In this document: piece by piece, positions 1 to 64,000 of the stretch
Position numbering within the stretch: the stretch's first letter is position 1
Layout of the letters: every line of letters starts with the position of its first letter
From: Lutibacter agarilyticus
GTDB taxonomy: Bacteria > Bacteroidota > Bacteroidia > Flavobacteriales > Flavobacteriaceae
Direction: 5' to 3'
Length of the DNA stretch: 64,000 nt
Assembly: GCF_900188235.1 (NCBI RefSeq)
Contig: NZ_FZNT01000002.1
Coordinates: 124,001-188,000, forward strand
The notes under the pieces: generated by a model
Seen by the model: only the letters and a program-made list of their open reading frames with translations
The model's database searches: none
Told to the model about the DNA's origin: nothing
Made by a program: the position numbers and the translations under genes

Positions 1-352
1 ATTCTTGCTGTTCTTCGGTTAAAACAGCTTTTACTTCATTTTCAAAATCTTCTTTTAATTCTTCCATTTCATTTCTATCAGGTCTTCCCGATTTTGTTTT
101 ATTTTCAACCTCTTCAAAATGTAAAGTGTATAATTCTAGCACTTGTTCCTCTTGTTCGTCTGATAATAAAAGTTCACCTGATAGATTACTAACCATTGTT
201 TTAATTTCTTTGGAAGTTGGTAATTCTGGCGGAGCTTGTTTACCTCCACCTCGTTGACCACCTTGTTGCCCTCTTTGCTGTGCGAAAGCACTTGTTGTTA
301 TTACTAATGCAACCACAACTAATTTCCATATTTTCCTCATTTTTAATTTCAT
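1..352 (-). CDS. Spy/LTXXQ-like periplasmic protein (3' end outside window)
   Basis: This minus-strand gene begins at the ATG at 350-352, or at the in-frame ATG at 338-340, and runs off the left edge, so only about 117 residues are visible. A signal peptide with a hydrophobic core ending in AFAQ is followed by a Gly/Gln/Arg-rich stretch (about residues 25-40). The rest is a strongly acidic helical region containing LSDEQEEQVLELY and ending near LTEEQQ. LT/LS-x-EQ-type motifs and heptad-like acidic helices are typical of the Spy/CpxP and LTXXQ families of small periplasmic chaperone-like proteins. The family call is by composition and motif only, and the C-terminus is unseen. Confidence 0.6.
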   Translation of the reverse strand, partial: MKLKMRKIWKLVVVALVITTSAFAQQRGQQGGQRGGGKQAPPELPTSKEIKTMVSNLSGELLLSDEQEEQVLELYTLHFEEVENKTKSGRPDRNEMEELKEDFENEVKAVLTEEQQE

Positions 353-481
353 AATTTGAAGTTTTTGAAAGTGTTATTTTATTGATTTTTAAATCTTTAT
401 TCAAATAAACGCAAGTTAATAGAAGTTAAAAATTAGAATCAATGAACTACCATATTTTATCTACGAATACTGTTTTAAAAT

Positions 482-518
482 AAAAAGAACCAACTTTTTT
501 AAGAATTGGTTCTTTTTT
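482..518 (-). terminator. Rho-independent terminator after the CNNM/PepSY unit
   Basis: A perfect 12-bp stem (482-493 pairing with 506-517, core AGAACCAA/TTGGTTCT) encloses a 12-nt loop and is flanked by A and T runs on the two sides. It lies about 80 bp downstream of the PepSY gene stop and upstream of the partial Spy-like gene, so it most likely ends the minus-strand PepSY transcript. Confidence 0.75.
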
Positions 519-598
519 GATAAATAAAATAAGGTGTGTTTTTTATGCCTAAAAGAATTATTGAATTCAATGATGCATGAAAATATAGATTCTATAAA

Positions 599-1114
599 CT
601 AAATAAATAGTAAAATAATAGTTAAAATAATACCGGAAATTCCTATGTAAATACCTTCTTTAAATATTTTGTTTTTTGGTTTAAACATAATAAATGAAGA
701 AATTACAAAAAATAACAACGACACTCCAAAAAAGATATTTAAGAAATATAAAGGTGATGATGAGGTAGCTTTATGTAAATCTGTAAATTTTTTAATAACA
801 AAAGGTAATTCTTTGGCGGTGTACTTAACGTCTCCTGTTAAAGTATTGTAAGTCCCATTTTTAAAATATACCAAATCGTTTTCAGTTTTTTCAACTTTAA
901 AATTTTTAAAACGAAGAGTTTTACCTAATACCTCAGTTTCTAAATTTGGTTTTAATTTTTTTTCAACAACTTTTTCAGTTTTTAAAAAATCGGTATCTCT
1001 ATAAATAAGTATTACACCACTAAATGCGTAAACTGCCATTATTCCGGCTAAGAAAAAGCCTAAATAACGGTGAAAGATTCTCATGTAAAACTGGGTAGAT
1101 TTATTCTTACTCAT
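599..1114 (-). CDS. PepSY-associated transmembrane protein
   Basis: This 171-residue protein has an N-terminal transmembrane segment (about residues 17-37, in FHRYLGFFLAGIMAVYAFSG) that resembles the first helix of PepSY-TM proteins. A soluble segment of about 80 residues follows, with a PepSY-like FKNGTYNTLTGDV stretch. Two further hydrophobic segments close the protein (about 120-142 and 150-171). PepSY proteins sit in the inner membrane and are often linked to iron reduction or to protease modulation; no specific function can be read here. The start overlaps the stop of the upstream CNNM gene by 8 nt, so the two are probably translationally coupled. Confidence 0.7.
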   Translation of the reverse strand: MSKNKSTQFYMRIFHRYLGFFLAGIMAVYAFSGVILIYRDTDFLKTEKVVEKKLKPNLETEVLGKTLRFKNFKVEKTENDLVYFKNGTYNTLTGDVKYTAKELPFVIKKFTDLHKATSSSPLYFLNIFFGVSLLFFVISSFIMFKPKNKIFKEGIYIGISGIILTIILLFI

Positions 1115-2204
1115 TGCTATTTTCTTTCTTTTTTTCTTGAATTAACCCAATTTTTTTGGCTCTTGTTTCCCAGCTATTTCTGGCTAGTTGTTGTAAATCG
1201 GCAACATTATCACTTTCATCCATAATTTCTAAACCAAGTAATGTTTCAATAACATCTTCCATAGTTACTAAACCGCTTGTTGTACCATATTCATCAGTAA
1301 CTAGTGCAATATGTTCGCGTTTTGAAATAAATTTTTCAAACAAATCAGGAATTGGAATATTTCGATTGGTGACTGATATTTCTCTTTTTATAGAAGATAA
1401 AGGTTGGTTGCCATTTCCTTTAATAATTTCTTCCATTACTTCATCTTTCAAAATCAAACCCGTAATTGTGTCAGAATCATTTTTGAAAATTGGGATTCTT
1501 GAAAAACGTAATTTTGGATGTTCATTATAAAAAGCTTGGATTGTCATTTCTTCAGAAGCAACTAGCATCACAGTTCTTGGTGTCATAATATCCTTTGCTT
1601 CTACATCTTTAAACGATAATAAGTTTTTAATAATTGCACTTTCACTTTCTTCAAAAACACCTTCTTCGTGGGCTATATCGGTCATTGCATGAAAGTCTTC
1701 TCTACTTAAAATGGAACCGTGTGCACTTTTACCTCCAATTAGTTTTGTTGTTAATTGAAGTAGCCACAAAATTCCGCTCCATTTTAAAGGAAAAATTAAT
1801 AATGTAAGTGTTTTGGCGGTAAAGTTTGCAAGTTGTTTCCAATAAGTTGCTCCAATAGTTTTTGGGATAATTTCAGAAACTACCAATATTAAAAAAGTCA
1901 TGATTGCTGAAACTATACCAACAATGTTAATTCCTAAAAAATTAACATCAAAATCCAAATTTTCAGCCTGTACTCCCACTAAAATAGCTCCAACGGTATG
2001 TGCTATGGTGTTTATTGTTAAAATTGAAATTAAAGGTTTGTCAACATCTTTTTTCAAGTTTTCTAGTGTATTTGCGTATAATTTGCCTTCTTGTTTTTTG
2101 ATTTGAATAAATGTTGGTGTAATACTAAGTAGTACAGCTTCAAGTATTGAGCATAAAAATGAGAAAAAAATGGATATTACTGCGTAAAATATAAGTAAAG
2201 ACAT
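1107..2204 (-). CDS. CNNM/CorC-type transporter (DUF21 and CBS domains)
   Basis: This 365-residue protein has a DUF21/CNNM transmembrane domain at about residues 1-185, starting in FYAVISIFFSFLCSILEAVLLS with the small-residue-rich first helix usual for the family. A Bateman pair of CBS domains follows at about 200-330, including KDIMTPRTVMLV and the second-CBS segment VTDEYGTTSGLVTMEDVIETLLG. Relatives are linked to magnesium or other divalent-cation efflux and are often annotated as hemolysin. The C-terminal CorC/HlyC domain found in longer homologues is absent. The PepSY gene follows with an 8-nt overlap. Confidence 0.88.
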   Translation of the reverse strand: MSLLIFYAVISIFFSFLCSILEAVLLSITPTFIQIKKQEGKLYANTLENLKKDVDKPLISILTINTIAHTVGAILVGVQAENLDFDVNFLGINIVGIVSAIMTFLILVVSEIIPKTIGATYWKQLANFTAKTLTLLIFPLKWSGILWLLQLTTKLIGGKSAHGSILSREDFHAMTDIAHEEGVFEESESAIIKNLLSFKDVEAKDIMTPRTVMLVASEEMTIQAFYNEHPKLRFSRIPIFKNDSDTITGLILKDEVMEEIIKGNGNQPLSSIKREISVTNRNIPIPDLFEKFISKREHIALVTDEYGTTSGLVTMEDVIETLLGLEIMDESDNVADLQQLARNSWETRAKKIGLIQEKKKENSNE

Positions 2205-2280
2205 TAACGGCTGTTTTACTGCTAAAATAAGGAATAAATTTTACTTAATTAGTAGTTTAAAGTTAGAAGTGTTTTTTGAT

Positions 2281-3159
2281 TTAATATTTAAAATTATAGT
2301 TTAATCCTATGCCAAATACTTCTCTAATTTGAAATCCGCTATACGCATTATCATCGTAAATAGATTGAAAAATAAAATCGGCTGATAAGTGTTTGTTAAT
2401 ATTCATGTCGATATTTACAGTGTAATTCATATCAATATTTTGAGGTTTATCAATATAGTTAGAGTAAAATGCTAAAATATTTTCCATAGTTACATTGGTC
2501 ATTAACTTAAATTTATGGTAAAATGAGGCGCTAAAACCTATTTCGTAACGTAAATTTTCGCCTTCTTCAACTCCAAAATAACCGCGATTTGGTTTTGTAT
2601 ACTTTTCATCAACAAATACAAATTTAGAAGTCGCTGGTGCTAAGTTTAATTTTAAGTTTTTGTTTTTTTCCCAAAGCATACCGGGTCCAATTAATAAATA
2701 ACCTGGAGACATAAAGTTGGTGTATGATTCTCTATACTCCTTACCGTTTGCATCTTTTTTGTATTTATACCCTTTTGTAAATTGAGTTTTGAAATTAATA
2801 AGTAGTGAGTAAAACCAGTAATTTTCTGCATCATAACCAAACATTGAATTGCAATTTATCCCATCATTTGTTTTTTTTGGGAAATCAGTATTTTTACTTT
2901 TAGTTAATCCATAAGATGCAATAACTCTATTGTTCCAAATAAATTTATCCTTTTTATAATTAAAGGTATGGTTAAAATTAACGTTTCCGGCTAAGGTATT
3001 GTCACCTCCAGCAACCCAGTTAGAAAAGGCAGATTGGTTAAATAAAAGGGTGAATTTCCCTTGATTTTCCCAGCCATCTTTTTTTTCTTCTTTTTTTTGT
3101 TGAGCAAATGAAATTGTGAAAGTTGAAATTAAAATTAGGGTTAAAACAAAACGTATCAT
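2281..3159 (-). CDS. DUF3078 domain-containing protein, distal paralogue
   Basis: With the start at 3157-3159 the product has 292 residues and a signal peptide (MIRFVLTLILISTFTISFAQ) that aligns with the one in the neighbouring paralogue. An upstream TTG at 3187-3189 would add a non-signal extension and is less likely. The mature part is rich in alternating aromatic and polar strands (FSNWVAGGDNTLAG, IREVFGIGLNYNF) and matches DUF3078, a Bacteroidota family predicted to form outer-membrane beta structures. Function is unknown. Relative to the upstream copy the segment around residues 105-115 (NDGINCNSM) has lost the DDRLQLNS motif, hinting at relaxed constraint or specialisation. Confidence 0.8.
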   Translation of the reverse strand: MIRFVLTLILISTFTISFAQQKKEEKKDGWENQGKFTLLFNQSAFSNWVAGGDNTLAGNVNFNHTFNYKKDKFIWNNRVIASYGLTKSKNTDFPKKTNDGINCNSMFGYDAENYWFYSLLINFKTQFTKGYKYKKDANGKEYRESYTNFMSPGYLLIGPGMLWEKNKNLKLNLAPATSKFVFVDEKYTKPNRGYFGVEEGENLRYEIGFSASFYHKFKLMTNVTMENILAFYSNYIDKPQNIDMNYTVNIDMNINKHLSADFIFQSIYDDNAYSGFQIREVFGIGLNYNFKY

Positions 3160-3253
3160 ATTGTTTACTGTTGAATTAAAAAACATCAAATTTAAAAAAT
3201 TAAATGTATACGATGTTATTAAATAGCTTTATAGCTATAAGATATGGTTAAAC

Positions 3254-3296
3254 AAAAGAACACTTTCAGCAAAAATTTTGCCAAATGTGTTCTTTT
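3254..3296 (-). terminator. Hairpin terminator between the two DUF3078 genes
   Basis: The outer arms AAAAGAACAC (3254-3263) and GTGTTCTTTT (3287-3296) pair perfectly. A second small stem (GCAAAA/TTTTGC) lies inside the loop. On the minus strand a T-rich tail follows the stem. It sits 22 nt after the upstream DUF3078 stop, so the two paralogues are probably separate transcripts or are partly attenuated. Confidence 0.65.
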
Positions 3297-3317
3297 ATTA
3301 AATTATTTTAAAATGCT

Positions 3318-4187
3318 TTACCAGTTGTAGTTCACTCCAATTCCAAAAACTTCTCTAATTTGGAAGCCTTCAAAAGCATTATCGTCATAAACAGCTTGGA
3401 AAATTAAGTTTGCTGAAATGTATTTATTAACATCTAACGTTAAATTCATGGTGTAATCGAGATCTACATTTTGAGGATCTTCTAAGTAATTCGTATATAA
3501 AACAAGAATGTTTTCCATGCTAATGTTTTCCATAATATTGAATTTAGCATATCCTGAGGCTCTTAACCCTAATTCTGTTCTTAAACCTTTTCCTTCTTCT
3601 ACTCCAAAATATTTATCATTAGGTAATGTAAAAGCTTTATCAACAAAAACTAGTTTTACGGCTACTGGAGAAATGTTGAATTTTAGGTTTTTATTTTTTT
3701 CCCAAAGTAAACCTGGTCCAAAAGCTAAATACCCAGGAGACATAAAGTTTGTATACTCTGTTCTAATTTCTTTTCCATTGGCATCTTTTCCGTATTCATA
3801 TCCTTTTGCAAACTGGGTGTTGAAATTTAAAAAGAAAGAATAACTCCAGTAATTTTTAGCTTTTAAACCAATCACAGAATTTAATTGCAAGCGGTCATCA
3901 GTTTTTTTAGTAAACTCATTATTTTTACTGTTTGTTAATCCGTAAGAAGCAACAATTCTATTGTTCCAAGTAATTTTATCTTTGACATAATCAAACGTGT
4001 AATCTACGCCCAGGTTACCAGCTATGGTGTTTTCACCCCCAGCAACCCAGTTTGAAAATGCAGATTGATTGAATAGAAATGATATTTTTCCTTCTTTATT
4101 CCAATACGTAGTGTCTTTGGTTTTTTCTTGAGCAAATGACAGCGAAAAACTAATTACCGCTACCATTGATAAAATTACTTTTTTCAT
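3318..4187 (-). CDS. DUF3078 domain-containing protein, proximal paralogue
   Basis: This 289-residue protein has a clear signal peptide (MKKVILSMVAVISFSLSFAQ). The body has FLFNQSAFSNWVAGGENTIAG near the N-terminus, KKTDDRLQLNSVIGLKA in the middle and FQIREVFGIGVNYNW at the C-terminus, as expected for DUF3078. The C-terminal aromatic residue and strand periodicity suggest an outer-membrane or periplasmic beta-rich protein. It aligns over its whole length with the downstream gene, roughly half the residues being identical in the segments compared by eye, so the pair is a tandem duplication. No biochemical role is known to me. Confidence 0.85.
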   Translation of the reverse strand: MKKVILSMVAVISFSLSFAQEKTKDTTYWNKEGKISFLFNQSAFSNWVAGGENTIAGNLGVDYTFDYVKDKITWNNRIVASYGLTNSKNNEFTKKTDDRLQLNSVIGLKAKNYWSYSFFLNFNTQFAKGYEYGKDANGKEIRTEYTNFMSPGYLAFGPGLLWEKNKNLKFNISPVAVKLVFVDKAFTLPNDKYFGVEEGKGLRTELGLRASGYAKFNIMENISMENILVLYTNYLEDPQNVDLDYTMNLTLDVNKYISANLIFQAVYDDNAFEGFQIREVFGIGVNYNW

Positions 4188-4269
4188 AAATGTTTATTTT
4201 GAGTGTTAATTGTTTAAATTTTTAGAAATACATTAAGTAAGACTCTTAAAAATTTAAAAGTCACAAAAA

Positions 4270-4779
4270 TTATTTTTTATTTTTAAAAAGGGGTACGGTT
4301 GAGCAAGCCTCTCCAAACATTATTGATTTTACATGAGGTTGTAATTTTTCAATAAGTTGAATGTAAGCTGTTGGTGGGATTGGTTTATTAGCGCAACCTT
4401 TTATAATTACAGGTTTTGCTTTAAAGTTACTGATATTTAAATTGTAAATAAGTTCTTGATAGATAGCTGTTTCTAAGGTGGTTAAATCTCCTACTACTAT
4501 TTTTTTAGCATAAGGAATTAAATAAGTGCTAATTAGCATATATGCCCAAGAAGGTATAATGGCATCTGAAGAGCAGGTTAAGGCGATGAATTTATCTTGG
4601 TATTTACTCCAATCATGGTTTTTTAAATGCTCCCGAAAATCAGCTTCTTTTAAAATAAGTTCATGAAATAACCAAGCTTTAATGTCAATAATAGTTCTTT
4701 CGCCTTTTGGATAATAATCTTCAAGGTCAATTGTTATAAGTTGGCTATTTGCCACTCTATTTACAATTTCGCTAGCCAT
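4270..4779 (-). CDS. DUF2480 family protein
   Basis: This 169-residue soluble protein has no signal peptide. The opening segment (EIVNRVANSQLITIDLEDYYP) and the C-terminal IIKGCANKPIPPTAY and FGEACSTVPLFKNKK segments match my recollection of the DUF2480 family, which is largely restricted to Bacteroidota. Three cysteines are visible (about residues 69, 129 and 159). Its start abuts the stop of the SufT/DUF59 gene with no gap, and that gene follows sufE, so a link to iron-sulfur assembly is plausible by context only. Confidence 0.8.
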   Translation of the reverse strand: MASEIVNRVANSQLITIDLEDYYPKGERTIIDIKAWLFHELILKEADFREHLKNHDWSKYQDKFIALTCSSDAIIPSWAYMLISTYLIPYAKKIVVGDLTTLETAIYQELIYNLNISNFKAKPVIIKGCANKPIPPTAYIQLIEKLQPHVKSIMFGEACSTVPLFKNKK

Positions 4780-5100
4780 TTATAAAAATCCAAGTTCTAA
4801 TTTAGCTTCTTCACTCATCATATCTTGTGTCCACATAGGGTCAAAAGTAATTTCAACTTCAGCATTGTTAACCACGTCAATGGTTTTTACTTTTTCTTCA
4901 ATTTCAACAGGTAACGTTTCAGCAACAGGACAGTTAGGCGAAGTTAAAGTCATTAAAATTTTGACGTCATTATTTTCACTTACAAAAACATCGTAAATTA
5001 AACCTAATTCAAATATATCTACTGGGATTTCAGGATCGTAAATTGTTTTTAAAGTTTCAACTATTCTATCCCCTAAATCTTGAACATGCTCACTATTCAT
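4780..5100 (-). CDS. SufT/MIP18-family iron-sulfur assembly protein (DUF59)
   Basis: This 106-residue protein is a single DUF59 (MIP18) domain. The family signature is clear: YDPEIPVDIFELGLIYDV at about residues 21-38, then LMTLTSPNCPVAETLP with the conserved cysteine (about residue 57), and a C-terminal VEITFDPMWTQDMMSEEAKLELG. Relatives (SufT, PaaD-like, CIA2) help mature or traffic Fe-S clusters. The gene sits between sufE and the DUF2480 gene, which it abuts directly, and has a perfect -7 box in the 51-bp gap behind sufE. Confidence 0.9.
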   Translation of the reverse strand: MNSEHVQDLGDRIVETLKTIYDPEIPVDIFELGLIYDVFVSENNDVKILMTLTSPNCPVAETLPVEIEEKVKTIDVVNNAEVEITFDPMWTQDMMSEEAKLELGFL

Positions 5101-5137
5101 ATCAAAAAATCTTCTTTATATTCATTCTAAATAAGTA

Positions 5138-5145
5138 CAAATATA
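5138..5145 (-). promoter_or_regulatory. Promoter -7 box for the sufT-DUF2480 unit
   Basis: On the minus strand this reads TATATTTG, a full match to the Bacteroidota -7 consensus TAnnTTTG, about 38 nt upstream of the SufT start codon and just beyond the sufE stop. It suggests that the downstream pair can be transcribed independently of sufE. No convincing -33 element was identified. Confidence 0.5.
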
Positions 5146-5151
5146 CATGAA

Positions 5152-5574
5152 TTAACTTAATTTAGACTGAAAAGCTAAGGCGTAAAGTTTTATTTGTTTT
5201 ATCATTGAAACCAATCCGTTTGCACGTGTTGGTGAAAGATGTTCTTTTAATCCAATTTCATCAACAAAAAACAGGTCTGCATCTAAAATATCTTTAGGTT
5301 TTTGATTGTTGAAAACACGTAACAATAAGGCCACAATCCCTTTGGTTAAAATGGCATCACTGTCTGCTGTAAAAGTGATGGTATCTTCTTTAATTTCAGA
5401 ATGTAACCATACTTTACTTTGGCAGCCAACTATTAAATTTTCATCTATTTTAAACTCATCATTTATCATTGGAAGTGATTTTCCAAGTTCAATAATATAC
5501 TCATAGCGTTCCATCCAATCGTCAAACATTGAAAACTCGTCTATAATTTCTTCTTGTATTTCTTTGATAGTCAT
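5152..5574 (-). CDS. sufE: SufE-family sulfur acceptor
   Basis: This 140-residue protein matches SufE, which takes persulfide from a SufS-type cysteine desulfurase. The catalytic cysteine lies in VGCQSKVWL (about residue 51), followed by the conserved core with FTADSDAILTKGIVALLLRVFN and the C-terminal SPTRANGLVSMIKQIKLYA motif. Length is normal for the family. It heads a minus-strand series with the SufT and DUF2480 genes. The rest of the suf operon (sufBCDS) is not in the window. Its promoter shares an 18-bp palindrome with the divergent pfkB-family gene. Confidence 0.92.
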   Translation of the reverse strand: MTIKEIQEEIIDEFSMFDDWMERYEYIIELGKSLPMINDEFKIDENLIVGCQSKVWLHSEIKEDTITFTADSDAILTKGIVALLLRVFNNQKPKDILDADLFFVDEIGLKEHLSPTRANGLVSMIKQIKLYALAFQSKLS

Positions 5575-5583
5575 TTTTTAAAC

Positions 5584-5601
5584 TTATTTTTGCAAAAATA
5601 A
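5584..5601. promoter_or_regulatory. Palindromic back-to-back promoter between sufE and the PfkB gene
   Basis: TTATTTTTGCAAAAATAA is a perfect 18-bp palindrome. Each half is a full -7 box TATTTTTG (TAnnTTTG consensus): 5585-5592 reads rightward to the sugar kinase and 5593-5600 reads leftward to sufE. The two boxes abut with no spacing, so RNA polymerase could hardly occupy both sides at once. The sufE leader would be only about a dozen nucleotides. Confidence 0.6.
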
Positions 5602-5672
5602 TCACATCGAGTGTTTAAAAAAAATATAAACACAATTAAAAAGGTTAATTAGGTGTGTATATACAATATAAT

Positions 5673-6599
5673 ATGAGTAAATTATTAATAGTTGGTACCG
5701 TGGCTTTTGATGCAATTGAAACACCATTTGGACAAACGGATAAAATTTTAGGTGGTGCAGCAACATATATTTCACTTTCTGCAGCGCAATTTGGTGTTAG
5801 TTCTGGTATCGTTTCAGTAGTCGGAGGAGATTTTCCGAAGGAATATTTGGCAAAATTAAACACCAAAAATATAAATACTGATGGTGTTGAAATTATTGAA
5901 GATGGTAAAACATTTTTTTGGAGCGGAAAATATCATAATGATTTAAATACAAGAGATACTTTAATTACAGATTTAAACGTATTGGCTGATTTTAATCCAG
6001 TTGTTCCTAAAGAATATGCAAATACAGATTTTTTAATGTTAGGAAATTTACACCCTGCAGTTCAAATGGGTGTAATTAATCAAATTCCAAACCGACCAAA
6101 ATTAGTGGTATTAGATACAATGAACTTTTGGATGGATAATGCATTGGATGAATTGATGGAAGTAATTGCAAAAATTGATGTAATTACTATTAATGATGAA
6201 GAAGCGCGTCAACTTTCAGGAGAATATTCTTTGGTAAGAGCAGCTCAAAAAATTCATAAAATGGGACCAAAATATGTGGTGATTAAAAAAGGAGAACACG
6301 GTGCATTATTATTTAATAATGGCGATGTGTTTTTTGCACCTGCTTTGCCTTTAGAAGAAGTTTTTGATCCTACAGGAGCAGGAGATACTTTTGCTGGTGG
6401 TTTTATTGGTTATTTAGCAAAAACACAAGATATTTCCTTTGAAAATATGAAGAGAGCTGTAATTTCGGGGTCTAATTTAGCTTCTTTTTGTGTTGAAAAA
6501 TTTGGAACCGAAAGGATGGAAGATTTAACAACAAAAGAAATTGAAGAAAGATTATTACAATTTAAACAATTAACTCAATTTGAAATAGAATTAGGTTAA
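5673..6599 (+). CDS. PfkB-family carbohydrate kinase
   Basis: The start at 5673 is preferred over an upstream in-frame ATG at 5655, because MSKLLIVGTVAFDAIETPFG is the usual N-terminus; the product then has 308 residues. Ribokinase-fold features are visible: the N-terminal GTVAFD strand, a GGAATYISLSAAQFG substrate motif near residue 30, and the C-terminal DPTGAGDTFAGGFIGYL signature with the catalytic Asp and anion hole (about residues 231-247). It phosphorylates a sugar or nucleoside, but the exact substrate cannot be told. It is followed by a strong terminator and then by the amidophosphoribosyltransferase gene. Confidence 0.9.
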   Translation: MSKLLIVGTVAFDAIETPFGQTDKILGGAATYISLSAAQFGVSSGIVSVVGGDFPKEYLAKLNTKNINTDGVEIIEDGKTFFWSGKYHNDLNTRDTLITDLNVLADFNPVVPKEYANTDFLMLGNLHPAVQMGVINQIPNRPKLVVLDTMNFWMDNALDELMEVIAKIDVITINDEEARQLSGEYSLVRAAQKIHKMGPKYVVIKKGEHGALLFNNGDVFFAPALPLEEVFDPTGAGDTFAGGFIGYLAKTQDISFENMKRAVISGSNLASFCVEKFGTERMEDLTTKEIEERLLQFKQLTQFEIELG

Positions 6600-6603
6600 T
6601 AAG

Positions 6604-6630
6604 ATTCCGCATACGTGCGGAATTTTTATT
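6604..6630 (+). terminator. Rho-independent terminator after the PfkB gene
   Basis: A perfect 8-bp stem ATTCCGCA/TGCGGAAT with a TACG loop is followed by TTTTATTT, starting five nucleotides after the kinase stop codon. Confidence 0.88.
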
Positions 6631-6660
6631 TATATTAAATGCACAACTAAAATTAATACA

Positions 6661-8562
6661 ATGAGTGACGCTATTAAACATGAATGTGGAATTGCAATGG
6701 TTAGATTACTAAAGCCACTGCAATATTATAAGGACAAATACGGTTCGGCATTTTACGGTTTAAATAAAATGTATTTGTTAATGGAAAAACAGCACAATCG
6801 TGGTCAAGACGGTGCTGGTTTGGCAAGTGTTAAGTTTGATGTTGATCCAGGTACCCGATATATAAGTCGGGTTCGTTCAAACCAATCACAGCCAATACAA
6901 GATATTTTTTCTCAAATTAACGGAAGGTTAAATGGTTTAAATGAAGAGTTCCCTGATAAAATTGATGACGTTCAATGGCAATTAAATAATGCGCCATATA
7001 TTGGAAATTTATTTTTAGGACACGTACGTTATGGTACATTTGGAAAAAATAGTATTGAAAGTGTACATCCATTTTTACGCCAAAGTAACTGGCGTCATAA
7101 GAGTTTAATTGTAGCTGGAAACTTTAATATGACCAACTCTAAACGACTTTTTAATGATTTGGTTGAAATTGGTCAACACCCAAAAGAATTGACTGATACT
7201 GTTACTGTTATGGAAAAAATAGGTCATTTTATTGATGATGAAGTGGCTAAGTCTTATCAAAAATTAAAGAAATCAGAAGGTGTTTCAAAAAAAGATGCTT
7301 CCCCTTTAATTGAAGAAAGAATTAATATTAAAAAAATACTAAAACGATCAGCAAAAAACTGGGATGGTGGTTATGCAATGGCTGGGATGTTGGGGCATGG
7401 AGATGCATTTGTATTGAGAGATCCTGCCGGAATTAGACCTGCATTTTACTATAAAGATGATGAGGTTATTGTTGTAGCTTCTGAGCGCCCTGTAATTCAA
7501 ACAGTTTTTAATGTTGATATTGATGAAGTAAAAGAAATTGAGCCTGGTCATGCATTAATTATTAAGCGAAACGGTAAAATTACCTTGCCGCAAGTAACAG
7601 AGTTATTACCTAAAAAAGCATGTTCTTTTGAACGTATTTATTTTTCAAGAGGTAGTGATGCTGATATTTATACAGAACGTAAAAATTTAGGGAAATTCGT
7701 ATTTCCTCAAATATTAGAAAAAATTGACAATGATATTTCAAACACGGTTTTTTCGTTCATACCAAATACTGCTGAAACTTCGTTTTATGGTATGCGAGAA
7801 GCAGCCGAAGACTTTTTAAATCTTCAAAAAACAAACAAAATTTTAACAGGGAAAGGAAAACTTTCTTCTGAAAAAGTTACAGAAATACTCTCTGAAAGGC
7901 CACGTGTTGAAAAATTAGCCATTAAAGATGCTAAGTTGCGTACGTTTATTGCTGACGATAATAGTAGAGACGATTTAGTAGCCCATTTATATGATGTTAC
8001 TTACGGAATAGTAAAGCCAACTGATAATTTGGTGATAATTGATGATAGTATTGTGCGTGGTACAACGTTGAAAAAAAGTATCATTAAAATTTTAGACAGG
8101 TTAAAACCTAAAAAAATTGTGATAGTTTCATCAGCTCCTCAAATTAGATATCCAGATTGTTACGGTATTGATATGGCAAGAATGGGTGATTTTATTGCTT
8201 TTAGAGCTGCATTAGAATTATTAAAAGATGCAGATCAATATCATTTAGTTGAAGAGGTTTATAAAAAATGTAAAAGTCAACAACATTTAGAAGATTCAGA
8301 AATCACCAATTCGGTTCAAGAAATTTATGCGCCGTTTACAGACGAGCAAATTTCAGATAAAATTGCTGAAATGTTGAAAACAAAAGATATTAAAGCTGAA
8401 GTTGAAATTATTTACCAATCGGTTGATAATTTACATAAAGCATGTCCAGATCATTTAGGAGATTGGTATTTTACAGGAGATTATCCAACACCTGGTGGAA
8501 ATAGAGTAGTAAACGATTCTTATATTAATTTCTTTGAAGGAAATAACAAAAGAGCTTACTAA
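6661..8562 (+). CDS. purF: Amidophosphoribosyltransferase, long Bacteroidota form
   Basis: This 633-residue class II glutamine amidotransferase/phosphoribosyltransferase is related to PurF, which converts PRPP and glutamine to phosphoribosylamine in purine synthesis. The propeptide ends before the nucleophile Cys9 (HECGIAMV). NRGQDGAGLAS and GHVRYGTFG build the glutaminase site. The PRPP-binding motif VIIDDSIVRGTTL lies at about residues 459-471. It is over 100 residues longer than the canonical enzyme of about 500. Flavobacteria commonly encode such a long paralogue beside a standard purF, so this copy may not be the main purine enzyme. Confidence 0.82.
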   Translation: MSDAIKHECGIAMVRLLKPLQYYKDKYGSAFYGLNKMYLLMEKQHNRGQDGAGLASVKFDVDPGTRYISRVRSNQSQPIQDIFSQINGRLNGLNEEFPDKIDDVQWQLNNAPYIGNLFLGHVRYGTFGKNSIESVHPFLRQSNWRHKSLIVAGNFNMTNSKRLFNDLVEIGQHPKELTDTVTVMEKIGHFIDDEVAKSYQKLKKSEGVSKKDASPLIEERINIKKILKRSAKNWDGGYAMAGMLGHGDAFVLRDPAGIRPAFYYKDDEVIVVASERPVIQTVFNVDIDEVKEIEPGHALIIKRNGKITLPQVTELLPKKACSFERIYFSRGSDADIYTERKNLGKFVFPQILEKIDNDISNTVFSFIPNTAETSFYGMREAAEDFLNLQKTNKILTGKGKLSSEKVTEILSERPRVEKLAIKDAKLRTFIADDNSRDDLVAHLYDVTYGIVKPTDNLVIIDDSIVRGTTLKKSIIKILDRLKPKKIVIVSSAPQIRYPDCYGIDMARMGDFIAFRAALELLKDADQYHLVEEVYKKCKSQQHLEDSEITNSVQEIYAPFTDEQISDKIAEMLKTKDIKAEVEIIYQSVDNLHKACPDHLGDWYFTGDYPTPGGNRVVNDSYINFFEGNNKRAY

Positions 8563-8583
8563 GAAAATTAGATGAACATATAT

Positions 8584-8613
8584 AAAAAAAACACGCCATT
8601 GGCGTGTTTTTTT
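8584..8613. terminator. Bidirectional terminator between purF-like gene and sod
   Basis: ACACGCC (8591-8597) pairs with GGCGTGT (8601-8607) around an ATT loop, with an A-run on the left and a T-run on the right. It lies between convergent genes and can terminate on both strands. Confidence 0.88.
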
Positions 8614-8633
8614 GTTTAGAATAATACTGAGAA

Positions 8634-9242
8634 TTATTTATTTTCAGCGTATAATTTTTCAACGTGATTCCAGTTAATTACATTAAAAAATGCATTGATA
8701 TAATCTGGTCTACGATTTTGGTAATGCAAGTAATAAGCGTGTTCCCAAACATCTAAAGCTAAAATAGGAAAGCCTCCACAACTAACACCCGGCATTAAAG
8801 GATTGTCTTGATTTGGAGTTGAACAAATCTCAACTTTTCCACCTTTATGAACACATAACCAAGCCCAACCTGAACCAAAACGAGTTGCTGCAGCTTTAGC
8901 AAAAGCATCTTTAAAAGCTTCAACTGAACCAAATTCAGCTTCAATAGCATCTCTTAATTCTCCTGTTAAATATCCTTTTCCTTCAGGATTCATTACATCC
9001 CAAAATAAACAGTGATTGTAAAATCCACCTCCATTATTTCTAACGGCTGCATTATTCATATCTAAACCACCTAAGATTTCTTCAATAGATTTCCCTTCTA
9101 ATTCGGTTCCAGCAATGGCATTGTTTAAATTGTTTGTATAACCAGCGTGGTGCTTAGAATGGTGTATTTCCATTGTTCTAGCATCAATATGTGGTTCTAA
9201 AGCATCATAAGCGTACGGTAATTTTGGTAATTCAAATGACAT
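8634..9242 (-). CDS. sodA: Fe/Mn superoxide dismutase
   Basis: This 202-residue cytoplasmic enzyme dismutates superoxide. The four metal ligands are visible: His27, His77 (in [11 protein letters not shown]), Asp164 and His168 ([22 protein letters not shown]). The length is typical for a full Fe/Mn SOD subunit and there is no signal peptide. Metal preference (sodA versus sodB) cannot be decided safely by eye. A perfect -7 box lies about 45 bp upstream and a shared terminator follows. Confidence 0.95.
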
Positions 9243-9286
9243 AGTAATATATTTTAATTAAAGTTAAATTGTATTTCTGTTTTATT

Positions 9287-9294
9287 CAAAGATA
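9287..9294 (-). promoter_or_regulatory. Promoter -7 box for sod
   Basis: The minus strand reads TATCTTTG, a full TAnnTTTG match, 45 nt upstream of the sod start codon. Confidence 0.55.
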
Positions 9295-9426
9295 ACGAAC
9301 CGTTTTCATTTTAAAAAATCTTAAAAATCGAATGTTTTTATAGTGTTATTGTTTTAAGTTATAAAGAACATTAATTTATAGATCTTAATTTATTGAAATT
9401 GTTTCTTAGAACAGTTTAATATACAA

Positions 9427-10449
9427 TTAATAATCAGCATCTTCAGGGTACTTTGCCATAAACTCTTCAGCTTTAGCAACCATATTTTTACTTCCACAGA
9501 AAAAAGGAACACGTTGGTGTAATTCTGTAGGTTCAATGTCTAAAATTCTTCCATAACCATCACTAGCAGTACCATTGGCTTGTTCAGCTAAAAAAGCCAT
9601 TGGATTACATTCGTACAACAAACGTAATTTTCCTTTAGGACCAATAAAACTAGTTGGATAAATATAAATACCACCTTTGATCATATTTCTATGAAAATCT
9701 GATACCAACGAACCAATATAACGTGAAGTATAAGGTCTATCTTCTTTTTCTTCCTGACAATATTTTAAATAATCTTTCACTCCTTGCGGAAAATGAACAT
9801 AATTTCCTTCATTAATTGAATAAATTTTTCCATTTTCAGGAAACCTAAATTCAGGGTGCGATAAGTAAAAAGTACCCAATGCCGGATTTAACGTAAACCC
9901 GTTAACTCCATATCCAGAGGTGTAAACCAACATGGTAGATGTACCATAAACCACGTAACCGGCTGCTACTTGCTGGTTTCCAGGTTGCAAAAAATCTTTT
10001 AACTCAACAGGAGCACCAATTGGTGTTACTCTTTTATAAATAGAAAATATAGTACCTACTGATACGTTTACATCAATGTTTGAAGAGCCATCAAGCGGAT
10101 CTATTAAAACAACATATTTATTTTGATTGCTGCCATCTTTCCCGCAAATAGTTACAAAATCATCTTCCTCTTCACTGGCAACACCGCAAACAATTTCTCT
10201 GTTTATCAATGTTTTCATAAAAACATCGTTGGCATAAACATCTAATTTTTGTTGGTCTTCGCCTTGAATATTTGTTGCTCCTGCTGCTCCCATAATATCT
10301 ACCAATCCAGCTTTGTTAACTTCATGGTTTACAATTTTGGCTGCTAATTTAATAGATGATAATAGTCTGGAAAATTCACCAGTGGTTGATTTATAATGCT
10401 TTTGATTTTCAATAATGAATTCTCCTAAGGTTGCTTTGTTGTTTTCCAT
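9427..10449 (-). CDS. fbp: Fructose-1,6-bisphosphatase class I
   Basis: This 340-residue enzyme hydrolyses fructose-1,6-bisphosphate in gluconeogenesis. It has the class I metal-binding block [20 protein letters not shown] (about residues 114-133) and ASEEEDDF just before it. The phosphate-site segment [24 protein letters not shown] and the C-terminal [21 protein letters not shown] complete the fold. It is a single-gene unit facing away from the GNAT gene, and no perfect -7 box was seen upstream. Confidence 0.95.
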
Positions 10450-10574
10450 ATAAAAAATTTGTGTTGTAGTTTCAACAAATATCTAAAAATATATTTTAAA
10501 AACTGTCCTTTACAATACTGTATAAATAAAGAATTTTCTACTTTTACCAATATAAAAACCTCAAAAAAGAGTTT

Positions 10575-11051
10575 ATGAGTTTTACAATTAGAGATGGAAA
10601 AAAAGAAGATTTACCTTCAGTTTTAAAATTAATTAAAGAATTGGCACATTTTGAAAAAGAGTCTGATGCTGTAATTGTTACTGTTAAAAATTTAGAAAAA
10701 GATGGTTTTGGAAAAAATCCTTTATTTCAATTTTTTGTTGCTGAAATGGAAAATGAAATAGTAGGAATGTCTCTTTTTTACCCACGTTATTCCACCTGGA
10801 AAGGACCAACAATTCATTTAGAAGATTTAATTGTTACAGAAGAAAAAAGAGGGTTAAAAATTGGTAGTGCTTTGTATAAAAAAGTGATTGAATATGGTTA
10901 TAATAATGGTGTGGAACGAATTGAATGGGCTGTTTTAGATTGGAACGAACCTGCAATAGCTTTTTATGAAAGCACTGGCGCAACCGTTTTAAGAGACTGG
11001 GATACGGCTCAATTTCATAGGGAAGAAATGAAAAATTATTTAAATAAATAA
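10575..11051 (+). CDS. GNAT-family N-acetyltransferase
   Basis: This 158-residue single-domain acetyltransferase has the N-terminal IRDGKKEDLPSVLKLIKELA strand-helix and the core IHLEDLIVTEEKRGLKIGSALYKKVIEY, where the acetyl-CoA pyrophosphate loop lies (RGLKIGSAL). A final AFYESTGATVL beta-bulge segment follows. It most resembles the spermidine/diamine acetyltransferase branch (WKGPTIHLEDL), but the substrate is not certain. It is followed after one nucleotide by the GTG start of the aspartate kinase gene, so the two are coupled. A near-consensus TACTTTTA -7 box lies about 35 nt upstream. Confidence 0.88.
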   Translation: MSFTIRDGKKEDLPSVLKLIKELAHFEKESDAVIVTVKNLEKDGFGKNPLFQFFVAEMENEIVGMSLFYPRYSTWKGPTIHLEDLIVTEEKRGLKIGSALYKKVIEYGYNNGVERIEWAVLDWNEPAIAFYESTGATVLRDWDTAQFHREEMKNYLNK

Positions 11052-11052
11052 A

Positions 11053-12300
11053 GTGAAGGTTTTTAAATTTGGTGGTGCTTCAGTAAAAGATGCTGAAGGT
11101 GTTAAAAATGTAATTCGTGTATTAAAACACGAAGGCTTTAATAATACGCTCATTGTTATTTCGGCAATGGGAAAAATGACCAATGCTTTTGAAAAAGTAA
11201 TTGATTCGTATGTATATAAAAATGATAATTTAAACAACGCCATTGAATTTATTAGAGACTATCATATATCTATAATTAACGAGCTTTTTTCTTCAGAAAA
11301 GAATGCAATATTGCTTGAAGTTGAAAAACTTTTAGGGGAATTAAGTGGTTTTTTTATCACAAACAAAAATTCAGATTATAACTTTATTTACGATCAGGTT
11401 ATTGGTTTTGGTGAATTGTTGGCTACCAAAATTGTAGGTGCTTATTTAAATGAAAATCATATAACTACAAAATGGATTGATGTTCGTGATTTTATTAAAA
11501 CTGATACTAATTATAGAGATGCGCGTGTAAATTGGGAAGCAACTAAAGCAAATATTGCTAAGCTTGATACTACTAATTTATACCTTACCCAAGGTTTTTT
11601 GGGAGGTGCTTGTAACGGTAAAACTACCTCGTTAGGTCGTGAAGGTTCAGATTTTACAGCAGCCATTTTTGCTTACTGTTTAAATGCAAAAAGTTTAACC
11701 ATTTGGAAAGATGTTGATGGTGTTTTAAACGCTGATCCTCGTTATTTAGAAAACACAGTTTTGTTAGAACAAATTTCATACAAAGAGGCAATTGAAATGG
11801 CATTTTATGGCGCTTCTGTAATTCATCCTAAAACCTTAAAACCGCTTGAAAATAAAAATATACCATTATACGTTCGTTCTTTTTATAATTTAAATTTACT
11901 AGGAACAACGGTAAGCAAAGGGCATAATTTAGCACCAGAAATACCGTGTTTTATAGTGAAACAAGAACAAATATTAGTTTCAATTTCAGCTATAGATTTT
12001 TCATTTATGGTAGAACATAATTTAAGTGATATTTTTAAAATATTGCATGATTATAAATTAAAAGTGAATTTAATTCAAAATTCAGCGTTGAGTTTTTCGG
12101 TTTGTATTGAAGATAATTTTGGAAACTTTCAGTCATTTATTTCTGAAATAACAATGAATTACAAGATCAATTTTATTGAAAATGTAGCGCTTTATACCGT
12201 TAGGCATGCCACTAAAAATGCTATTGAATTAATAGAGCAGAAAGGGAAAGTTTTGTTAAAACAAGCAACAAAAGGTACGGTGCAAGTTATTATGCAATAA
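11053..12300 (+). CDS. Aspartate kinase, monofunctional
   Basis: This 415-residue protein starts at GTG (11053-11055), one base after the GNAT stop. The N-terminal VFKFGGASVKDAEG is the aspartokinase nucleotide-binding motif, and the kinase core has TQGFLGG, TSLGREGSDFTAA and IWKDVDGVLNADPRY. The C-terminal part (about 300-415) is a divergent ACT-like regulatory region (ILVSISAIDFSFM). It phosphorylates aspartate at the head of the lysine/threonine/methionine/DAP pathway, and asd, encoding the next enzyme, is also in the window (about 34-35 kb). Which feedback amino acid it senses cannot be read. Confidence 0.88.
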   Translation: MKVFKFGGASVKDAEGVKNVIRVLKHEGFNNTLIVISAMGKMTNAFEKVIDSYVYKNDNLNNAIEFIRDYHISIINELFSSEKNAILLEVEKLLGELSGFFITNKNSDYNFIYDQVIGFGELLATKIVGAYLNENHITTKWIDVRDFIKTDTNYRDARVNWEATKANIAKLDTTNLYLTQGFLGGACNGKTTSLGREGSDFTAAIFAYCLNAKSLTIWKDVDGVLNADPRYLENTVLLEQISYKEAIEMAFYGASVIHPKTLKPLENKNIPLYVRSFYNLNLLGTTVSKGHNLAPEIPCFIVKQEQILVSISAIDFSFMVEHNLSDIFKILHDYKLKVNLIQNSALSFSVCIEDNFGNFQSFISEITMNYKINFIENVALYTVRHATKNAIELIEQKGKVLLKQATKGTVQVIMQ

Positions 12301-12307
12301 ATTTATG

Positions 12308-12315
12308 TATTTTTG
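12308..12315 (+). promoter_or_regulatory. Promoter -7 box for the lipid acyltransferase gene
   Basis: TATTTTTG followed by C is a full match to the TAnnTTTG consensus, 22 nt before the start codon at 12338 and just after the aspartate kinase stop. Confidence 0.5.
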
Positions 12316-12337
12316 CTTTTACGTTAATTTTTATTAA

Positions 12338-14149
12338 ATGAGTTTAGTTACAGCTAAAGAGGTTGCCAAGGCCGTAAATCTGGAAAAGTATGGATTTATT
12401 GGGACTTTTTTGGGTTGGCTTATTATGAAAATCCTTCGAATTTCGAAGCTAAACAGAATTTATAATAAGCACAAGCATTTAAAAGATTTAGATTTTTTCA
12501 CAGCCTTGTTGAAGGATTTTGAGATTAATTTTGAAATCCCAAAAGAAGATCTAGATAGAATTCCAAAAACAGGTTCATTTATTACCGTTTCCAATCATCC
12601 GTTAGGAGGAATGGATGGTATTTTACTCTTAAAATTATTGATTGAAAAACGACCAGATTACAAAATAATTGCGAACTTTTTACTGCATAGAATTGAACCA
12701 ATGAAGCCTTTTATTATGCCTGTCAACCCTTTTGAAGATAGGAAAGATGTGCAATCTAGCTTGTCTGGTATAAAAAATGCTTTACTACATTTAAAACAAG
12801 GTTATCCATTAGGAATTTTTCCTGCAGGGGAAGTTTCAACGTATAAAGATGGAAAATTAATTGTAGATAAACCTTGGGAAGAAGGTGCTTTAAAATTAAT
12901 TCAGAAAGCAAAAGTACCGATTATTCCAATTTATTTTCATGCACGTAATAGTCGTTTATTCTACTTTTTGTCGAAATTAAATCCAACGTTACGAACTGCA
13001 AAATTACCTTCAGAATTATTAACCCAAAAAGGCAGGGTTATTAAAGTGCGAATAGGAAAACCAATAGCTGTAAAAGATCAAGCAGCATATCCTGAATTGC
13101 AAGACTTTAGCAATTTTATTCGTAAAAAAACATATATGCTGGCCAATCCTTTTGAAAAGGAATCAATGTCCATTAATTCTCAATCATTAAAAATTCCTAA
13201 AGCTCCAAAACAAATTGTTTGCCAAAAAAATTATCAGAAAATTATTGAAGAAGTTGATGCTTTAAGGTCAAACAATGGGCGTTTACTATCCAGTAAAAAT
13301 TATGAAGTATTTTTTGCGGAAAGTAAAGAAATTCCAAATGTAATGTTTGAAATTGGCCGTTTGAGAGAAATTACCTTTAGAGAAGTTGGAGAAGGAACAA
13401 ATGAGTCCATTGATTTAGATGTTTTTGATGGTTACTATCACCATATGTTTTTATGGGATAATGTTGCTAAAAAATTAGTGGGAGCTTATAGAATGGGTTT
13501 AGGTAAGGGTATTTATGCTAAATATGGAATTGAAGGGTTTTATGTTTATACCTTATTTAAATTTGAGCCGGAATTATATAATATGATGAATAATTCCATT
13601 GAAATGGGTCGTGCCTTTGTAATTAAGGAATATCAGCAAAAACCAATGCCTTTATTTTTATTGTGGAAAGGAATTGTGCACGTAACATTACGATACCCAG
13701 AGTATAAATATTTAATAGGAGGTGTAAGTATTAGCAATCAGTTTTCAAATTTCTCAAAATCGTTAATGATTGAATTTATGAAATCTCATTATTACGATCC
13801 GTATATTGCGCAATACATACATCCTAAAAAAGAATATAAAGTTAAGTTGAAAGATGCCGACAAAGATTTTGTTTTTGATGCTACCGAAGCCGATTTAAAC
13901 AAGTTTGATAAGGTTATTGATGAACTTGAGCCTGGTTTACGTTTACCTGTTTTAATTAAAAAATACGTAAAACAAAACGCCCGTTTGGTGGCATTTAATG
14001 TAGATCCTAAGTTTAATAATGCGGTTGATGGTTTAATGTATATTCGAGTTTCTGATATCCCGGAGAGTACTGTAAAACCTGTATTAGAAGAGTTTCAGGC
14101 AGAGTTGGAAAGTCGTGCTGAAAACGAGATTATTGAAGGCGGAATTTAG
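12338..14149 (+). CDS. Bifunctional aminolipid acyltransferase, OlsF/GlsF type
   Basis: This 603-residue protein joins two acyltransferase domains. The N-terminal half (about residues 60-270) is a PlsC-like O-acyltransferase with SNHPLGGMDG (His87, Asp93, a five-residue spacing seen in this subgroup) and the FPAGE motif at 161-165. The C-terminal half (about 300-500) is an OlsB-like GNAT domain (FEIGRLREITFREVGEG, IEMGRAFV). In Bacteroidota and Serratia, proteins with this order make ornithine or glycine aminolipids: the GNAT part N-acylates the amino acid with a 3-hydroxy fatty acid and the PlsC part adds the second acyl chain. The amino acid substrate here is not known. Confidence 0.82.
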   Translation: MSLVTAKEVAKAVNLEKYGFIGTFLGWLIMKILRISKLNRIYNKHKHLKDLDFFTALLKDFEINFEIPKEDLDRIPKTGSFITVSNHPLGGMDGILLLKLLIEKRPDYKIIANFLLHRIEPMKPFIMPVNPFEDRKDVQSSLSGIKNALLHLKQGYPLGIFPAGEVSTYKDGKLIVDKPWEEGALKLIQKAKVPIIPIYFHARNSRLFYFLSKLNPTLRTAKLPSELLTQKGRVIKVRIGKPIAVKDQAAYPELQDFSNFIRKKTYMLANPFEKESMSINSQSLKIPKAPKQIVCQKNYQKIIEEVDALRSNNGRLLSSKNYEVFFAESKEIPNVMFEIGRLREITFREVGEGTNESIDLDVFDGYYHHMFLWDNVAKKLVGAYRMGLGKGIYAKYGIEGFYVYTLFKFEPELYNMMNNSIEMGRAFVIKEYQQKPMPLFLLWKGIVHVTLRYPEYKYLIGGVSISNQFSNFSKSLMIEFMKSHYYDPYIAQYIHPKKEYKVKLKDADKDFVFDATEADLNKFDKVIDELEPGLRLPVLIKKYVKQNARLVAFNVDPKFNNAVDGLMYIRVSDIPESTVKPVLEEFQAELESRAENEIIEGGI

Positions 14150-14166
14150 GTTAACCCCGCCTTTTT
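14136..14166 (+). terminator. Terminator overlapping the end of the acyltransferase gene
   Basis: AAGGCGG (14136-14142) pairs with CCGCCTT (14157-14163) across a 14-nt loop that itself contains the palindrome GGTTAACC, followed by TTTT. The stem begins inside the coding region, before the stop codon at 14147-14149. Confidence 0.75.
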
Positions 14167-14175
14167 AAAACGTTA

Positions 14176-14451
14176 TTAAAACCACTCTTTTTGGTTGATT
14201 TGATACGTATATATAAATTCCTCGTCTGTTTTTGTTAAGTAAATAATACCTTCAATAAACGGTATAATACTTAAAATTCCACAGCTAACAAATGAAATTA
14301 TTAATTGAATAATTCCTGCTTTAGTATATCCAAGTACAAATTTATGCACTCCAAGTGAGCCAAGTAATATTGCGAGTATTCCAGCTAATACACGTTTGCT
14401 TTCTTCATTACTTTTTGGCACAATGTGTCCATTTTCATCTATTACATCCAT
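14176..14451 (-). CDS. TM2 domain-containing membrane protein
   Basis: This 91-residue protein is a TM2 domain: a short polar N-terminus, first helix RVLAGILAILLGSLGVHKFVLG, a turn with YTKAGIIQL, and second helix IISFVSCGILSIIPFIEGIIYL followed by KTDEEF. The family is defined by two helices joined by a short loop. Its function is unknown. The protein is small, probably in the inner membrane, and is encoded downstream of the PGDH-VOC fusion gene on the same strand. Confidence 0.85.
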   Translation of the reverse strand: MDVIDENGHIVPKSNEESKRVLAGILAILLGSLGVHKFVLGYTKAGIIQLIISFVSCGILSIIPFIEGIIYLTKTDEEFIYTYQINQKEWF

Positions 14452-14488
14452 TTTTTTAATTTTTCGGTTTATATTGATTTATTGTTTT

Positions 14489-15835
14489 TTATAAAAATGT
14501 GGTGTCAATAGGTTCCCAAAGTTCAATTTTATTGCCTTCGGAATCTAAAATCCAACCAAATTTACCATATTCATATGTTTCCATTTCACCAACAATGGTA
14601 ACGCCCTCTTCTTTTAGATTAATTAACAGTTGTTCTAAATTTTCAACTCGGTAATTAAACATATAATCTTTTTTGGAAGGTGAAAAATAACTAGTGTCAC
14701 TTTTAAAAGGACTCCATTGTGTACTTGCATCTTTTCCATTGCTATCTTTCCACCAAAAAGTACAACCCCAATCATCTGTATTAAAGTTTAAATGTTTTTT
14801 GTACCAATCTTTTAATGCTTTAGGATTGTCTGTTTTAAAAAATAAACCTCCAATACCTGTAACTCTTTTAGGTGTTTCTGGGTGTTTTTCTTTTTTTGAA
14901 TAAAAAATAGCTTCAACTTTATCAACAATAGTTTGCGCTAATTTTATATGTGATTCAACAGTCCAGCCTGCAATATGAGGCGATAACAAAACGTTTTCAG
15001 CATGAATTAAATATTCAAATGCTTTTGGTAAAGTATTATTTTCGAATAAATTTTCAAATGATAATTTTTCGTATTCTAACACATCTAAACAAGCCCCCAA
15101 CACTTTTTTATTTATAAGTGCATCAACAAGGTGATTTGTTACAACTGCAGATCCTCTGGCAGTATTTATAAGGTAAAATGGTTTCTTAAAACTCTGAATA
15201 AATTCAGTATTTACCATATTGTAAGAAAGTTCATTGAAAGGAGTGTGTAAGCTTAAAACATCTGTTTTTTCTTGTAATTCTTCTAAAGAAACTTGCCTAC
15301 AATTTTCATCGCCAACACCTTCTTTAATATCGTAACAAATTACTTCAACATCAAAACCTTTTAGTTTTTTAGCAAAAGCTTTTCCCATATTTCCGTAGCC
15401 AATTAAGCCAACGGTTTTTCCTTCAAGTTCAATACCTCTATTGGCTTCGCGTAACCATTTTCCTGCTCTAATTTCTAAATCAGCTTTTTTTAGGTTGTTG
15501 AATAATGACAAAATCATACCCAACGCATGTTCACCAACAGCATTGCGGTTTCCTTCAGGGGCAGAAATTAAATGAATTCCTTTTTGTTCCGCATACGAAA
15601 CATCAATACTTTCCAAACCGGCACCAACACGTGCAATAAATTTTAATTGCGTTGCCTTGTCAATAAAAGTCTTGTCAATATTAAATCTACTTCTAATAAC
15701 AATACCATCATAATTACTTATTTTCTCTTCAATAATTACTTTTGTTGAAGTGTAATCTGGTTCGCAAATGCAGCCTAGTTTTTCTAAGCCTTCTTGAAGC
15801 ACATTGTGATTGGTATCAATAAGAAGTACTTTCAT
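14489..15835 (-). CDS. 2-hydroxyacid dehydrogenase fused to a C-terminal VOC (glyoxalase) domain
   Basis: This 448-residue protein has two parts. Residues 1-312 form a complete D-2-hydroxyacid/phosphoglycerate dehydrogenase, with NAD motif GYGNMG (146-151), Arg227 in NTARGS, Glu256 and the catalytic His287 in SPHIAGWT. Residues 324-443 form a glyoxalase/bleomycin-resistance fold starting RVTGIGGLFFK and ending GNKIELWEPID, normally a separate protein of about 125 residues. The linker (313-323) is Lys/Glu/Pro-rich and contains no ATG or GTG that could start the VOC part separately. An A7 run lies in the linker DNA, so a frameshift origin must be considered. The gene overlaps the panB stop by one base. 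Confidence 0.85.
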   Translation of the reverse strand: MKVLLIDTNHNVLQEGLEKLGCICEPDYTSTKVIIEEKISNYDGIVIRSRFNIDKTFIDKATQLKFIARVGAGLESIDVSYAEQKGIHLISAPEGNRNAVGEHALGMILSLFNNLKKADLEIRAGKWLREANRGIELEGKTVGLIGYGNMGKAFAKKLKGFDVEVICYDIKEGVGDENCRQVSLEELQEKTDVLSLHTPFNELSYNMVNTEFIQSFKKPFYLINTARGSAVVTNHLVDALINKKVLGACLDVLEYEKLSFENLFENNTLPKAFEYLIHAENVLLSPHIAGWTVESHIKLAQTIVDKVEAIFYSKKEKHPETPKRVTGIGGLFFKTDNPKALKDWYKKHLNFNTDDWGCTFWWKDSNGKDASTQWSPFKSDTSYFSPSKKDYMFNYRVENLEQLLINLKEEGVTIVGEMETYEYGKFGWILDSEGNKIELWEPIDTTFL

Positions 15836-16653
15836 TAATATTGCTCATTTTCATTTGGAAAATCTCTGCTTTTTACATCAGAAATATAGCCCTCAAAGGC
15901 TCCCGTCATTTCGCTGTATAAGTCTAAATAACGACGTAAAAATCGAGGATGAAATTCGTGCGTCATTCCAAGCATATCGTGTGTTACTAAAACTTGCCCA
16001 TCTACATCATTACCAGCACCAATTCCAATTACAGGAATAGATAAACTTTCTGCAACTTTTTTCGCTAATTTTGCAGGAATTTTTTCAAGTACCAAAGCAA
16101 AACATCCAAGATCTTCCAATAATTTAGCATCTTCTAATAATTTTTTTGCTTCTTCTTCTTCCTTAGCTCTTACAGTAAAAGTTCCAAATTTGTAGATAGA
16201 TTGTGGTGTCAATCCTAAATGTCCCATTACAGGTATTCCAGCAGTTAATATTCTTGAAATTGATTCTGCTATTTCGCTTCCTCCTTCCAATTTAACCGAG
16301 TGACCTCCAGATTCTTTCATAATTCTAATAGCAGAATCTAAGGCGCTTTTTGAATTTCCTTGGTAGCTTCCAAAGGGTAAATCTACAACAACAAGAGATC
16401 GTGAGGTTGCCCTAACTACTGAACTTGCATGGTAAATCATTTGATCTAGTGTAATAGGTAATGTTGTTTCATGACCAGCCATTACATTTGAGGCTGAATC
16501 TCCAACTAAAATAATATCTATTCCAGCATTATCCACAATTTTTGCCATGGTATAATCATAGGCAGTTAACATGGCAATTTTTTCGCCATTGTTTTTCATA
16601 TCAGTTAATGATTTTGTGGTAATTTTCTTGTAACTTTTTTTTGCAGTTGACAT
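15835..16653 (-). CDS. panB: 3-methyl-2-oxobutanoate hydroxymethyltransferase
   Basis: This 272-residue enzyme makes ketopantoate from ketoisovalerate and methylene-tetrahydrofolate in pantothenate synthesis. Visible features are [33 protein letters not shown] near the N-terminus, the Mg-binding Asp in [16 protein letters not shown], the [12 protein letters not shown] motif and [24 protein letters not shown]. Its stop codon shares one base with the start codon of the dehydrogenase-VOC gene (TAATG), giving translational coupling. A full -7 box lies 30 nt upstream. Confidence 0.95.
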
Positions 16654-16682
16654 TGAATTTTCTTTGTTTTAAAACTGAAGTG

Positions 16683-16690
16683 CAAAAGTA
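16683..16690 (-). promoter_or_regulatory. Promoter -7 box for panB
   Basis: The minus strand reads TACTTTTG then C, a full TAnnTTTG match, about 30 nt upstream of the panB start codon. Confidence 0.55.
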
Positions 16691-16832
16691 ATGAAAAATC
16701 AGTTTTTTTCACCTTAGTTTTATTTAATCTTCCTAAAATAAACAAAGAATTTAAATGAAGCAATAATTTGTAAAACAAAAGTTTGAATAAGAGCATTTTT
16801 AAAATTACATTTACTCATTAAAGAGTATTATT

Positions 16833-17627
16833 TTGAAAGAGAACAAAAAAGATTTAGCGAGTTATATTGATGAATTAGAAAGTAAATTAGTTGATTTAAG
16901 TTTAAAATTAAAAGCTAAAGACACTGAACTGAAAACGGTACAAACCGAAAATTTTAATCGTATTCGAAAAGTAGTACATAACCTTAAAAATCCTATTGGA
17001 GTTGCTTATTCTTTTGCTGAAATTTTGGCAACTATTGATTGTGTAAGTGCAAATGAAAAGAGTAAAAAATATGTTGAAATTATTAAAAATTCAAACGATT
17101 TTTCTATTCAATTTTTAACGTCGTTATCAAAATTAAACCGATTAAAATCACCTGATTATAAATTAATTAAAGCGAGTACCAACTATATTAAATTAGTTTC
17201 AATAGCTGTTGATGAATTTGCTTATGAAGCAAAAGATAAAAATCGTCTTATTTTAAATAAAACTTCTGGAAATGAACTGTTTTTGAATATTGATTCGCCT
17301 GAAATTGAATTTCTAATTCGAATTTTAATAAGAAATGCAGTACGTTTTTCGTCAAAAGAAACCACTATTACAGTTGAAGTTATTGAGCAAAATGATTGTA
17401 TTGAAACAATTATTAAAGATCAAGGTATAGGAATTTCTGCAACAGATTTAAAAACTATTTTTAATGAGTTTTTTGTAGTGAACACCTACGATGTTGCTAA
17501 TGAAAAATGTATTGGTTTAGGTTTAACAATTGCTAAAATTATCCTTGAGAAACATCATGGAACTATTGATGTTAAAAGCACCTTAAACTCAGGAACAGAA
17601 GTTAAAATTTCAATTCCAAAAAAATAG
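16833..17627 (+). CDS. Sensorless cytoplasmic histidine kinase
   Basis: This 264-residue protein starts at TTG (16833-16835), and no in-frame ATG lies near the N-terminus. A coiled coil (about residues 5-42) leads to a HisKA-like H-box with His49 in KVVHNLKNPIGVAYSFAEIL. The HATPase domain follows, with an N-box (LIRILIRNAVRFS), G1 (IKDQGIGI) and G2 (CIGLGLTIAKIIL). There is no membrane segment and no PAS, GAF or receiver domain, so input and partner are unknown. It lies just upstream of, and on the same strand as, the large hybrid kinase. Confidence 0.85.
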   Translation: MKENKKDLASYIDELESKLVDLSLKLKAKDTELKTVQTENFNRIRKVVHNLKNPIGVAYSFAEILATIDCVSANEKSKKYVEIIKNSNDFSIQFLTSLSKLNRLKSPDYKLIKASTNYIKLVSIAVDEFAYEAKDKNRLILNKTSGNELFLNIDSPEIEFLIRILIRNAVRFSSKETTITVEVIEQNDCIETIIKDQGIGISATDLKTIFNEFFVVNTYDVANEKCIGLGLTIAKIILEKHHGTIDVKSTLNSGTEVKISIPKK

Positions 17628-17746
17628 TTTACTTTATAATGTAGCAGACTTATTTAAGTTAAAAAACAGGCTTTAATTATGCCATTGTTAAAATTATAAA
17701 TTATCCGTATATTTATAGTTAAAAATAAACCCCATAAAGCTGTAGA

Positions 17747-20700
17747 ATGAAGGAGAAAGAAACTATAAAATCTAAGATAACAGATACCACACATAGTTCG
17801 CAATTTAATCAAAACAAGAAGTATACTAATTTTTTTGAGTATGCACCCGTAGCACTCTTCATCGAAGATTTTTCGGAAGTAAAATCCTTTATTGAAAAGC
17901 AAGCCAAAGAAGCCAATTTAACTATTGAAGTTTTTTTACAACAAAAAAAATATAGCTTAGGAAATTTACATGAAAAAGTTATTATAAAAGAAGTTAACGC
18001 AACTGCCGTTAAGCTATATAAAGCTGAAAATAAAAATGATTTATTAAAGAATTTAGAACGTGTTTTTACACCTAATTCTACAGTAGGTTTTTCAAAATTA
18101 GTAATTGATATACTCACAGGGAAAAATGAAACGGTAGTTGAAACAGTGAATAAATCTTTTGATGGACAAGTTATTAATGTTTTAATTAAATATAATGTTC
18201 AAGCCGGAAGCGAAGATTCTTTAAAAAATGTAATTGTATCTGTTGAAGATATTACGGAAAGAATCAAAACAAACCAAGCGCTTGAAATAAGCGAGAAAAG
18301 ATATAAGGAGTCTCAAAAGCTAGCAAAATTATCGAGCTGGTTTTACGATTTTAATTTAGAACAATTACACTTATCAGATGAGTTATATGCGCTAGTTGAA
18401 ACGCAACCCAAAGACACATTAATAAACTTAGATTATTGCTTGTCTTTTATTCATGAAGATGATAAAAAAATATTTAGTGATATTTCAATTCAAAATTTTT
18501 TAGAGCACCCAAATCAGGATTTGAGTTATAGAATTTATACTTCAAAAGGTGAATTAAAATACATTCATGAAAAACGAAGTGTACTAATTTCTAAAGGAAG
18601 AATTGAGCGAATTGTTGGTATTTGTCAAGATATAACAGTTCGTGTTCTGTCAGAAGAAAAATTAAATAACACAAAAAAATTACTCTCAAATACGCTTTCT
18701 AGTATTCAAGATGGTTTTGTAATATTAGATAATAACTCAAATTATATATATATCAATCATATAGCCTGTCAGTTATTAGGGCGAAACGGAGAAGATCTCG
18801 TAGGTAAAAATATTTGGAATGAATTTCCGGAGAAAGAAGGTGATTTATTTTTTGATAATTATCAAAAAGCATTTGAAACTAAAAAAACCATTAGTTTTGA
18901 AAATTACTTTTCACCTTGGAATCGTTGGTTTGAAAACACTATTATTCCATCAAATGATACAATTCTCATATTTTTTAGAGAAACCACAAATCAAAAAGAA
19001 AGTGAAAATAAAGTAAAAACGGCCTATAATATTATTAATAAAAGCTCATCTGTTGCTATTTTATGTGAAAATAGTTGGGATTTTCCTGTTGTTTTTGCTT
19101 CTGAAAATTCTGATAAATTATTTGGTTACTCAAGTGCTGAATTACGGAATAAAGAATTAAAAATTCATAAATTAATTCACCCACAAGATTTAGAATCCGT
19201 AAGCATAGATTTTTTAAAATTGTTAAAAGAGGAAGGTGCATCAAAAGTTATACCTCCAAAAACTTTTAGAATCATCACTAAAGAAGGTGAAATAAAATGG
19301 ATTGAAGCAAGCATTGATGTAATAAAAGATGAATTAGGAAATGTAACACATATACAAGGAATTTCGGCTGATATTACCCAGCGTAAAAAAACTGAAGATT
19401 TATTTTTCGAAAGCAATCAACGCCTACAAGATCAATTTAATAATACACCACTAGCATCAATAATTTGGGATTTAGATTTTAACGTACTAGAGTGGAATAA
19501 TTCTGCACAACGAATTTTTGGATATTCTTTAGAGGAAGCCTTAGGGAAAAATGCAAAAGAATTGATTTTACCAACTGATACATCCATAAATATTCAAGAA
19601 ATTTGGGCGAATTTATTAAATCAAAAAGGAGGAGATAGAAGTAAAAATAAGAATATAACCAAAGGTGGGAATGTTATAATTTGCGATTGGTACAATGTAA
19701 CCTTAAAAGATGCTAATGGAAATGTTATAGGTGTAGCCTCATTAGCGGATGACATTACAGAAAGGGTAAATTCAAAATTATTACTAGAAAAGTCTGAAAA
19801 AAAATACCGTGATCTTTTTGAAAAATCGGTAGATCCTGTTTTTCTTTTAAAAGATGGTGTTATTGTAAATTGTAATGCATCTAGCTTGAAGTTATTTGGG
19901 TATCCAGCAAAAGATGCACTTGTTAAAATACATCCGTCCAAAATTTCACCTGAAATTCAGCCCAACGGCCAAGATTCTTTGAAGATGGCTAATGAAATGA
20001 TAAAAGTAGCTTTAGATAAAGGAAGTAACAGGTTTAGATGGTATCATAAAAAAATGAACGGCACTGTTTTTCCAACTGAGGTAACATTAACAAAAATAGG
20101 AGAAGACCCTAACGGAGCAACCATTCATTCAGTGGTAAAAGACATTAGCGAAAAAGTAAAAAAAGAACAAATTGAAGATATTTTATACAATATTTCAAGG
20201 GCGGCTTTAACCATAGATAATTTTAAAGAGTTTGGTTATTTTATCAAAGATGAACTACAAAAAATAATAGACACTAATAATTTTTATATAGCGCTTTATA
20301 GTGAAGAAAATGATACATTTTATACGCCAATTATGGTCGATGAAATGGAGGTTTTTAGTAAATTTCCTGCAAAAGGAACCTTAACAAGTCAAGTACTTCA
20401 ATCAAAAAAATCGCTTCTTTTCAACAGTGAAACTCATAATAGTTTAATTGAAAAAGGAACAGTTGAATTGGTTGGAGTTGATTCTAAAGTATGGCTTGGT
20501 GTACCTTTAAAATCTCAAAATAAAGTATTTGGAGCTATGGTAGTTCAAAGTTACACCAATGAACATGCTTACAATAAAAAGGATGTGCAATTATTAGAGT
20601 TTGTAGCTGATCAAATTAGTAGTACTATTCAACGTAAAAACAGTAATTATGATTTAAAAATTGCATTGAAAAAAGCGCAAGAATCAGACAGGTTAAAGTC

Positions 20701-21790
20701 TGCTTTTTTAGCAAATATGAGCCATGAAATTAGAACACCAATGAATGGAATTATTGGTTTTTCTGAATTGTTTTTAAATCCAGAGTTGTCGTATGTTGAA
20801 AGAAAAGAGTATGCAAAAATTGTGATAAACAGCTCAAGGCAATTATTGTCAATAGTAAATGATATTTTAGATATTTCTAAAATTGAAGCTGGTGTGGTAA
20901 AATTGAACTCTGAAAATGTGAACATAAATAAATTATTAAATAATTTAGAAACATTTTATTTACCAATAGCACAACAACAGCAACTAGAATTAAAATGTGA
21001 AAAAGGACTTAAAAATGATGAGTGCACTATTAAAATTGATAAAACAAAGCTAAACCAGGTAATTTCAAATTTAGTTTCAAATGCATTTAAATTTACTGAC
21101 CACGGAAGCATTGAGTTTGGTTATGAGTTGGTGAATGGATATTTGAAATTTTATGTAAAAGATACAGGTGTTGGAATTGATGAAAAATTACACAATGTGA
21201 TATTTGATCGTTTTATACAAGCCGAAGAAGATTTTGAAAAACAAAACAAAGGAACAGGTTTAGGATTGGCAATTTCAAAAAAGTTTGTTGAATTGTTTAA
21301 TGGTGAAATTTGGTTAAATTCTTCTAAAGAGGGAACTACGGTGTTTTTCACAATTCCGTATGCTAAAGTAAAAGAAAAAATGGTAACAAGTGTAATTGAA
21401 AAAACAACTAGAATGGTTGAAAATAATATGAAGATTACAATTTTAGTAGCCGAAGATGAGGAGTATAATATGTTGTATATTAATGAATTGTTCTCTAAAA
21501 CAAATTATAAAATAGTTGAGGCAAGTAATGGTTTACAAGCTGTTGATTTAGCGAAAAGTAATTCTGAAATTAAACTGGTTTTAATGGATATTAAAATGCC
21601 AGTGATGAATGGAATAGAAGCCATGAAAGAAATTAAACAAGTCCGCCCTAATCTACCAATTATAGCACTTTCAGCCTTTGCAATGGAATCAGATAAAGAA
21701 AATGCCTTAGCAAATGGATTTAACTCTTATTTATCTAAACCAATTGATAAGAAATTATTATTTAATTTAATACAAGAACATACTAAATAA
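17747..21790 (+). CDS. Multi-PAS/GAF hybrid histidine kinase with receiver domain
   Basis: This 1347-residue soluble hybrid kinase carries about six PAS domains in series (roughly residues 30-800; for example GFVILDNNSNYIYINHIACQ and ASIIWDLDFNVLEWNNSAQ). A GAF domain follows (about 805-965), then HisKA with His993 in MSHEIRTPMNGIIGFSELF. A HATPase domain (about 1090-1205; VKDTGVGI, GTGLGLAISKKF) and a C-terminal receiver with phospho-acceptor Asp1281 (VLMDIKMPVMNG) complete it. No transmembrane helix is visible, so it probably senses cytoplasmic signals. It ends 25 bp before an ECF sigma gene on the same strand, suggesting a joint transcript. Confidence 0.93.
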   Translation: MKEKETIKSKITDTTHSSQFNQNKKYTNFFEYAPVALFIEDFSEVKSFIEKQAKEANLTIEVFLQQKKYSLGNLHEKVIIKEVNATAVKLYKAENKNDLLKNLERVFTPNSTVGFSKLVIDILTGKNETVVETVNKSFDGQVINVLIKYNVQAGSEDSLKNVIVSVEDITERIKTNQALEISEKRYKESQKLAKLSSWFYDFNLEQLHLSDELYALVETQPKDTLINLDYCLSFIHEDDKKIFSDISIQNFLEHPNQDLSYRIYTSKGELKYIHEKRSVLISKGRIERIVGICQDITVRVLSEEKLNNTKKLLSNTLSSIQDGFVILDNNSNYIYINHIACQLLGRNGEDLVGKNIWNEFPEKEGDLFFDNYQKAFETKKTISFENYFSPWNRWFENTIIPSNDTILIFFRETTNQKESENKVKTAYNIINKSSSVAILCENSWDFPVVFASENSDKLFGYSSAELRNKELKIHKLIHPQDLESVSIDFLKLLKEEGASKVIPPKTFRIITKEGEIKWIEASIDVIKDELGNVTHIQGISADITQRKKTEDLFFESNQRLQDQFNNTPLASIIWDLDFNVLEWNNSAQRIFGYSLEEALGKNAKELILPTDTSINIQEIWANLLNQKGGDRSKNKNITKGGNVIICDWYNVTLKDANGNVIGVASLADDITERVNSKLLLEKSEKKYRDLFEKSVDPVFLLKDGVIVNCNASSLKLFGYPAKDALVKIHPSKISPEIQPNGQDSLKMANEMIKVALDKGSNRFRWYHKKMNGTVFPTEVTLTKIGEDPNGATIHSVVKDISEKVKKEQIEDILYNISRAALTIDNFKEFGYFIKDELQKIIDTNNFYIALYSEENDTFYTPIMVDEMEVFSKFPAKGTLTSQVLQSKKSLLFNSETHNSLIEKGTVELVGVDSKVWLGVPLKSQNKVFGAMVVQSYTNEHAYNKKDVQLLEFVADQISSTIQRKNSNYDLKIALKKAQESDRLKSAFLANMSHEIRTPMNGIIGFSELFLNPELSYVERKEYAKIVINSSRQLLSIVNDILDISKIEAGVVKLNSENVNINKLLNNLETFYLPIAQQQQLELKCEKGLKNDECTIKIDKTKLNQVISNLVSNAFKFTDHGSIEFGYELVNGYLKFYVKDTGVGIDEKLHNVIFDRFIQAEEDFEKQNKGTGLGLAISKKFVELFNGEIWLNSSKEGTTVFFTIPYAKVKEKMVTSVIEKTTRMVENNMKITILVAEDEEYNMLYINELFSKTNYKIVEASNGLQAVDLAKSNSEIKLVLMDIKMPVMNGIEAMKEIKQVRPNLPIIALSAFAMESDKENALANGFNSYLSKPIDKKLLFNLIQEHTK

Positions 21791-21815
21791 ATATTTTGGT
21801 ATAAGAGATATAATA

Positions 21816-22382
21816 ATGGCACAAAAAAAACATACTTTAAATCCCGATAAATGGGTGCAACAACACGCTGATTATTTATTTAATTATACAATAGGTAGAA
21901 TAAATAATCATGACCTTGCTAAAGACTTAGTTCAGGAAACTTTTTTTGCAGGTTTAAAAGCAATGGATAATTTTCAGGGATTAGCCAGTGAGCGAACGTG
22001 GCTAATTTCTATTTTGAAACGAAAAATAATTGATTATTATCGAAAAATTAATTCCATAAAAGGGAAAGCAGAGGTGAAAATGAATTTTTATTCTGACGGA
22101 GAACGTGAGGGAGAATGGATTGAAGAAAGAGCGCCAGCAAACTGGAATAATGAAACGGATAAAAATATTGAAAATAAAGAATTGAACTTGGTACTAGAAA
22201 AGTGTATTGGTAATTTACCCGAAAAATATGAGATGGTATTTCGTATGAAAACAATTCAACAATTTGAAACTGAAGAAATTTGTAAGGAGTTAGATATAAC
22301 ATCGTCAAATCTTTGGGTGATCATACATAGAGCCAGAACTCAACTTAGAAAATGTATGGAAGATAATTGGTTCAAAAATTAA
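21816..22382 (+). CDS. ECF-type sigma-70 family RNA polymerase sigma factor
   Basis: This 188-residue protein has sigma region 2 at about residues 15-80 (ADYLFNYTIGRINNHDLAKDLVQETFFAGLKAM, then GLASERTWLISILKRKIIDYYRK). Region 4 lies at about 128-185 (NLPEKYEMVFRMKTIQQFETEEICKELDITSSNLWVIIHRARTQL), with a helix-turn-helix. Regions 1 and 3 are absent, as in extracytoplasmic-function sigma factors. It is followed 10 bp later by a small protein with a zinc-type motif and preceded by the hybrid kinase. Confidence 0.93.
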   Translation: MAQKKHTLNPDKWVQQHADYLFNYTIGRINNHDLAKDLVQETFFAGLKAMDNFQGLASERTWLISILKRKIIDYYRKINSIKGKAEVKMNFYSDGEREGEWIEERAPANWNNETDKNIENKELNLVLEKCIGNLPEKYEMVFRMKTIQQFETEEICKELDITSSNLWVIIHRARTQLRKCMEDNWFKN

Positions 22383-22392
22383 AAGAAAAGAG

Positions 22393-22641
22393 ATGAAATT
22401 AAACTGCGACCAAGCAACCACAATTTGCGATAAAAGTCAATATGGAGAGGTGTCTTTATTGGAAAGAATAAAATTGAGTTTACATCTTTTTTTATGTAAA
22501 AAATGTGGAAAGTACACCAAACAAAACGTTATTTTAACTACATGTTATGAAAAGCAAGCCCAACTTGAAAAAATGAAAAAAGATTGTTTGAGTGCTACTG
22601 AAAAACAATGTTTAGAAAAAGACATTAAAGAAAAACTGTAA
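22393..22641 (+). CDS. Small Cys-rich protein with ZAS-like motif, putative anti-sigma factor
   Basis: This 82-residue protein contains HLFLCKKC (about residues 31-38), a His-x3-Cys-x2-Cys arrangement as found in zinc-binding anti-sigma (ZAS) domains, plus further cysteines at about 5, 12, 51, 65 and 73. It has no membrane segment, unlike most membrane-bound anti-sigma factors. It directly follows the ECF sigma gene on the same strand, which is where a cognate anti-sigma factor is usually encoded. The role is inferred from motif and position. Confidence 0.6.
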   Translation: MKLNCDQATTICDKSQYGEVSLLERIKLSLHLFLCKKCGKYTKQNVILTTCYEKQAQLEKMKKDCLSATEKQCLEKDIKEKL

Positions 22642-22694
22642 TAACAATTTTAAAGTTTGAATATAAAAAAAGAGGAAGTCTGAAAAAAATTGAA

Positions 22695-22730
22695 ATGCGT
22701 CATTCTGAACTTGATTCAGAATTTTATCAC
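22695..22730 (+). repeat. Dispersed short inverted repeat, copy 1
   Basis: ATTCTGAA (22702-22709) and TTCAGAAT (22715-22722) form a perfect 8-bp inverted repeat around a 5-nt spacer, inside a longer block starting GTCATTCTGAA and ending near TTTATCA. A second copy with the same arms and flanks lies at 51179-51211. Both are intergenic. Confidence 0.7.
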
Positions 22731-22829
22731 CTCGAAGTTCAATAGTATTTAGAACCTTAATATAATTTCAATTGACTAGAATTTATTTTTTTATTCTGTC
22801 CTTTTTTTTTCTTTATAAATATAACTAAA

Positions 22830-23471
22830 ATGAATTTTTTACCTGATCCTATTGAGAAATATGTTGCGAACCATTCACAACAAGAGCCTGAAATTTTAAA
22901 GCAATTAAATAAAGAAACTTGGCAAAAAGTCCTCAATCCAAGAATGTTAAGTGGTGCTTTTCAGGGGCGTTTACTCTCCATGTTGTCAAAATTAATTCGA
23001 CCTTCAAAAATTTTAGAAATCGGAACTTATACAGGGTATTCGGCTTTGTGTTTGGCTGAAGGGTTGCAAAAAGAGGGAACTCTTTTTACCATTGATAAAA
23101 ATGAAGAATTAGAAGATTTTTCAAAAAACTATTTTGAAAAATCAGCGTATAAAAATCAAATCCACCAACTGGTAGGTAATGCCTTAGATATAATTCCTAC
23201 AATTCAAGAAAGATTTGATTTGGTTTTTATCGATGCTGATAAAAAGAATTATGCCAATTATTTTAATTTAGTAATTGATAAAATGAATTCTGGTGGTGTA
23301 ATTCTATCAGATAATGTGTTGTGGAGCGGAAAAGTTGTGGAAGAATTAGATCCTAAGGATATAGATACAAAAGCATTATTAGCCTATAATACATTGTTAA
23401 ATACTGATGAAAGAATAGAAACTATATTACTTCCAATACGAGATGGTTTAACTATAAGTAGGGTTAAATAG
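22830..23471 (+). CDS. SAM-dependent O-methyltransferase, class I (COMT-like)
   Basis: This 213-residue protein belongs to the cation-dependent O-methyltransferase family (Methyltransf_3). Visible are the SAM-binding ILEIGTYTGYSALCLAEGL (about residues 65-83), the acidic FTIDKNEELEDF, the metal-binding LVFIDADKKNYANYF (about 130-144) and GGVILSDNVLWSGKVVE. The substrate, possibly a catechol-like compound, is unknown. Its last 8 bases overlap the end of the convergent PAP2 gene and no terminator lies between, so the two transcripts probably read into each other. Confidence 0.9.
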   Translation: MNFLPDPIEKYVANHSQQEPEILKQLNKETWQKVLNPRMLSGAFQGRLLSMLSKLIRPSKILEIGTYTGYSALCLAEGLQKEGTLFTIDKNEELEDFSKNYFEKSAYKNQIHQLVGNALDIIPTIQERFDLVFIDADKKNYANYFNLVIDKMNSGGVILSDNVLWSGKVVEELDPKDIDTKALLAYNTLLNTDERIETILLPIRDGLTISRVK

Positions 23472-24036
23472 CTGTTTTTTCGAAAACTCTTTTTTGAACA
23501 ATTTTAAAATAAAACTTCGCAATTAAATAGCCTAATAACATTCCAAAAAGAATATCGAAAGGAAAGTGTGCAGCCAAATAAATACGGCTGTAAGCAAATA
23601 GTATAGGGAATAAAAACACTAAAAATACATATCTATATTTCTTCCTTAAAATCCAATACGATAAAAAGGCAATTGTAAATGAAACTGATGAATGCCCAGA
23701 AACAAAACTAAAATCTGTATCTTCAATTAAAATTCGAATCGTTGTGTTTATTGAAGTGTCGTTAATAGGGCGCAAACGTTGAATTGTGCTTTTAATTAAC
23801 AGCACTGCTAATAGTGTAGTTAGCGTGCTTAAAGCTGTAAAAAACGCAATTAAGATTGCTTTTTTTATTCCAAAAACTTTGTAACCAAGAATAAATAAAA
23901 GAATATAAAAAGGAATCCAATGAGTTGGGTTTGTTATAAACAACCAAAATTCATCCCAAAAAGGATTGCCTTGTGAATGTAAAAATAAGAGTAATTGCTT
24001 ATCGTAATTGATAAGCGTGTTTAATAATTCAAACAC
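23464..24036 (-). CDS. PAP2-family membrane phosphatase
   Basis: This 190-residue protein starts at GTG (24034-24036), which shares a base with the TAG stop of tatA. It has several transmembrane segments and the PAP2 catalytic motifs: KSTIQRLRP (about residues 87-95), SFVSGHSSVSFT with the catalytic His in SGHSS (about 114-122), and SRIYLAAHFPFDILFGMLLG (about 150-169). Such enzymes dephosphorylate lipid phosphates such as undecaprenyl pyrophosphate or phosphatidylglycerophosphate. Which one cannot be told. It is in one unit with tatA. Confidence 0.9.
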   Translation of the reverse strand: MFELLNTLINYDKQLLLFLHSQGNPFWDEFWLFITNPTHWIPFYILLFILGYKVFGIKKAILIAFFTALSTLTTLLAVLLIKSTIQRLRPINDTSINTTIRILIEDTDFSFVSGHSSVSFTIAFLSYWILRKKYRYVFLVFLFPILFAYSRIYLAAHFPFDILFGMLLGYLIAKFYFKIVQKRVFEKTAI

Positions 24037-24353
24037 TATTTATTTCTTTTTATAGGACCGGTAATTTCATCAATAACATTATCTTTTACTTTGCTTACAG
24101 GATCAGTAAAATCACCAATATTATCTTTTACTTTACTAATTTCGTCTCTAACTTTTGCCGCAACATCAATGTCAATGTTGTTTTTTTCAGCGCTGGTTTT
24201 AATTTCTCGTTTAATATCGTTGGTTGCATCTTTTACTTGACGCATACCTTTACCTAATCCACGTGCAATTTCAGGAAGCTTATCTGCTCCAAAAACCATC
24301 ACTACAATAAGTAATATAACAAAAATTTCAGGACCGCTAATAAATAGATACAT
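24036..24353 (-). CDS. tatA: Sec-independent protein translocase TatA/E-type
   Basis: Starting at the ATG at 24351-24353 (an upstream ATG at 24393-24395 would add a poor N-terminal extension), this 105-residue protein has one membrane helix (ISGPEIFVILLIVVMVFGADKLPE). It carries the TatA hallmark FGADKLPE followed by the amphipathic helix ARGLGKGMRQVKDATNDI and a charged tail. It would form part of the twin-arginine export pore. TatC is not in the window. The PAP2 gene overlaps its stop codon by one base. Confidence 0.9.
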   Translation of the reverse strand: MYLFISGPEIFVILLIVVMVFGADKLPEIARGLGKGMRQVKDATNDIKREIKTSAEKNNIDIDVAAKVRDEISKVKDNIGDFTDPVSKVKDNVIDEITGPIKRNK

Positions 24354-24404
24354 TTCTAATTTGTTTAGATTGTAAAGATAATATATTTGAGTCAATAAAA
24401 AATG

Positions 24405-24857
24405 TTAACTTATTTTAGCTTGTCTGTCGTACATTACAATACTTCCTGCCACTGATACATTTAAACTTAAAGTCGATTTAAATTTTACTAAAAAGTGCGA
24501 TTTTTCAATCGCTACTTTTGATAAACCGTGATCTTCGGCTCCCAATAAATACACACAGCGGCGCGGATGCGTAAATGTTTCAAGTGGAACTGCTTTTTCG
24601 TCTAATTCAACACCTACTAATTGTGCACCTTTTGGTAAGTTTTTGTAGAAATCTTCAAAAGTATTGTAATGGAAATAGGGCATTGCACCTGTTGCTTTAT
24701 GCGTGTCACAAGCTTGTTTTGCATACCTATTGCCAATGGTAAAAATATAACTAGCCCCCATATTTTGGGCAGAACGCCATAAAACACCTAAATTTTCGGG
24801 AGTTTTACCATTCTGAATTCCTATACCAAAAAAGCCTTGTTCTAAATTGTTTATCAT
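24405..24857 (-). CDS. SpoU/TrmH-family RNA 2'-O-methyltransferase
   Basis: This 150-residue protein is a SPOUT methyltransferase without an N-terminal substrate-binding extension. It has [30 protein letters not shown] (motif 1 with the conserved Asn) near the N-terminus, [13 protein letters not shown] (about residues 102-114, motif 2) and [15 protein letters not shown] (motif 3, the knot). It 2'-O-methylates tRNA or rRNA; the target is unknown. Its ATG overlaps the mutS stop (ATGA), so it is coupled to mutS. Confidence 0.9.
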
Positions 24858-27460
24858 TTATTCTTTGTCAACATTCGTTTAATTTCGTTCAGCTTCATTA
24901 ATGCTTCAATAGGTGTTAGCGTATCAATGTTTGTTGAAAGAATTTCTTCTTTAATATCTTCTAACAAAGGGTCGTCTAAGTTGAAGAAACTCAACTGCAT
25001 TTCTTCTTCTTGTGCATTTTTTAAGGTTTCTTTTACTTCAGCATTGGTGTGGTTTTTCTCTAGTTGCTTTAGCATTTTTGAAGCTCGGTGAACAACAGTA
25101 GTTGGCATTCCAGCCAATTTAGCTACATAAATACCAAAACTATGCTCGCTACCGCCAGCAACTAATTTCCGTAAGAAAATAACCTTGTCTTTTAGTTCTT
25201 TTACTGAAACGTTGAAGTTTTTTACACGATTAAATGTATTGGTCATATCATTTAATTCGTGGTAATGCGTTGCGAATAATGTTTTTGCTTTTGTTGGATG
25301 TTCGTGTAAATATTCGGCAATAGCCCAAGCAATTGAAATTCCATCGTAGGTACTTGTTCCACGTCCAATTTCATCTAACAGTACTAAACTTCTTTCTGAA
25401 ATATTATTCAAAATACTGGCAGTTTCATTCATTTCTACCATAAAAGTAGATTCGCCCATAGAAATATTATCACTGGCACCAACACGGGTAAATATTTTAT
25501 CTACAATACCTATTCTGGCGTTTTGAGCAGGCACATAACTCCCCATTTGAGCCAATAAAACAATCAATGCTGTTTGCCGTAAAATTGCCGATTTACCACT
25601 CATATTTGGACCGGTAATCATAATAATTTGTTGTTGTGTTCTGTTTAAAACAACATCATTTGCAATATATTCTTCGCCTATTGGCAATTGTTTTTCAATT
25701 ACGGGGTGACGCCCATTTTTAATTTCTAAATCGGAAGTTTCATCAATTTGTGGACGTACATAATTGTTGTACTTGGCCAACTCAGCAAACGATAGCAAAC
25801 AGTCAATTTGGGCAATTAATTGTGCGTTTAACTGTATAGGTTGAATATAGTCTAATAAATTGCTAATTAGTTCGGCAAAAAGTTCGTGTTCAAGTTTACC
25901 TATTTTTTCTTCAGCTCCTAATATTTTCGTTTCATATTCTTTTAATTCTTCAGTAATATAACGCTCGGCATTTACCAAGGTTTGTTTACGAATCCATTCT
26001 TCAGGAACTTTATCTTTATGTGAATTTCTAACTTCAATATAATAACCAAAAACATTATTAAAGGCTATTTTTAATGATGTGATTCCGGTACGTTCGGTTT
26101 CACGAGCCAACATGGCATCTAAATAATCTTTTCCTGAAGTTGAAATAGCTCTTAATTCGTCTAATTCTTCTGAAACGCCACTTGCAATTGCATTTCCTTT
26201 GTTAATATTTACAGGAGCATCTTCGTTTAATGTTTTGGTGATTTTTTCGCGAAGTGTTGTGCAACTTTGTAACTGTTCTCCAATAATTTTTAAACTTTCA
26301 TTGTCGCTTTTTTCAGCAGCTTCTTTTATAGGAATAATTGCGTTTAAGGAATTTTTTAACAAAACAACTTCTCGCGGATTTACTTTTCCAGTAGCTACTT
26401 TTGAAACCAAACGTTCAATATCGCTAATTTGCTTTATTTGATAAGTTGAAATATCAAAAAAGACATCATTATCAATAAAATATTTTACAATATCATGACG
26501 CTTTTTTATGCGATTGATATCTTTTAAAGGCAATGCCAACCAGCGTTTTAACAAACGCCCACCCATTGGTGAAATAGTTTTATCAATAACATCCAAAAGT
26601 GTAACTGCATTTACTGAAGTGGAATTGTACAATTCTAAATTTCGAATGGTAAAACGATCCATCCAAACATAATTATCTTCTGAAATTCGGTTGATAACCG
26701 AAATATGATCTAGCTTGTTATGTTGTGTTTCGCTTAAATAATACAGCACCGCACCCGATGAAATAATTCCTTCGTGTAATTCATCAACACCAAAACCTTT
26801 TAAGGTTTTTACTTTAAAATGATTAGTTAGGGTTTCTAAGGCATATTCCGATTGAAAAATCCAATCTTCTAAATAAAAAGTGTAAAATCGCTCGCCAAAT
26901 AATTCATTGAATTTATTTTTGTGCTGTTTTTGAACCAACACCTCACTAGGATTGAAGTTTTGTAATAACTTATCAATGTATTCACTATTTCCTTGTGCTG
27001 TTAAAAATTCACCTGTTGAAACATCTAAAAACGAAACTCCTAATTGTTTTTTTCCGAAGTGAATAGCAGCTAAAAAATTGTTGGTTTTAGCTAATAAAAC
27101 TTCATCATTTAATGCAACACCTGGAGTAACCAACTCAGTTACTCCACGTTTTACAATGGTTTTAGTCATTTTAGGATCTTCCAATTGATCACAAATAGCT
27201 ACACGCATTCCTGCTTTTACCAGTTTAGGTAAATAGGTGTTTAATGAGTGATGTGGAAAACCAGCCAAAGCGGTTTCGGTTTCGCTACCAGCGCCGCGTT
27301 TGGTTAAAATAATTCCTAAAACATGTGCAGCTTTTTTGGCGTCTTCGCCAAAAGTTTCGTAAAAATCTCCAACTCTAAATAGCAACATTGCATCAGGATA
27401 TTTCACCTTAATTGCATTGTATTGTTTCATTAATGGAGTGACTTTTTTGGTTTTTGCCAA
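24854..27460 (-). CDS. mutS: DNA mismatch repair protein MutS
   Basis: This 868-residue protein recognises mismatches. The mismatch-binding Phe33-x-Glu35 lies in [12 protein letters not shown]. The Walker A motif [14 protein letters not shown] lies near residue 610, with [17 protein letters not shown] and [20 protein letters not shown] (Walker B and signature) following and [10 protein letters not shown] after that. The C-terminal dimerisation helices are present. Length is normal. The SpoU gene overlaps its stop. A full -7 box lies about 56 nt upstream of the start, within the end of the LruC terminator. Confidence 0.97.
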
Positions 27461-27515
27461 GGCTGGAAGTTTTTAAATTTGTGATAGCGAAGTTATATAA
27501 TTACAACTAGTATTA

Positions 27516-27523
27516 CAAACGTA
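27516..27523 (-). promoter_or_regulatory. Promoter -7 box for mutS
   Basis: The minus strand reads TACGTTTG, a full TAnnTTTG match, 56 nt upstream of the mutS start and immediately after the terminator of the LruC gene. Confidence 0.5.
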
Positions 27524-27556
27524 AAAAAGGTCCATCTTTTGTGAGATAGACCTTTT
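27523..27556 (-). terminator. Terminator of the LruC lipoprotein gene
   Basis: AAAAGGTCCATCT (27525-27537) pairs with AGATAGACCTTTT (27544-27556) with one mismatch and a 6-nt loop. On the minus strand a T-run follows. It lies about 20 nt past the LruC gene stop. Confidence 0.75.
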
Positions 27557-27576
27557 AATTTACGGTAAAAAAATAG

Positions 27577-29583
27577 TTAATTATCTATGTATTGTTCGTT
27601 TCTATATCCAGCGCTATCTTTATACCAATCGGCATATTCAAAACCGCCAGAAGTTGCCCATTGTTTAAAATAATTGTATGCTGTGTCTATGGTCACTTTT
27701 TCCTTTGGAACTTTAAAATCGTGCACAATATTTATAGCCCAAGGTAAGCCGTTATCTGTTAAATAATCGCCATCTGCATCTCTATTGATGCCTTCTATAT
27801 CAAAACTTTTTTTACCTAATGACGTTGTGTGGCCGTTTGGTAAATGCACTTCTTTTTCTCGAATTCTGTTTACAATCATAAATGGATTGAAAGGAGCTGT
27901 ACCTAAATCGTCGGTGCTAACAGGTGCTTTAAATTTTATAGAAACAGTAGTTTCTTTATTTTTCATAGTATGCATATTATCAAATAAAATAACTACAGCA
28001 TTTTCTTGACCAGTTTCTGTACCGTTAGCATCAACATTGATATAGTTTTGTGTTAAAACAGTTCCAGTAACACTTTCAATTAATGAAGGAGCAAAATTTT
28101 CAATTTCAAGTCCAAACCCATTTATGTAACTACCTCCATTGGCTTTTACGTTGTAAATAAAATCTAATTGAACTGCTAAATTTTGAGAGTTTAGTACTGC
28201 AATTACTTTATAGTTTAAAGCAATATCATTAAAATCGTAATCACCTGTTGATGGCCATAAATCTTCAAAAGCAATTGTTCCCCATCCGTATTTACTTGGA
28301 GTAAAAACTTCAAATGCTTTGTTGGCATCTTCTGGGTATTCATCATCTCTATCTATAATTCCATCACCGTCGGTATCAATATCTTCCACAGTTTCAGTAT
28401 AAACTCTAAAGGTTGTTAAATCATTTATAGTTCGTTCAAAGTTGGTGTTGTTATTTGCACTAATACCATAATTGTACTGCCAACCACCTGTTTGGGTATC
28501 CATGATAATTAAATCGGAACTACTTGAGTTATTGGCAAGCCATAATTCTTGATTAGAATCAAACGTCATAGATGTAGGCTGAAAAGGTAAATTATCAGCA
28601 CTAATACGGGTGCTATCATATTCGTTATTTTCATTTAGCACAAGTTTATACAGTCCAGAAAATGTACACATAAAAAGCGTTCCATCATCAGCAAAAGCCA
28701 AATCACCTCCACTTGTGCTGTCTAACCCATTAATTTTCCAAGTATTTAATGTGTTCCCATTTGTTGGATCGTAAGTGTATAATGTTGCTCCAGATGAAAA
28801 GTATAATAAACCATCTCTGTAGTTATAATCTAAACGTGGGCCACCTTTTTGAACATTGGCAACAGTTTCCCAAGTATTATTCTCAATGGAATATTTCATT
28901 AATGGGTAGGGACTGCTTTTACCAATTGAGTACAAATCTTTGTTTGCTTGGTCAATGGCGCAAGTGTAACTTCCCATTGGCATATCAGATAAATACGTGT
29001 AAACACCAGTTACTGGATCTACTTGAAATAATTCAGCGCTTCCATTTACACAGTATAAATAATCGTCAACCTTTGTTCCAGTTGATTTGCCTGCAATTGC
29101 GCTATGCGTATAATCTACTTTTTTGTTGCTGATGGTTTCAATAGATGAAGAAAATTTTAGGTTGTCATTTCTTCTAATGTAAATTTTAGTGTAATATTTT
29201 GGTAAAGTAATGGTTTGGCTTAATTTACCATTGTACGGAACTCCTGAAAAAATTAATTTATTTAACACATCAGATTTATAAACAGCTTCTGTAACGGTTT
29301 CCCCTCCTTCGGTTTCATAAGTTTCATTTCCGGCAAAGTATTTTTCGTCTGAATAAGCATATATATCGTATTTTACATTGCTTTTACTATCGTTAATAGT
29401 AACTGTTACTTTCTGTTGCGTACTAAAGTCGAATCCGTTAGGAATGTTTAAGTTTTCAATTGCTAATTCGCTTACTTCAACTACTTCAGGAACAATAACT
29501 TCAGAAATGCTATCTTTTGTACAAGATGTAACCAATAAAAAAATAATAGTTGCGGCTAATAGGGTAGATTTACTGTTTTTCAT
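27577..29583 (-). CDS. LruC-domain surface lipoprotein
   Basis: Starting at the ATG at 29581-29583 (an upstream ATG adds ten residues that spoil the signal peptide), this 668-residue protein has a lipobox LLVTSC with Cys at about residue 20. The middle (about 145-385) has repeated strand segments such as LYCVNGSAELFQVDPVTGVYTYL that suggest a beta-propeller. Next comes a calcium-type segment DTDGDGIIDRDDEYPED and a C-terminal LruC domain with WGTIAFEDLWPSTGDYDFND. LruC proteins are secreted or surface proteins of Bacteroidota; a binding role is likely but not shown. Confidence 0.82.
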   Translation of the reverse strand: MKNSKSTLLAATIIFLLVTSCTKDSISEVIVPEVVEVSELAIENLNIPNGFDFSTQQKVTVTINDSKSNVKYDIYAYSDEKYFAGNETYETEGGETVTEAVYKSDVLNKLIFSGVPYNGKLSQTITLPKYYTKIYIRRNDNLKFSSSIETISNKKVDYTHSAIAGKSTGTKVDDYLYCVNGSAELFQVDPVTGVYTYLSDMPMGSYTCAIDQANKDLYSIGKSSPYPLMKYSIENNTWETVANVQKGGPRLDYNYRDGLLYFSSGATLYTYDPTNGNTLNTWKINGLDSTSGGDLAFADDGTLFMCTFSGLYKLVLNENNEYDSTRISADNLPFQPTSMTFDSNQELWLANNSSSSDLIIMDTQTGGWQYNYGISANNNTNFERTINDLTTFRVYTETVEDIDTDGDGIIDRDDEYPEDANKAFEVFTPSKYGWGTIAFEDLWPSTGDYDFNDIALNYKVIAVLNSQNLAVQLDFIYNVKANGGSYINGFGLEIENFAPSLIESVTGTVLTQNYINVDANGTETGQENAVVILFDNMHTMKNKETTVSIKFKAPVSTDDLGTAPFNPFMIVNRIREKEVHLPNGHTTSLGKKSFDIEGINRDADGDYLTDNGLPWAINIVHDFKVPKEKVTIDTAYNYFKQWATSGGFEYADWYKDSAGYRNEQYIDN

Positions 29584-29852
29584 AGGGGGTTTTATTTTAA
29601 TGACTTTTTCCATTAGGTTTAATTTTATGTTTAAAATATTACCTAATAGTGTGCCAATTTGAAAATATACCTAAAGTTACGCTTATAATGGTGATTTACA
29701 AAGTTTAAGATACTAATTTTTATTCCTGATTTTGGAATTTTTACTGTATTATGGAATTTATTATTGAAGTTATTTGATAGAAGTTTCGTTTTATACTTGG
29801 TGATGCTTTTGTGAAAAAAGGATTGATTTAAGGAAAAGTTGAGTTAAAGATT

Positions 29853-29860
29853 TATATTTG
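29853..29860 (+). promoter_or_regulatory. Promoter -7 box for the SpoU methyltransferase gene
   Basis: TATATTTG is a full TAnnTTTG match, 20 nt before the start codon at 29880. The rest of the divergent intergenic region 29584-29852 shows no further recognised element. Confidence 0.5.
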
Positions 29861-29879
29861 TTTCGATAATTATTATTTT

Positions 29880-30410
29880 ATGAGAAAATTACAAAACAGC
29901 GAACTTGGTAGGTTAAATGTAGAAGATTTTAAGAAAACAGATAAAATTCCACTGATTGTTATTCTTGATAATATTAGAAGTTTAAATAACATAGGTTCTG
30001 TTTTTAGAACAAGTGATGCTTTTTTAATTGAAAAAATTTATTTGTGCGGAATTACAGCGCAACCACCACATAAGGAAATTCATAAAACAGCATTAGGAGC
30101 AACCGAATCTGTTGATTGGGAATATGTTGAAGATACTATTGAGTTAATTCAAAAGTTAAAAGATGAGAATGTGATTATAGCTTCAATAGAACAAGCTGAA
30201 AATAGTACAATGCTACAAGATTTTTCAATAAAACAAAATCAGAAGTATGCGATTGTTATGGGGAATGAGGTAAAAGGTGTGCAACAGGAGGTTGTATCTG
30301 CATCAGATTATTGTATTGAAATTCCTCAGTTTGGAACTAAACACTCGCTCAATATTTCAGTAAGTTGTGGAGTGGTACTTTGGGATTTATTTAAAAAAAT
30401 TACTTACTAA
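29880..30410 (+). CDS. SpoU/TrmH-family RNA 2'-O-methyltransferase, second copy
   Basis: This 176-residue SPOUT methyltransferase has an ILDNIRSLNNIGSVFRTSDAFLIEKIYLCG motif 1 (about residues 29-58), with the catalytic Arg in FRT and the Asn in NNIG. YAIVMGNEVKGVQQEV is motif 2 and IPQFGTKHSLNISVSCGVVLWDL is motif 3. It is not closely similar to the other SpoU protein near 24.6 kb, which has a different motif 1 and C-terminus. The RNA target is unknown. The gene stands alone and ends at a bidirectional terminator shared with atpC. Confidence 0.9.
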   Translation: MRKLQNSELGRLNVEDFKKTDKIPLIVILDNIRSLNNIGSVFRTSDAFLIEKIYLCGITAQPPHKEIHKTALGATESVDWEYVEDTIELIQKLKDENVIIASIEQAENSTMLQDFSIKQNQKYAIVMGNEVKGVQQEVVSASDYCIEIPQFGTKHSLNISVSCGVVLWDLFKKITY

Positions 30411-30425
30411 AATTAAGTAAATATC

Positions 30426-30457
30426 AAAAAAAAGCCTCGTGAAAACGAGGCTTTTTT
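30426..30457. terminator. Bidirectional terminator between SpoU gene and atpC
   Basis: AAAGCCTCGT (30431-30440) pairs perfectly with ACGAGGCTTT (30445-30454) around a GAAA loop, with A and T runs on either side, between convergent genes. Confidence 0.9.
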
Positions 30458-30475
30458 AATTTATTTTATTGAAAA

Positions 30476-30754
30476 TTAGTCAGCAAGTATAATTACTTTG
30501 TTTTCTTTCATTTCAATAGTGCCACTTTTAATTGGCAATGTATATTCATTTTTATTTGAAGTAAATTTACTTTCAAATTCTTCTTCAATTTTTACGTTAT
30601 CACCTTTAAATACAACAGAACCCTCAACTAATAAAGAAACTATTGGTGCGTGATTATTTAACATTTGAAACTCACCATTAATACCAGGAACTGAAACTAG
30701 TTCAACTTCTGACTGTAATAATGTTGCTTCTGGCGTTACTATTTCTAAAATCAT
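30476..30754 (-). CDS. atpC: ATP synthase F1 epsilon subunit, short form
   Basis: This 92-residue protein holds the N-terminal beta-sandwich of the epsilon subunit, starting MILEIVTPEATLLQSEVELVSVPGINGEFQMLNNHAPIVSLL. The C-terminal helical hairpin found in longer homologues of about 130 residues is absent. Short epsilon subunits are common in Bacteroidota. Without the hairpin, the autoinhibition seen in other bacteria cannot operate in the same way. It follows atpD by 42 bp; the spacer holds an 18-bp palindrome centred on TTGACAATTGTCAA. Confidence 0.93.
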   Translation of the reverse strand: MILEIVTPEATLLQSEVELVSVPGINGEFQMLNNHAPIVSLLVEGSVVFKGDNVKIEEEFESKFTSNKNEYTLPIKSGTIEMKENKVIILAD

Positions 30755-30796
30755 AATTTTTCAATTGATAATTAATAATTGACAATTGTCAATTGA

Positions 30797-32317
<1,521 letters not shown>

Positions 32318-32367
32318 TTATTTTTTAGTAGTTTAATCTTTAGAGGCGAGCCTCCTTTATAAGGACG

Positions 32368-32375
32368 CAAAGATA
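32368..32375 (-). promoter_or_regulatory. Promoter -7 box for atpDC
   Basis: The minus strand reads TATCTTTG then C, a full TAnnTTTG match about 63 nt upstream of the atpD start. A small GAGGC-GA-GCCTC hairpin lies in the predicted leader just downstream. Confidence 0.6.
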
Positions 32376-32476
32376 GTTTTTTGATTTTATTTTGAAAAAA
32401 AAATCAATGTTTTTTTATAAAAAGGAAATGCGCTATAAATTTAATGCGTTTCTTTTCAAAAATAAAGGAATGTTTT

Positions 32477-33251
32477 TTACGGGTTTAAAGTCCAAGACAC
32501 ATAATATTGTGAACCTATTTTTCCAACACCTGGAGCGCTATAATATTCGTGTAATCCTATATTAGCTCTTCCAGTTTTAAATGTTGACTTAATTCTGGGT
32601 ACTGTATAGTTAATTTGAGCATCAACAACCCAACGTGCATTAACTTTTGCATCAACAAACGATGACTCCCAAAAATGTTCAAACGGATTTTTACTATTCA
32701 TAAATAAAGTACCGTTAAATGCGTTTGCACCATATAATGCTGAAGATGCTCCAGGTAAAAGTTCAACACTGCTAACAACTAATTCAGACATTCCTAATAA
32801 GTTTACAATATTAAAATTTAACGCAGGTGATGAGTTCACTCCATCAACTAATTGCATAAATCATGTGTTTGCAAAAGTGGTAAAACCACGAGTATTTACC
32901 GGTTTAAATATTAAACTATTGGTGTTAACATCTACACCTTTTAAGTTCTCTATACCGTCATAAAATGAAGATGATGAAGTGTTTTTAATTTCTCTAATAT
33001 CCATTCTTTCAATGGTGACAGGCGATTCTAAAATACGTTCAGGAGTTCTGGATGTTGATACTACAACTTCAACCCAATAAGCAAAAAGTCCATCAAAATC
33101 TGAAGTAGTCCCAATTAATTTACCTATAACTTTAATTTTTCTCCTGCAATGGGTTGTCCGTTATTGTCTTTAACAGTTCCTGTAAATGATGTTTAAGCAA
33201 CTAGTATAGTGTCAACAAAAAGGGTGAAAAAAAACTTAATAATATTTTCAT
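32477..33251 (-). pseudogene. Remnant of a TonB-dependent receptor (Arg/Gln nonsense, frameshift, barrel deletion)
   Basis: On the minus strand from the ATG at 33249-33251, pieces of one TonB-dependent receptor can be read in shifting frames. They are a signal-like MKILLSFF, a carboxypeptidase-regulatory start (SFTGTVKDNNGQPIAGE), then EVVVSTSRTPERILESPVTIERMD, a complete plug segment with FYDGIENLKGVDVN and LLPGASSALYGANAFNG, and finally the receptor C-terminus IGSQYYVSWTLNP. Two in-frame stops are present: TAA at 33193-33195 where Gln is expected and TGA at 32861-32863 where Arg is expected. A frameshift lies near 33145. Most of the beta-barrel is missing between KNPFEH and the last strands, so the 126-residue ORF inside is not a gene. 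Confidence 0.88.
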
Positions 33252-33561
33252 TAGAATATGTATGTTTTGTTATTTAGTGTATTATAACAGCTTCAGAAAA
33301 AAGCACCTTTGATAGTGTAGTAATGAAATTCAAAATTTATTCAACCCAAAAATAAGTAAAATATATGCTGAATCTGCTCTAGAAGCCATTGTTAATTTTA
33401 CTTTCAGAATAGTGTATAATTTAGGTATATAAAGTTGCATAACAGATTTGCAACTACTATATGTAACAATAGTCACCCTAATGTTGGTTGTTTTTATGTC
33501 ATTTTGTCTATAAATAATATGGTATAGAATTTGAACAGTACTGATATAAAACTTAAATAAA
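33252..33561. other. 310-bp region without a recognisable gene
   Basis: This stretch lies between the receptor remnant and the thioredoxin gene. It carries no convincing reading frame or hairpin. A near-match promoter (TAGAATTTG, with three bases between TA and TTTG) lies about 36 nt before the thioredoxin start. The rest may be the decayed promoter region of the dead receptor gene. Confidence 0.5.
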
Positions 33562-33921
33562 ATGACAGAATTATTAACAAAAGAAACTTTTTTTGAAAAA
33601 GTTTTTAATTTCGAAAAGAATAAAGAATGGAAATTTGAAGGTAAAATACCTTGTATTATAGATTTTTACGCAGATTGGTGTGGACCTTGTAAGTCCCTTG
33701 CTCCAGTTTTAGAAGAGTTAAGTGATGATTATGCTGGAAAAGTAAATATTTATAAAATTGATACGGAAGCTGAGCAAGAATTAGCTGCTGCTTTTGGAAT
33801 TAGAAGCATACCTTCTATGTTATTTGTGCCGAAAGATGCTGAGCCACAAATGGCGCAAGGAGCACTTCCAAAACATGAATTAGAACGAATTATAGCAGAT
33901 GTTTTAAAGGTTGAAAAATAA
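33562..33921 (+). CDS. trxA: Thioredoxin
   Basis: This 119-residue thioredoxin has the redox site DWCGPCKS (about residues 38-45; Cys40 and Cys43) in the usual context IDFYADWCGPCKSLAPVLEELS. The cis-Pro loop FGIRSIPSMLFV is also present. An N-terminal extension of about 20 residues precedes the fold. No signal peptide is visible, so it acts in the cytoplasm. A 29-bp perfect hairpin follows directly. Confidence 0.95.
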   Translation: MTELLTKETFFEKVFNFEKNKEWKFEGKIPCIIDFYADWCGPCKSLAPVLEELSDDYAGKVNIYKIDTEAEQELAAAFGIRSIPSMLFVPKDAEPQMAQGALPKHELERIIADVLKVEK

Positions 33922-33923
33922 GC

Positions 33924-33984
33924 TTTAAAACATACCAATAAAAAAGCCGCACAATGTGCGGCTTTTTTATTGGTATGTTTTAAA
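33924..33984. terminator. Exceptionally long perfect hairpin, bidirectional terminator
   Basis: Arms 33924-33952 and 33956-33984 pair without a mismatch over 29 bp around an AAT loop. The core GCCGCAC/GTGCGGC with T-run is an ordinary terminator, but the pairing continues outward through ATTGGTATGTTTTAAA. It lies between convergent trxA and asd, three bases from the asd stop. Confidence 0.92.
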
Positions 33985-33987
33985 ATT

Positions 33988-34977
33988 TTAAACTAAACCA
34001 TTGGCAATTAAATATTCACCTATTTGAACGGTGTTAGTTGCAGCACCTTTACGTAAGTTGTCGGCAACAATCCATAAATTTAAAGTGTTAGGCTGAGATT
34101 CATCTCTACGAATACGTCCAACAAAAACTTCGTCTTTATTATGAGCGTAAACAGGCATTGGATAGGTAAAAGTATCCAAATTATCTTGTACAATAACTCC
34201 AGGAGTTTCAGCTAATAATTTACGAACATCCGCAACATCAAAATCATTTACAAATTCAACATTTACAGCTTCTGAATGTCCACCGGCAGTTGGAATACGA
34301 ACAGCAGTTGCAGTTACAGCAAAAGAATCATCAGCTAAAATTTTCTTTGGTTCTTTCACTAATTTCATTTCTTCTTTAGTGTATCCATTTTCAATAAAAT
34401 CATCACACTGAGGAATTGCATTTCTATTGATAGGATAATGGTAAGCCATTTCACCTTTAATTCCTTTGGTTTCGTTTTCTAATTGCTCAACAGCTTTTAC
34501 ACCTGTTCCTGAAACCGATTGATAGGTTGAAATTACCACACGTTTCATCTGGTATTTTTTATGCAAAGGAGCCAAAGCCATAACTAATTGAATAGTTGAA
34601 CAGTTTGGGTTTGCAATAATTTTATCGTCTTTTGTTAAAACGTCTCCATTAATTTCTGGAACTACTAATTTTTTAGTAGGATCCATTCTCCAAGCCGAAG
34701 AATTATCAACAACGGTACATCCAACTTCAGCAAATTTTGGAGCCCAAGCTTCTGAAGTACTTCCTCCAGCAGAAAATAAAGCAATGTCTGGTTTAGCATC
34801 AACAGCATCTTGCAAACCTATAACCGTGTAAGTTTTACCTTTATATTCCATTTGTTTTCCCTTTGATCTTTCAGAGGCAACTAATAGTAATTCAGTAATT
34901 GGGAAATTTCTTTCCGCTAAAACTTGCAACATAACGTTTCCTACCATTCCGGTAGCGCCTACAACAGCTACTTTCAT
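33988..34977 (-). CDS. asd: Aspartate-semialdehyde dehydrogenase
   Basis: This 329-residue enzyme reduces aspartyl phosphate to aspartate semialdehyde. It has the NADP-binding VAVVGATGMVGNVMLQVL at the N-terminus, the catalytic cysteine in ANPNCSTIQLVMAL (about residue 130), STYQSVSGTGVKAVEQLE and a conserved His in PTAGGHSEAVNVEF. It works downstream of the aspartate kinase encoded near 11 kb and leads to DAP, lysine, threonine and methionine. It is a single-gene unit. Confidence 0.97.
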   Translation of the reverse strand: MKVAVVGATGMVGNVMLQVLAERNFPITELLLVASERSKGKQMEYKGKTYTVIGLQDAVDAKPDIALFSAGGSTSEAWAPKFAEVGCTVVDNSSAWRMDPTKKLVVPEINGDVLTKDDKIIANPNCSTIQLVMALAPLHKKYQMKRVVISTYQSVSGTGVKAVEQLENETKGIKGEMAYHYPINRNAIPQCDDFIENGYTKEEMKLVKEPKKILADDSFAVTATAVRIPTAGGHSEAVNVEFVNDFDVADVRKLLAETPGVIVQDNLDTFTYPMPVYAHNKDEVFVGRIRRDESQPNTLNLWIVADNLRKGAATNTVQIGEYLIANGLV

Positions 34978-35125
34978 CTTTCTTTATTTTTAGATTTAAT
35001 ATGAATACAAATTTTAGAAAAAAAGGCGACAAACCAACATTAAAAAATAATAATTAACAAATAAATATTTTTTTGTTAAAAAGTTTATGGTATTTAACAA
35101 ACTGTTATTTCTATTGTTTTTCACT

Positions 35126-35133
35126 TAAATTTG
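35126..35133 (+). promoter_or_regulatory. Promoter -7 box for the Kelch gene
   Basis: TAAATTTG is a full TAnnTTTG match, 42 nt upstream of the start codon at 35176. Confidence 0.45.
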
Positions 35134-35175
35134 AAGAAAGGTCTAATTTTTGATGCTTAAAACAAAAAAAATAAG

Positions 35176-36528
35176 ATGAAAAAAACAACCATTTGCATTC
35201 TATTGATATTTTTATCTATAAACTCTTATTCACAGTACATTGAAGGGAAAATTATAGATGTAGCAACAAATAAACCTATTGAAGGTGTCCATATTTATGT
35301 TGATGGTGTTGTAGACGGAACCTTGTCAAATTCAAAAGGTATTTATTATCTAAAAGTTCCTTCTTCAAATATGGAAATTGGAAATATTCACTTTTCTCAT
35401 ATTAGTTATATCAATGCAGAAGTTCCTTTTAATAAAAAGGAAAAAGTATATAACATGTCTTTAAATAAAAATGTAACCTTGTTAGGTGAAGTGTCTATTG
35501 TTGAAAAAAGAAATCTAAAGCAAACCATTAGTTTTAAAAAGTTAAAATCTATGAAAAGTGGACTTTTTTCTTATGGAGCAGTATTGCGTAATAATAAAAT
35601 TTATGTGGTTGGAGGTAATGCTTCTTATCAAATAGATGGCGCTAAAAGAGCTTTAGAGAAATATGAAGATACAGATTTAACGTTAATTGAAATACTTCAA
35701 AAATCTACCGGTGCTTATTTTCTAGATATTTTTAAAGATGATTTTTTAACGTACAATATATTAACCAATACTTGGGTGAAAAGTGAAATTGAATTTGATA
35801 AAAGGGCGTATCATAATGCAAACCTTTTTGATGAAAATTTATATGTTTTTGGCGGAACAACAATGTCCATTAACAAGAAAAAAGAATATCTAAATACAAC
35901 TATTGAAATTGTAAATTTAAAAACCAACACAAAAATTGTTGATGAAACAAACCCGCATCAGGCTGTTAATTTTGTATCGTTTAACTATCAAGGTAATTTA
36001 ATTGTTGCGGGAGGTTCTGTTAAAAAGAAAAGAAATGGAACAAAAGAATACTCAAATAAAGTTCACTTTTACGATGTAAAGGAAGGATATTGGTATGAGC
36101 TAGCTAATATGCCTTCAGCAAAAGAAACAAACGGTGTATTAATTGATGATAAAATTTATTTAATTGGTGGTTTTAAAAGTAAGCCGTTGTCTGAAATTGA
36201 AAGCTTTGATTTAATTACAAAGAGTTGGAATAAGGAGGGCGATTTATTTTTTGGAATAGAATCACCAGCTGTTTCAGCTAATAATGAAATGATTTACATT
36301 TTTGATAAAGGTAAATTTTTTACGTATAACACAAAAAATAAAGAGCTGAATGAATTTTACATAAAGCTCAATTTAACTAGTGCCAAAATGTATTACTCAA
36401 ACAATAAAATTTATTTATTAGGCGGTATAAATATAGGTGATTACGATACAACACCTTCATCATCCTTGTATAGTATTGATATAGCAGAGTTTAATAAAAC
36501 TCAAATTAGAAGAACTAAAACACTGTAG
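35176..36528 (+). CDS. Secreted carboxypeptidase-regulatory-like / Kelch-repeat protein
   Basis: This 450-residue protein has a signal peptide (MKKTTICILLIFLSINSYS) and then a CarboxypepD_reg-like domain (about residues 20-110; IEGKIIDVATNKPIEGVHIYVDG, a TonB-receptor-type extension domain). Kelch-type repeats follow (NNKIYVVGGNA, ENLYVFGGTT, GNLIVAGGS, DDKIYLIGGFKS, NNKIYLLGGINIG), which should form a beta-propeller. It has no membrane anchor besides the signal. Such proteins are likely binding modules in the periplasm or at the cell surface; the ligand is unknown. Confidence 0.85.
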   Translation: MKKTTICILLIFLSINSYSQYIEGKIIDVATNKPIEGVHIYVDGVVDGTLSNSKGIYYLKVPSSNMEIGNIHFSHISYINAEVPFNKKEKVYNMSLNKNVTLLGEVSIVEKRNLKQTISFKKLKSMKSGLFSYGAVLRNNKIYVVGGNASYQIDGAKRALEKYEDTDLTLIEILQKSTGAYFLDIFKDDFLTYNILTNTWVKSEIEFDKRAYHNANLFDENLYVFGGTTMSINKKKEYLNTTIEIVNLKTNTKIVDETNPHQAVNFVSFNYQGNLIVAGGSVKKKRNGTKEYSNKVHFYDVKEGYWYELANMPSAKETNGVLIDDKIYLIGGFKSKPLSEIESFDLITKSWNKEGDLFFGIESPAVSANNEMIYIFDKGKFFTYNTKNKELNEFYIKLNLTSAKMYYSNNKIYLLGGINIGDYDTTPSSSLYSIDIAEFNKTQIRRTKTL

Positions 36529-36607
36529 TTTGCTCAAGTCACCATTTTTAACAGATAATTTAAAAGCTATTATACTATTGAAATACCAATAGTTATAAGA
36601 AAAAATG

Positions 36608-36615
36608 TAATTTTG
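36608..36615 (+). promoter_or_regulatory. Promoter -7 box for the U32 peptidase gene
   Basis: TAATTTTG then C is a full TAnnTTTG match, 18 nt before the start codon. A weak 7-bp hairpin (ACTATTG/CAATAGT, 36574-36593) that could end the Kelch transcript lies just upstream. Confidence 0.5.
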
Positions 36616-36632
36616 CAAAAAATTAAAAAAGA

Positions 36633-37886
36633 ATGACTACTACTGGGAAAATTGAATTAATGGCTCCTGCCGGAAATTTTGAATCAATGCAAGCTGCTTT
36701 AGATAATGGTGCAGATTCAATTTATTTTGGTGTTGAGCAATTAAATATGCGCGCAAGAGCATCTATAAACTTTACGTTAGATGATTTACAGGAAATTTCA
36801 GACAGATGTAAAGCTAAAAATGTCAGAACCTATCTTACTTTAAATACCATTGTTTATGATCACGATTTAACCATTGTAAAAACCTTGCTTCAAAAAGCAA
36901 AAGATGCTGATATTACAGCGGTAATTGCAATGGATCAGGCGGTAATAGCTTCAGCAAGAGCTATTGGAATGGAAGTTCATATTTCAACACAAATTAATAT
37001 TACAAATATTGAAACTGCACGATTTTACGCCATGTTTGCTGATACAATGGTGTTAAGTAGGGAGTTGAGTTTGCGTCAGGTAAAAAAAATTACCGAACAA
37101 ATTGCAAAAGAAAATATTTGTGGACCTTCAGGAAATTTATTAGAGATCGAAATTTTTGGACACGGTGCTTTATGTATGGCAGTATCGGGGAAATGTTATA
37201 TGAGTTTACATTCTTCAAATTCATCGGCAAATAGAGGTGCTTGTAAGCAAAATTGCAGAAAAAAATACACGGTAATAGATCAAGAAACTGGTTTTGAAAT
37301 GGAGTTGGATAACGAATATATTATGTCTCCAAAAGATTTATGTACCATTGATTTTTTAAACGAAATTGTAGATGCTGGTGTAAAAGTATTGAAAATAGAA
37401 GGAAGAGGTAGAGCACCTGAATATGTTGCAAAAGTTATTAAATGTTACCGTGATGCGATTGATAGTATTGAAGAAGGAACGTATAGTAAAGAAAAGGTGA
37501 TTACTTGGATGCAAGAATTGGAGAAAGTTTACAATCGCGGATTTTGGAGTGGATATTACCTAGGTCAGCAATTAGGTGAATGGAGCAAAGGTTCTGGAAG
37601 TCATGCAACTCAAAAGAAAGTATATTTAGGAAAAGGAATGCATTTTTTTCCAAAAGCAAATATTGGCGAATTTAAAATTGAAGCCTATGATATTGCTGTT
37701 GGTGATACTATTTTAATTACAGGTCCAACTACGGGGGCACAAGAAATGAAAGTGAAAGAAATGTTTGTAAACGATGAAAAAGGCGAAAAAGGTACTAAAG
37801 GAGATTCTGTAACCATTCCTCTAGAATTTAGAATTAGACCTTCTGATAAGTTATACAAAATTGTTGAAAATAAGGTAGAAGCTTAA
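36633..37886 (+). CDS. U32 family peptidase / tRNA hydroxylation-type protein
   Basis: This 417-residue protein belongs to the U32 family. The N-terminal IELMAPAGNFESMQAALDNGADSIYFG is the family signature. Cysteines lie in FGHGALCMAVSGKCYMS and NRGACKQNCRKKY (about residues 182-215), matching the Fe-S cluster region of bacterial U32 proteins such as TrhP and UbiU/V. A C-terminal domain (about 330-417) follows. It probably acts in tRNA uridine hydroxylation (TrhP-like) rather than as a collagenase, but this is inference. It is transcribed with the ferredoxin gene downstream, 240 bp away. Confidence 0.88.
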   Translation: MTTTGKIELMAPAGNFESMQAALDNGADSIYFGVEQLNMRARASINFTLDDLQEISDRCKAKNVRTYLTLNTIVYDHDLTIVKTLLQKAKDADITAVIAMDQAVIASARAIGMEVHISTQINITNIETARFYAMFADTMVLSRELSLRQVKKITEQIAKENICGPSGNLLEIEIFGHGALCMAVSGKCYMSLHSSNSSANRGACKQNCRKKYTVIDQETGFEMELDNEYIMSPKDLCTIDFLNEIVDAGVKVLKIEGRGRAPEYVAKVIKCYRDAIDSIEEGTYSKEKVITWMQELEKVYNRGFWSGYYLGQQLGEWSKGSGSHATQKKVYLGKGMHFFPKANIGEFKIEAYDIAVGDTILITGPTTGAQEMKVKEMFVNDEKGEKGTKGDSVTIPLEFRIRPSDKLYKIVENKVEA

Positions 37887-37899
37887 ATAGTGTAAAAGT

Positions 37900-38118
37900 C
37901 GGAAAGTCTATAGTCTAAAGAACAAAGCAATTTGGTCGTTGAGCGTAATCGAAACGGTAATTTCAAAAATGTTTTTTTATTGAAATCTAAAGTCTGAAGA
38001 CCCTAGATGGAAGATTGAATTTTCGGGGTGAAGCTAAAAAGTTTTCGTCTTAGTTAAAGTCAAAAAGATCGAAGTTTGAAATTTAAAAAAAAGCCAACAA
38101 CTAACAACTAAAACCCAA
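37900..38118 (+). repeat. Degenerate intergenic low-complexity repeats
   Basis: The gap before the ferredoxin gene holds imperfect AAAGTCTAAAGTCT-like repeats, a GTTGAGCGTAATCGAAAC element (37936-37953) and a CAACAACTAACAACT run near 38094-38108. Similar short elements are scattered between genes in flavobacterial genomes. No hairpin or reading frame is supported. Confidence 0.5.
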
Positions 38119-38126
38119 CAATTATT

Positions 38127-38357
38127 ATGGTAATTATTACCTTACAGAGAGCCAAATGTATTGGCTGTAATTACTGTGTTGAATTGGCTCCGGCTCAGTT
38201 TCAAATGTCTAAAAAAGACGGAAAATCAGTGCTACTTCATTCAAAAGAAAAAAAAGGTTTTTTTACGATAAAATCACCCGATGAAACCATTTTTGATGAG
38301 AGTATAAAAGCCAAAGAAGCTTGCCCAGTGAAAATTATTGATGTAAAACAAACATAA
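38127..38357 (+). CDS. Single-cluster ferredoxin
   Basis: This 76-residue protein carries one [4Fe-4S] site: CIGCNYC (Cys11, Cys14, Cys17) and a fourth Cys in EACPVKII (about residue 65). It resembles small monocluster ferredoxins of Bacteroidota. It is an electron carrier whose partner is not evident; the neighbouring U32 protein, also a likely Fe-S protein, is one candidate. The RicT gene follows after 114 bp, with a near-match promoter TATCTTTA between. Confidence 0.88.
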   Translation: MVIITLQRAKCIGCNYCVELAPAQFQMSKKDGKSVLLHSKEKKGFFTIKSPDETIFDESIKAKEACPVKIIDVKQT

Positions 38358-38471
38358 AAAGCATTTTTATACGTTTTACAGTTCGTAATTTTAATCATAT
38401 CTTTACAAATTAGTGAAGGTTGTAGAATTGAAATTTCAATTTTACGTAACGCAAAAAAAATTAAAAAATAT

Positions 38472-39902
38472 ATGAGCTGTAATAGTTGCTCTTCAGATAT
38501 AAATAGTACGCCTAAAGGTTGTAAAAGTAACGGTAATTGTGCTACTGATAGTTGTGAAAAACTAACAGTGTTTGATTGGTTAGCCAACATGTCTCTTCCG
38601 TCAGGTCAAGAGCCTGAAACCATTGTGGAGGTGCGGTTTAAAAATGGTAGAAAACACTTTTACCATAATCAAGATAAATTACAACTTTCTATAGGTGATA
38701 TTGTTGCTGTTGAAGGAAATCCCGGACATGACATAGGTACTGTTTCTCTAACCGGAGAATTGATTAAAGTGCAAATGAAGAAAAAAGGAGTTGCTCCTGA
38801 TAGTGAAGATGTCAAAAAAATATACCGTAAAGCAAGCCAAAAAGATATAGATATTTGGAAAGCTGCGCGTAGCAAAGAATACGATACGCAGTACCGAGGA
38901 CGCGAAATTTTAAGTCGTTTAGGTTTGAAAATGAAGTTGTCTGATGTTGAATATCAGGGTGATGGAAATAAAGCGACGTTTTATTATACAGCTGATGATC
39001 GGGTAGATTTTAGACAGTTAATTCGTGATTTGGCAAGTGCATTTAGTATTCGTGTTGAAATGAAACAAGTAGGGCTGCGTCAAGAAGCCGCTCGTTTAGG
39101 AGGTGTAGGTTCTTGTGGTAGAGAATTGTGTTGTTCAACTTGGTTGACAGATTTGCGAAAAGTAAATACAACCGCTGCACGTTACCAACAATTATCTTTA
39201 AATCCGCAAAAATTAGCGGGTCAATGTGGTAAATTAAAGTGTTGTTTAAATTATGAATTAGATACCTATTTAGACGCCTTAAATGGTTTTCCACGACAAG
39301 ATATTGTGTTGAGAACTGAAAAAGGAAATGCTTCTTTTGTGAAAATGGATATTTTTAAAGGCTTACTTTGGTACACTTATATTGAGAATCGTAGTAAGTG
39401 GTATAAATTAACTTTAGAACAAGTTCAAGAAATTATAGCTTTAAATAAAAATCAAGAAAAAATTGCTTCTTTAGAAGAATATGAAGATGATTTAATTGAA
39501 GAAGTAAAAGCTGATTTTGAAAATGTTGTTGGGCAAGATAGCTTGACACGATTTGATGCGCCTAAACGCACGAATAAGCGTAGAAATAAGAAGAGAAAAC
39601 CCCAAGGTAACAGTGAAAATAAGCCAAATCAACCAGCAGGGCAAAAGCCACGAAAAGCAGGCCCAAAAAAGCAAGGTGTAAATCCAAATAAGCCAAGCCA
39701 GCCAGGAGTTCAAAATCAAAATAAGCCAAAACCGAAACCAAAGCCAAGAAATCAGCAACAAAAACCGGTTCCGAATAAAAATCAACAACCAAAAGCTGAA
39801 GGAGCTGAGCAAAAACCTGTTCAAAAAACAGGGAACAATAAAAACAGGAATAAAAGAAGAAGACCACCTAAAAAAAGAGAGAATAATGCAAACGATGCAT
39901 AA
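38472..39902 (+). CDS. ricT: PSP1-domain protein RicT with basic low-complexity tail
   Basis: This 476-residue protein has a cysteine-rich N-terminus (residues 3-28). A PSP1/RicT domain follows (about 100-330), with the family hallmarks VGSCGRELCCSTWL and GQCGKLKCCLNYELDTY, whose cysteines bind Fe-S clusters in the Bacillus RicAFT complex. The last 100 or so residues are a Lys/Pro/Gln/Asn-rich tail with KPKPKPRNQ, ending in RRRPPKKRENN. The Bacillus homologue helps RNase Y processing, but here the partner is unknown. The gldH gene overlaps its 3' end by 17 bp, giving the ricT-gldH-PBP1A order familiar from flavobacteria. Confidence 0.9.
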   Translation: MSCNSCSSDINSTPKGCKSNGNCATDSCEKLTVFDWLANMSLPSGQEPETIVEVRFKNGRKHFYHNQDKLQLSIGDIVAVEGNPGHDIGTVSLTGELIKVQMKKKGVAPDSEDVKKIYRKASQKDIDIWKAARSKEYDTQYRGREILSRLGLKMKLSDVEYQGDGNKATFYYTADDRVDFRQLIRDLASAFSIRVEMKQVGLRQEAARLGGVGSCGRELCCSTWLTDLRKVNTTAARYQQLSLNPQKLAGQCGKLKCCLNYELDTYLDALNGFPRQDIVLRTEKGNASFVKMDIFKGLLWYTYIENRSKWYKLTLEQVQEIIALNKNQEKIASLEEYEDDLIEEVKADFENVVGQDSLTRFDAPKRTNKRRNKKRKPQGNSENKPNQPAGQKPRKAGPKKQGVNPNKPSQPGVQNQNKPKPKPKPRNQQQKPVPNKNQQPKAEGAEQKPVQKTGNNKNRNKRRRPPKKRENNANDA

Positions 39903-40377
39903 ATATTTCTTGTTATTATTTGGAACTTTACTACTTTTTTCTTGTGATTCAGGTATGGTTTATGATGAATATCAATCAATAGACAACAGTAAATGGGCTT
40001 CCGAAAATAAAATTGAATTTATTGTTTCTAATACAGATACTATTTCTTCAAAAAATGTGTTTATAACAATAAGAAATAATAAAAATTACGAATTCAGTTC
40101 TTTATTTTTAATAGCTAAAATAGAATTTCCAAAAGGCTTGCGAGTGGTTGATACTTTAGAGTATGAAATGGCTGATGCACAAGGAAAATGGTTGGGTTCT
40201 GGTTTTACTGATGTGAAGGAAAACAAGCTTTTTTATAAAGAAAATGTGGTTTTTACAGAAAAAGGCGATTATAAATTTAGTATTCAACATGCTACAAGAA
40301 GTATTCATGATATTGAAGGTGAAAATCCTTTAAATGGAATTACAGATGTAGGTTTAAGTATCGAAAAAGTAAACTAA
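39886..40377 (+). CDS. gldH: Gliding motility lipoprotein GldH
   Basis: This 163-residue lipoprotein (start at 39886, or 39895 giving MHKYFLL) has a lipobox LLLFSC with Cys at about residue 20. The body contains VYDEYQSIDNSKWASENKIEFIVSN and LRVVDTLEYEMADAQGKWLGSGFTDVKE, which match GldH. GldH is needed for gliding in Flavobacterium and is associated with the type IX secretion/gliding machinery. Its stop shares a base with the PBP1A start (TAATG). It indicates a gliding or formerly gliding lineage. Confidence 0.9.
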   Translation: MQTMHKYFLLLFGTLLLFSCDSGMVYDEYQSIDNSKWASENKIEFIVSNTDTISSKNVFITIRNNKNYEFSSLFLIAKIEFPKGLRVVDTLEYEMADAQGKWLGSGFTDVKENKLFYKENVVFTEKGDYKFSIQHATRSIHDIEGENPLNGITDVGLSIEKVN

Positions 40378-42671
40378 TGGCGAAAGCAACAACAACAAAA
40401 ACAACTTCTAATTTTTCAAAATATATTAAATGGTTTTGGATTGCCATTTTAGGAGGAACGTTCTCTATTGTATTTATATTTTTATTAGCTTCTTGGGGGG
40501 CTTTTGGAACCTTACCTTCTTTTGAAGAGTTGGAAAATCCAGAGCATAATTTAGCTACAGAAGTAATTTCAATTGACGGGAAAACATTAGGTAAATATGC
40601 GTTTGAGAACCGTACACCTGTTCAATTTAAAGATTTACCAGCCAATTTAATTGAAGCGTTAGTTGCTACTGAAGATGAGCGTTTTTACGAGCATTCAGGT
40701 ATCGATTTTAAAGCAACTGCCAGAGCCGTTGCTAAAATGGGTAAAGATGGTGGTGGAAGTACCATTACACAACAATTGGCTAAATTATTATTTCACGGTG
40801 AAGGTTCAAAAAACATTGTACAAAGGGTACTTCAAAAAGTAAAAGAATATGTCATTGCTATTCAATTAGAACGTCAATATACCAAGCAAGAAATTTTAAC
40901 AATGTACCTAAATAAGTACGATTTTATAAATCTTGCGGTTGGAATTCGTTCTGCAGCGCGTATTTATTTTGGAAAAGAACCTATAGAATTAACAGTGGCT
41001 GAGTCTGCAATGTTGGTTGGAATGCTTAAAAACGCATCGCTTTACAATCCAATTCGAAGACCAGAAATGGTAACACAACGAAGAAATGTGGTGCTAAAGC
41101 AAATGGAAAAGAACGAGTTTATTTCTACACAAGTAAAAGATTCGTTACAACAAACCGATTTAGGATTAGACTTACATAGAGAAGGACATAGCGATGGTAC
41201 TGCAACTTATTTTAGAGAGTATTTACGTGACTTTATGAAAGGATGGATTAAGAACAATCCAAAACCAGATGGTACCAATTATAACTTACATAGAGACGGA
41301 TTGAAGATTTATGTAACGCTAGATTCTCGTATGCAAAAATATGCCGAAGAGGCTATGAATGAGCATATGTCTAATTTACAACGGGTATTTGACAAAGAAC
41401 AAAAAAGAAATAGAACAGCTCCTTTTTACGATATAGATAAAAAACAAATAGCCGTAACTATGTCTCAGGCTATGAAGCGTTCTAACCGTTGGAAAAGGAT
41501 GAAGAAAAATGGTGCTTCGGAAAAAGAAATTCGCGCTTCTTTTAATGAAAAAACAGAAATGAAAATTTTCTCTTGGAAAGGAGAAATTGACACTATTTTA
41601 TCGCCAAAAGATTCCATTTTATATTACAAACAAATATTAAGATCTGGGTTAATGTCGGTTGAACCACAAACAGGTCACGTAAAAGCGTGGGTTGGAGGTT
41701 TTAACTACAAACATTTTCAATTTGACGCTGTAAAACAACAAAAACGTCAGGTAGGTTCTACCTTTAAACCTTTTGTATATGCTTCTGCAATCAATCAATT
41801 AAAATTGTCTCCTTGTTTTAAATTACCAAATACACCCTATACTATTCCGAAGGAAAAATACGGAATGCCAGAAGATTGGACTCCAAAAAATGCAGATGAT
41901 ACATATGGAGGAGAGTTAACCTTGAAACAAGCGCTGGCAGGATCTGTAAATGTAGTAACCGCCAATTTAATTGACCGTGTAAATCCAAAAACAGTAGTTG
42001 CTTTGGCAAAAAGTGCGGGTATTAAAAGTAAAATACCTGAAGTGCCTGCGATAGCTTTAGGTTCTGTAGATTTATCGTTGTATGAAATGGTGGGTGCATA
42101 CGCAACATTTGCCAATAAAGGTTTACAAATTGAACCAATGATGCTGTTAAAAATTGAAGATAAAAACGGAACTGTTTTAGAGCAATTTGTACCAAATTCA
42201 AAAGAGGTTTTAAGTGAAGAATCAGCCTATGTGATTATTAATTTATTAGAAGGTGTAACGCAAGGTGGTTCTGGTATTCGTTTAAGAACCAAATGGGGAA
42301 AATATCCAGACAATGTTGCAACGGGTTATCCTTATCAATTTACAAATCCAATAGCGGGTAAAACAGGTACAACTCAAAATCAGTCCGATGGTTGGTTTAT
42401 GGGAATTGTTCCAAATTTAGCTACTGGAGTTTGGGTTGGTGGTGAAGACAGAGCAACGCATTTTAAAAGTATTACGCAAGGTCAGGGAGCTACTATGGCT
42501 TTACCAATTTGGGCCTTGTATTATAAAAAATTATATGCAGATCCTGAATTAACAGTGAGCCAAGAAGCGTTTGAAAAACCTGAAAATTTAAGTATTCAGA
42601 TAGATTGTGATGAAACTTCTGAAGAAGATGAAACCGTTGAAGCATTGATAGAAGAAGTTGACGAATTTTAA
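40377..42671 (+). CDS. Class A penicillin-binding protein (PBP1A type)
   Basis: This 764-residue peptidoglycan synthase has a short cytoplasmic tail, a membrane anchor (about residues 18-40), and a GT51 transglycosylase domain with ATEDERFYEHSGIDFKATARA and GGGSTITQQLAKLLFH. The transpeptidase domain follows, with the SxxK box GSTFKP (Ser461, Lys464) and KTGTTQNQSDGWF. It polymerises and cross-links glycan strands. An acidic tail (ETSEEDETVEALIEE) ends it. It is coupled to gldH by a one-base overlap and is followed after 6 bp by an acyl-CoA synthetase gene. Confidence 0.96.
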   Translation: MAKATTTKTTSNFSKYIKWFWIAILGGTFSIVFIFLLASWGAFGTLPSFEELENPEHNLATEVISIDGKTLGKYAFENRTPVQFKDLPANLIEALVATEDERFYEHSGIDFKATARAVAKMGKDGGGSTITQQLAKLLFHGEGSKNIVQRVLQKVKEYVIAIQLERQYTKQEILTMYLNKYDFINLAVGIRSAARIYFGKEPIELTVAESAMLVGMLKNASLYNPIRRPEMVTQRRNVVLKQMEKNEFISTQVKDSLQQTDLGLDLHREGHSDGTATYFREYLRDFMKGWIKNNPKPDGTNYNLHRDGLKIYVTLDSRMQKYAEEAMNEHMSNLQRVFDKEQKRNRTAPFYDIDKKQIAVTMSQAMKRSNRWKRMKKNGASEKEIRASFNEKTEMKIFSWKGEIDTILSPKDSILYYKQILRSGLMSVEPQTGHVKAWVGGFNYKHFQFDAVKQQKRQVGSTFKPFVYASAINQLKLSPCFKLPNTPYTIPKEKYGMPEDWTPKNADDTYGGELTLKQALAGSVNVVTANLIDRVNPKTVVALAKSAGIKSKIPEVPAIALGSVDLSLYEMVGAYATFANKGLQIEPMMLLKIEDKNGTVLEQFVPNSKEVLSEESAYVIINLLEGVTQGGSGIRLRTKWGKYPDNVATGYPYQFTNPIAGKTGTTQNQSDGWFMGIVPNLATGVWVGGEDRATHFKSITQGQGATMALPIWALYYKKLYADPELTVSQEAFEKPENLSIQIDCDETSEEDETVEALIEEVDEF

Positions 42672-42677
42672 ATAGAA

Positions 42678-44498
42678 ATGACGCATAAGCCCTATTGGAA
42701 ACCATCTAAAGAAACCATAGAAAAAAGCAACATTTATAAAATGATGCAACAACATGGTTTTGATAAGTATGATGATTTTTGGAAATGGTCTGTTAGGGGA
42801 AAAAAACTTTTTTGGACTGAAACGGTTCAAAATTTAGGCATACAATTTCAAGAAAAATATACCGCTATTTTAAATACTTCGGAAGGAGTAGAAAACGCAA
42901 AATGGCTTTACAATTCAAAATTGAATATAGTAGATGCTTGTTTTCAGAATGAAAAAAATTCGATAGCTATTATTTACCAAAATGAAGGTGGTGAACTTCG
43001 AAAAATAACGCAACAACAATTATTGAATTTAGTAAACCAAATTGCCAATGGTTTTATTGAAATAGGTTTAAAAACGGGTGACCGAATAGCCATTGATATG
43101 CCAATGACGGTTGAAGCCGTTGCTATTTATTTAGCAGGTATTAAAGCAGGAATGCCCATTGTAACTGTTGCTGATAGTTTTACAGCAAATGAAATTGAAG
43201 TTCGTTTTAAAATTACCAATCCTACAATAGTTTTTACGCAAGATGTTATCCATAGAAATGGTAAAGAATTGCCGTTGTATGCAAAATTAGTGGAGGCAAA
43301 TGCTCCAAAAACAATTGTCATAAAAACTTCCGAAGAGAAAAATAACTTAAGAGAGATAGATTGCTATTGGGCAGCTTTTTTAAGTGATAAAACAACTTTT
43401 GAAACCGTAATTCAGCAACCAGATGACATTATTACCATTTTGTTTTCATCGGGTACAACAGGAGTGCCAAAAGCAATACCTTGGACACATACAACACCCA
43501 TAAAATGTGCAAGTGATGGTTATTATCATCAAGATATTCATACAAATGATGTGGTTTGTTGGCCAACAAATTTAGGTTGGATGATGGGGCCTTGGTTGGT
43601 ATTTGCAACACTTATAAATAAAGCGACAATTGCCTTGTATAATGGAGTTCCAATGGGTGAAGATTTTGGAGCATTTGTTCAAAATGCAAACGTAACCATG
43701 TTGGGGGTTATTCCTAGTTTTGTAAAGCACTGGAAAAATTCAGGTTGTATGGAGCAGTTTAACTGGGACAATATAAAATGTTTTAGTTCAACGGGTGAAG
43801 TTTCCAATCCAACTGAAATGGAATATTTAATGCAATTGGCAAATAATAAACCTGTAATTGAATATTGTGGAGGTACTGAAATTGGAGGTGGTTATGTAAC
43901 AAGTACTGTGGTTCAACCTAATATTGCAAGTACCTTTTCAACCCAAGCATTAGGTGGTGAATTTGTATTATTGAACGAAGCTAATGAGCTTTCTAATAAA
44001 GGAGAGTTATTTTTAATTCCGCCAATAGTAGGCTTGTCAACGAACTTGTTAAATAGAGATCATTTTGAAGTGTATTACAAAGATACGCCAACTTATGAAG
44101 GTAAGTTATTGCGCAGACACGGAGATGCTTTAGAGCGACTAGAAAACGGTTATTACAAAGCACAAGGACGTGTAGATGATGCGATGAATTTAGGCGGAAT
44201 AAAAGTAAGTTCTATACAAATTGAAGCGGTTCTAAATCAATTAGACTTTATTAAAGAAGCCGTTGCAATAGCAGTTGAACCAAAAGGTGGTGGCCCTAGT
44301 AATTTAGTGGTTTTTTATGTTGAAAATGATTCAGAATTAACACTAGAAGAAAAATTATTGCAAACAAAAAAGAGTATTCAACAACAATTAAATCCGCTTT
44401 TTAAAGTTTCAGACTTAGTGAAGATTGACGAAATACCAAGAACGGCATCAAATAAAGTGATGCGAAGAAAATTAAGAGAATTATATCAAGGTAATTGA
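42678..44498 (+). CDS. AMP-forming acyl-CoA synthetase (ACS-like)
   Basis: This 606-residue adenylate-forming enzyme starts with an ACAS_N-like segment (residues 1-85). The core has ILFSSGTTGVPKAIPWTH (about residues 256-273, P-loop), YCGGTEIGGG (about 398-407) and the hinge GRVDDAMNLGGIKVSS. The catalytic Lys lies in RTASNKVMRRKL near the C-terminus. It activates a small acid such as acetate, acetoacetate or propionate to its CoA ester; the substrate cannot be fixed by eye. It is located 6 bp after the PBP1A gene. Confidence 0.9.
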   Translation: MTHKPYWKPSKETIEKSNIYKMMQQHGFDKYDDFWKWSVRGKKLFWTETVQNLGIQFQEKYTAILNTSEGVENAKWLYNSKLNIVDACFQNEKNSIAIIYQNEGGELRKITQQQLLNLVNQIANGFIEIGLKTGDRIAIDMPMTVEAVAIYLAGIKAGMPIVTVADSFTANEIEVRFKITNPTIVFTQDVIHRNGKELPLYAKLVEANAPKTIVIKTSEEKNNLREIDCYWAAFLSDKTTFETVIQQPDDIITILFSSGTTGVPKAIPWTHTTPIKCASDGYYHQDIHTNDVVCWPTNLGWMMGPWLVFATLINKATIALYNGVPMGEDFGAFVQNANVTMLGVIPSFVKHWKNSGCMEQFNWDNIKCFSSTGEVSNPTEMEYLMQLANNKPVIEYCGGTEIGGGYVTSTVVQPNIASTFSTQALGGEFVLLNEANELSNKGELFLIPPIVGLSTNLLNRDHFEVYYKDTPTYEGKLLRRHGDALERLENGYYKAQGRVDDAMNLGGIKVSSIQIEAVLNQLDFIKEAVAIAVEPKGGGPSNLVVFYVENDSELTLEEKLLQTKKSIQQQLNPLFKVSDLVKIDEIPRTASNKVMRRKLRELYQGN

Positions 44499-44518
44499 TA
44501 AAAAATAATTTGAATATA

Positions 44519-44546
44519 CGGCGGCTGAGCGGAGTCGAAGCCATTA
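44519..44546 (+). repeat. Dispersed short element GGCTGAGCGGAGTCGAAGCC
   Basis: GGCT...AGCC ends frame GAGCGGAGTCGA at 44523-44542. A related element with ...GTTGAGCGTAATCGAAAC... lies at 37934-37956. Both are intergenic. Such ...GAGCGnAnTCGA... elements occur in many flavobacterial genomes (recollection). Confidence 0.5.
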
Positions 44547-44605
44547 AATAGTTGAATAAATAGTTTATAAAATAAGACCAATTACCAGATACTAAAGAGA
44601 AACAA

Positions 44606-45364
44606 ATGAAAATAATATCATACAACGTAAACGGAATTAGAGCAGCCTTAAAAAAAGGTTTTATAGAATGGTTAGAAGCGGCAGATCCTGATGTGATTTG
44701 CATTCAAGAAACCAAAGCACATAAAGAGCAATTAGATTTAAGTTTATTTGAAGAAGCTGGTTACCCATTTCATTATTGGTTTTCAGCTCAGAAAAAAGGA
44801 TACAGCAGTGTGGCCATTTTATCTAAAATAAAACCAAATCACGTAGAGTATGGCACAGGAATTGAGTCGATGGACTTCGAAGGTCGAAATTTACGTGTAG
44901 ATTTTGATGAGGTATCGGTCATGAGTTTGTATTTACCTTCAGGAACCAATGACGCTCGTTTAAATTTTAAGCTGAATTATATGACCGAATTTCAGGAGTA
45001 TGTGAATGAGTTGAGAAAGGAAATTCCAAATATTGTTATTTGTGGAGATTACAATATTTGTCATGAAGAAATTGACATTCACAACCCTAAAATGAAAGGG
45101 ATTTCAGGATTTTTACCTATTGAACGTGAGTGGATTGGAAGTTTTATTGATAGCGGATTTATTGATTCATTTCGTCATTTAAATAAAGAACCAAATCATT
45201 ACAGCTGGTGGAGTTATAGAGCAAATGCACGTAACAATAACAAAGGCTGGAGAATAGATTACAATATGGTTAGTGAGCCATTGAAAGATAAAATTAATAG
45301 GGCCTATATTTTACCTGAAGCAAAACATTCAGACCATTGCCCTATTGTAGTTGAAATTGAATAA
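44606..45364 (+). CDS. xth: Exodeoxyribonuclease III
   Basis: This 252-residue AP endonuclease/3'-exonuclease has MKIISYNVNGIRAA with the first metal ligand Asn, DVICIQETKAH with catalytic Glu (about residue 35), VICGDYNICHEEIDIHNPK with Asp and Asn (about 148-152), and the C-terminal HSDHCPIVVEIE with the catalytic Asp-His pair. It acts in base-excision repair. Its spacing from the preceding synthetase gene (107 bp) includes the dispersed element, and it precedes the OmpA gene by 20 bp. Confidence 0.95.
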   Translation: MKIISYNVNGIRAALKKGFIEWLEAADPDVICIQETKAHKEQLDLSLFEEAGYPFHYWFSAQKKGYSSVAILSKIKPNHVEYGTGIESMDFEGRNLRVDFDEVSVMSLYLPSGTNDARLNFKLNYMTEFQEYVNELRKEIPNIVICGDYNICHEEIDIHNPKMKGISGFLPIEREWIGSFIDSGFIDSFRHLNKEPNHYSWWSYRANARNNNKGWRIDYNMVSEPLKDKINRAYILPEAKHSDHCPIVVEIE

Positions 45365-45384
45365 TAAAAAATAAAATCCCTAAT

Positions 45385-46335
45385 ATGTTAAAAAAAACAG
45401 CACTTTTATTCGTTATAGCATTTACATTAAATGCCTGTGTATCAAAAAAAGTATACCAAGATTTAGAGTCTAAATACAATAAATTACGCTCTTCAAACTC
45501 ACAATTAATTGAAGAAAAAGATAATTTATTAGCAACTAAAAAATCGTTAGAAGATGAGTTGCTAAAATTGAACAAAGATTTTAATGAACTTTCTGCACAA
45601 AAAGCACAATTGGAAAATGATTTAGAAGCATTGCAACACAAATACACTAATTTAGACGAATCGTATCAGGCTTTATCGGCTCAAAGTTCAAAAAAGTTAG
45701 CCGAGCAATCTCAAAAAAATCAAGAGTTGTTAGCGCAGTTAGAAGAAAAAGAAAGGATATTAGCAGCTGAAAGTTTGCGTTTAGAAAATCTTCAAAACGA
45801 ATTAAATCAACGATCAGAGCAAATTGAAGAATTGCAACGTTTAATCAATGCAAAAGAAGCACAAATGCAACAATTAAAAGATGCGATTTCAAGTGCATTG
45901 CATAATTTTGAAGGAAAAGGATTAACGGTAGAACATAAAAACGGGAAAATTTATGTGTCTATGGAAAACAAATTATTGTTCAATTCTGGAAGTTGGGCAG
46001 TAGGTTCAGAAGGTAAAAAAGCGGTAGAGCAATTGGCTAGTGTGTTGGCTGAAAATTCTGATATAAATGTATTGATTGAAGGACATACAGATAATGTGCC
46101 TTACAACGGATCAACAATTTCTGATAACTGGGATTTATCTGTAAAACGTGCAACTGCAATTGTTCGAATTTTAGAAAATAAAAAGGTGAATCCTACGCAA
46201 ATTACAGCAGCAGGAAGAAGTGAATATGCACCTGTTGATACTAATGAAACAAATGAAGGGAAAGCAAAAAATAGAAGAATTGAAATTATTTTAGCGCCAA
46301 ATTTAGACGAAATTTCAAAGCTTTTAAACGAATAA
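45385..46335 (+). CDS. OmpA-family lipoprotein with coiled coil
   Basis: This 316-residue protein has a lipobox LNAC (Cys at about residue 18). A long coiled coil follows (about residues 25-175, Leu/Glu/Gln heptads), then an OmpA peptidoglycan-binding domain (about 190-310) with INVLIEGHTDNVPYN, WDLSVKRATAIVRIL and GRSEYAPVDTNET. It would link the outer membrane to peptidoglycan. It is followed 7 bp later by the lytic transglycosylase gene, so a cell-wall unit is likely. Confidence 0.93.
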   Translation: MLKKTALLFVIAFTLNACVSKKVYQDLESKYNKLRSSNSQLIEEKDNLLATKKSLEDELLKLNKDFNELSAQKAQLENDLEALQHKYTNLDESYQALSAQSSKKLAEQSQKNQELLAQLEEKERILAAESLRLENLQNELNQRSEQIEELQRLINAKEAQMQQLKDAISSALHNFEGKGLTVEHKNGKIYVSMENKLLFNSGSWAVGSEGKKAVEQLASVLAENSDINVLIEGHTDNVPYNGSTISDNWDLSVKRATAIVRILENKKVNPTQITAAGRSEYAPVDTNETNEGKAKNRRIEIILAPNLDEISKLLNE

Positions 46336-46342
46336 TAGTTAA

Positions 46343-47908
46343 ATGAAAAACATACTAATAATACTTTTATTAGTAGTTACAGGTGTCGGGTTTTCTCAAA
46401 CAGAATCCGACACTTTAGCTATTGATACCATACAAACTATTGAGGAAAGAACTATTGAAGATGCTAAAGAATTATTTTCTTCGGGAGACAGTTTACTTTT
46501 AAAAACACCTGATTCACTCTTATTCAAACTACATAAAGAAGCAACACTAATTGATAGCTTATGGTTGAATGAGTTAATTAAATCTCCACTGTATGATACT
46601 ATTCCATATGTATTGCAGCCCGATGAAAAATTAGTAACCGAATTAGAAGAACTTCCAACGGAATTATTAAAAGAGCGTTTATTGGAATTAGATAGCAAAA
46701 CGCCATTTCATATTGAATACAATAAAAACTTAGAGCAAGTTATAAGAACGTATTTAAAAAGACGAAAATCATCTTTTTCAGTATTGATGGAACGCGCACG
46801 TTATTATTTTCCCATGTTTGAAGAGCAATTAGATAAATATGATGTTCCGTTAGAAATAAAATATTTAGCCATTGTTGAATCGGCTTTAAAACCAAGAGCA
46901 CGTTCACGTGTTGGCGCTACTGGTTTATGGCAGTTTATGTACCAAACAGGAAAGCAATTCGATTTAAATGTAAGTTCGTATGTTGATGAACGTTCTGATC
47001 CGTACAGAGCAACGGAGGCTGCTTGTAAATACTTGTCAAGTTTATATAAAATTTTTGGTGATTGGGATTTGGCTTTAGCCGCTTATAATTCAGGACCTGG
47101 AAATGTAAGTAAAGCTATTAGAAGATCGGGTGGCAGTAAAAATTATTGGAATATTCGTCATAATTTACCACGTGAAACAGCTGGTTATGTGCCTGCTTTT
47201 TACGCAACACTATATATTTTTGAATATGCTGAAGAACACAATATTAAGGCTAAAGAAAATGCGCTTGCCTATTTTGAGACAGATACAGTTCAAATAAAAG
47301 GGCAACTAACTTTTGAGCAAATTTATGAAACTTTAAATGTTGATATTGAAGTGCTTCAATTTTTAAATCCTCAATATAAATTAGATATTATTCCATTTAA
47401 AAAAGGTAAAAATTATACATTGACCTTACCAGTAAAGGATATAGGAACTTTTGTGAGTAATGAACAGCTAATTTACAATTACGCTAAAGCTGAAGAATCC
47501 AAGCGAGAAAAGCCTTTACCTGCATATGTTGAAATGAATGATCGCATTGTATACCGAGTAAAAAGTGGTGATTATTTAGGGAAAATTGCTGAAAAGTATG
47601 GCGTATCTGTGAGTAGTATTAAGCGTTGGAATAATATGAGAAGTACAAGCCTTAGTGTTGGTCAACGTTTGTCAATTTATCCAAAAAAAATGAATGCTAC
47701 TCCTGTGAAAACAACACCGTCAACAACAGCGAAAAAAGAACTTCCAACGGGTGGGTTTACAGTGTATAAAGTACAATCAGGAGATTCACTTTGGTTAATT
47801 GCACAAAAGTTTCCTAAAGTTTCCGTTCAAAATATTAAGGATTGGAATGATATTTGGAAGGTTAAAAGTTTACAACCCGGAACTGAATTAAAAATTTATA
47901 ATAAATAA
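46343..47908 (+). CDS. MltD-like lytic transglycosylase with two LysM domains
   Basis: This 521-residue protein has a signal peptide (MKNILIILLLVVTGVGFSQ). An SLT domain (about residues 150-300) carries the catalytic Glu in KYLAIVESALKPRARSRVGATGLWQFM and AYNSGPGNVSKAIRRSG. Two C-terminal LysM modules follow, YRVKSGDYLGKIAEKYGVS and VYKVQSGDSLWLIAQKFP. It cleaves glycan strands with anhydro-sugar ends in the periplasm. It lies between the OmpA-like and DUF4837 genes with 6-7 bp gaps. Confidence 0.95.
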   Translation: MKNILIILLLVVTGVGFSQTESDTLAIDTIQTIEERTIEDAKELFSSGDSLLLKTPDSLLFKLHKEATLIDSLWLNELIKSPLYDTIPYVLQPDEKLVTELEELPTELLKERLLELDSKTPFHIEYNKNLEQVIRTYLKRRKSSFSVLMERARYYFPMFEEQLDKYDVPLEIKYLAIVESALKPRARSRVGATGLWQFMYQTGKQFDLNVSSYVDERSDPYRATEAACKYLSSLYKIFGDWDLALAAYNSGPGNVSKAIRRSGGSKNYWNIRHNLPRETAGYVPAFYATLYIFEYAEEHNIKAKENALAYFETDTVQIKGQLTFEQIYETLNVDIEVLQFLNPQYKLDIIPFKKGKNYTLTLPVKDIGTFVSNEQLIYNYAKAEESKREKPLPAYVEMNDRIVYRVKSGDYLGKIAEKYGVSVSSIKRWNNMRSTSLSVGQRLSIYPKKMNATPVKTTPSTTAKKELPTGGFTVYKVQSGDSLWLIAQKFPKVSVQNIKDWNDIWKVKSLQPGTELKIYNK

Positions 47909-47914
47909 GAGCAA

Positions 47915-48889
47915 ATGAAAAAACTAGGAATTCTTTTAATGATAATCACACTTTTTGTTTCCTGTGATAAAGGAAATCAAAAAAAAACGTTTAAAGAAGC
48001 GAATGGTCGCATTAACAATTTATTAATTGTAATGAAAAATAGCGAATGGGCTGGTGAAATTGGTGATGAATTACGCAAAATTATTGCAGAACCTGTGGTA
48101 GGTTTGCCTCAGCCTGAAGCGCAATTTGAAGTTACACAAGTGCCTTTAGATAATTTTAGCTCTATGTTTAAAGCTACAAGAAGTATTTTAAATGTTGGTA
48201 TTACTGGTGAAGACTCTTTTACTGTAGCGTCTGAAGTATACGCTTCACCTCAAAAAATAATTACAATTACTGGCAAAACCAAAGAGGGTTTAATAAACGA
48301 AATTAAAAAAAATAGTCAGAAAATAATTACCATTTTTAAAAGTGCCGACCTAGAATCTGTAAGAAGGCGTATCTTAAAACAATATTGGAATCCTGAAAAT
48401 ATTGAGACATTTGAAAAGCAAGGCTATAACTTAACCATACCACGTAATTATAAGAAAGTTGAAGATAACGGAGAGTTTGTTTGGTATAGATACCATTTAA
48501 ATGGTGGTAACAGCATGGAGTTATTTGCATACAGTGTACCAATTACTTCAGAAGATGATGAAAACGGAAATAATATTGTTGCCATTAGAAATGCTTTTGG
48601 TAAAAAAAATATTCCCGGTCAAATTGAAGATTCTTATATGATTACTGAAGAAGCATATACGCCGCATATTTTTGAAGTTGAAGTAGATGGTAAAAAAGCC
48701 TTTGAAGCCAGAGGTAAATGGGAAGTTAAAAATGTATATATGGCAGGACCCTTTTTAAGTTACTCAGTAGTTGATAAGAAAAATAACCGTATTGTAGTGG
48801 TTGAAGGTTTAACCTTTGCTCCAGGAATTAACAAGCGCGATTATATGTTTGAACTAGAAGCTATATTGAAGACTTTAAAGATTGAATAG
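47915..48889 (+). CDS. DUF4837 family lipoprotein
   Basis: This 324-residue protein has a lipobox LFVSC (Cys at about residue 17). The body starts NGRINNLLIVMKNSEWAGEIGDELRKIIAEPVVGLPQPEAQFEV, matching DUF4837 of Bacteroidota. Function is unknown. It ends the group xth-ompA-mltD-DUF4837 and is followed by a 40-bp perfect palindrome acting as terminator. Context suggests cell-envelope work. Confidence 0.85.
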   Translation: MKKLGILLMIITLFVSCDKGNQKKTFKEANGRINNLLIVMKNSEWAGEIGDELRKIIAEPVVGLPQPEAQFEVTQVPLDNFSSMFKATRSILNVGITGEDSFTVASEVYASPQKIITITGKTKEGLINEIKKNSQKIITIFKSADLESVRRRILKQYWNPENIETFEKQGYNLTIPRNYKKVEDNGEFVWYRYHLNGGNSMELFAYSVPITSEDDENGNNIVAIRNAFGKKNIPGQIEDSYMITEEAYTPHIFEVEVDGKKAFEARGKWEVKNVYMAGPFLSYSVVDKKNNRIVVVEGLTFAPGINKRDYMFELEAILKTLKIE

Positions 48890-48906
48890 TTAAATTTAAA
48901 GTATTT

Positions 48907-48946
48907 AAAAAAGGGTGTTTTCATTTAAATGAAAACACCCTTTTTT
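48907..48946 (+). terminator. Perfect 40-bp palindromic terminator
   Basis: The sequence is self-complementary over 20 bp each side of its centre at 48926/48927 (core GGGTGTTTTCAT/ATGAAAACACCC), with A-run and T-run outer ends. It lies 17 bp after the DUF4837 stop. Confidence 0.88.
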
Positions 48947-48989
48947 TATGCCTTTTTGTTTCTGATAGGCAGATTTTTTAACTGTTTTT

Positions 48990-49029
48990 AAAACCTAGTT
49001 CATTGATGAAATAACCCAGTTCATTGATT
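48990..49029 (+). promoter_or_regulatory. 21-bp-spaced direct repeat, LytTR-like box upstream of the VTC operon
   Basis: AGTTCATTGAT occurs at 48997-49007 and again at 49018-49028, with exactly 21 bp between the two starts. The core GTTnAT and the two-turn spacing match what is known of LytTR-domain binding sites. The same block, starting AAAACC and with a similar spacer (GAAATAA here, AAAATAA in the other), recurs upstream of cotH. The box ends 43 bp before the VTC start codon. Confidence 0.6.
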
Positions 49030-49071
49030 TTATTTCTTTATAAACCTTAATCCTAGTTTCTTTACTTCACA

Positions 49072-49821
49072 ATGAAACAACAAATAGCACAAATCGTAAA
49101 TAACTTAGATCCTATTTCTTTAAACGAAATGGATGGAGTTTCATTAATGAAAAGAACCGACACAAAATTTATAATACATCAACAACAATTAATTGAAGTA
49201 TTAAAAACGATTACCAATCAATATAAAGTTCTTGAAATTAATAAAAATAGATTGCTTACCTATTCATCATTATACTTTGACACTGAAAATAAAAAATTTT
49301 ATCACGATCACCATAATGGTAAAGTAAATAGAACTAAAGTAAGAATGAGAAAATATATGGAATCTAATAGCTGTTTTCTTGAAATTAAACAAAAAGACGG
49401 TAAAGGAAAAACCACTAAATCTAGAATTCAAATAAAAGATTTTGAAACAGAACTATCACAAAATCTTGTAGAATTCATTAATAGTAAAACTTCAGAAAAA
49501 TTCAACCTTAAACCAAGTATATGGAACAAATTTGACCGAATTACACTGGTAAACAAACATGCTATGGAACGACTTACCATCGATTTAAATCTAGAATTCA
49601 ACATGGAGACTTCTTCAAAATCTTATAAGAATCTGGCAATTATTGAAGTAAAACAACAACGTTTTGACCGTACTTCACCAGTAGTAAAATCACTAAAAAA
49701 AATTGGTATAAACCCTTACAGCATGAGTAAATATTGCATTGGAATGACCAACATATATCCTGAATTAAAATACAATAGATTCAAAAGAAAAATAATAAAA
49801 ATTAATAAAATAACAGCTTAA
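49072..49821 (+). CDS. VTC-domain polyphosphate polymerase-like protein
   Basis: This 249-residue protein is a single VTC domain of the triphosphate-tunnel fold. Conserved basic and acidic tunnel residues are visible: MKRTDTKFI (about residues 26-34), RTKVRMRKYM (about 90-99), FLEIKQKDGKGKTTKSRI (about 104-121), RLTIDLNLEF and AIIEVKQQRFD. Related proteins make polyphosphate from ATP (yeast Vtc4). There is no membrane helix. It precedes a membrane protein (DUF4956) by 12 bp and an outer-membrane protein (DUF2490), and a LytTR-like box lies upstream. Confidence 0.88.
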   Translation: MKQQIAQIVNNLDPISLNEMDGVSLMKRTDTKFIIHQQQLIEVLKTITNQYKVLEINKNRLLTYSSLYFDTENKKFYHDHHNGKVNRTKVRMRKYMESNSCFLEIKQKDGKGKTTKSRIQIKDFETELSQNLVEFINSKTSEKFNLKPSIWNKFDRITLVNKHAMERLTIDLNLEFNMETSSKSYKNLAIIEVKQQRFDRTSPVVKSLKKIGINPYSMSKYCIGMTNIYPELKYNRFKRKIIKINKITA

Positions 49822-49833
49822 AACCAACACCCA

Positions 49834-50430
49834 ATGGAATTCTTAGACATCCCCTTTTTTGATGATGATTTTTTTAAAATGATCTTTAGATTTACACTTA
49901 ATTTTATATTCCTAACCGTTATCATTCGGTTTATATATTACCCAGATTCTAAAAGAAAAGATTACGTTTTCACCTATTATTTAATAAGTATCATTGTATT
50001 TTTCTTGTGCTTTACCCTTAAAAAATACGAAATGGATATTGGAATGGCACTGGGGCTTTTTGCAATTTTCGGAATCATTCGTTACCGAACAAATCCAGTT
50101 GACATTAAAGAAATGACCTATTTATTTGTAGTTATAGGTGTATCTATCATCAACTCATTAGCAAATAAAAAAATGAGTTATGCTGAAATTCTTACAGCCA
50201 ATGCCGTTATTATTTTTGTTCTACTATTCATTGAAAAATACTGGGCTTTAAAACAAGTAGTTTCCAAATCGGTAATCTATGAAAACATTCAGAATATAAA
50301 ACCTGAAAATTACCACCTTTTAAAAGACGATCTTGAAAAAAGAACAGGTTTAGAAATTAACAAAGTAAAAATTGGAGATGTAGATTTTTTAAAAGATACA
50401 GCCAAGGTAACTATCTTCTATTTTAATTAA
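49834..50430 (+). CDS. DUF4956 membrane protein
   Basis: This 198-residue protein has about four transmembrane segments in residues 14-140 (for example FTLNFIFLTVIIRFIYY and YYLISIIVFFLCFTL) and a soluble C-terminal part of about 60 residues. The conserved loop GLFAIFGIIRYRTNPVDIKEMTYLFVVIG is typical of DUF4956. The family often sits beside VTC-domain genes, suggesting that it handles or exports the polymer, though this is unproven. It is located 12 bp after the VTC gene and 11 bp before the DUF2490 gene. Confidence 0.88.
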   Translation: MEFLDIPFFDDDFFKMIFRFTLNFIFLTVIIRFIYYPDSKRKDYVFTYYLISIIVFFLCFTLKKYEMDIGMALGLFAIFGIIRYRTNPVDIKEMTYLFVVIGVSIINSLANKKMSYAEILTANAVIIFVLLFIEKYWALKQVVSKSVIYENIQNIKPENYHLLKDDLEKRTGLEINKVKIGDVDFLKDTAKVTIFYFN

Positions 50431-50441
50431 ACCCTTCAAAA

Positions 50442-51143
50442 ATGAACAAAAAAACAGCACTTATAGCATTGGTTTTAACCCTTTTATTTTTCCAGAAAAA
50501 CTATGCGCAAGAAGAAGACCTAAATGATTGGGAAAGTTGGAATTCAATAGGAATAAAATACAAATTAAACAAAAAATGGACCTTTGAATTAGAGCAACAT
50601 GTTCGCTTAAAAGAAAACATTTCAGAGATAGACAAATACTTTACAGAGTTAGGTGCAAAATATAGTATTACCAAACAATTTAAAGTTGGCGCTGCTGCCA
50701 GATACATTTCTAAAAATGATAACACTGGAAATATTCAAGGCTATGAAGACTATTTTAGATTTCATTTAGACGCAATATACAAACATGAAATTCAGGATTT
50801 TACGTTAGAATACAGACTGAGATATCAAAATAAAAATGAATTAGGTGTAAGCTCTTCAGAAGGAGATTATGCCAATCAACATCTTCGTTTTAAAGCAAGC
50901 GTTGGTTATAATATTAAGAACTGGAAATTAGATCCAGAAGCCTCTGCTGAACTATTTAATCATTTTGAAAAAGGAGAAACAAACGGTTTTGACAAGTATA
51001 GAGTTACTATTGGAACCGAATACAACATGAAAAAATACGGAAAAGTTAAATTATACTATCGATACAAAAAGCAGCTAAATGAAACCTTTCCTGAAACCAA
51101 AAATATTATAGGGCTAAAATACACCTACACCATTAAAAAATAA
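50442..51143 (+). CDS. DUF2490 outer-membrane protein
   Basis: This 233-residue protein has a signal peptide (ending NYAQ at about residue 22) and then alternating amphipathic strands with repeated Tyr/Arg/Lys patterns (WTFELEQHVRLKENISEIDKYFTELGAKYS, FTLEYRLRYQNKNEL). This is typical of a DUF2490 beta-barrel of Bacteroidota. The last strand (YTYTIKK) lacks the usual terminal aromatic residue. It is the third gene of the VTC operon. An outer-membrane role for the system is inferred. Confidence 0.83.
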   Translation: MNKKTALIALVLTLLFFQKNYAQEEDLNDWESWNSIGIKYKLNKKWTFELEQHVRLKENISEIDKYFTELGAKYSITKQFKVGAAARYISKNDNTGNIQGYEDYFRFHLDAIYKHEIQDFTLEYRLRYQNKNELGVSSSEGDYANQHLRFKASVGYNIKNWKLDPEASAELFNHFEKGETNGFDKYRVTIGTEYNMKKYGKVKLYYRYKKQLNETFPETKNIIGLKYTYTIKK

Positions 51144-51178
51144 ATAAAATCAGTTGACAAAACAAACAGACTAAAACC

Positions 51179-51211
51179 TGTCATTCTGAATTTATTTCAG
51201 AATTTCATCAT
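51179..51211 (+). repeat. Dispersed short inverted repeat, copy 2
   Basis: ATTCTGAA (51183-51190) and TTCAGAAT (51196-51203) with a 5-nt spacer repeat the element at 22702-22722, including the flanking GTC and TTTCATCA/TTTATCA. It lies between the DUF2490 and cotH genes. Confidence 0.7.
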
Positions 51212-51252
51212 ATACATATAATCAAATTTACTCACAGATAATGGCTATTAAT

Positions 51253-51290
51253 AAAACCAATTGGTAGATAAAATAAGCTAGTTCATTGAT
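51253..51290 (+). promoter_or_regulatory. LytTR-like box upstream of cotH
   Basis: AAAACC (51253-51258), a degenerate first half AATTGGTAGAT (51259-51269), spacer AAAATAA (51270-51276) and a perfect second half AGTTCATTGAT (51280-51290) copy the layout of the box upstream of the VTC operon, again with 21 bp between half-sites. It ends 70 bp before the cotH start. Confidence 0.55.
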
Positions 51291-51360
51291 TCCTTTTTCA
51301 TGAAAAAAGTAAAACAAGTTATTTTGAATATTATTAAACACCTATTAAATTAAGAATCTT

Positions 51361-52818
51361 ATGAAAAACCCACGTATTAAAATTTCAATCCTACTGTTCA
51401 TAGCATCAGTATTTCTATTTATAAATTGTTCTAATGATGATGTTAGTACAAACGACTCAACAGACGATACAACAAATGAAACAGGAACAACTCCAGTTCT
51501 TGATGATTCTGATTTTGTTGCAACCGATTGGACTACGGAAACACACAGTAAAGATGCCGACCCTAATTTTACCGAAGTTTTTAGCAACACTGAAGTAAAA
51601 CGATTAGATTTTGTTATTTCAGAAGCAAACTGGAATGTAATGTTAAACGATATGACCAATTTATACGGAACTTTTGGTGGTTCAAGTAACGGTTCTGGTG
51701 GTGGTCCTGGTGCGGGTGGCGGAACAAGTTTTTCTGATGAAGACCCTGTTTTTGTGCCAGGATCCGTTTTTTACAATGGTAAAGAATGGTATAAAGTAGG
51801 TTTGCGCTTCAAAGGAAACTCTAGCTTAAAAAGTTCTTGGGAATCAGGAACCTTAAAATTAGCTTTTAAATTAGATTTTGATGAATATGAAGATGATTAT
51901 CCACAAATAAAAAATCAACGTTTTTATGGCTTTAAAAAGTTTAGCTTAAAAAATAATTATGCTGACAAATCTATGCTTAGAGAAAAAGTAGCTGCTGAAG
52001 TATTTAAAAACGCTGGTTTAGCAGTTTCAAATACGGCATTTTATACTTTGTATGTTGACCACGGAAATGGACCAGAATATTTTGGATTGTACACTTTGGT
52101 TGAAGAAGTTGATAATACGGTAATTAAAACTCAATTTTCTAGTAATGATGGTAACTTATACAAGCCCGAAGATTATGGATCAAGCTTTGCTTACGGAACT
52201 TTTAATGAAGATGGTTTTGAGAAAAAAACCAATGAAGATGAAGCAGACTGGACGGATATTAAAAATTTATTTACAGCCTTACATGCAACTACAAGAACAA
52301 GCGACCCAGCAACTTGGAGAACTAATTTAGAAGCCGTTTTAGATGTAGATAATTTTTTAAATTATTTAGCGGTAAACACGATTGTACAAAACTGGGATAC
52401 CTACGGAAGAATGGAGCACAATTATTATTTATACAACAACCCAGATAACAACTTATTAACTTGGATTCCTTGGGATAATAATGAAGCGTTACAAGACGGA
52501 AAAAGAGAAGGTTCGTTAAACTTAAACTTCTCCGATCTTAGTAGTGACGATTGGCCATTAATTGAATATTTATACGAAGATGAGGTTTACAAAGCGAAGT
52601 ACAACACTTATGTAAAAACAACAATTGACGGACCTTTTGAAACAAGTTCTATACAAGGCATTTACGATACCTACTCAAATTTAGTTGAACCTTATGCAAC
52701 TACTGAAATACCTGGTTATACATTTTTAAATAGTAGTAGCGATTTTTATTCAGCAATCTCAACGCTTAAATCACATGCGTCAAGCCGTTCAACGGCTGTT
52801 CAAAACTATTTAGATTAG
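51361..52818 (+). CDS. CotH-kinase family lipoprotein
   Basis: This 485-residue protein has a lipobox INCS (Cys23) followed by an Asp/Thr-rich linker. The CotH domain spans about residues 68-410, with VGLRFKGNSSLKSSW, FSLKNNYADKSMLREKVAAEVFKNAG, YFGLYTLVEEVDNTVI, and the active-site region NWDTYGRMEHNYYLYN leading to LLTWIPWDNNEAL. CotH proteins are atypical kinases first known from spore coats. A Gly/Ser-rich loop lies at about 103-120. It follows the VTC operon and carries the same upstream box. A terminator follows it. Confidence 0.9.
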   Translation: MKNPRIKISILLFIASVFLFINCSNDDVSTNDSTDDTTNETGTTPVLDDSDFVATDWTTETHSKDADPNFTEVFSNTEVKRLDFVISEANWNVMLNDMTNLYGTFGGSSNGSGGGPGAGGGTSFSDEDPVFVPGSVFYNGKEWYKVGLRFKGNSSLKSSWESGTLKLAFKLDFDEYEDDYPQIKNQRFYGFKKFSLKNNYADKSMLREKVAAEVFKNAGLAVSNTAFYTLYVDHGNGPEYFGLYTLVEEVDNTVIKTQFSSNDGNLYKPEDYGSSFAYGTFNEDGFEKKTNEDEADWTDIKNLFTALHATTRTSDPATWRTNLEAVLDVDNFLNYLAVNTIVQNWDTYGRMEHNYYLYNNPDNNLLTWIPWDNNEALQDGKREGSLNLNFSDLSSDDWPLIEYLYEDEVYKAKYNTYVKTTIDGPFETSSIQGIYDTYSNLVEPYATTEIPGYTFLNSSSDFYSAISTLKSHASSRSTAVQNYLD

Positions 52819-52827
52819 TTTAGTTTT

Positions 52828-52879
52828 AATATCTTTGTTTGTACTGCTTATTTTTTGGTATAAACAAAGATATTTTTTT
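52828..52879 (+). terminator. Rho-independent terminator after cotH
   Basis: AATATCTTTGTTT (52828-52840) pairs perfectly with AAACAAAGATATT (52862-52874) around a 21-nt loop, and a T-run follows. It separates cotH from the LytS/LytTR pair. Confidence 0.8.
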
Positions 52880-52913
52880 GTTAAAATATAGATATGCTAG
52901 TAACACATAAAAA

Positions 52914-54026
52914 ATGAAACTTATAAAAAAACATTACAATTTCACCTCTTTTGAACCTTTTATAATTATTGCTTTTTGGGCATTATTATTTACCTCTCCA
53001 TTATTATTTGGACGCTTTGAAGAACAAATTGATTGGAACCACATTACGATAGTTTGGCTTAAATATGTACCACTATTGGCCGTTTTTTTTATAAACCGAT
53101 TTGTTTTATTACCAAAATTATTTTTTGCGAAAAAAAAAGGCATTTACTTTATTGCTACAGGCTTAATTATAGTACTAACAACCTTAGCTTTTTATACTTT
53201 TGACAACAATTCTGGGCAATTACAACAAAATAATAGACCTGAAAGAGTTGAACGTTTTGATGCTCCAGAACCGCCACCAAGATTTTCAGAAAATAGACCG
53301 CCACCAAACAGGCAAAGACCTATAGGACCTAAACCAATTCCTGCATATGCTAATTTTTTAATTCTTGCATTTTTACTGGTTGGTTTTGATACTGGTCTAC
53401 AAATATCCATGCGTTGGGCAAATTTGGAACAAGAAAAATTCAAACTTCAAAAGGAAAATGTAGAAAATCAATTGGCATTTTTAAAAAATCAAGTGAGTCC
53501 GCATTTTTTTATGAATACTTTAAATAACATTCATGCACTGGTTGATATAGATACTGAAGAAGCAAAAAATGCCATTATAAAATTATCAAATTTAATGCGT
53601 CATTTATTGTATGATTCCGAAGGGAAAACAAATCCTATTAAAAAAGAAATTGAATTTATTGAAAGTTATATTGAATTAATGCGCCTTCGTTTTAGCAATA
53701 AAGTTAAAATTAAGGTTGAAATTCCTTCAACAATACCCGATAAATCAATTCCTCCGTTACTGTTTACTTCCTTATTAGAAAATGCTTTTAAACACGGAAT
53801 TAGTTACAAATCTGAATCTTTTATACATGTTTCTCTTTCTTTTACCGAAAAGAATTTGAATTTTGAAATTGAAAATAGTAATCATCCAAAAGTTGCTGAA
53901 GAAGCTTCTGGAATTGGCATAGAAAACACCAAAAAAAGATTAGATTTACTTTATAAAGACACGTATTCTTTTAATGTTATGGAAAACGAACAAACATTTA
54001 AGGTTCATTTAAATTTACCCATATGA
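52914..54026 (+). CDS. LytS-type sensor histidine kinase
   Basis: This 370-residue protein has about four transmembrane segments (roughly residues 14-31, 44-61, 74-91 and 145-165). A Pro/Arg-rich loop (about 98-143; EPPPRFSENRPPPNRQR) lies between the last two. The His_kinase domain follows, with His in NQVSPHFFMNTLNNIHALVD and HATPase motifs PPLLFTSLLENAFKHGI and GIGIENTKKRLDLLY. It faces the membrane without an obvious sensor fold, and its signal is unknown. Its stop overlaps the response-regulator start (ATGA). Confidence 0.93.
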   Translation: MKLIKKHYNFTSFEPFIIIAFWALLFTSPLLFGRFEEQIDWNHITIVWLKYVPLLAVFFINRFVLLPKLFFAKKKGIYFIATGLIIVLTTLAFYTFDNNSGQLQQNNRPERVERFDAPEPPPRFSENRPPPNRQRPIGPKPIPAYANFLILAFLLVGFDTGLQISMRWANLEQEKFKLQKENVENQLAFLKNQVSPHFFMNTLNNIHALVDIDTEEAKNAIIKLSNLMRHLLYDSEGKTNPIKKEIEFIESYIELMRLRFSNKVKIKVEIPSTIPDKSIPPLLFTSLLENAFKHGISYKSESFIHVSLSFTEKNLNFEIENSNHPKVAEEASGIGIENTKKRLDLLYKDTYSFNVMENEQTFKVHLNLPI

Positions 54027-54736
54027 TTAAATGCATTGCCATAGACGACGAGCCTTTAGCTTTAAAACAAATTGAAAGCTATATACATAAAACACCTTTT
54101 TTAAAGCTTTTGGAAAGTTTTGAAAGTCCGCTTGAAGCAATTTCATATTTGCAAGAAACGGATGTGGCGCTTATGTTTGTTGATATAAATATGCCCGATT
54201 TAAATGGATTAGATTTTGTAAAATCGTTAGAAAATCCACCAAAAATAATTTTCACAACCGCTTATAGCGAATATGCTGTTGAAGGATTTAGAGTTGATGC
54301 CATTGATTATTTATTGAAACCTATTGATTATGCAACCTTTTTAAAAGCATCAAATAAAGCAAAATCTTGGTTTGATGTTCACGAAAAACAACCCGAACAA
54401 CTACAAAGCAATGAAGATTTTTTATTCATTAAATCTGAATACAAAATAGTTCGTATAAAACTTGATGATATTAGATATATTGAAGGTATGCGTGAATATA
54501 TTCGCATTCATTTAACCAATGAAAAACCAATTATGACGCTTTTAAGTATGAAGGCAATGGAAGCACAATTAGCTAACAAAAACTTTATGCGCGTACACCG
54601 ATCTTATATTGTGAATTTGAACAAAATTACCACTATTGAACGCAACAGAATTGTTTTTGATAAAGTGTACATTCCGGTAAGCGACCTATACAAAGAGAAA
54701 TTTCAACAATTTGTTGAAGGCAATTTTTTATCTTAA
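54023..54736 (+). CDS. LytTR-family response regulator
   Basis: This 237-residue regulator has a receiver domain (residues 1-125), with acidic AIDDEPLALKQIE, the phospho-acceptor Asp in MFVDINMPDLNGLDF (about residue 54), and the conserved Lys in LLKPIDYATF. The LytTR DNA-binding domain (about 135-235) has IRYIEGMREYIRIHL and MRVHRSYIVNLNKI. LytTR domains bind direct repeats about 21 bp apart. Two such boxes lie 2.7 and 5.0 kb upstream, before cotH and the VTC operon. It is coupled to its kinase by a 4-bp overlap. Confidence 0.95.
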   Translation: MIKCIAIDDEPLALKQIESYIHKTPFLKLLESFESPLEAISYLQETDVALMFVDINMPDLNGLDFVKSLENPPKIIFTTAYSEYAVEGFRVDAIDYLLKPIDYATFLKASNKAKSWFDVHEKQPEQLQSNEDFLFIKSEYKIVRIKLDDIRYIEGMREYIRIHLTNEKPIMTLLSMKAMEAQLANKNFMRVHRSYIVNLNKITTIERNRIVFDKVYIPVSDLYKEKFQQFVEGNFLS

Positions 54737-54744
54737 TTACATTT

Positions 54745-54774
54745 TTTGTGGCTAAACTAGCGTAAAGCCACAAA
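54745..54774. terminator. Weak hairpin between convergent LytTR and lamin-tail genes
   Basis: TTTGTGGCT (54745-54753) pairs with AGCCACAAA (54766-54774) around a 12-nt loop. T-runs are short, so termination strength is doubtful. Confidence 0.5.
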
Positions 54775-54791
54775 TTAATATCATATATAAA

Positions 54792-55556
54792 TTAGAAACC
54801 TGTAAACAAACCAACGTTTGAGTAATCCCAAGCTCTATCATCAGTTAATATCCATTGAGAACTTACAGGATCTTCACCTTTAGATGTTACCCAATCTGTT
54901 GTAGGCTCTTTTGTATCTGATTTTCTCCAAAAAGTTCTATTCCGAACGTTTGTTTCACCTGCAACTGTCCAGTTAAAATTATTTCTTGAACTACTAGAAC
55001 CTGAAGCTGTAATTCTAGCAACATTTGGATCACCAAAAACATCAATTATAGAATATGCTGTTCCACTTAAAGTGTATGCGCCTTCAGTATCTTTTTTCAA
55101 TAAGGCAATAGCACTATTTCCACTTAACTGAAGCGGAATACTCGCATTGGCATTGGCAGAGCTTGTTGTTCCCCACTCAATATCACTTGGTACTTTTGTG
55201 GCATTGGCTATTGGTGAAGCTATTACATAAGCTGTATTTGCTTCTAACAATGCATCAAAAAGTAAAAAATTATTTTCATCAGAGAAATCCCAATCTGTTA
55301 AAGTGTCTTCATCAAAAACAGCATGATAGCCAATGGCATATTCCGATAAGTCTACCACGTCAGGTGTTCCGTTGTACAATTCAACATAATGGTTTCTATC
55401 TCCATCATCGGTGTTTACACCTGTTGAAATTTCTGAAATAATCATATCTGAGATACCAACCTCTGGTGGAATAATAGGTTCGTCAAAGCTAATTTCAGAA
55501 GAGCACCCTATTGCAAATACTATTGCAAATAATCCTATATATAATTTATTTTTCAT
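54792..55556 (-). CDS. Lamin-tail-domain lipoprotein
   Basis: Starting at the ATG at 55554-55556 (an upstream ATG adds a non-signal extension), this 254-residue protein has a lipobox FAIGCS (Cys at about residue 18). It then has a lamin tail domain (about 35-180): MIISEISTGVNTDDGDRNHYVELYNGTPDVVDLSEYAIGYH. Such domains are found in secreted nucleases and surface proteins, but no nuclease motif is visible. It is the last gene of the isoaspartyl/porin operon, 11 bp after the second porin gene. Confidence 0.82.
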   Translation of the reverse strand: MKNKLYIGLFAIVFAIGCSSEISFDEPIIPPEVGISDMIISEISTGVNTDDGDRNHYVELYNGTPDVVDLSEYAIGYHAVFDEDTLTDWDFSDENNFLLFDALLEANTAYVIASPIANATKVPSDIEWGTTSSANANASIPLQLSGNSAIALLKKDTEGAYTLSGTAYSIIDVFGDPNVARITASGSSSSRNNFNWTVAGETNVRNRTFWRKSDTKEPTTDWVTSKGEDPVSSQWILTDDRAWDYSNVGLFTGF

Positions 55557-55567
55557 GAGAGTAATTT

Positions 55568-56854
55568 TTAAAATATTAGTTGTACAGCTATGTTGGTTGA
55601 CCATTTAGTTGTATTTCCTGTTTCATATTCATAATCTATGTAAGAAGTGTTTACACCAACTTTTAAGGCGTTGTTTTTAATAAATTGATTTACCCCAAAT
55701 GTGTACCAATTTTGATTTTGAATGATAGAATCTTCTATATCAAATTCTGGCTTTATATTAGAATAGCGAAAATCAATTGCTAAACCTTTTTTAAATATAT
55801 ATGAAGCCTGTACATTATAAGCTTCACCTACACTATATTTAGTACTTGCCTCCTCTGCAGTTAATTGCACAGTAGCCAAACTATTTGAATATAAATTTTC
55901 ACCCTTAATAGTTCCGTTCATATATTCACCAACTAACGAAAAACCATCTTTTTTCAACATAAAATCTACAATAAACTTTCTGTAATCGGCAAAAGTTTCC
56001 TCTCCATCTTCATCATAAATGCCTGCTACATTTTCAATTCCATTACCCATTAAATTATTGGTTTTTACATTGTAACTACCTGCTACACCAATAGCTAATT
56101 TCAGCTTTTCTTCTCGGTATAAATCGTGCGCTATGTATGCATTGTTCTTTTTAAAATCACCTAAAGGCATTATATCTAAACGACCACCATATTTAAAATC
56201 AGTATTATTTTGTTCATCAAAAAAAGCTTGACCATTACCTGTTGTTACCGACAACATTGGATAAATTCGGAAATTATTAATAGAGAAGTTTGTTTCTAAA
56301 TAAATACCTCCTTCACGTGTAGCGCCTACAAAATTCTGCATTAATCCACCGTAAACAATCCCATCAGTAGAACTTCCTGAGATGCTTTGACTAAGGAATT
56401 GAGAAAACCGTTCATCAGCCATAGCTAAACGATTATTGGTATGCGTTTGTCGTTCCCCTAAAATAACTTTCATTCTTTTTTCCCAGAAAGACAAGCCTAC
56501 ATAAGCTTCTAAAATTCCAACTGTTCCTGTAAAATCACTTACAACACCCATTGTAAGATTATCATTGTAAAAAGAACCTGTTATTCCTAACCTAACTAAA
56601 TTCATAGACATTCTTGAAGAAGTTTCTTTACTACTTCCATCATCAATACTGCTGAATTGTAAGCCAGACTGAACCGCTGCTAATATATTTAAGCTAGACG
56701 GTTGTTTGTTTCCGAAATTAATAAAAGTTCCTTCACCGTTTACATAAACAAATGTCGAATCTATTTTTTTGACTTTTTGGTCGTATAATTGTGCCTTTAC
56801 ATTTGTTGAGAAAACAAAAAGGGCGGCTATTGTAAGTATGAGTAGCTTTTGCAT
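55568..56854 (-). CDS. Outer-membrane porin, second in the operon
   Basis: This 428-residue protein has a signal peptide (MQKLLILTIAALFVFSTNVKAQ). The rest consists of amphipathic strands with periodic turns such as GERQTHTNNRLAMADERF and DFKYGGRLDIMPLGDF, ending IAVQLIF with the terminal Phe typical for outer-membrane barrels. It resembles the phosphate-selective porin O/P family of Bacteroidota. Together with the porin gene near 59 kb it flanks the M14 peptidase gene. Substrate is unknown; context points to acidic peptides. Confidence 0.83.
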   Translation of the reverse strand: MQKLLILTIAALFVFSTNVKAQLYDQKVKKIDSTFVYVNGEGTFINFGNKQPSSLNILAAVQSGLQFSSIDDGSSKETSSRMSMNLVRLGITGSFYNDNLTMGVVSDFTGTVGILEAYVGLSFWEKRMKVILGERQTHTNNRLAMADERFSQFLSQSISGSSTDGIVYGGLMQNFVGATREGGIYLETNFSINNFRIYPMLSVTTGNGQAFFDEQNNTDFKYGGRLDIMPLGDFKKNNAYIAHDLYREEKLKLAIGVAGSYNVKTNNLMGNGIENVAGIYDEDGEETFADYRKFIVDFMLKKDGFSLVGEYMNGTIKGENLYSNSLATVQLTAEEASTKYSVGEAYNVQASYIFKKGLAIDFRYSNIKPEFDIEDSIIQNQNWYTFGVNQFIKNNALKVGVNTSYIDYEYETGNTTKWSTNIAVQLIF

Positions 56855-56859
56855 AATAA

Positions 56860-58395
56860 TTATTTTATATTTTGTAATTGCAACAGTTGGTTTTTATTAA
56901 TTCTAAATAATCCTATTAAATCTGTTCCTTTGATTTTTTTTAATGTTTTATTAGCCACCAAAGAGTTGCTAAGTTCGGGTTCTAAAAGATCCACTAATAA
57001 ATTCCCCATTTTTTGTTTTGTGTTGATTATAATTGCTCCTGCTGGTAGTTTAAATGGTGTGGAAATTAAATAGGGTACATTTTTATTGTCTAATTTATAC
57101 GCTTGTAACTCTAAAAGCGTTGGTTTAGCTAACTTACTCATTACAATTCCAGAATTTTGAAGCACCTCCACTACATGTTTATTTTTTGAAACTAAAACAT
57201 AGCCTGCTGCCCTTTCTCTTGTTTTTACAGCTGTGTGTTTCAAATTATTCTTTGTTTCAAAATAAATAATTTCAGTTTCATTGGTACAGGTATTTACAAA
57301 TCTATAAGATCCTTCAATTATTTCAGCATTTGATGAAACTACTATAGGTCGCATATTATTTATAGTAGCCTCGTTTGCATCTACTACTGTTTTTTTAATT
57401 TCATGGGCTTTCTTATTTACAATCGACAAATAAGAAGTTGCTGCTAAAAACGATGTTTCAATTCTTCTTTTTACCATTTTTTCTCTCTCAGTAACTCCTC
57501 GTAACTCCATTAAAATAGAAATTCTATTTTGTAATGCATAGTTTGTAGCACTTGATCTAGAGGAAATGGCTCCTAAGTTAAGGTGAAGGCTTTGCCCACT
57601 CCAAAATGTAGATGAATAGTTGGCAACAGTTCTATTGTTGTTTTTTAGAACCAATTTAGTTGGTTCAACAAAATCTGTTTCAATCATTTCTCTAATTCCA
57701 GGAGCTACATTCAAATTTCCTGTAAATAAAAACTGAGCATCAATTCCTGAAGTTAAACAATCATTCATTTCTTTGAAATCTTTTCTACTAGGATTAAACT
57801 CATGAAAATCTACTACCACTTGAGGATCAAATAAATTAATTGCATTTCTTAAGTTTACAGTCTCAGGAACACTTAACATGTTTAAATTTCTGTTGAGATC
57901 TGTACCATTATTTGAAGCTCTAGAATTAATACTGCGCCCATCAACATTAACAATAGGTAGTACTTGTAAAATTACTTTTTCTAGTAACTGTTTGTATTCA
58001 TCTTTTTCAATTAATTCATGAATTAAATAAAGCAACCCATCTGAACTTATAGGCTCATTTCCGTGAACACCTGCAATATAAGTAACTCTTATTTTCTCAG
58101 CGTCTGGTATGTCATTTTTTAGAGATAACATAACCATAGGAATTTTTTTACCTCTTTGGGTTTCACCTATATTCGATATTTTTATAATATCAGGATGTTT
58201 TTCAGCCAGCACAGCTAAAAAGTTATTCGCATTTTTATAACTTGTATAAAATTTTTGAGCCTTTTGACCTTCTAAATACGGAACTGGAATTTCTTTATCT
58301 GGATCAGAAAAAAAGGTATCATAAATTGTTTTTTCTTCTTGAGCAAAAACAGTAAGCGATATAAAACATACGATTATTAAACTATATTTTTTCAT
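56860..58395 (-). CDS. M14-family zinc carboxypeptidase
   Basis: This 511-residue secreted protein has a signal peptide (MKKYSLIIVCFISLTVFAQ). The M14 zinc site is His-x2-Glu in GVHGNEPISSDGLLYL (about residues 109-124), with the third ligand in VVDFHEFNP. LPIVNVDGRSINSRASNNGTDLNRNLN provides the substrate-binding region. The fold would cleave a C-terminal residue or a side-chain amide. The C-terminal third (about 340-511) has no recognised domain. It is encoded between two porin genes and downstream of the isoaspartyl dipeptidase gene, and may trim peptides in the periplasm. Confidence 0.88.
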   Translation of the reverse strand: MKKYSLIIVCFISLTVFAQEEKTIYDTFFSDPDKEIPVPYLEGQKAQKFYTSYKNANNFLAVLAEKHPDIIKISNIGETQRGKKIPMVMLSLKNDIPDAEKIRVTYIAGVHGNEPISSDGLLYLIHELIEKDEYKQLLEKVILQVLPIVNVDGRSINSRASNNGTDLNRNLNMLSVPETVNLRNAINLFDPQVVVDFHEFNPSRKDFKEMNDCLTSGIDAQFLFTGNLNVAPGIREMIETDFVEPTKLVLKNNNRTVANYSSTFWSGQSLHLNLGAISSRSSATNYALQNRISILMELRGVTEREKMVKRRIETSFLAATSYLSIVNKKAHEIKKTVVDANEATINNMRPIVVSSNAEIIEGSYRFVNTCTNETEIIYFETKNNLKHTAVKTRERAAGYVLVSKNKHVVEVLQNSGIVMSKLAKPTLLELQAYKLDNKNVPYLISTPFKLPAGAIIINTKQKMGNLLVDLLEPELSNSLVANKTLKKIKGTDLIGLFRINKNQLLQLQNIK

Positions 58396-58397
58396 AA

Positions 58398-59765
58398 TTA
58401 TAATTGTAATGTTAACATTATTTGGCCATAGAAAATACCTTTTGGTCCGTTAGGTTCTTGAACTATTCTGTTTTCTTGATAATCTATTTCAGCTTGAATT
58501 TTAAAATTATTCTTATTGAAATATTTAGTAGTAATTATAGAATATTCTTTATCTTGAGTTGCAAAATCCGCAGCATTTTCTTCAGGATCTAAAGTAGTGT
58601 ACCTTGCGGCAAAAGACCAATTAGAAGGTAATACATACCCGGCTTGGATATTAAACCCACTCCCTGTATTTAACCTACTCATCACAGTATTTTCAATTTC
58701 TTCTGGAGTATCATTATAAGGAGCCCAATCACCATTTAATTTAAATTCTCCTGCAATTCCATCAGGAATATATGCTTGAGCTTTCACGTAGCTACCCATA
58801 GAATAAAATCCTTGGTATTTAAAGAAATATTCTAATGTGAATTTACCATAATCAGGTAGTAACTCATCTTCATTACTATCACCATAAATATATCTCCCTC
58901 CATTAGTTCCTTTTGCTGAAGTTGTACCTACATTATAACTATAAACACCACCAATAATTAATTTTGGTCTTTTTTCTCTATAAATATCTTCTACATAAAA
59001 TTCACCACCTCCAGCAAATTTTCCAAAAGGAAAATAATCTAAACGAGCTCCGTATTTAAAGCCTCCGTAGTTTTTTTGCAAACTAGCATTACCATCTCCT
59101 GAAGTAATTGAAAGATAGGGCTTGATTAAATGATTGTTTTTAATAGAAACTTCTCCTTGATAACGAATCCCGTAGTCAAAAATAGCATCATAAGCACTTG
59201 AAATTAAACTCCTATCTATTAAACCTAGTAATTCCCCTTCAATTCGAACTTCTCTAGAGTCAACATAATCGGCTCTTAACCCAAAATTAAATCGATGTTT
59301 ACCATTAGCTGATCGGTATTCTGCATAAGCATCTTGTAAAACATTATTAAATGATCTTGTACCGCTTGTGGCACTTTGAAATTTAGAAACTAAATTCAAT
59401 CTAAGTCTAAAATAAACACGATTATCAAATAACGTTCCTGTCATTTTAAATCTTGCTCGTCTAACTCTAAATTGTGAATTTGTAGTTTCAAAATCATCTG
59501 CAGAATTAAAAATATATAGTAGCTGTATTGACTGTGCAAAATTAATTTTTGTGCTTTGTGAAATTAAAGTCAACCCATCACCTAAGTTATAGTTTTTCTT
59601 TAATCTTAGTCTATCTATTTCACCTGTGATATTTCCGCTTTCTTCTAAATCTATATATTCACCCTCTTCAGATTCTATATAATCATCCTCTTGTGCATTT
59701 GCACTTGTATAAAAGAGGATGCTTAATATAACAACAGCAATTGTTTTTATTTGAAATTTTTTCAT
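58398..59765 (-). CDS. Outer-membrane porin, first in the operon
   Basis: With the start at 59763-59765 (an upstream ATG gives four extra residues), the product has 455 residues and a signal peptide (MKKFQIKTIAVVILSILFY...NAQ). An acidic stretch (EDDYIESEEGEYIDLEESG) follows. The rest is beta-strand-like (RVRRARFKMTGTLFDNRVYFRLRLNL, FKYGARLDYFPFGKFAGGGEFYVED), matching porin O/P-type barrels, and ends GQIMLTLQL. It differs clearly from the second porin, so it is not a recent tandem copy. It sits between iadA and the M14 gene. Confidence 0.83.
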   Translation of the reverse strand: MKKFQIKTIAVVILSILFYTSANAQEDDYIESEEGEYIDLEESGNITGEIDRLRLKKNYNLGDGLTLISQSTKINFAQSIQLLYIFNSADDFETTNSQFRVRRARFKMTGTLFDNRVYFRLRLNLVSKFQSATSGTRSFNNVLQDAYAEYRSANGKHRFNFGLRADYVDSREVRIEGELLGLIDRSLISSAYDAIFDYGIRYQGEVSIKNNHLIKPYLSITSGDGNASLQKNYGGFKYGARLDYFPFGKFAGGGEFYVEDIYREKRPKLIIGGVYSYNVGTTSAKGTNGGRYIYGDSNEDELLPDYGKFTLEYFFKYQGFYSMGSYVKAQAYIPDGIAGEFKLNGDWAPYNDTPEEIENTVMSRLNTGSGFNIQAGYVLPSNWSFAARYTTLDPEENAADFATQDKEYSIITTKYFNKNNFKIQAEIDYQENRIVQEPNGPKGIFYGQIMLTLQL

Positions 59766-59785
59766 ACTGAATAGCAATTAATCGT

Positions 59786-60940
59786 CTAATTTAAAATATT
59801 TTCAAAATTTCCATACACAATAACTTCAGAATTTTTCATAAGTTGCTTTCCTCTTGAAAAAACATCGGTTAAATTTAAATCTGTATCAAAAACGCAAATA
59901 TCTGCATCAAAACCAACTTTTACATGTCCTTTTTGTTTTAAAGCTAAGTTTTTTGCAGGATTTGAAGTGATTAGTTTAAACGCTTCTTCTATAGGTAATT
60001 TTCCTTCTTTAATTAATAATTTTACTTGCTCTAAATTTAAATGAATTGGTGCTTTTTTAAACCCAACTGTAGCACCATTAGCATCCATAATACCTATTCC
60101 TGCATTTCCATCACTACTAAAGGTCATATTATCAATTGAAACTCCTTTTTCCAAAGCATATAAAACAGATTTGTACGGATCGGTATATTTTGTTCCACCA
60201 GAAGTAATATCAATCATTCCTCCTAATTTAGCAAATTCAATTGCCTGTTCAAACAGAGGAAGCGTACGACCCACATGTGTTGGGCTAATATGCTCGATTG
60301 GAAACCCATGCTCTTTTACAATTTTTAATAAAATTTCCATTTTACTTGATAACGAACCAAGATGAATGTGTAAAATACCTTTTTTACCTGCAATCAATCC
60401 GCCAACTCTTACTTGCTTTAATTGTCGAAGCAAATCTGTTTCTAAAGGATAAGAGGATCGCTCATCACTAATAGCCACTTTACAACCCAAAACCTTATCA
60501 ATAAAAATCATATCATCTTGTATTGATTCGGTAAAAGTAACCGCGTCTAATCCAAAATAACTGGTATAGATGTATGCTGATAAGCCTTCAGATTCTAAAG
60601 ATTTGGATTTAGCGTATAAGGTTTTAATACTTCTGGCACTACCATCGGTTCCTAACAAACCTACTACGGTGGTTGTTCCACATTTAATAAATTCACTAAG
60701 CATAATTTCAGGAGTCATAGAACCAAAACCATGTTTACCACCAGCACCAATAATATGTACATGTTGATCTATTAAACCCGAAGTTACAATACTACCTTTT
60801 AAGTCTATTACTTCTGAAATGGTTTCCGTAATTTCAATACGATCTTCTATCGCTACAATTTTTTCACCTGCAAATAATATATCTTTTTTACCAATATAAC
60901 TTGTTGAATAAATAGAAGCATTTTGTAATATTTTAAGCAT
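59786..60940 (-). CDS. iadA: Isoaspartyl dipeptidase (beta-aspartyl-peptidase)
   Basis: This 384-residue amidohydrolase has the zinc motif HVHIIGAGG in GLIDQHVHIIGAGG (about residues 59-67). The Lys for carbamylation lies in GCKVAISDERSSYP (about residue 154), the His in HIHLGSL and HISPTHVGRT, and the catalytic Asp in FSSDGNAGIG. It hydrolyses beta-Asp-X dipeptides made by isoaspartate formation or released from polymers such as cyanophycin. Its gene lies between the DcuC-like carrier (7-bp gap) and porin genes, a context that suggests scavenging rather than repair. Confidence 0.92.
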   Translation of the reverse strand: MLKILQNASIYSTSYIGKKDILFAGEKIVAIEDRIEITETISEVIDLKGSIVTSGLIDQHVHIIGAGGKHGFGSMTPEIMLSEFIKCGTTTVVGLLGTDGSARSIKTLYAKSKSLESEGLSAYIYTSYFGLDAVTFTESIQDDMIFIDKVLGCKVAISDERSSYPLETDLLRQLKQVRVGGLIAGKKGILHIHLGSLSSKMEILLKIVKEHGFPIEHISPTHVGRTLPLFEQAIEFAKLGGMIDITSGGTKYTDPYKSVLYALEKGVSIDNMTFSSDGNAGIGIMDANGATVGFKKAPIHLNLEQVKLLIKEGKLPIEEAFKLITSNPAKNLALKQKGHVKVGFDADICVFDTDLNLTDVFSRGKQLMKNSEVIVYGNFENILN

Positions 60941-60947
60941 AATTTTT

Positions 60948-62312
60948 TTATATAAAATGAGTAATAAGCATCACAATTATTGCGCAAACAAAAGGGATGG
61001 CATTTCTTTTAGCAATGTCAAAAGGAGAAACTTTAGCAATTTCGGAAGAGGCGAGCAAAACGCCTGATATTGGAGAAACAGTTCGCCCCATTGAAGCTGC
61101 ATATTCCATAGGCAACACCATAGAAGTAGTTGAAATACCTAAATTACCTGTAATTTTAGGCACTAACGGACCAAATGCAAAGAAAGCTGCATTTCCACTC
61201 CCCATTAATATTGCTGCCATAAAAATCATTAGTGCCATAACAATACTGATACCAACACCACCTAAACCTAGACTTTGAGATGAATCTATTAAACCTTCAA
61301 TAAACATTAAGCTAATTAATCCTTTTGCAAAAATTTCGGCAGCAATAATTAATGTAACTACCGATTTAAATATATTGCCCATTCCGTTAAAAAACAGTTG
61401 TAAATTTTGAAAAACAACCTTAATATCTCTGGTACGAATCAATTCAAAAACCAAGCCTACTATGACACAAAATATCATAACTGTGGTTGTTCCAACATCA
61501 ACATCTGTTGTGAAAAAGTTAAAAACATCAGAAAAAAGTAATAATATAATTAGGGGTAAAATTGGAATTATTGCATAAATAAGTGGCACTTTAAGTTCTA
61601 TCTCTTTCTCTTCTATATGCTTTATCTCAGGCGTAGAGTTCTTTCCATCGAAATATTTATTAACTATAAAAAAAACAATCATTAACGTTAAAGTTAATGG
61701 TAACATAAGCGGTATTTGTGAATCAAAAAAATGTGAAACGGAGTCTGTTCCAATTATTTGAGAAGATTTAGCGGTTATAACGGATGCAGGACCAACTCCA
61801 AAAGCCGTACAAGCAGTAATTACAGATACCGCAGATAAACGACTTACGCCTAAATTTACCATAATTGGAAATACGGAGGCCATTAACAACAATCCTAATC
61901 CTGCGGCTGAAGGAATACAAATAAATAAAAACTGGCCGATAGGAATTACTAATGAAGCTAATATATACGGGTATTTCTTAAAAAACGACAAAGGTTTTAG
62001 CGCTAAATACACCAAAGCATCTGACGCCCCTATTTTATCAATAAACGCTACAAAACCTCCAATAGCCATAATCATTAACCCAACACCGGCATTGGTTTCG
62101 CTAAAAGCAACCTTTACATATTCAAACAAATCAAAAAAACCACTGTTAGTAGATTTCTCTATAAATGGCATTTCAAAACCAAAAATATAGGAAATGCAAA
62201 GCATAAAAATACCACTAAAAAGCAGTACTGCATGTGGGTAAATTTTTTTCAATAATAGTTTTGCAACAATCACTATAAAAATGATTGAAATAATAGAACC
62301 AACTAAAACCAT
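60948..62312 (-). CDS. DcuC-family C4-dicarboxylate/peptide carrier
   Basis: This 454-residue inner-membrane carrier has about 10-12 hydrophobic segments, among them IGQFLFICIPSAAGLGLLLMA (about residues 125-145), TACTAFGVGPASVITAKSSQIIG and MGSGNAAFFAFGPLVPKITGNLG. These match the DcuC/C4-dicarboxylate anaerobic carrier family (PF03606). Such proteins move dicarboxylates or, in related families, small peptides. It heads the six-gene operon and is followed after 7 bp by iadA, so it may import the dipeptide or exchange aspartate. Confidence 0.88.
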   Translation of the reverse strand: MVLVGSIISIIFIVIVAKLLLKKIYPHAVLLFSGIFMLCISYIFGFEMPFIEKSTNSGFFDLFEYVKVAFSETNAGVGLMIMAIGGFVAFIDKIGASDALVYLALKPLSFFKKYPYILASLVIPIGQFLFICIPSAAGLGLLLMASVFPIMVNLGVSRLSAVSVITACTAFGVGPASVITAKSSQIIGTDSVSHFFDSQIPLMLPLTLTLMIVFFIVNKYFDGKNSTPEIKHIEEKEIELKVPLIYAIIPILPLIILLLFSDVFNFFTTDVDVGTTTVMIFCVIVGLVFELIRTRDIKVVFQNLQLFFNGMGNIFKSVVTLIIAAEIFAKGLISLMFIEGLIDSSQSLGLGGVGISIVMALMIFMAAILMGSGNAAFFAFGPLVPKITGNLGISTTSMVLPMEYAASMGRTVSPISGVLLASSEIAKVSPFDIAKRNAIPFVCAIIVMLITHFI

Positions 62313-62423
62313 AAGCTTAAATATCTTAAAGTATAAGTTCTAAAAATAACTATTTTTTTTTAAGTATAGATTTCTTAATTAAATATAAAATACTTTAAGC
62401 CATTTAAGTAACTCTTTTCACTG

Positions 62424-62454
62424 TTAAAAACACTGCTATATCTAGTGTTTTTTT
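62424..62454 (-). terminator. Terminator of hflX
   Basis: AAAAACACT (62426-62434) pairs with AGTGTTTTT (62444-62452) around a 9-nt loop. On the minus strand it directly follows the hflX stop (62454-62456) and ends in a T-run. Confidence 0.82.
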
Positions 62455-63668
62455 CAACTATCCTCTTCAGTATATTCTTCGTATAAAAAGTCGTTGTAAG
62501 GAAAACGAGTAATATGAATTTTCTTTACTTCTTCAAAAACCTTTACTCTAAAATCTTCTAAATTTTCTTTATTCAAGGCTGAAATAAAAATACAATTGTT
62601 ATTTAATTTATTCATCCAAGTTTTTTCCCATTCAGCTAATGTAAAATGAACTTTTGTTTTTTCAGTAACTAAATCATCCTCATCAATGGTTTCATGTTGG
62701 TATGCATCAATTTTATTAAAAACCATCAAGGTAGGTTTATCTAAACTTTTAATTTCGTCTAAAATTTTATTTACCGAAGCAATATGATCTTCAAAATTAG
62801 GGTGCGAAATATCAACTACATGCAATAATAAATCTGCTTCACGAACCTCATCTAAAGTAGATTTAAACGACTCTACCAGCTGCGTTGGCAATTTTCTAAT
62901 AAACCCAACGGTATCAGTTAATAAAAAAGGAATGTTTTTTATTACTACTTTCCTAACAGTAGTATCTAATGTTGCAAATAACTTGTTTTCAGCAAAAACA
63001 TCACTTTTACTGACCACATTCATTAATGTAGATTTTCCAACATTTGTATAACCAACCAACGCAACACGCACCATTTTTCCACGGTTTTTACGTTGCACAG
63101 CCATCTGCTTATCAATAATCTTTAATTTCTTTTTAAGCAAGGTAATTTTATCTCGAATAATACGTCTATCCGTTTCAATTTCTGTTTCACCAGGTCCACG
63201 CATTCCAATTCCCCCTTTTTGACGTTCTAAATGCGTCCAAAGTCGGGTTAAACGTGGCAATAAATATTGACATTGCGCCAATTCAACTTGAGTTCTAGCA
63301 TAACTAGTTTGCGCTCTACTTGCAAAAATATCAAGAATTAAATTGGTTCTATCTAATACCTTACAATCCAATACTTTTTCAATATTACGTAATTGAGATG
63401 ATGATAGTTCATCATCAAAAATAGCCGTCTCAATATGATGCGCCTCCATATAAGCACGTACATCTTCCAACTTACCAGCACCAATAAAGGTTTTAGGGTT
63501 TGGCATTTCTAATTTTTGAGTAAATCGCTTTACTGCCTCACCGCCGGCTGTTAGTGTTAAAAATTCCAACTCATCTAAATATTCATTTGATTGTTGTTCA
63601 TCTTGATGTTGAGTTACAACACCAATTAAAACCGCTTTTTCAGATGATACTTTTCTTTCTTCAATCAT
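62454..63668 (-). CDS. hflX: Ribosome-associated GTPase HflX
   Basis: This 404-residue GTPase has an N-terminal HflX domain (LEFLTLTAGGEAVKRFTQKLEMPNPKTFIGAGK), the linker RLWTHLERQKGGIGMRGPGETEIETDRR, and a G domain with VALVGYTNVGKSTLMN (G1), DTTVRK (G2 region), LTDTVGFIRKLP (G3) and FNKIDAY (G4). HflX rescues or splits stalled ribosomes. It faces away from the endonuclease/exonuclease/phosphatase gene at the right edge, and a full -7 box lies 44 nt upstream. Confidence 0.96.
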   Translation of the reverse strand: MIEERKVSSEKAVLIGVVTQHQDEQQSNEYLDELEFLTLTAGGEAVKRFTQKLEMPNPKTFIGAGKLEDVRAYMEAHHIETAIFDDELSSSQLRNIEKVLDCKVLDRTNLILDIFASRAQTSYARTQVELAQCQYLLPRLTRLWTHLERQKGGIGMRGPGETEIETDRRIIRDKITLLKKKLKIIDKQMAVQRKNRGKMVRVALVGYTNVGKSTLMNVVSKSDVFAENKLFATLDTTVRKVVIKNIPFLLTDTVGFIRKLPTQLVESFKSTLDEVREADLLLHVVDISHPNFEDHIASVNKILDEIKSLDKPTLMVFNKIDAYQHETIDEDDLVTEKTKVHFTLAEWEKTWMNKLNNNCIFISALNKENLEDFRVKVFEEVKKIHITRFPYNDFLYEEYTEEDS

Positions 63669-63711
63669 ATTTTTTTAGCTTTTCGAAATACTTTTTCTTC
63701 AAGTATGGATA

Positions 63712-63719
63712 CAAAGATA
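63712..63719 (-). promoter_or_regulatory. Promoter -7 box for hflX
   Basis: The minus strand reads TATCTTTG, a full TAnnTTTG match, 44 nt upstream of the hflX start. Confidence 0.55.
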
Positions 63720-63772
63720 CGAATACAATGTTTAATTCTAATTTCGTATTTTCGAGTTTTTAAAAATAATAT

Positions 63773-64000
63773 ATGTTTTCATATTTCAAATCTAAAGGGA
63801 AAAATAATCACGCTTATACAGTTGCTTTTTATAACCTTGAAAATTTATTCGACACGAAAAATGATCCAACTATTTTAGATGATGATTTTACACCTAAAGG
63901 AAAAAAAAATTGGAACCATAAACGTTATAATAACAAGGTTAAAAAACTAGGTCGCGTAATTTCACAATTAGGTTCTGAAAAATCTTTTCACTCACCTGCT
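63773..64000 (+). CDS. Endonuclease/exonuclease/phosphatase-family protein (5' part only)
   Basis: The first 76 residues are visible before the right edge. They start MFSYFKSKGKNN and contain the family opening VAFYNLENLFDTKNDP and DDDFTPKGKKNWNHKRYNNKVKKLGRVI, which is typical of a Bacteroidota endonuclease/exonuclease/phosphatase (EEP) subgroup, with the metal-binding Asn-x-Glu-Asn pattern. No signal peptide is seen. The catalytic centre lies outside the window. It diverges from hflX. Confidence 0.8.
   Translation, partial: MFSYFKSKGKNNHAYTVAFYNLENLFDTKNDPTILDDDFTPKGKKNWNHKRYNNKVKKLGRVISQLGSEKSFHSPA

Follow-up and report, generated by a model that had tools for sequence, protein, structure and literature searches.

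Conserved direct repeats of 21-bp period as candidate operators of a LytTR response regulator in Lutibacter agarilyticus

In the stretch of 64,000 nucleotides of the Lutibacter agarilyticus genome that was analysed here (the window), an operon starting with a VTC-domain gene and the following cotH gene lie just before a two-component system with a LytTR regulator. An initial annotation had noticed a similar repeated block in front of both units, which raises the question of whether these blocks are operators through which the adjacent pair controls them. LytTR regulators are common in Bacteroidota, and a GTTnRK-type core has been associated with LytTR operators.

Repeat boxes and promoter geometry

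The two repeats annotated before the VTC gene were recovered as an exact match, with AGTTCATTGAT at 48997-49007 and 49018-49028, 21 bp apart (box 1, Table 1). Allowing up to three mismatches, this exact two-repeat pattern matched the window once, compared with a mean of 0.00 in 100 shuffles, and the whole genome twice. The second match, on contig 8 with three mismatches, is at chance level because the pattern read backwards also yields one match genome-wide. The block reported before cotH was likewise found, with AATTGGTAGAT at 51259, AGTTCATTGAT at 51280 and a spacing of again 21 bp (box 2). A pattern covering both blocks gave three genome-wide matches at up to three mismatches and none when read backwards; the third match (box 3), at 438-469 on the minus strand, is an addition to the two blocks of the initial annotation. 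GTTCAT is contained in the second half-site of all three window boxes and also in the first half of box 1, whereas box 2 has ATTGGT and box 3 ATTCGT in the first half. The stretch GAAATAA/AAAATAA, taken for a spacer, belongs to the motif: the AAAAT that follows the first half-site is shared by the relatives.

Among shifts from 15 to 27, the direct-repeat period of 21 stood out with 6.29 of 9 positions identical, the runner-up reaching 4.16. Half-sites of 9 bp at this period leave 12 nt between the repeats, which fits direct repeats of 9-11 nt with a gap of about 10-13 nt. LytTR operators are described as repeats of 9-11 nt separated by 11-13 nt, with LytTR sites lacking a common consensus (PMC4847170), and as 9-bp repeats 10-13 bp apart (PMC11347149); these and all papers below are cited from excerpts.

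Model R1 derives from boxes in loci without a Flavobacteriaceae label; these boxes had been chosen with a PWM partly seeded by the window's own boxes. Over the whole 4.1-Mb genome, R1 ranked the three window boxes on top (box 2, E 1.9e-7; box 1, 4.8e-7; box 3, 8.2e-6), and the next match had an E of 0.079. With three strong sites in the genome, the box is not widespread. In 16 Flavobacteriaceae sources (320,160 bases), R1 gave 26 matches at E ≤ 1e-3, and the same boxes read backwards gave none in these sources at this threshold (best 0.018). The reversed-box model R2, run on individual loci, gave one match at E ≤ 0.1 in 81 sources and three in 16 sources. Set A1 comprises 39 of the 43 sites that have an ORF downstream and stem from loci without a Flavobacteriaceae label (left out: L024:3921, L028:6485, L043:5358 and the minus-strand L051:1564), and set A4 comprises 30 of the 37 Flavobacteriaceae sites (left out: L003:5335, L004:1782, L007:5363, L013:2030, L013:4315, L015:2674 and L017:199).

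Downstream of the boxes, the Bacteroidetes -7 element (TWnnTTTG/A) starts exactly at +58 from the core start in 67 of the 87 distinct sites of at least 24 bits (89 before near-duplicates were removed), and any other offset was taken by at most five of the 87. The columns of this element lie outside the PWM. A TTT is furthermore conserved at +35..+37 from the core start in 90 aligned sites. The fixed -7 element and this TTT place the box just upstream of the -33/-35 region, as expected for an activator site. A reading as an RNA element was rejected, with no Rfam match in the window and the conserved -7 element downstream marking the box as promoter DNA. In a sigma-70 scan of 48880-54900, promoter-like sites were no commoner than in shuffles (25 versus a mean of 31.2).

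The fixed distance to a downstream element would also suit a box recognized by an alternative (ECF) sigma factor. However, the co-occurrence partner of the box is a LytTR gene and, to our knowledge, a tandem repeat of 21-bp period upstream is no sigma recognition pattern. The downstream TWnnTTTG/A is moreover close to TAnnTTTG, the -7 consensus for the primary sigma factor in Bacteroides and Flavobacterium (PMC7366714, PMC2483708), which makes this reading highly improbable. For the position of the box relative to -33/-35, PMC7366714 served as the reference for Flavobacterium johnsoniae.

If the boxes are operators of the linked LytTR regulator, it would quite likely act as an activator. The same regulator could also repress, with the fixed spacing reflecting closeness to -33, as the conserved T-run at +34..+37 is only bases from the operator and repression is described for a LytTR protein, CoxC, whose operator overlaps -35 (PMC11347149). 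We regard this as unlikely, since the repeats end upstream of -33 at a fixed distance, and most LytTR regulators bind upstream of -35, as activators (PMC11347149).

Table 1. Boxes, promoter elements, genes and hairpins in the window
Feature	Position	Strand	Basis or remark
Box 1, LytTR-type direct repeat (21-bp period) before VTC operon	48997-49028	+	exact pattern match
Core of box 1, TTCATTGATGAAATAACCCAGTTCATTGAT	48999-49028	+	within box 1, VTC operon
Box 2, before cotH	51259-51290	+	match to pattern covering both blocks
Core of box 2, TTGGTAGATAAAATAAGCTAGTTCATTGAT	51261-51290	+	within box 2, cotH
Box 3, before small secreted protein gene	438-469	-	match to pattern covering both blocks
Core of box 3, TTCGTAGATAAAATATGGTAGTTCATTGAT	467-438	-	within box 3, small secreted protein gene
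TTTC at expected -33 position, VTC promoter (putative)	49033-49036	+	+34..+37 from core start
-7 element TTTCTTTA, VTC promoter	49057-49064	+	+58 from core start
TTTT at expected -33 position, cotH promoter (putative)	51295-51298	+	conserved T positions
-7 element TTATTTTG, cotH promoter	51319-51326	+	+58
-7 element TTTATTTG, small secreted protein gene promoter	402-409	-	+58
Terminator-like hairpin 3' of gene preceding VTC operon	48907-48946	+	
VTC-domain protein (polyphosphate-polymerase-like), 249 aa	49072-49821	+	PF09359 E 7.4e-33, 114.5 bits
DUF4956 protein, 198 aa	49834-50430	+	PF16316 E 5.1e-54
DUF2490 protein (probably barrel-like), 233 aa, last gene of VTC operon	50442-51143	+	PF10677 E 3.4e-27
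cotH, secreted lipoprotein-like, CotH kinase domain, 485 aa	51361-52818	+	PF08757 E 4.4e-72, 243.7 bits
Terminator-like hairpin then T-run, between cotH and kinase gene	52828-52874	+	RNA fold -19.2 kcal/mol, z -2.48
Sensor histidine kinase (His_kinase, LytS-like), 370 aa	52914-54026	+	PF06580 E 1.4e-23, residues 186-263
LytTR response regulator, 237 aa, proposed to bind boxes	54023-54736	+	PF04397 E 3.3e-21, PF00072 E 1.5e-18
Small secreted helical protein, 137 aa, extends 61 bases past window's left edge	1-352	-	L092 ORF 1002-1415

The regulator and its link to the boxes

The pair annotated as LytS/LytTR at 52914-54736 proved correct in position and as a pair; its kinase is LytS-like rather than LytS, because PF06580 is its sole Pfam match. 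No Pfam match to the 5TM-5TMR_LYT sensor domain, which LytS proper carries, was found in the kinase at E 0.001. With its receiver and LytTR domains, the regulator has the make-up of a two-component response regulator, and its D54, the putative phospho-acceptor, is invariant across 29 aligned sequences. It is one of eight LytTR genes in the genome and scored 430 bits with the LytTR orthologue profile, versus 226 for the best own paralogue.

The comparison with relatives that the initial annotation had proposed came out in favour of a link. The box is present before VTC and cotH orthologues in relatives, and within the genus it was found at E ≤ 1e-4 in 10 of 11 genomes with the LytTR orthologue versus 0 of 27 without it. 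This contrast is uncorrected for shared ancestry, and synteny mostly ties the targets and boxes to the regulator. At the looser E ≤ 1e-3, a match is also present in 6 of the 27 orthologue-negative genomes. Nine of the 38 genus genomes are below 90% completeness or fail 5% contamination, and four of the 38, not counting the window's own, are identical to records that supplied loci for seeding or training the PWM. The box precedes the VTC gene in all seven orthologue-carrying genomes with VTC and in none of the 26 VTC loci of genomes lacking the orthologue; four genomes that have the orthologue but lack a VTC match carry boxes nonetheless. No site of at least 20 bits was found in the fetched stretch of 37 of 80 orthologue loci, several of which spanned 20 kb.

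Beyond the genus, the family- and class-wide samples were noisier, partly through a sister motif. In the family sample, R1 matched 2 of 3 orthologue-positive genomes at E ≤ 1e-4 (G222 reached 1.2e-4 at best) and, among the 246 negatives, 9; with the threshold relaxed to E ≤ 1e-3, it matched all three positives and 41 negatives. Seven of the nine negatives matched at the stricter threshold carry the sister motif, which has TCGAT half-sites and a 21-bp period and occurs in Flavobacteriaceae without the LytTR orthologue, so that related regulators probably use related boxes. In the class sample, orthologue-like proteins are rare (7 of 396 at E ≤ 1e-100), and weak sites are missed under the stricter filters. 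R3 at E ≤ 1e-4 had matches there in three of the seven orthologue-like genomes and in two of the remaining 389; the match in G566, far from its LytTR gene, may be due to chance.

Both the eight LytTR genes and the sister motif leave room for a different regulator, for example one of the seven other LytTR proteins, that has the boxes as its operators and merely co-occurs with the pair. We consider this improbable, as box presence tracks this very orthologue in the genus and no box site was found within about 1.5 kb on either side of the seven own paralogues (best 2.2 bits), and as several lineages have a box in front of this kinase gene or a related one (L018, L035, L051 and L069, and the more distant L261, L263 and L264, His_kinase being present in 3/3 of the latter). 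It is very unlikely that the boxes simply travel with the surrounding genes by synteny and are functionally unrelated to the regulator. Targets and regulator do lie within 10-15 kb of each other in most relatives examined, a distance favoured by the fetched flanks of 10 kb, but box 3 is about 48 kb from box 1 here while the same gene stands directly before VTC in G262, one site in G253 is about 274 kb from its regulator, and VTC loci without the regulator have no box.

Judged from sequence comparison, the boxes thus very probably serve the LytTR response regulator at 54023-54736 as operators. The claim that the pair controls both units is supported by box tracking, conserved loci and the fixed -7 distance; it is a strong inference in a genome with seven other LytTR genes.

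Target genes and the proposed response

The hairpin upstream of box 1 indicates that the VTC operon probably starts its own transcript; the hairpin between cotH and the kinase gene is absent from the list of a consensus terminator scanner. The VTC protein matched VTC4 structures weakly (E 0.062). The CotH protein aligns with the CotH structure 5jd9/5jda (E 1.2e-11) and keeps the QN-x-D and IPWD stretches, whose residues we take to be catalytic in CotH kinases. The small secreted protein has 12 box-linked homologues in the first locus set, and a four-helix model was predicted for the L004 homologue. A fold search gave no match at E ≤ 0.001 (best 0.27), and the Pfam hints were weak (DUF4890 in 6/12 members, best E 5.9e-6; Metal_resist in 6/12, 0.00096; LTXXQ in 5/12, 0.0042).

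In the proposed mechanism, the linked kinase would phosphorylate the LytTR regulator, and two LytTR domains would bind the two 9-bp half-sites, two helical turns (21 bp) apart. Bound directly upstream of -33, the regulator would bring RNA polymerase to the promoter, with the -7 element at a constant spacing from the box, and the VTC-DUF4956-DUF2490 operon, cotH and the small secreted protein gene would be switched on together. The output is probably a modification of the cell envelope. The regulon of relatives would additionally include Lcl_C, Cthe_2159 and EF-hand secreted proteins and a ferredoxin/ferric-reductase-like/flavoprotein operon; some lineages would also have the operon of the kinase and regulator under its control.

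With the box, the promoter geometry and the phylogenetic linkage observed, the best reading is a hitherto undescribed LytTR regulon of envelope genes in Bacteroidota that would be autoregulated in some lineages. More tentatively, and with some doubt, this regulon could be phylum-wide, joining a polyphosphate-polymerase-like enzyme, a secretory CotH kinase, surface lipoproteins and an extracytoplasmic redox operon in an unnamed envelope-modification response that co-switches phosphate-based and redox chemistry outside the cytoplasm.

Comparison with known systems

In the literature searched, which was available in part, no operator or regulon of a Bacteroidota LytTR regulator was found. Here, a candidate regulator and its probable operator are described at base resolution, together with the geometry of the promoter and the small set of genes proposed as the regulon. 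The function of VTC, DUF4956, DUF2490 and CotH proteins can thereby be tested directly in settings other than sporulation and yeast vacuoles, and orthologue-carrying genomes can be searched with the box for further regulon members.

AgrA of Staphylococcus aureus, the activator at agr P2/P3, is likewise a LytTR response regulator, but its operator sequence and promoter type differ (TWnnTTTG in Lutibacter), as does the kinase class of its system. YpdA/YpdB and BtsS/BtsR of Escherichia coli are also LytS/LytTR-type pairs; their targets are transporter genes, whereas envelope genes would be the targets in Lutibacter. BtsR is the best NCBIfam match of the Lutibacter regulator, which is not called BtsR because its 123 bits fall below the cut-off of 246 bits. 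The YpdB operator is a tandem repeat as well (PMC4847170).

Regarding the targets, Bacteroides thetaiotaomicron, also a member of the Bacteroidota, has the same DUF4956-DUF2490 gene pair in BT3498-99, which was 7.6-fold lower under iron depletion (P 0.175); the excerpt of PMC10434189 names no regulator or operator for it. The Pel accessory genes cotH-PPP-DUF4956-DUF4832 of streptococci and clostridia, for which the excerpt of PMC7112168 describes no LytTR operator, resemble the Lutibacter locus in bringing CotH, polyphosphate-polymerase and DUF4956 genes together. However, these genes form one block there, whereas in Lutibacter the module is split into two units with shared boxes.

Boxes and genes of the window

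The initial annotation had placed boxes in front of the VTC gene and cotH, at positions that proved exact, and a kinase/LytTR pair downstream of cotH, which was recovered as a His_kinase sensor gene and a LytTR response regulator gene. A pattern covering both blocks revealed a third genomic site, whose core ends 85 bases before the start codon of the gene for a secreted protein of 137 aa; this gene extends past the window edge. Terminator-like hairpins were found upstream of the VTC operon and between cotH and the kinase gene. No box was found in front of the window's kinase-regulator pair, which may have its own promoter in this organism, since the second hairpin separates it from cotH.

Boxes and genes of the window and its left flank
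Feature	Position	Strand
Box 1 (VTC)	48997-49028	
Box 2 (cotH)	51259-51290	
Box 3 (small gene)	438-469	-
VTC	49072-49821	
DUF4956 gene	between VTC and DUF2490	
DUF2490 gene	between DUF4956 and cotH	
cotH	51361-52818	
His_kinase sensor gene	52914-54026	
LytTR response regulator gene	54023-54736	
Membrane protein beside the small gene	602-1114	-
Transposase ORF left of the window	L092:85-726	

The specificity of the box was assessed with R1, a sequence-only model built from 39 boxes of loci with records not labelled Flavobacteriaceae. On the 4.1 Mb source genome, in which the window sits on contig 11, scoring covered 150 of 6934 first-look candidates; the three boxes ranked on top (E 1.9e-7, 4.8e-7, and 8.2e-6) and the fourth match reached only 0.079, although the test was not fully blind, as the training boxes had been picked by a matrix (PWM) seeded partly from the window. 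Widespread occurrence in the genome, against which a check had been advised, was thus not seen. On 16 Flavobacteriaceae sources, R1 gave 26 matches at E<=1e-3. A model built from these boxes in reversed base order gave none there (best 0.018), and only one match at E<=0.1 on all 81 sources.

Distribution of the box and of the LytTR orthologue

The orthologue profile scored the window protein at 430 bits vs 226 for its best own paralogue, and with a call above 420 bits the orthologue was present in 11 of the 38 genus genomes. At E<=1e-4 (27 sites), R1 matched 10 of the 11 orthologue-positive genomes and none of the other 27 (Fisher's exact p = 2.3e-8, uncorrected for ancestry). The eleventh, G283, carries three R1 sites between 2.9e-4 and 6.6e-4, and at E<=1e-3 the counts were 11/11 vs 6/27. 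VTC (E<=1e-10) occurred in seven genus genomes, each with the orthologue, and the four genomes with the orthologue and no VTC (G253, G269, G272, G273) still carry boxes, placed upstream of cotH, DUF4956 or the small gene. In the family sample of 249 genomes, VTC was found in 25, only one of which (G000) has the orthologue. The co-occurrence of box and LytTR gene expected from the initial annotation was borne out at VTC: the box was present in 7/7 orthologue-carrying VTC genomes at 33.8-43.9 bits (that of G282 lies on the neighbouring contig end), whereas no site above 11.6 bits occurred in the stretches fetched around the 26 VTC loci of the 24 genomes without the orthologue.

The wider samples weaken the case for regulator linkage. 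With the orthologue called above 430 bits in the family sample (n=3), R1 matched 2/3 orthologue-positive vs 9/246 other genomes at E<=1e-4 and 3/3 vs 41/246 at E<=1e-3. By inspection, seven of the nine matches without orthologue were a sister motif, which shares the 21-bp period and the AAAA behind the first half, has TCGAT half-sites, and probably serves another LytTR subfamily as its operator. It was seen in Flavobacteriaceae without the window's LytTR orthologue (L152, L154-L156, L158, L159, L161, L163-L167, L171, L173), and at L152 it stands in front of a gene for outer-membrane efflux (OEP). At E<=1e-100, an orthologue-like protein (340-441 bits) was found in seven of 396 class genomes; R3, a model trained on 30 Flavobacteriaceae boxes, matched 3/7 of these vs 2/389 others at E<=1e-4 and 3/7 vs 10/389 at E<=1e-3. 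The R3 match of G566 lies far from its regulator, although the stretch around that regulator contains a PWM site of 25.7 bits. Among the four orthologue-like genomes without R3 match, L262 also lacks a PWM site, and the other three carry one of 23-35 bits in front of their own kinase gene. Two genomes of one family (f49), G571 (L267) and G501 (L268), carry R3 sites of E 3.8e-6 and 4.6e-5 and showed no orthologue match at E 1e-100.

Genes downstream of the box in relatives

Relatives of the window LytTR protein were sampled through their best 80 loci. Many of these hold kinase and regulator only; VTC, DUF4956, DUF2490, and CotH genes adjoin the pair in Lutibacter and Maribacter and at several loci of Bacteroidales. 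A PWM from 13 seeds (three from the window, nine from other Flavobacteriaceae, one from a Bacteroidales locus) detected 63 sites scoring at least 13 bits in these loci and the window, and none in Markov sequences or with permuted columns. After the fifth round, with the 80 loci also used for training, 84 sites reached at least 17 bits vs none in both controls (two Markov matches reached 13 bits); one of the 84, at 54689, lies within the window's LytTR gene itself. Sites of at least 20 bits were present in 43 loci and absent from 37, and 78 of 81 such sites have a same-strand ORF start within 250 bases downstream.

With one downstream protein taken per site, the 80 proteins fell into groups of 34, 15, 13, 5, 4, 3, and 3 plus three singles. 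The largest, a chained group, unites CotH, Lcl_C, Cthe_2159, and arylsulfotransferase-like proteins, followed by VTC (15), a small helical protein (13), ferredoxin (5), the kinase itself (4), and an EF-hand protein (3). As the box stands before the kinase gene in other lineages, autoregulation is suggested there. In G255, a ferredoxin gene is followed by genes for a Ferric_reduct membrane protein and a FAD_binding_2 flavoprotein, possibly an extracytoplasmic redox unit of the same regulon. This set forms an apparent box-carrying operon in L288:11390-14083, L281:10528-13141, and L010:5988-8737 (domains tested for L288 only), and the flavoprotein start appears twin-arginine-like by eye. Weaker box-like sites (19-21 bits) precede small secreted Thr-rich proteins at L127:2745 (+) and L136:2251 (-), where the LytTR genes nearby belong to the 300-bit group.

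The small 137-aa protein is conserved: not counting the window's copy, the first locus set contains 12 homologues linked to a box. It gave no Pfam match at E 0.001, hints of DUF4890, Metal_resist, and LTXXQ were weak, and a structure search returned nothing significant; the predicted model of the L004 homologue has four helices (pLDDT >= 90 in 78/129 residues). G262, the relative with the greatest similarity among those seen, has the boxes of the small gene, VTC, and cotH in a single row. The window organism has its small gene about 48 kb off, adjoining a Mutator-family transposase gene, and this gene has retained its box, which is hard to reconcile with a single gene block passed on without function. 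The match of the transposase ORF to its Pfam profile is confined to the profile's C-terminal half. The membrane protein beside the small gene has weak PepSY_TM matches under the curated cut-off; by eye, it resembles the protein of L010:4632-5150, which is at that cut-off and sits within a Maribacter CotH/ferredoxin/LytTR cluster.

Promoter architecture and comparison with known systems

When 90 sites were aligned without gaps, a TWnnTTTG block appeared at +58..+65 from the core start, outside the PWM columns (-6 to +39). T[AT]nnTTT[GA] stands exactly at +58 in 67 of 87 distinct sites and at any other offset in at most five, and it is close to the primary sigma -7 consensus TAnnTTTG described for Bacteroides and Flavobacterium (PMC7366714, PMC2483708). 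The window promoters carry TTTCTTTA, TTATTTTG, and TTTATTTG there, and all three fit. A conserved TTT at +35..+37 ends 20 bases ahead of this block, where a -33 element is expected relative to -7, and we infer that it is this element. At 49057-49072, the VTC start codon follows the -7 element by 7 bases, and the core-to-start distance of 43-44 is preserved in six genus genomes, which suggests a leaderless mRNA or one with a very short leader.

The repeats have a period of 21, as first annotated, and published LytTR operators are described with the same geometry, their regulators mostly activating from upstream of the promoter (PMC4847170, PMC11347149). Next to the observed box, repeats, promoter spacing, and distribution stands a putative mechanism, in which the kinase would phosphorylate the regulator at D54, the regulator would occupy both half-sites, and the bound form would activate the promoter. 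A literature search, with most subscription journals outside its coverage and hence weak as evidence, returned neither a description of this operator nor a paper with both 'CotH kinase' and 'LytTR'. The gene set itself has a counterpart in streptococci and clostridia, where the known Pel accessory genes combine CotH and DUF4956 with a polyphosphate polymerase gene (PMC7112168).
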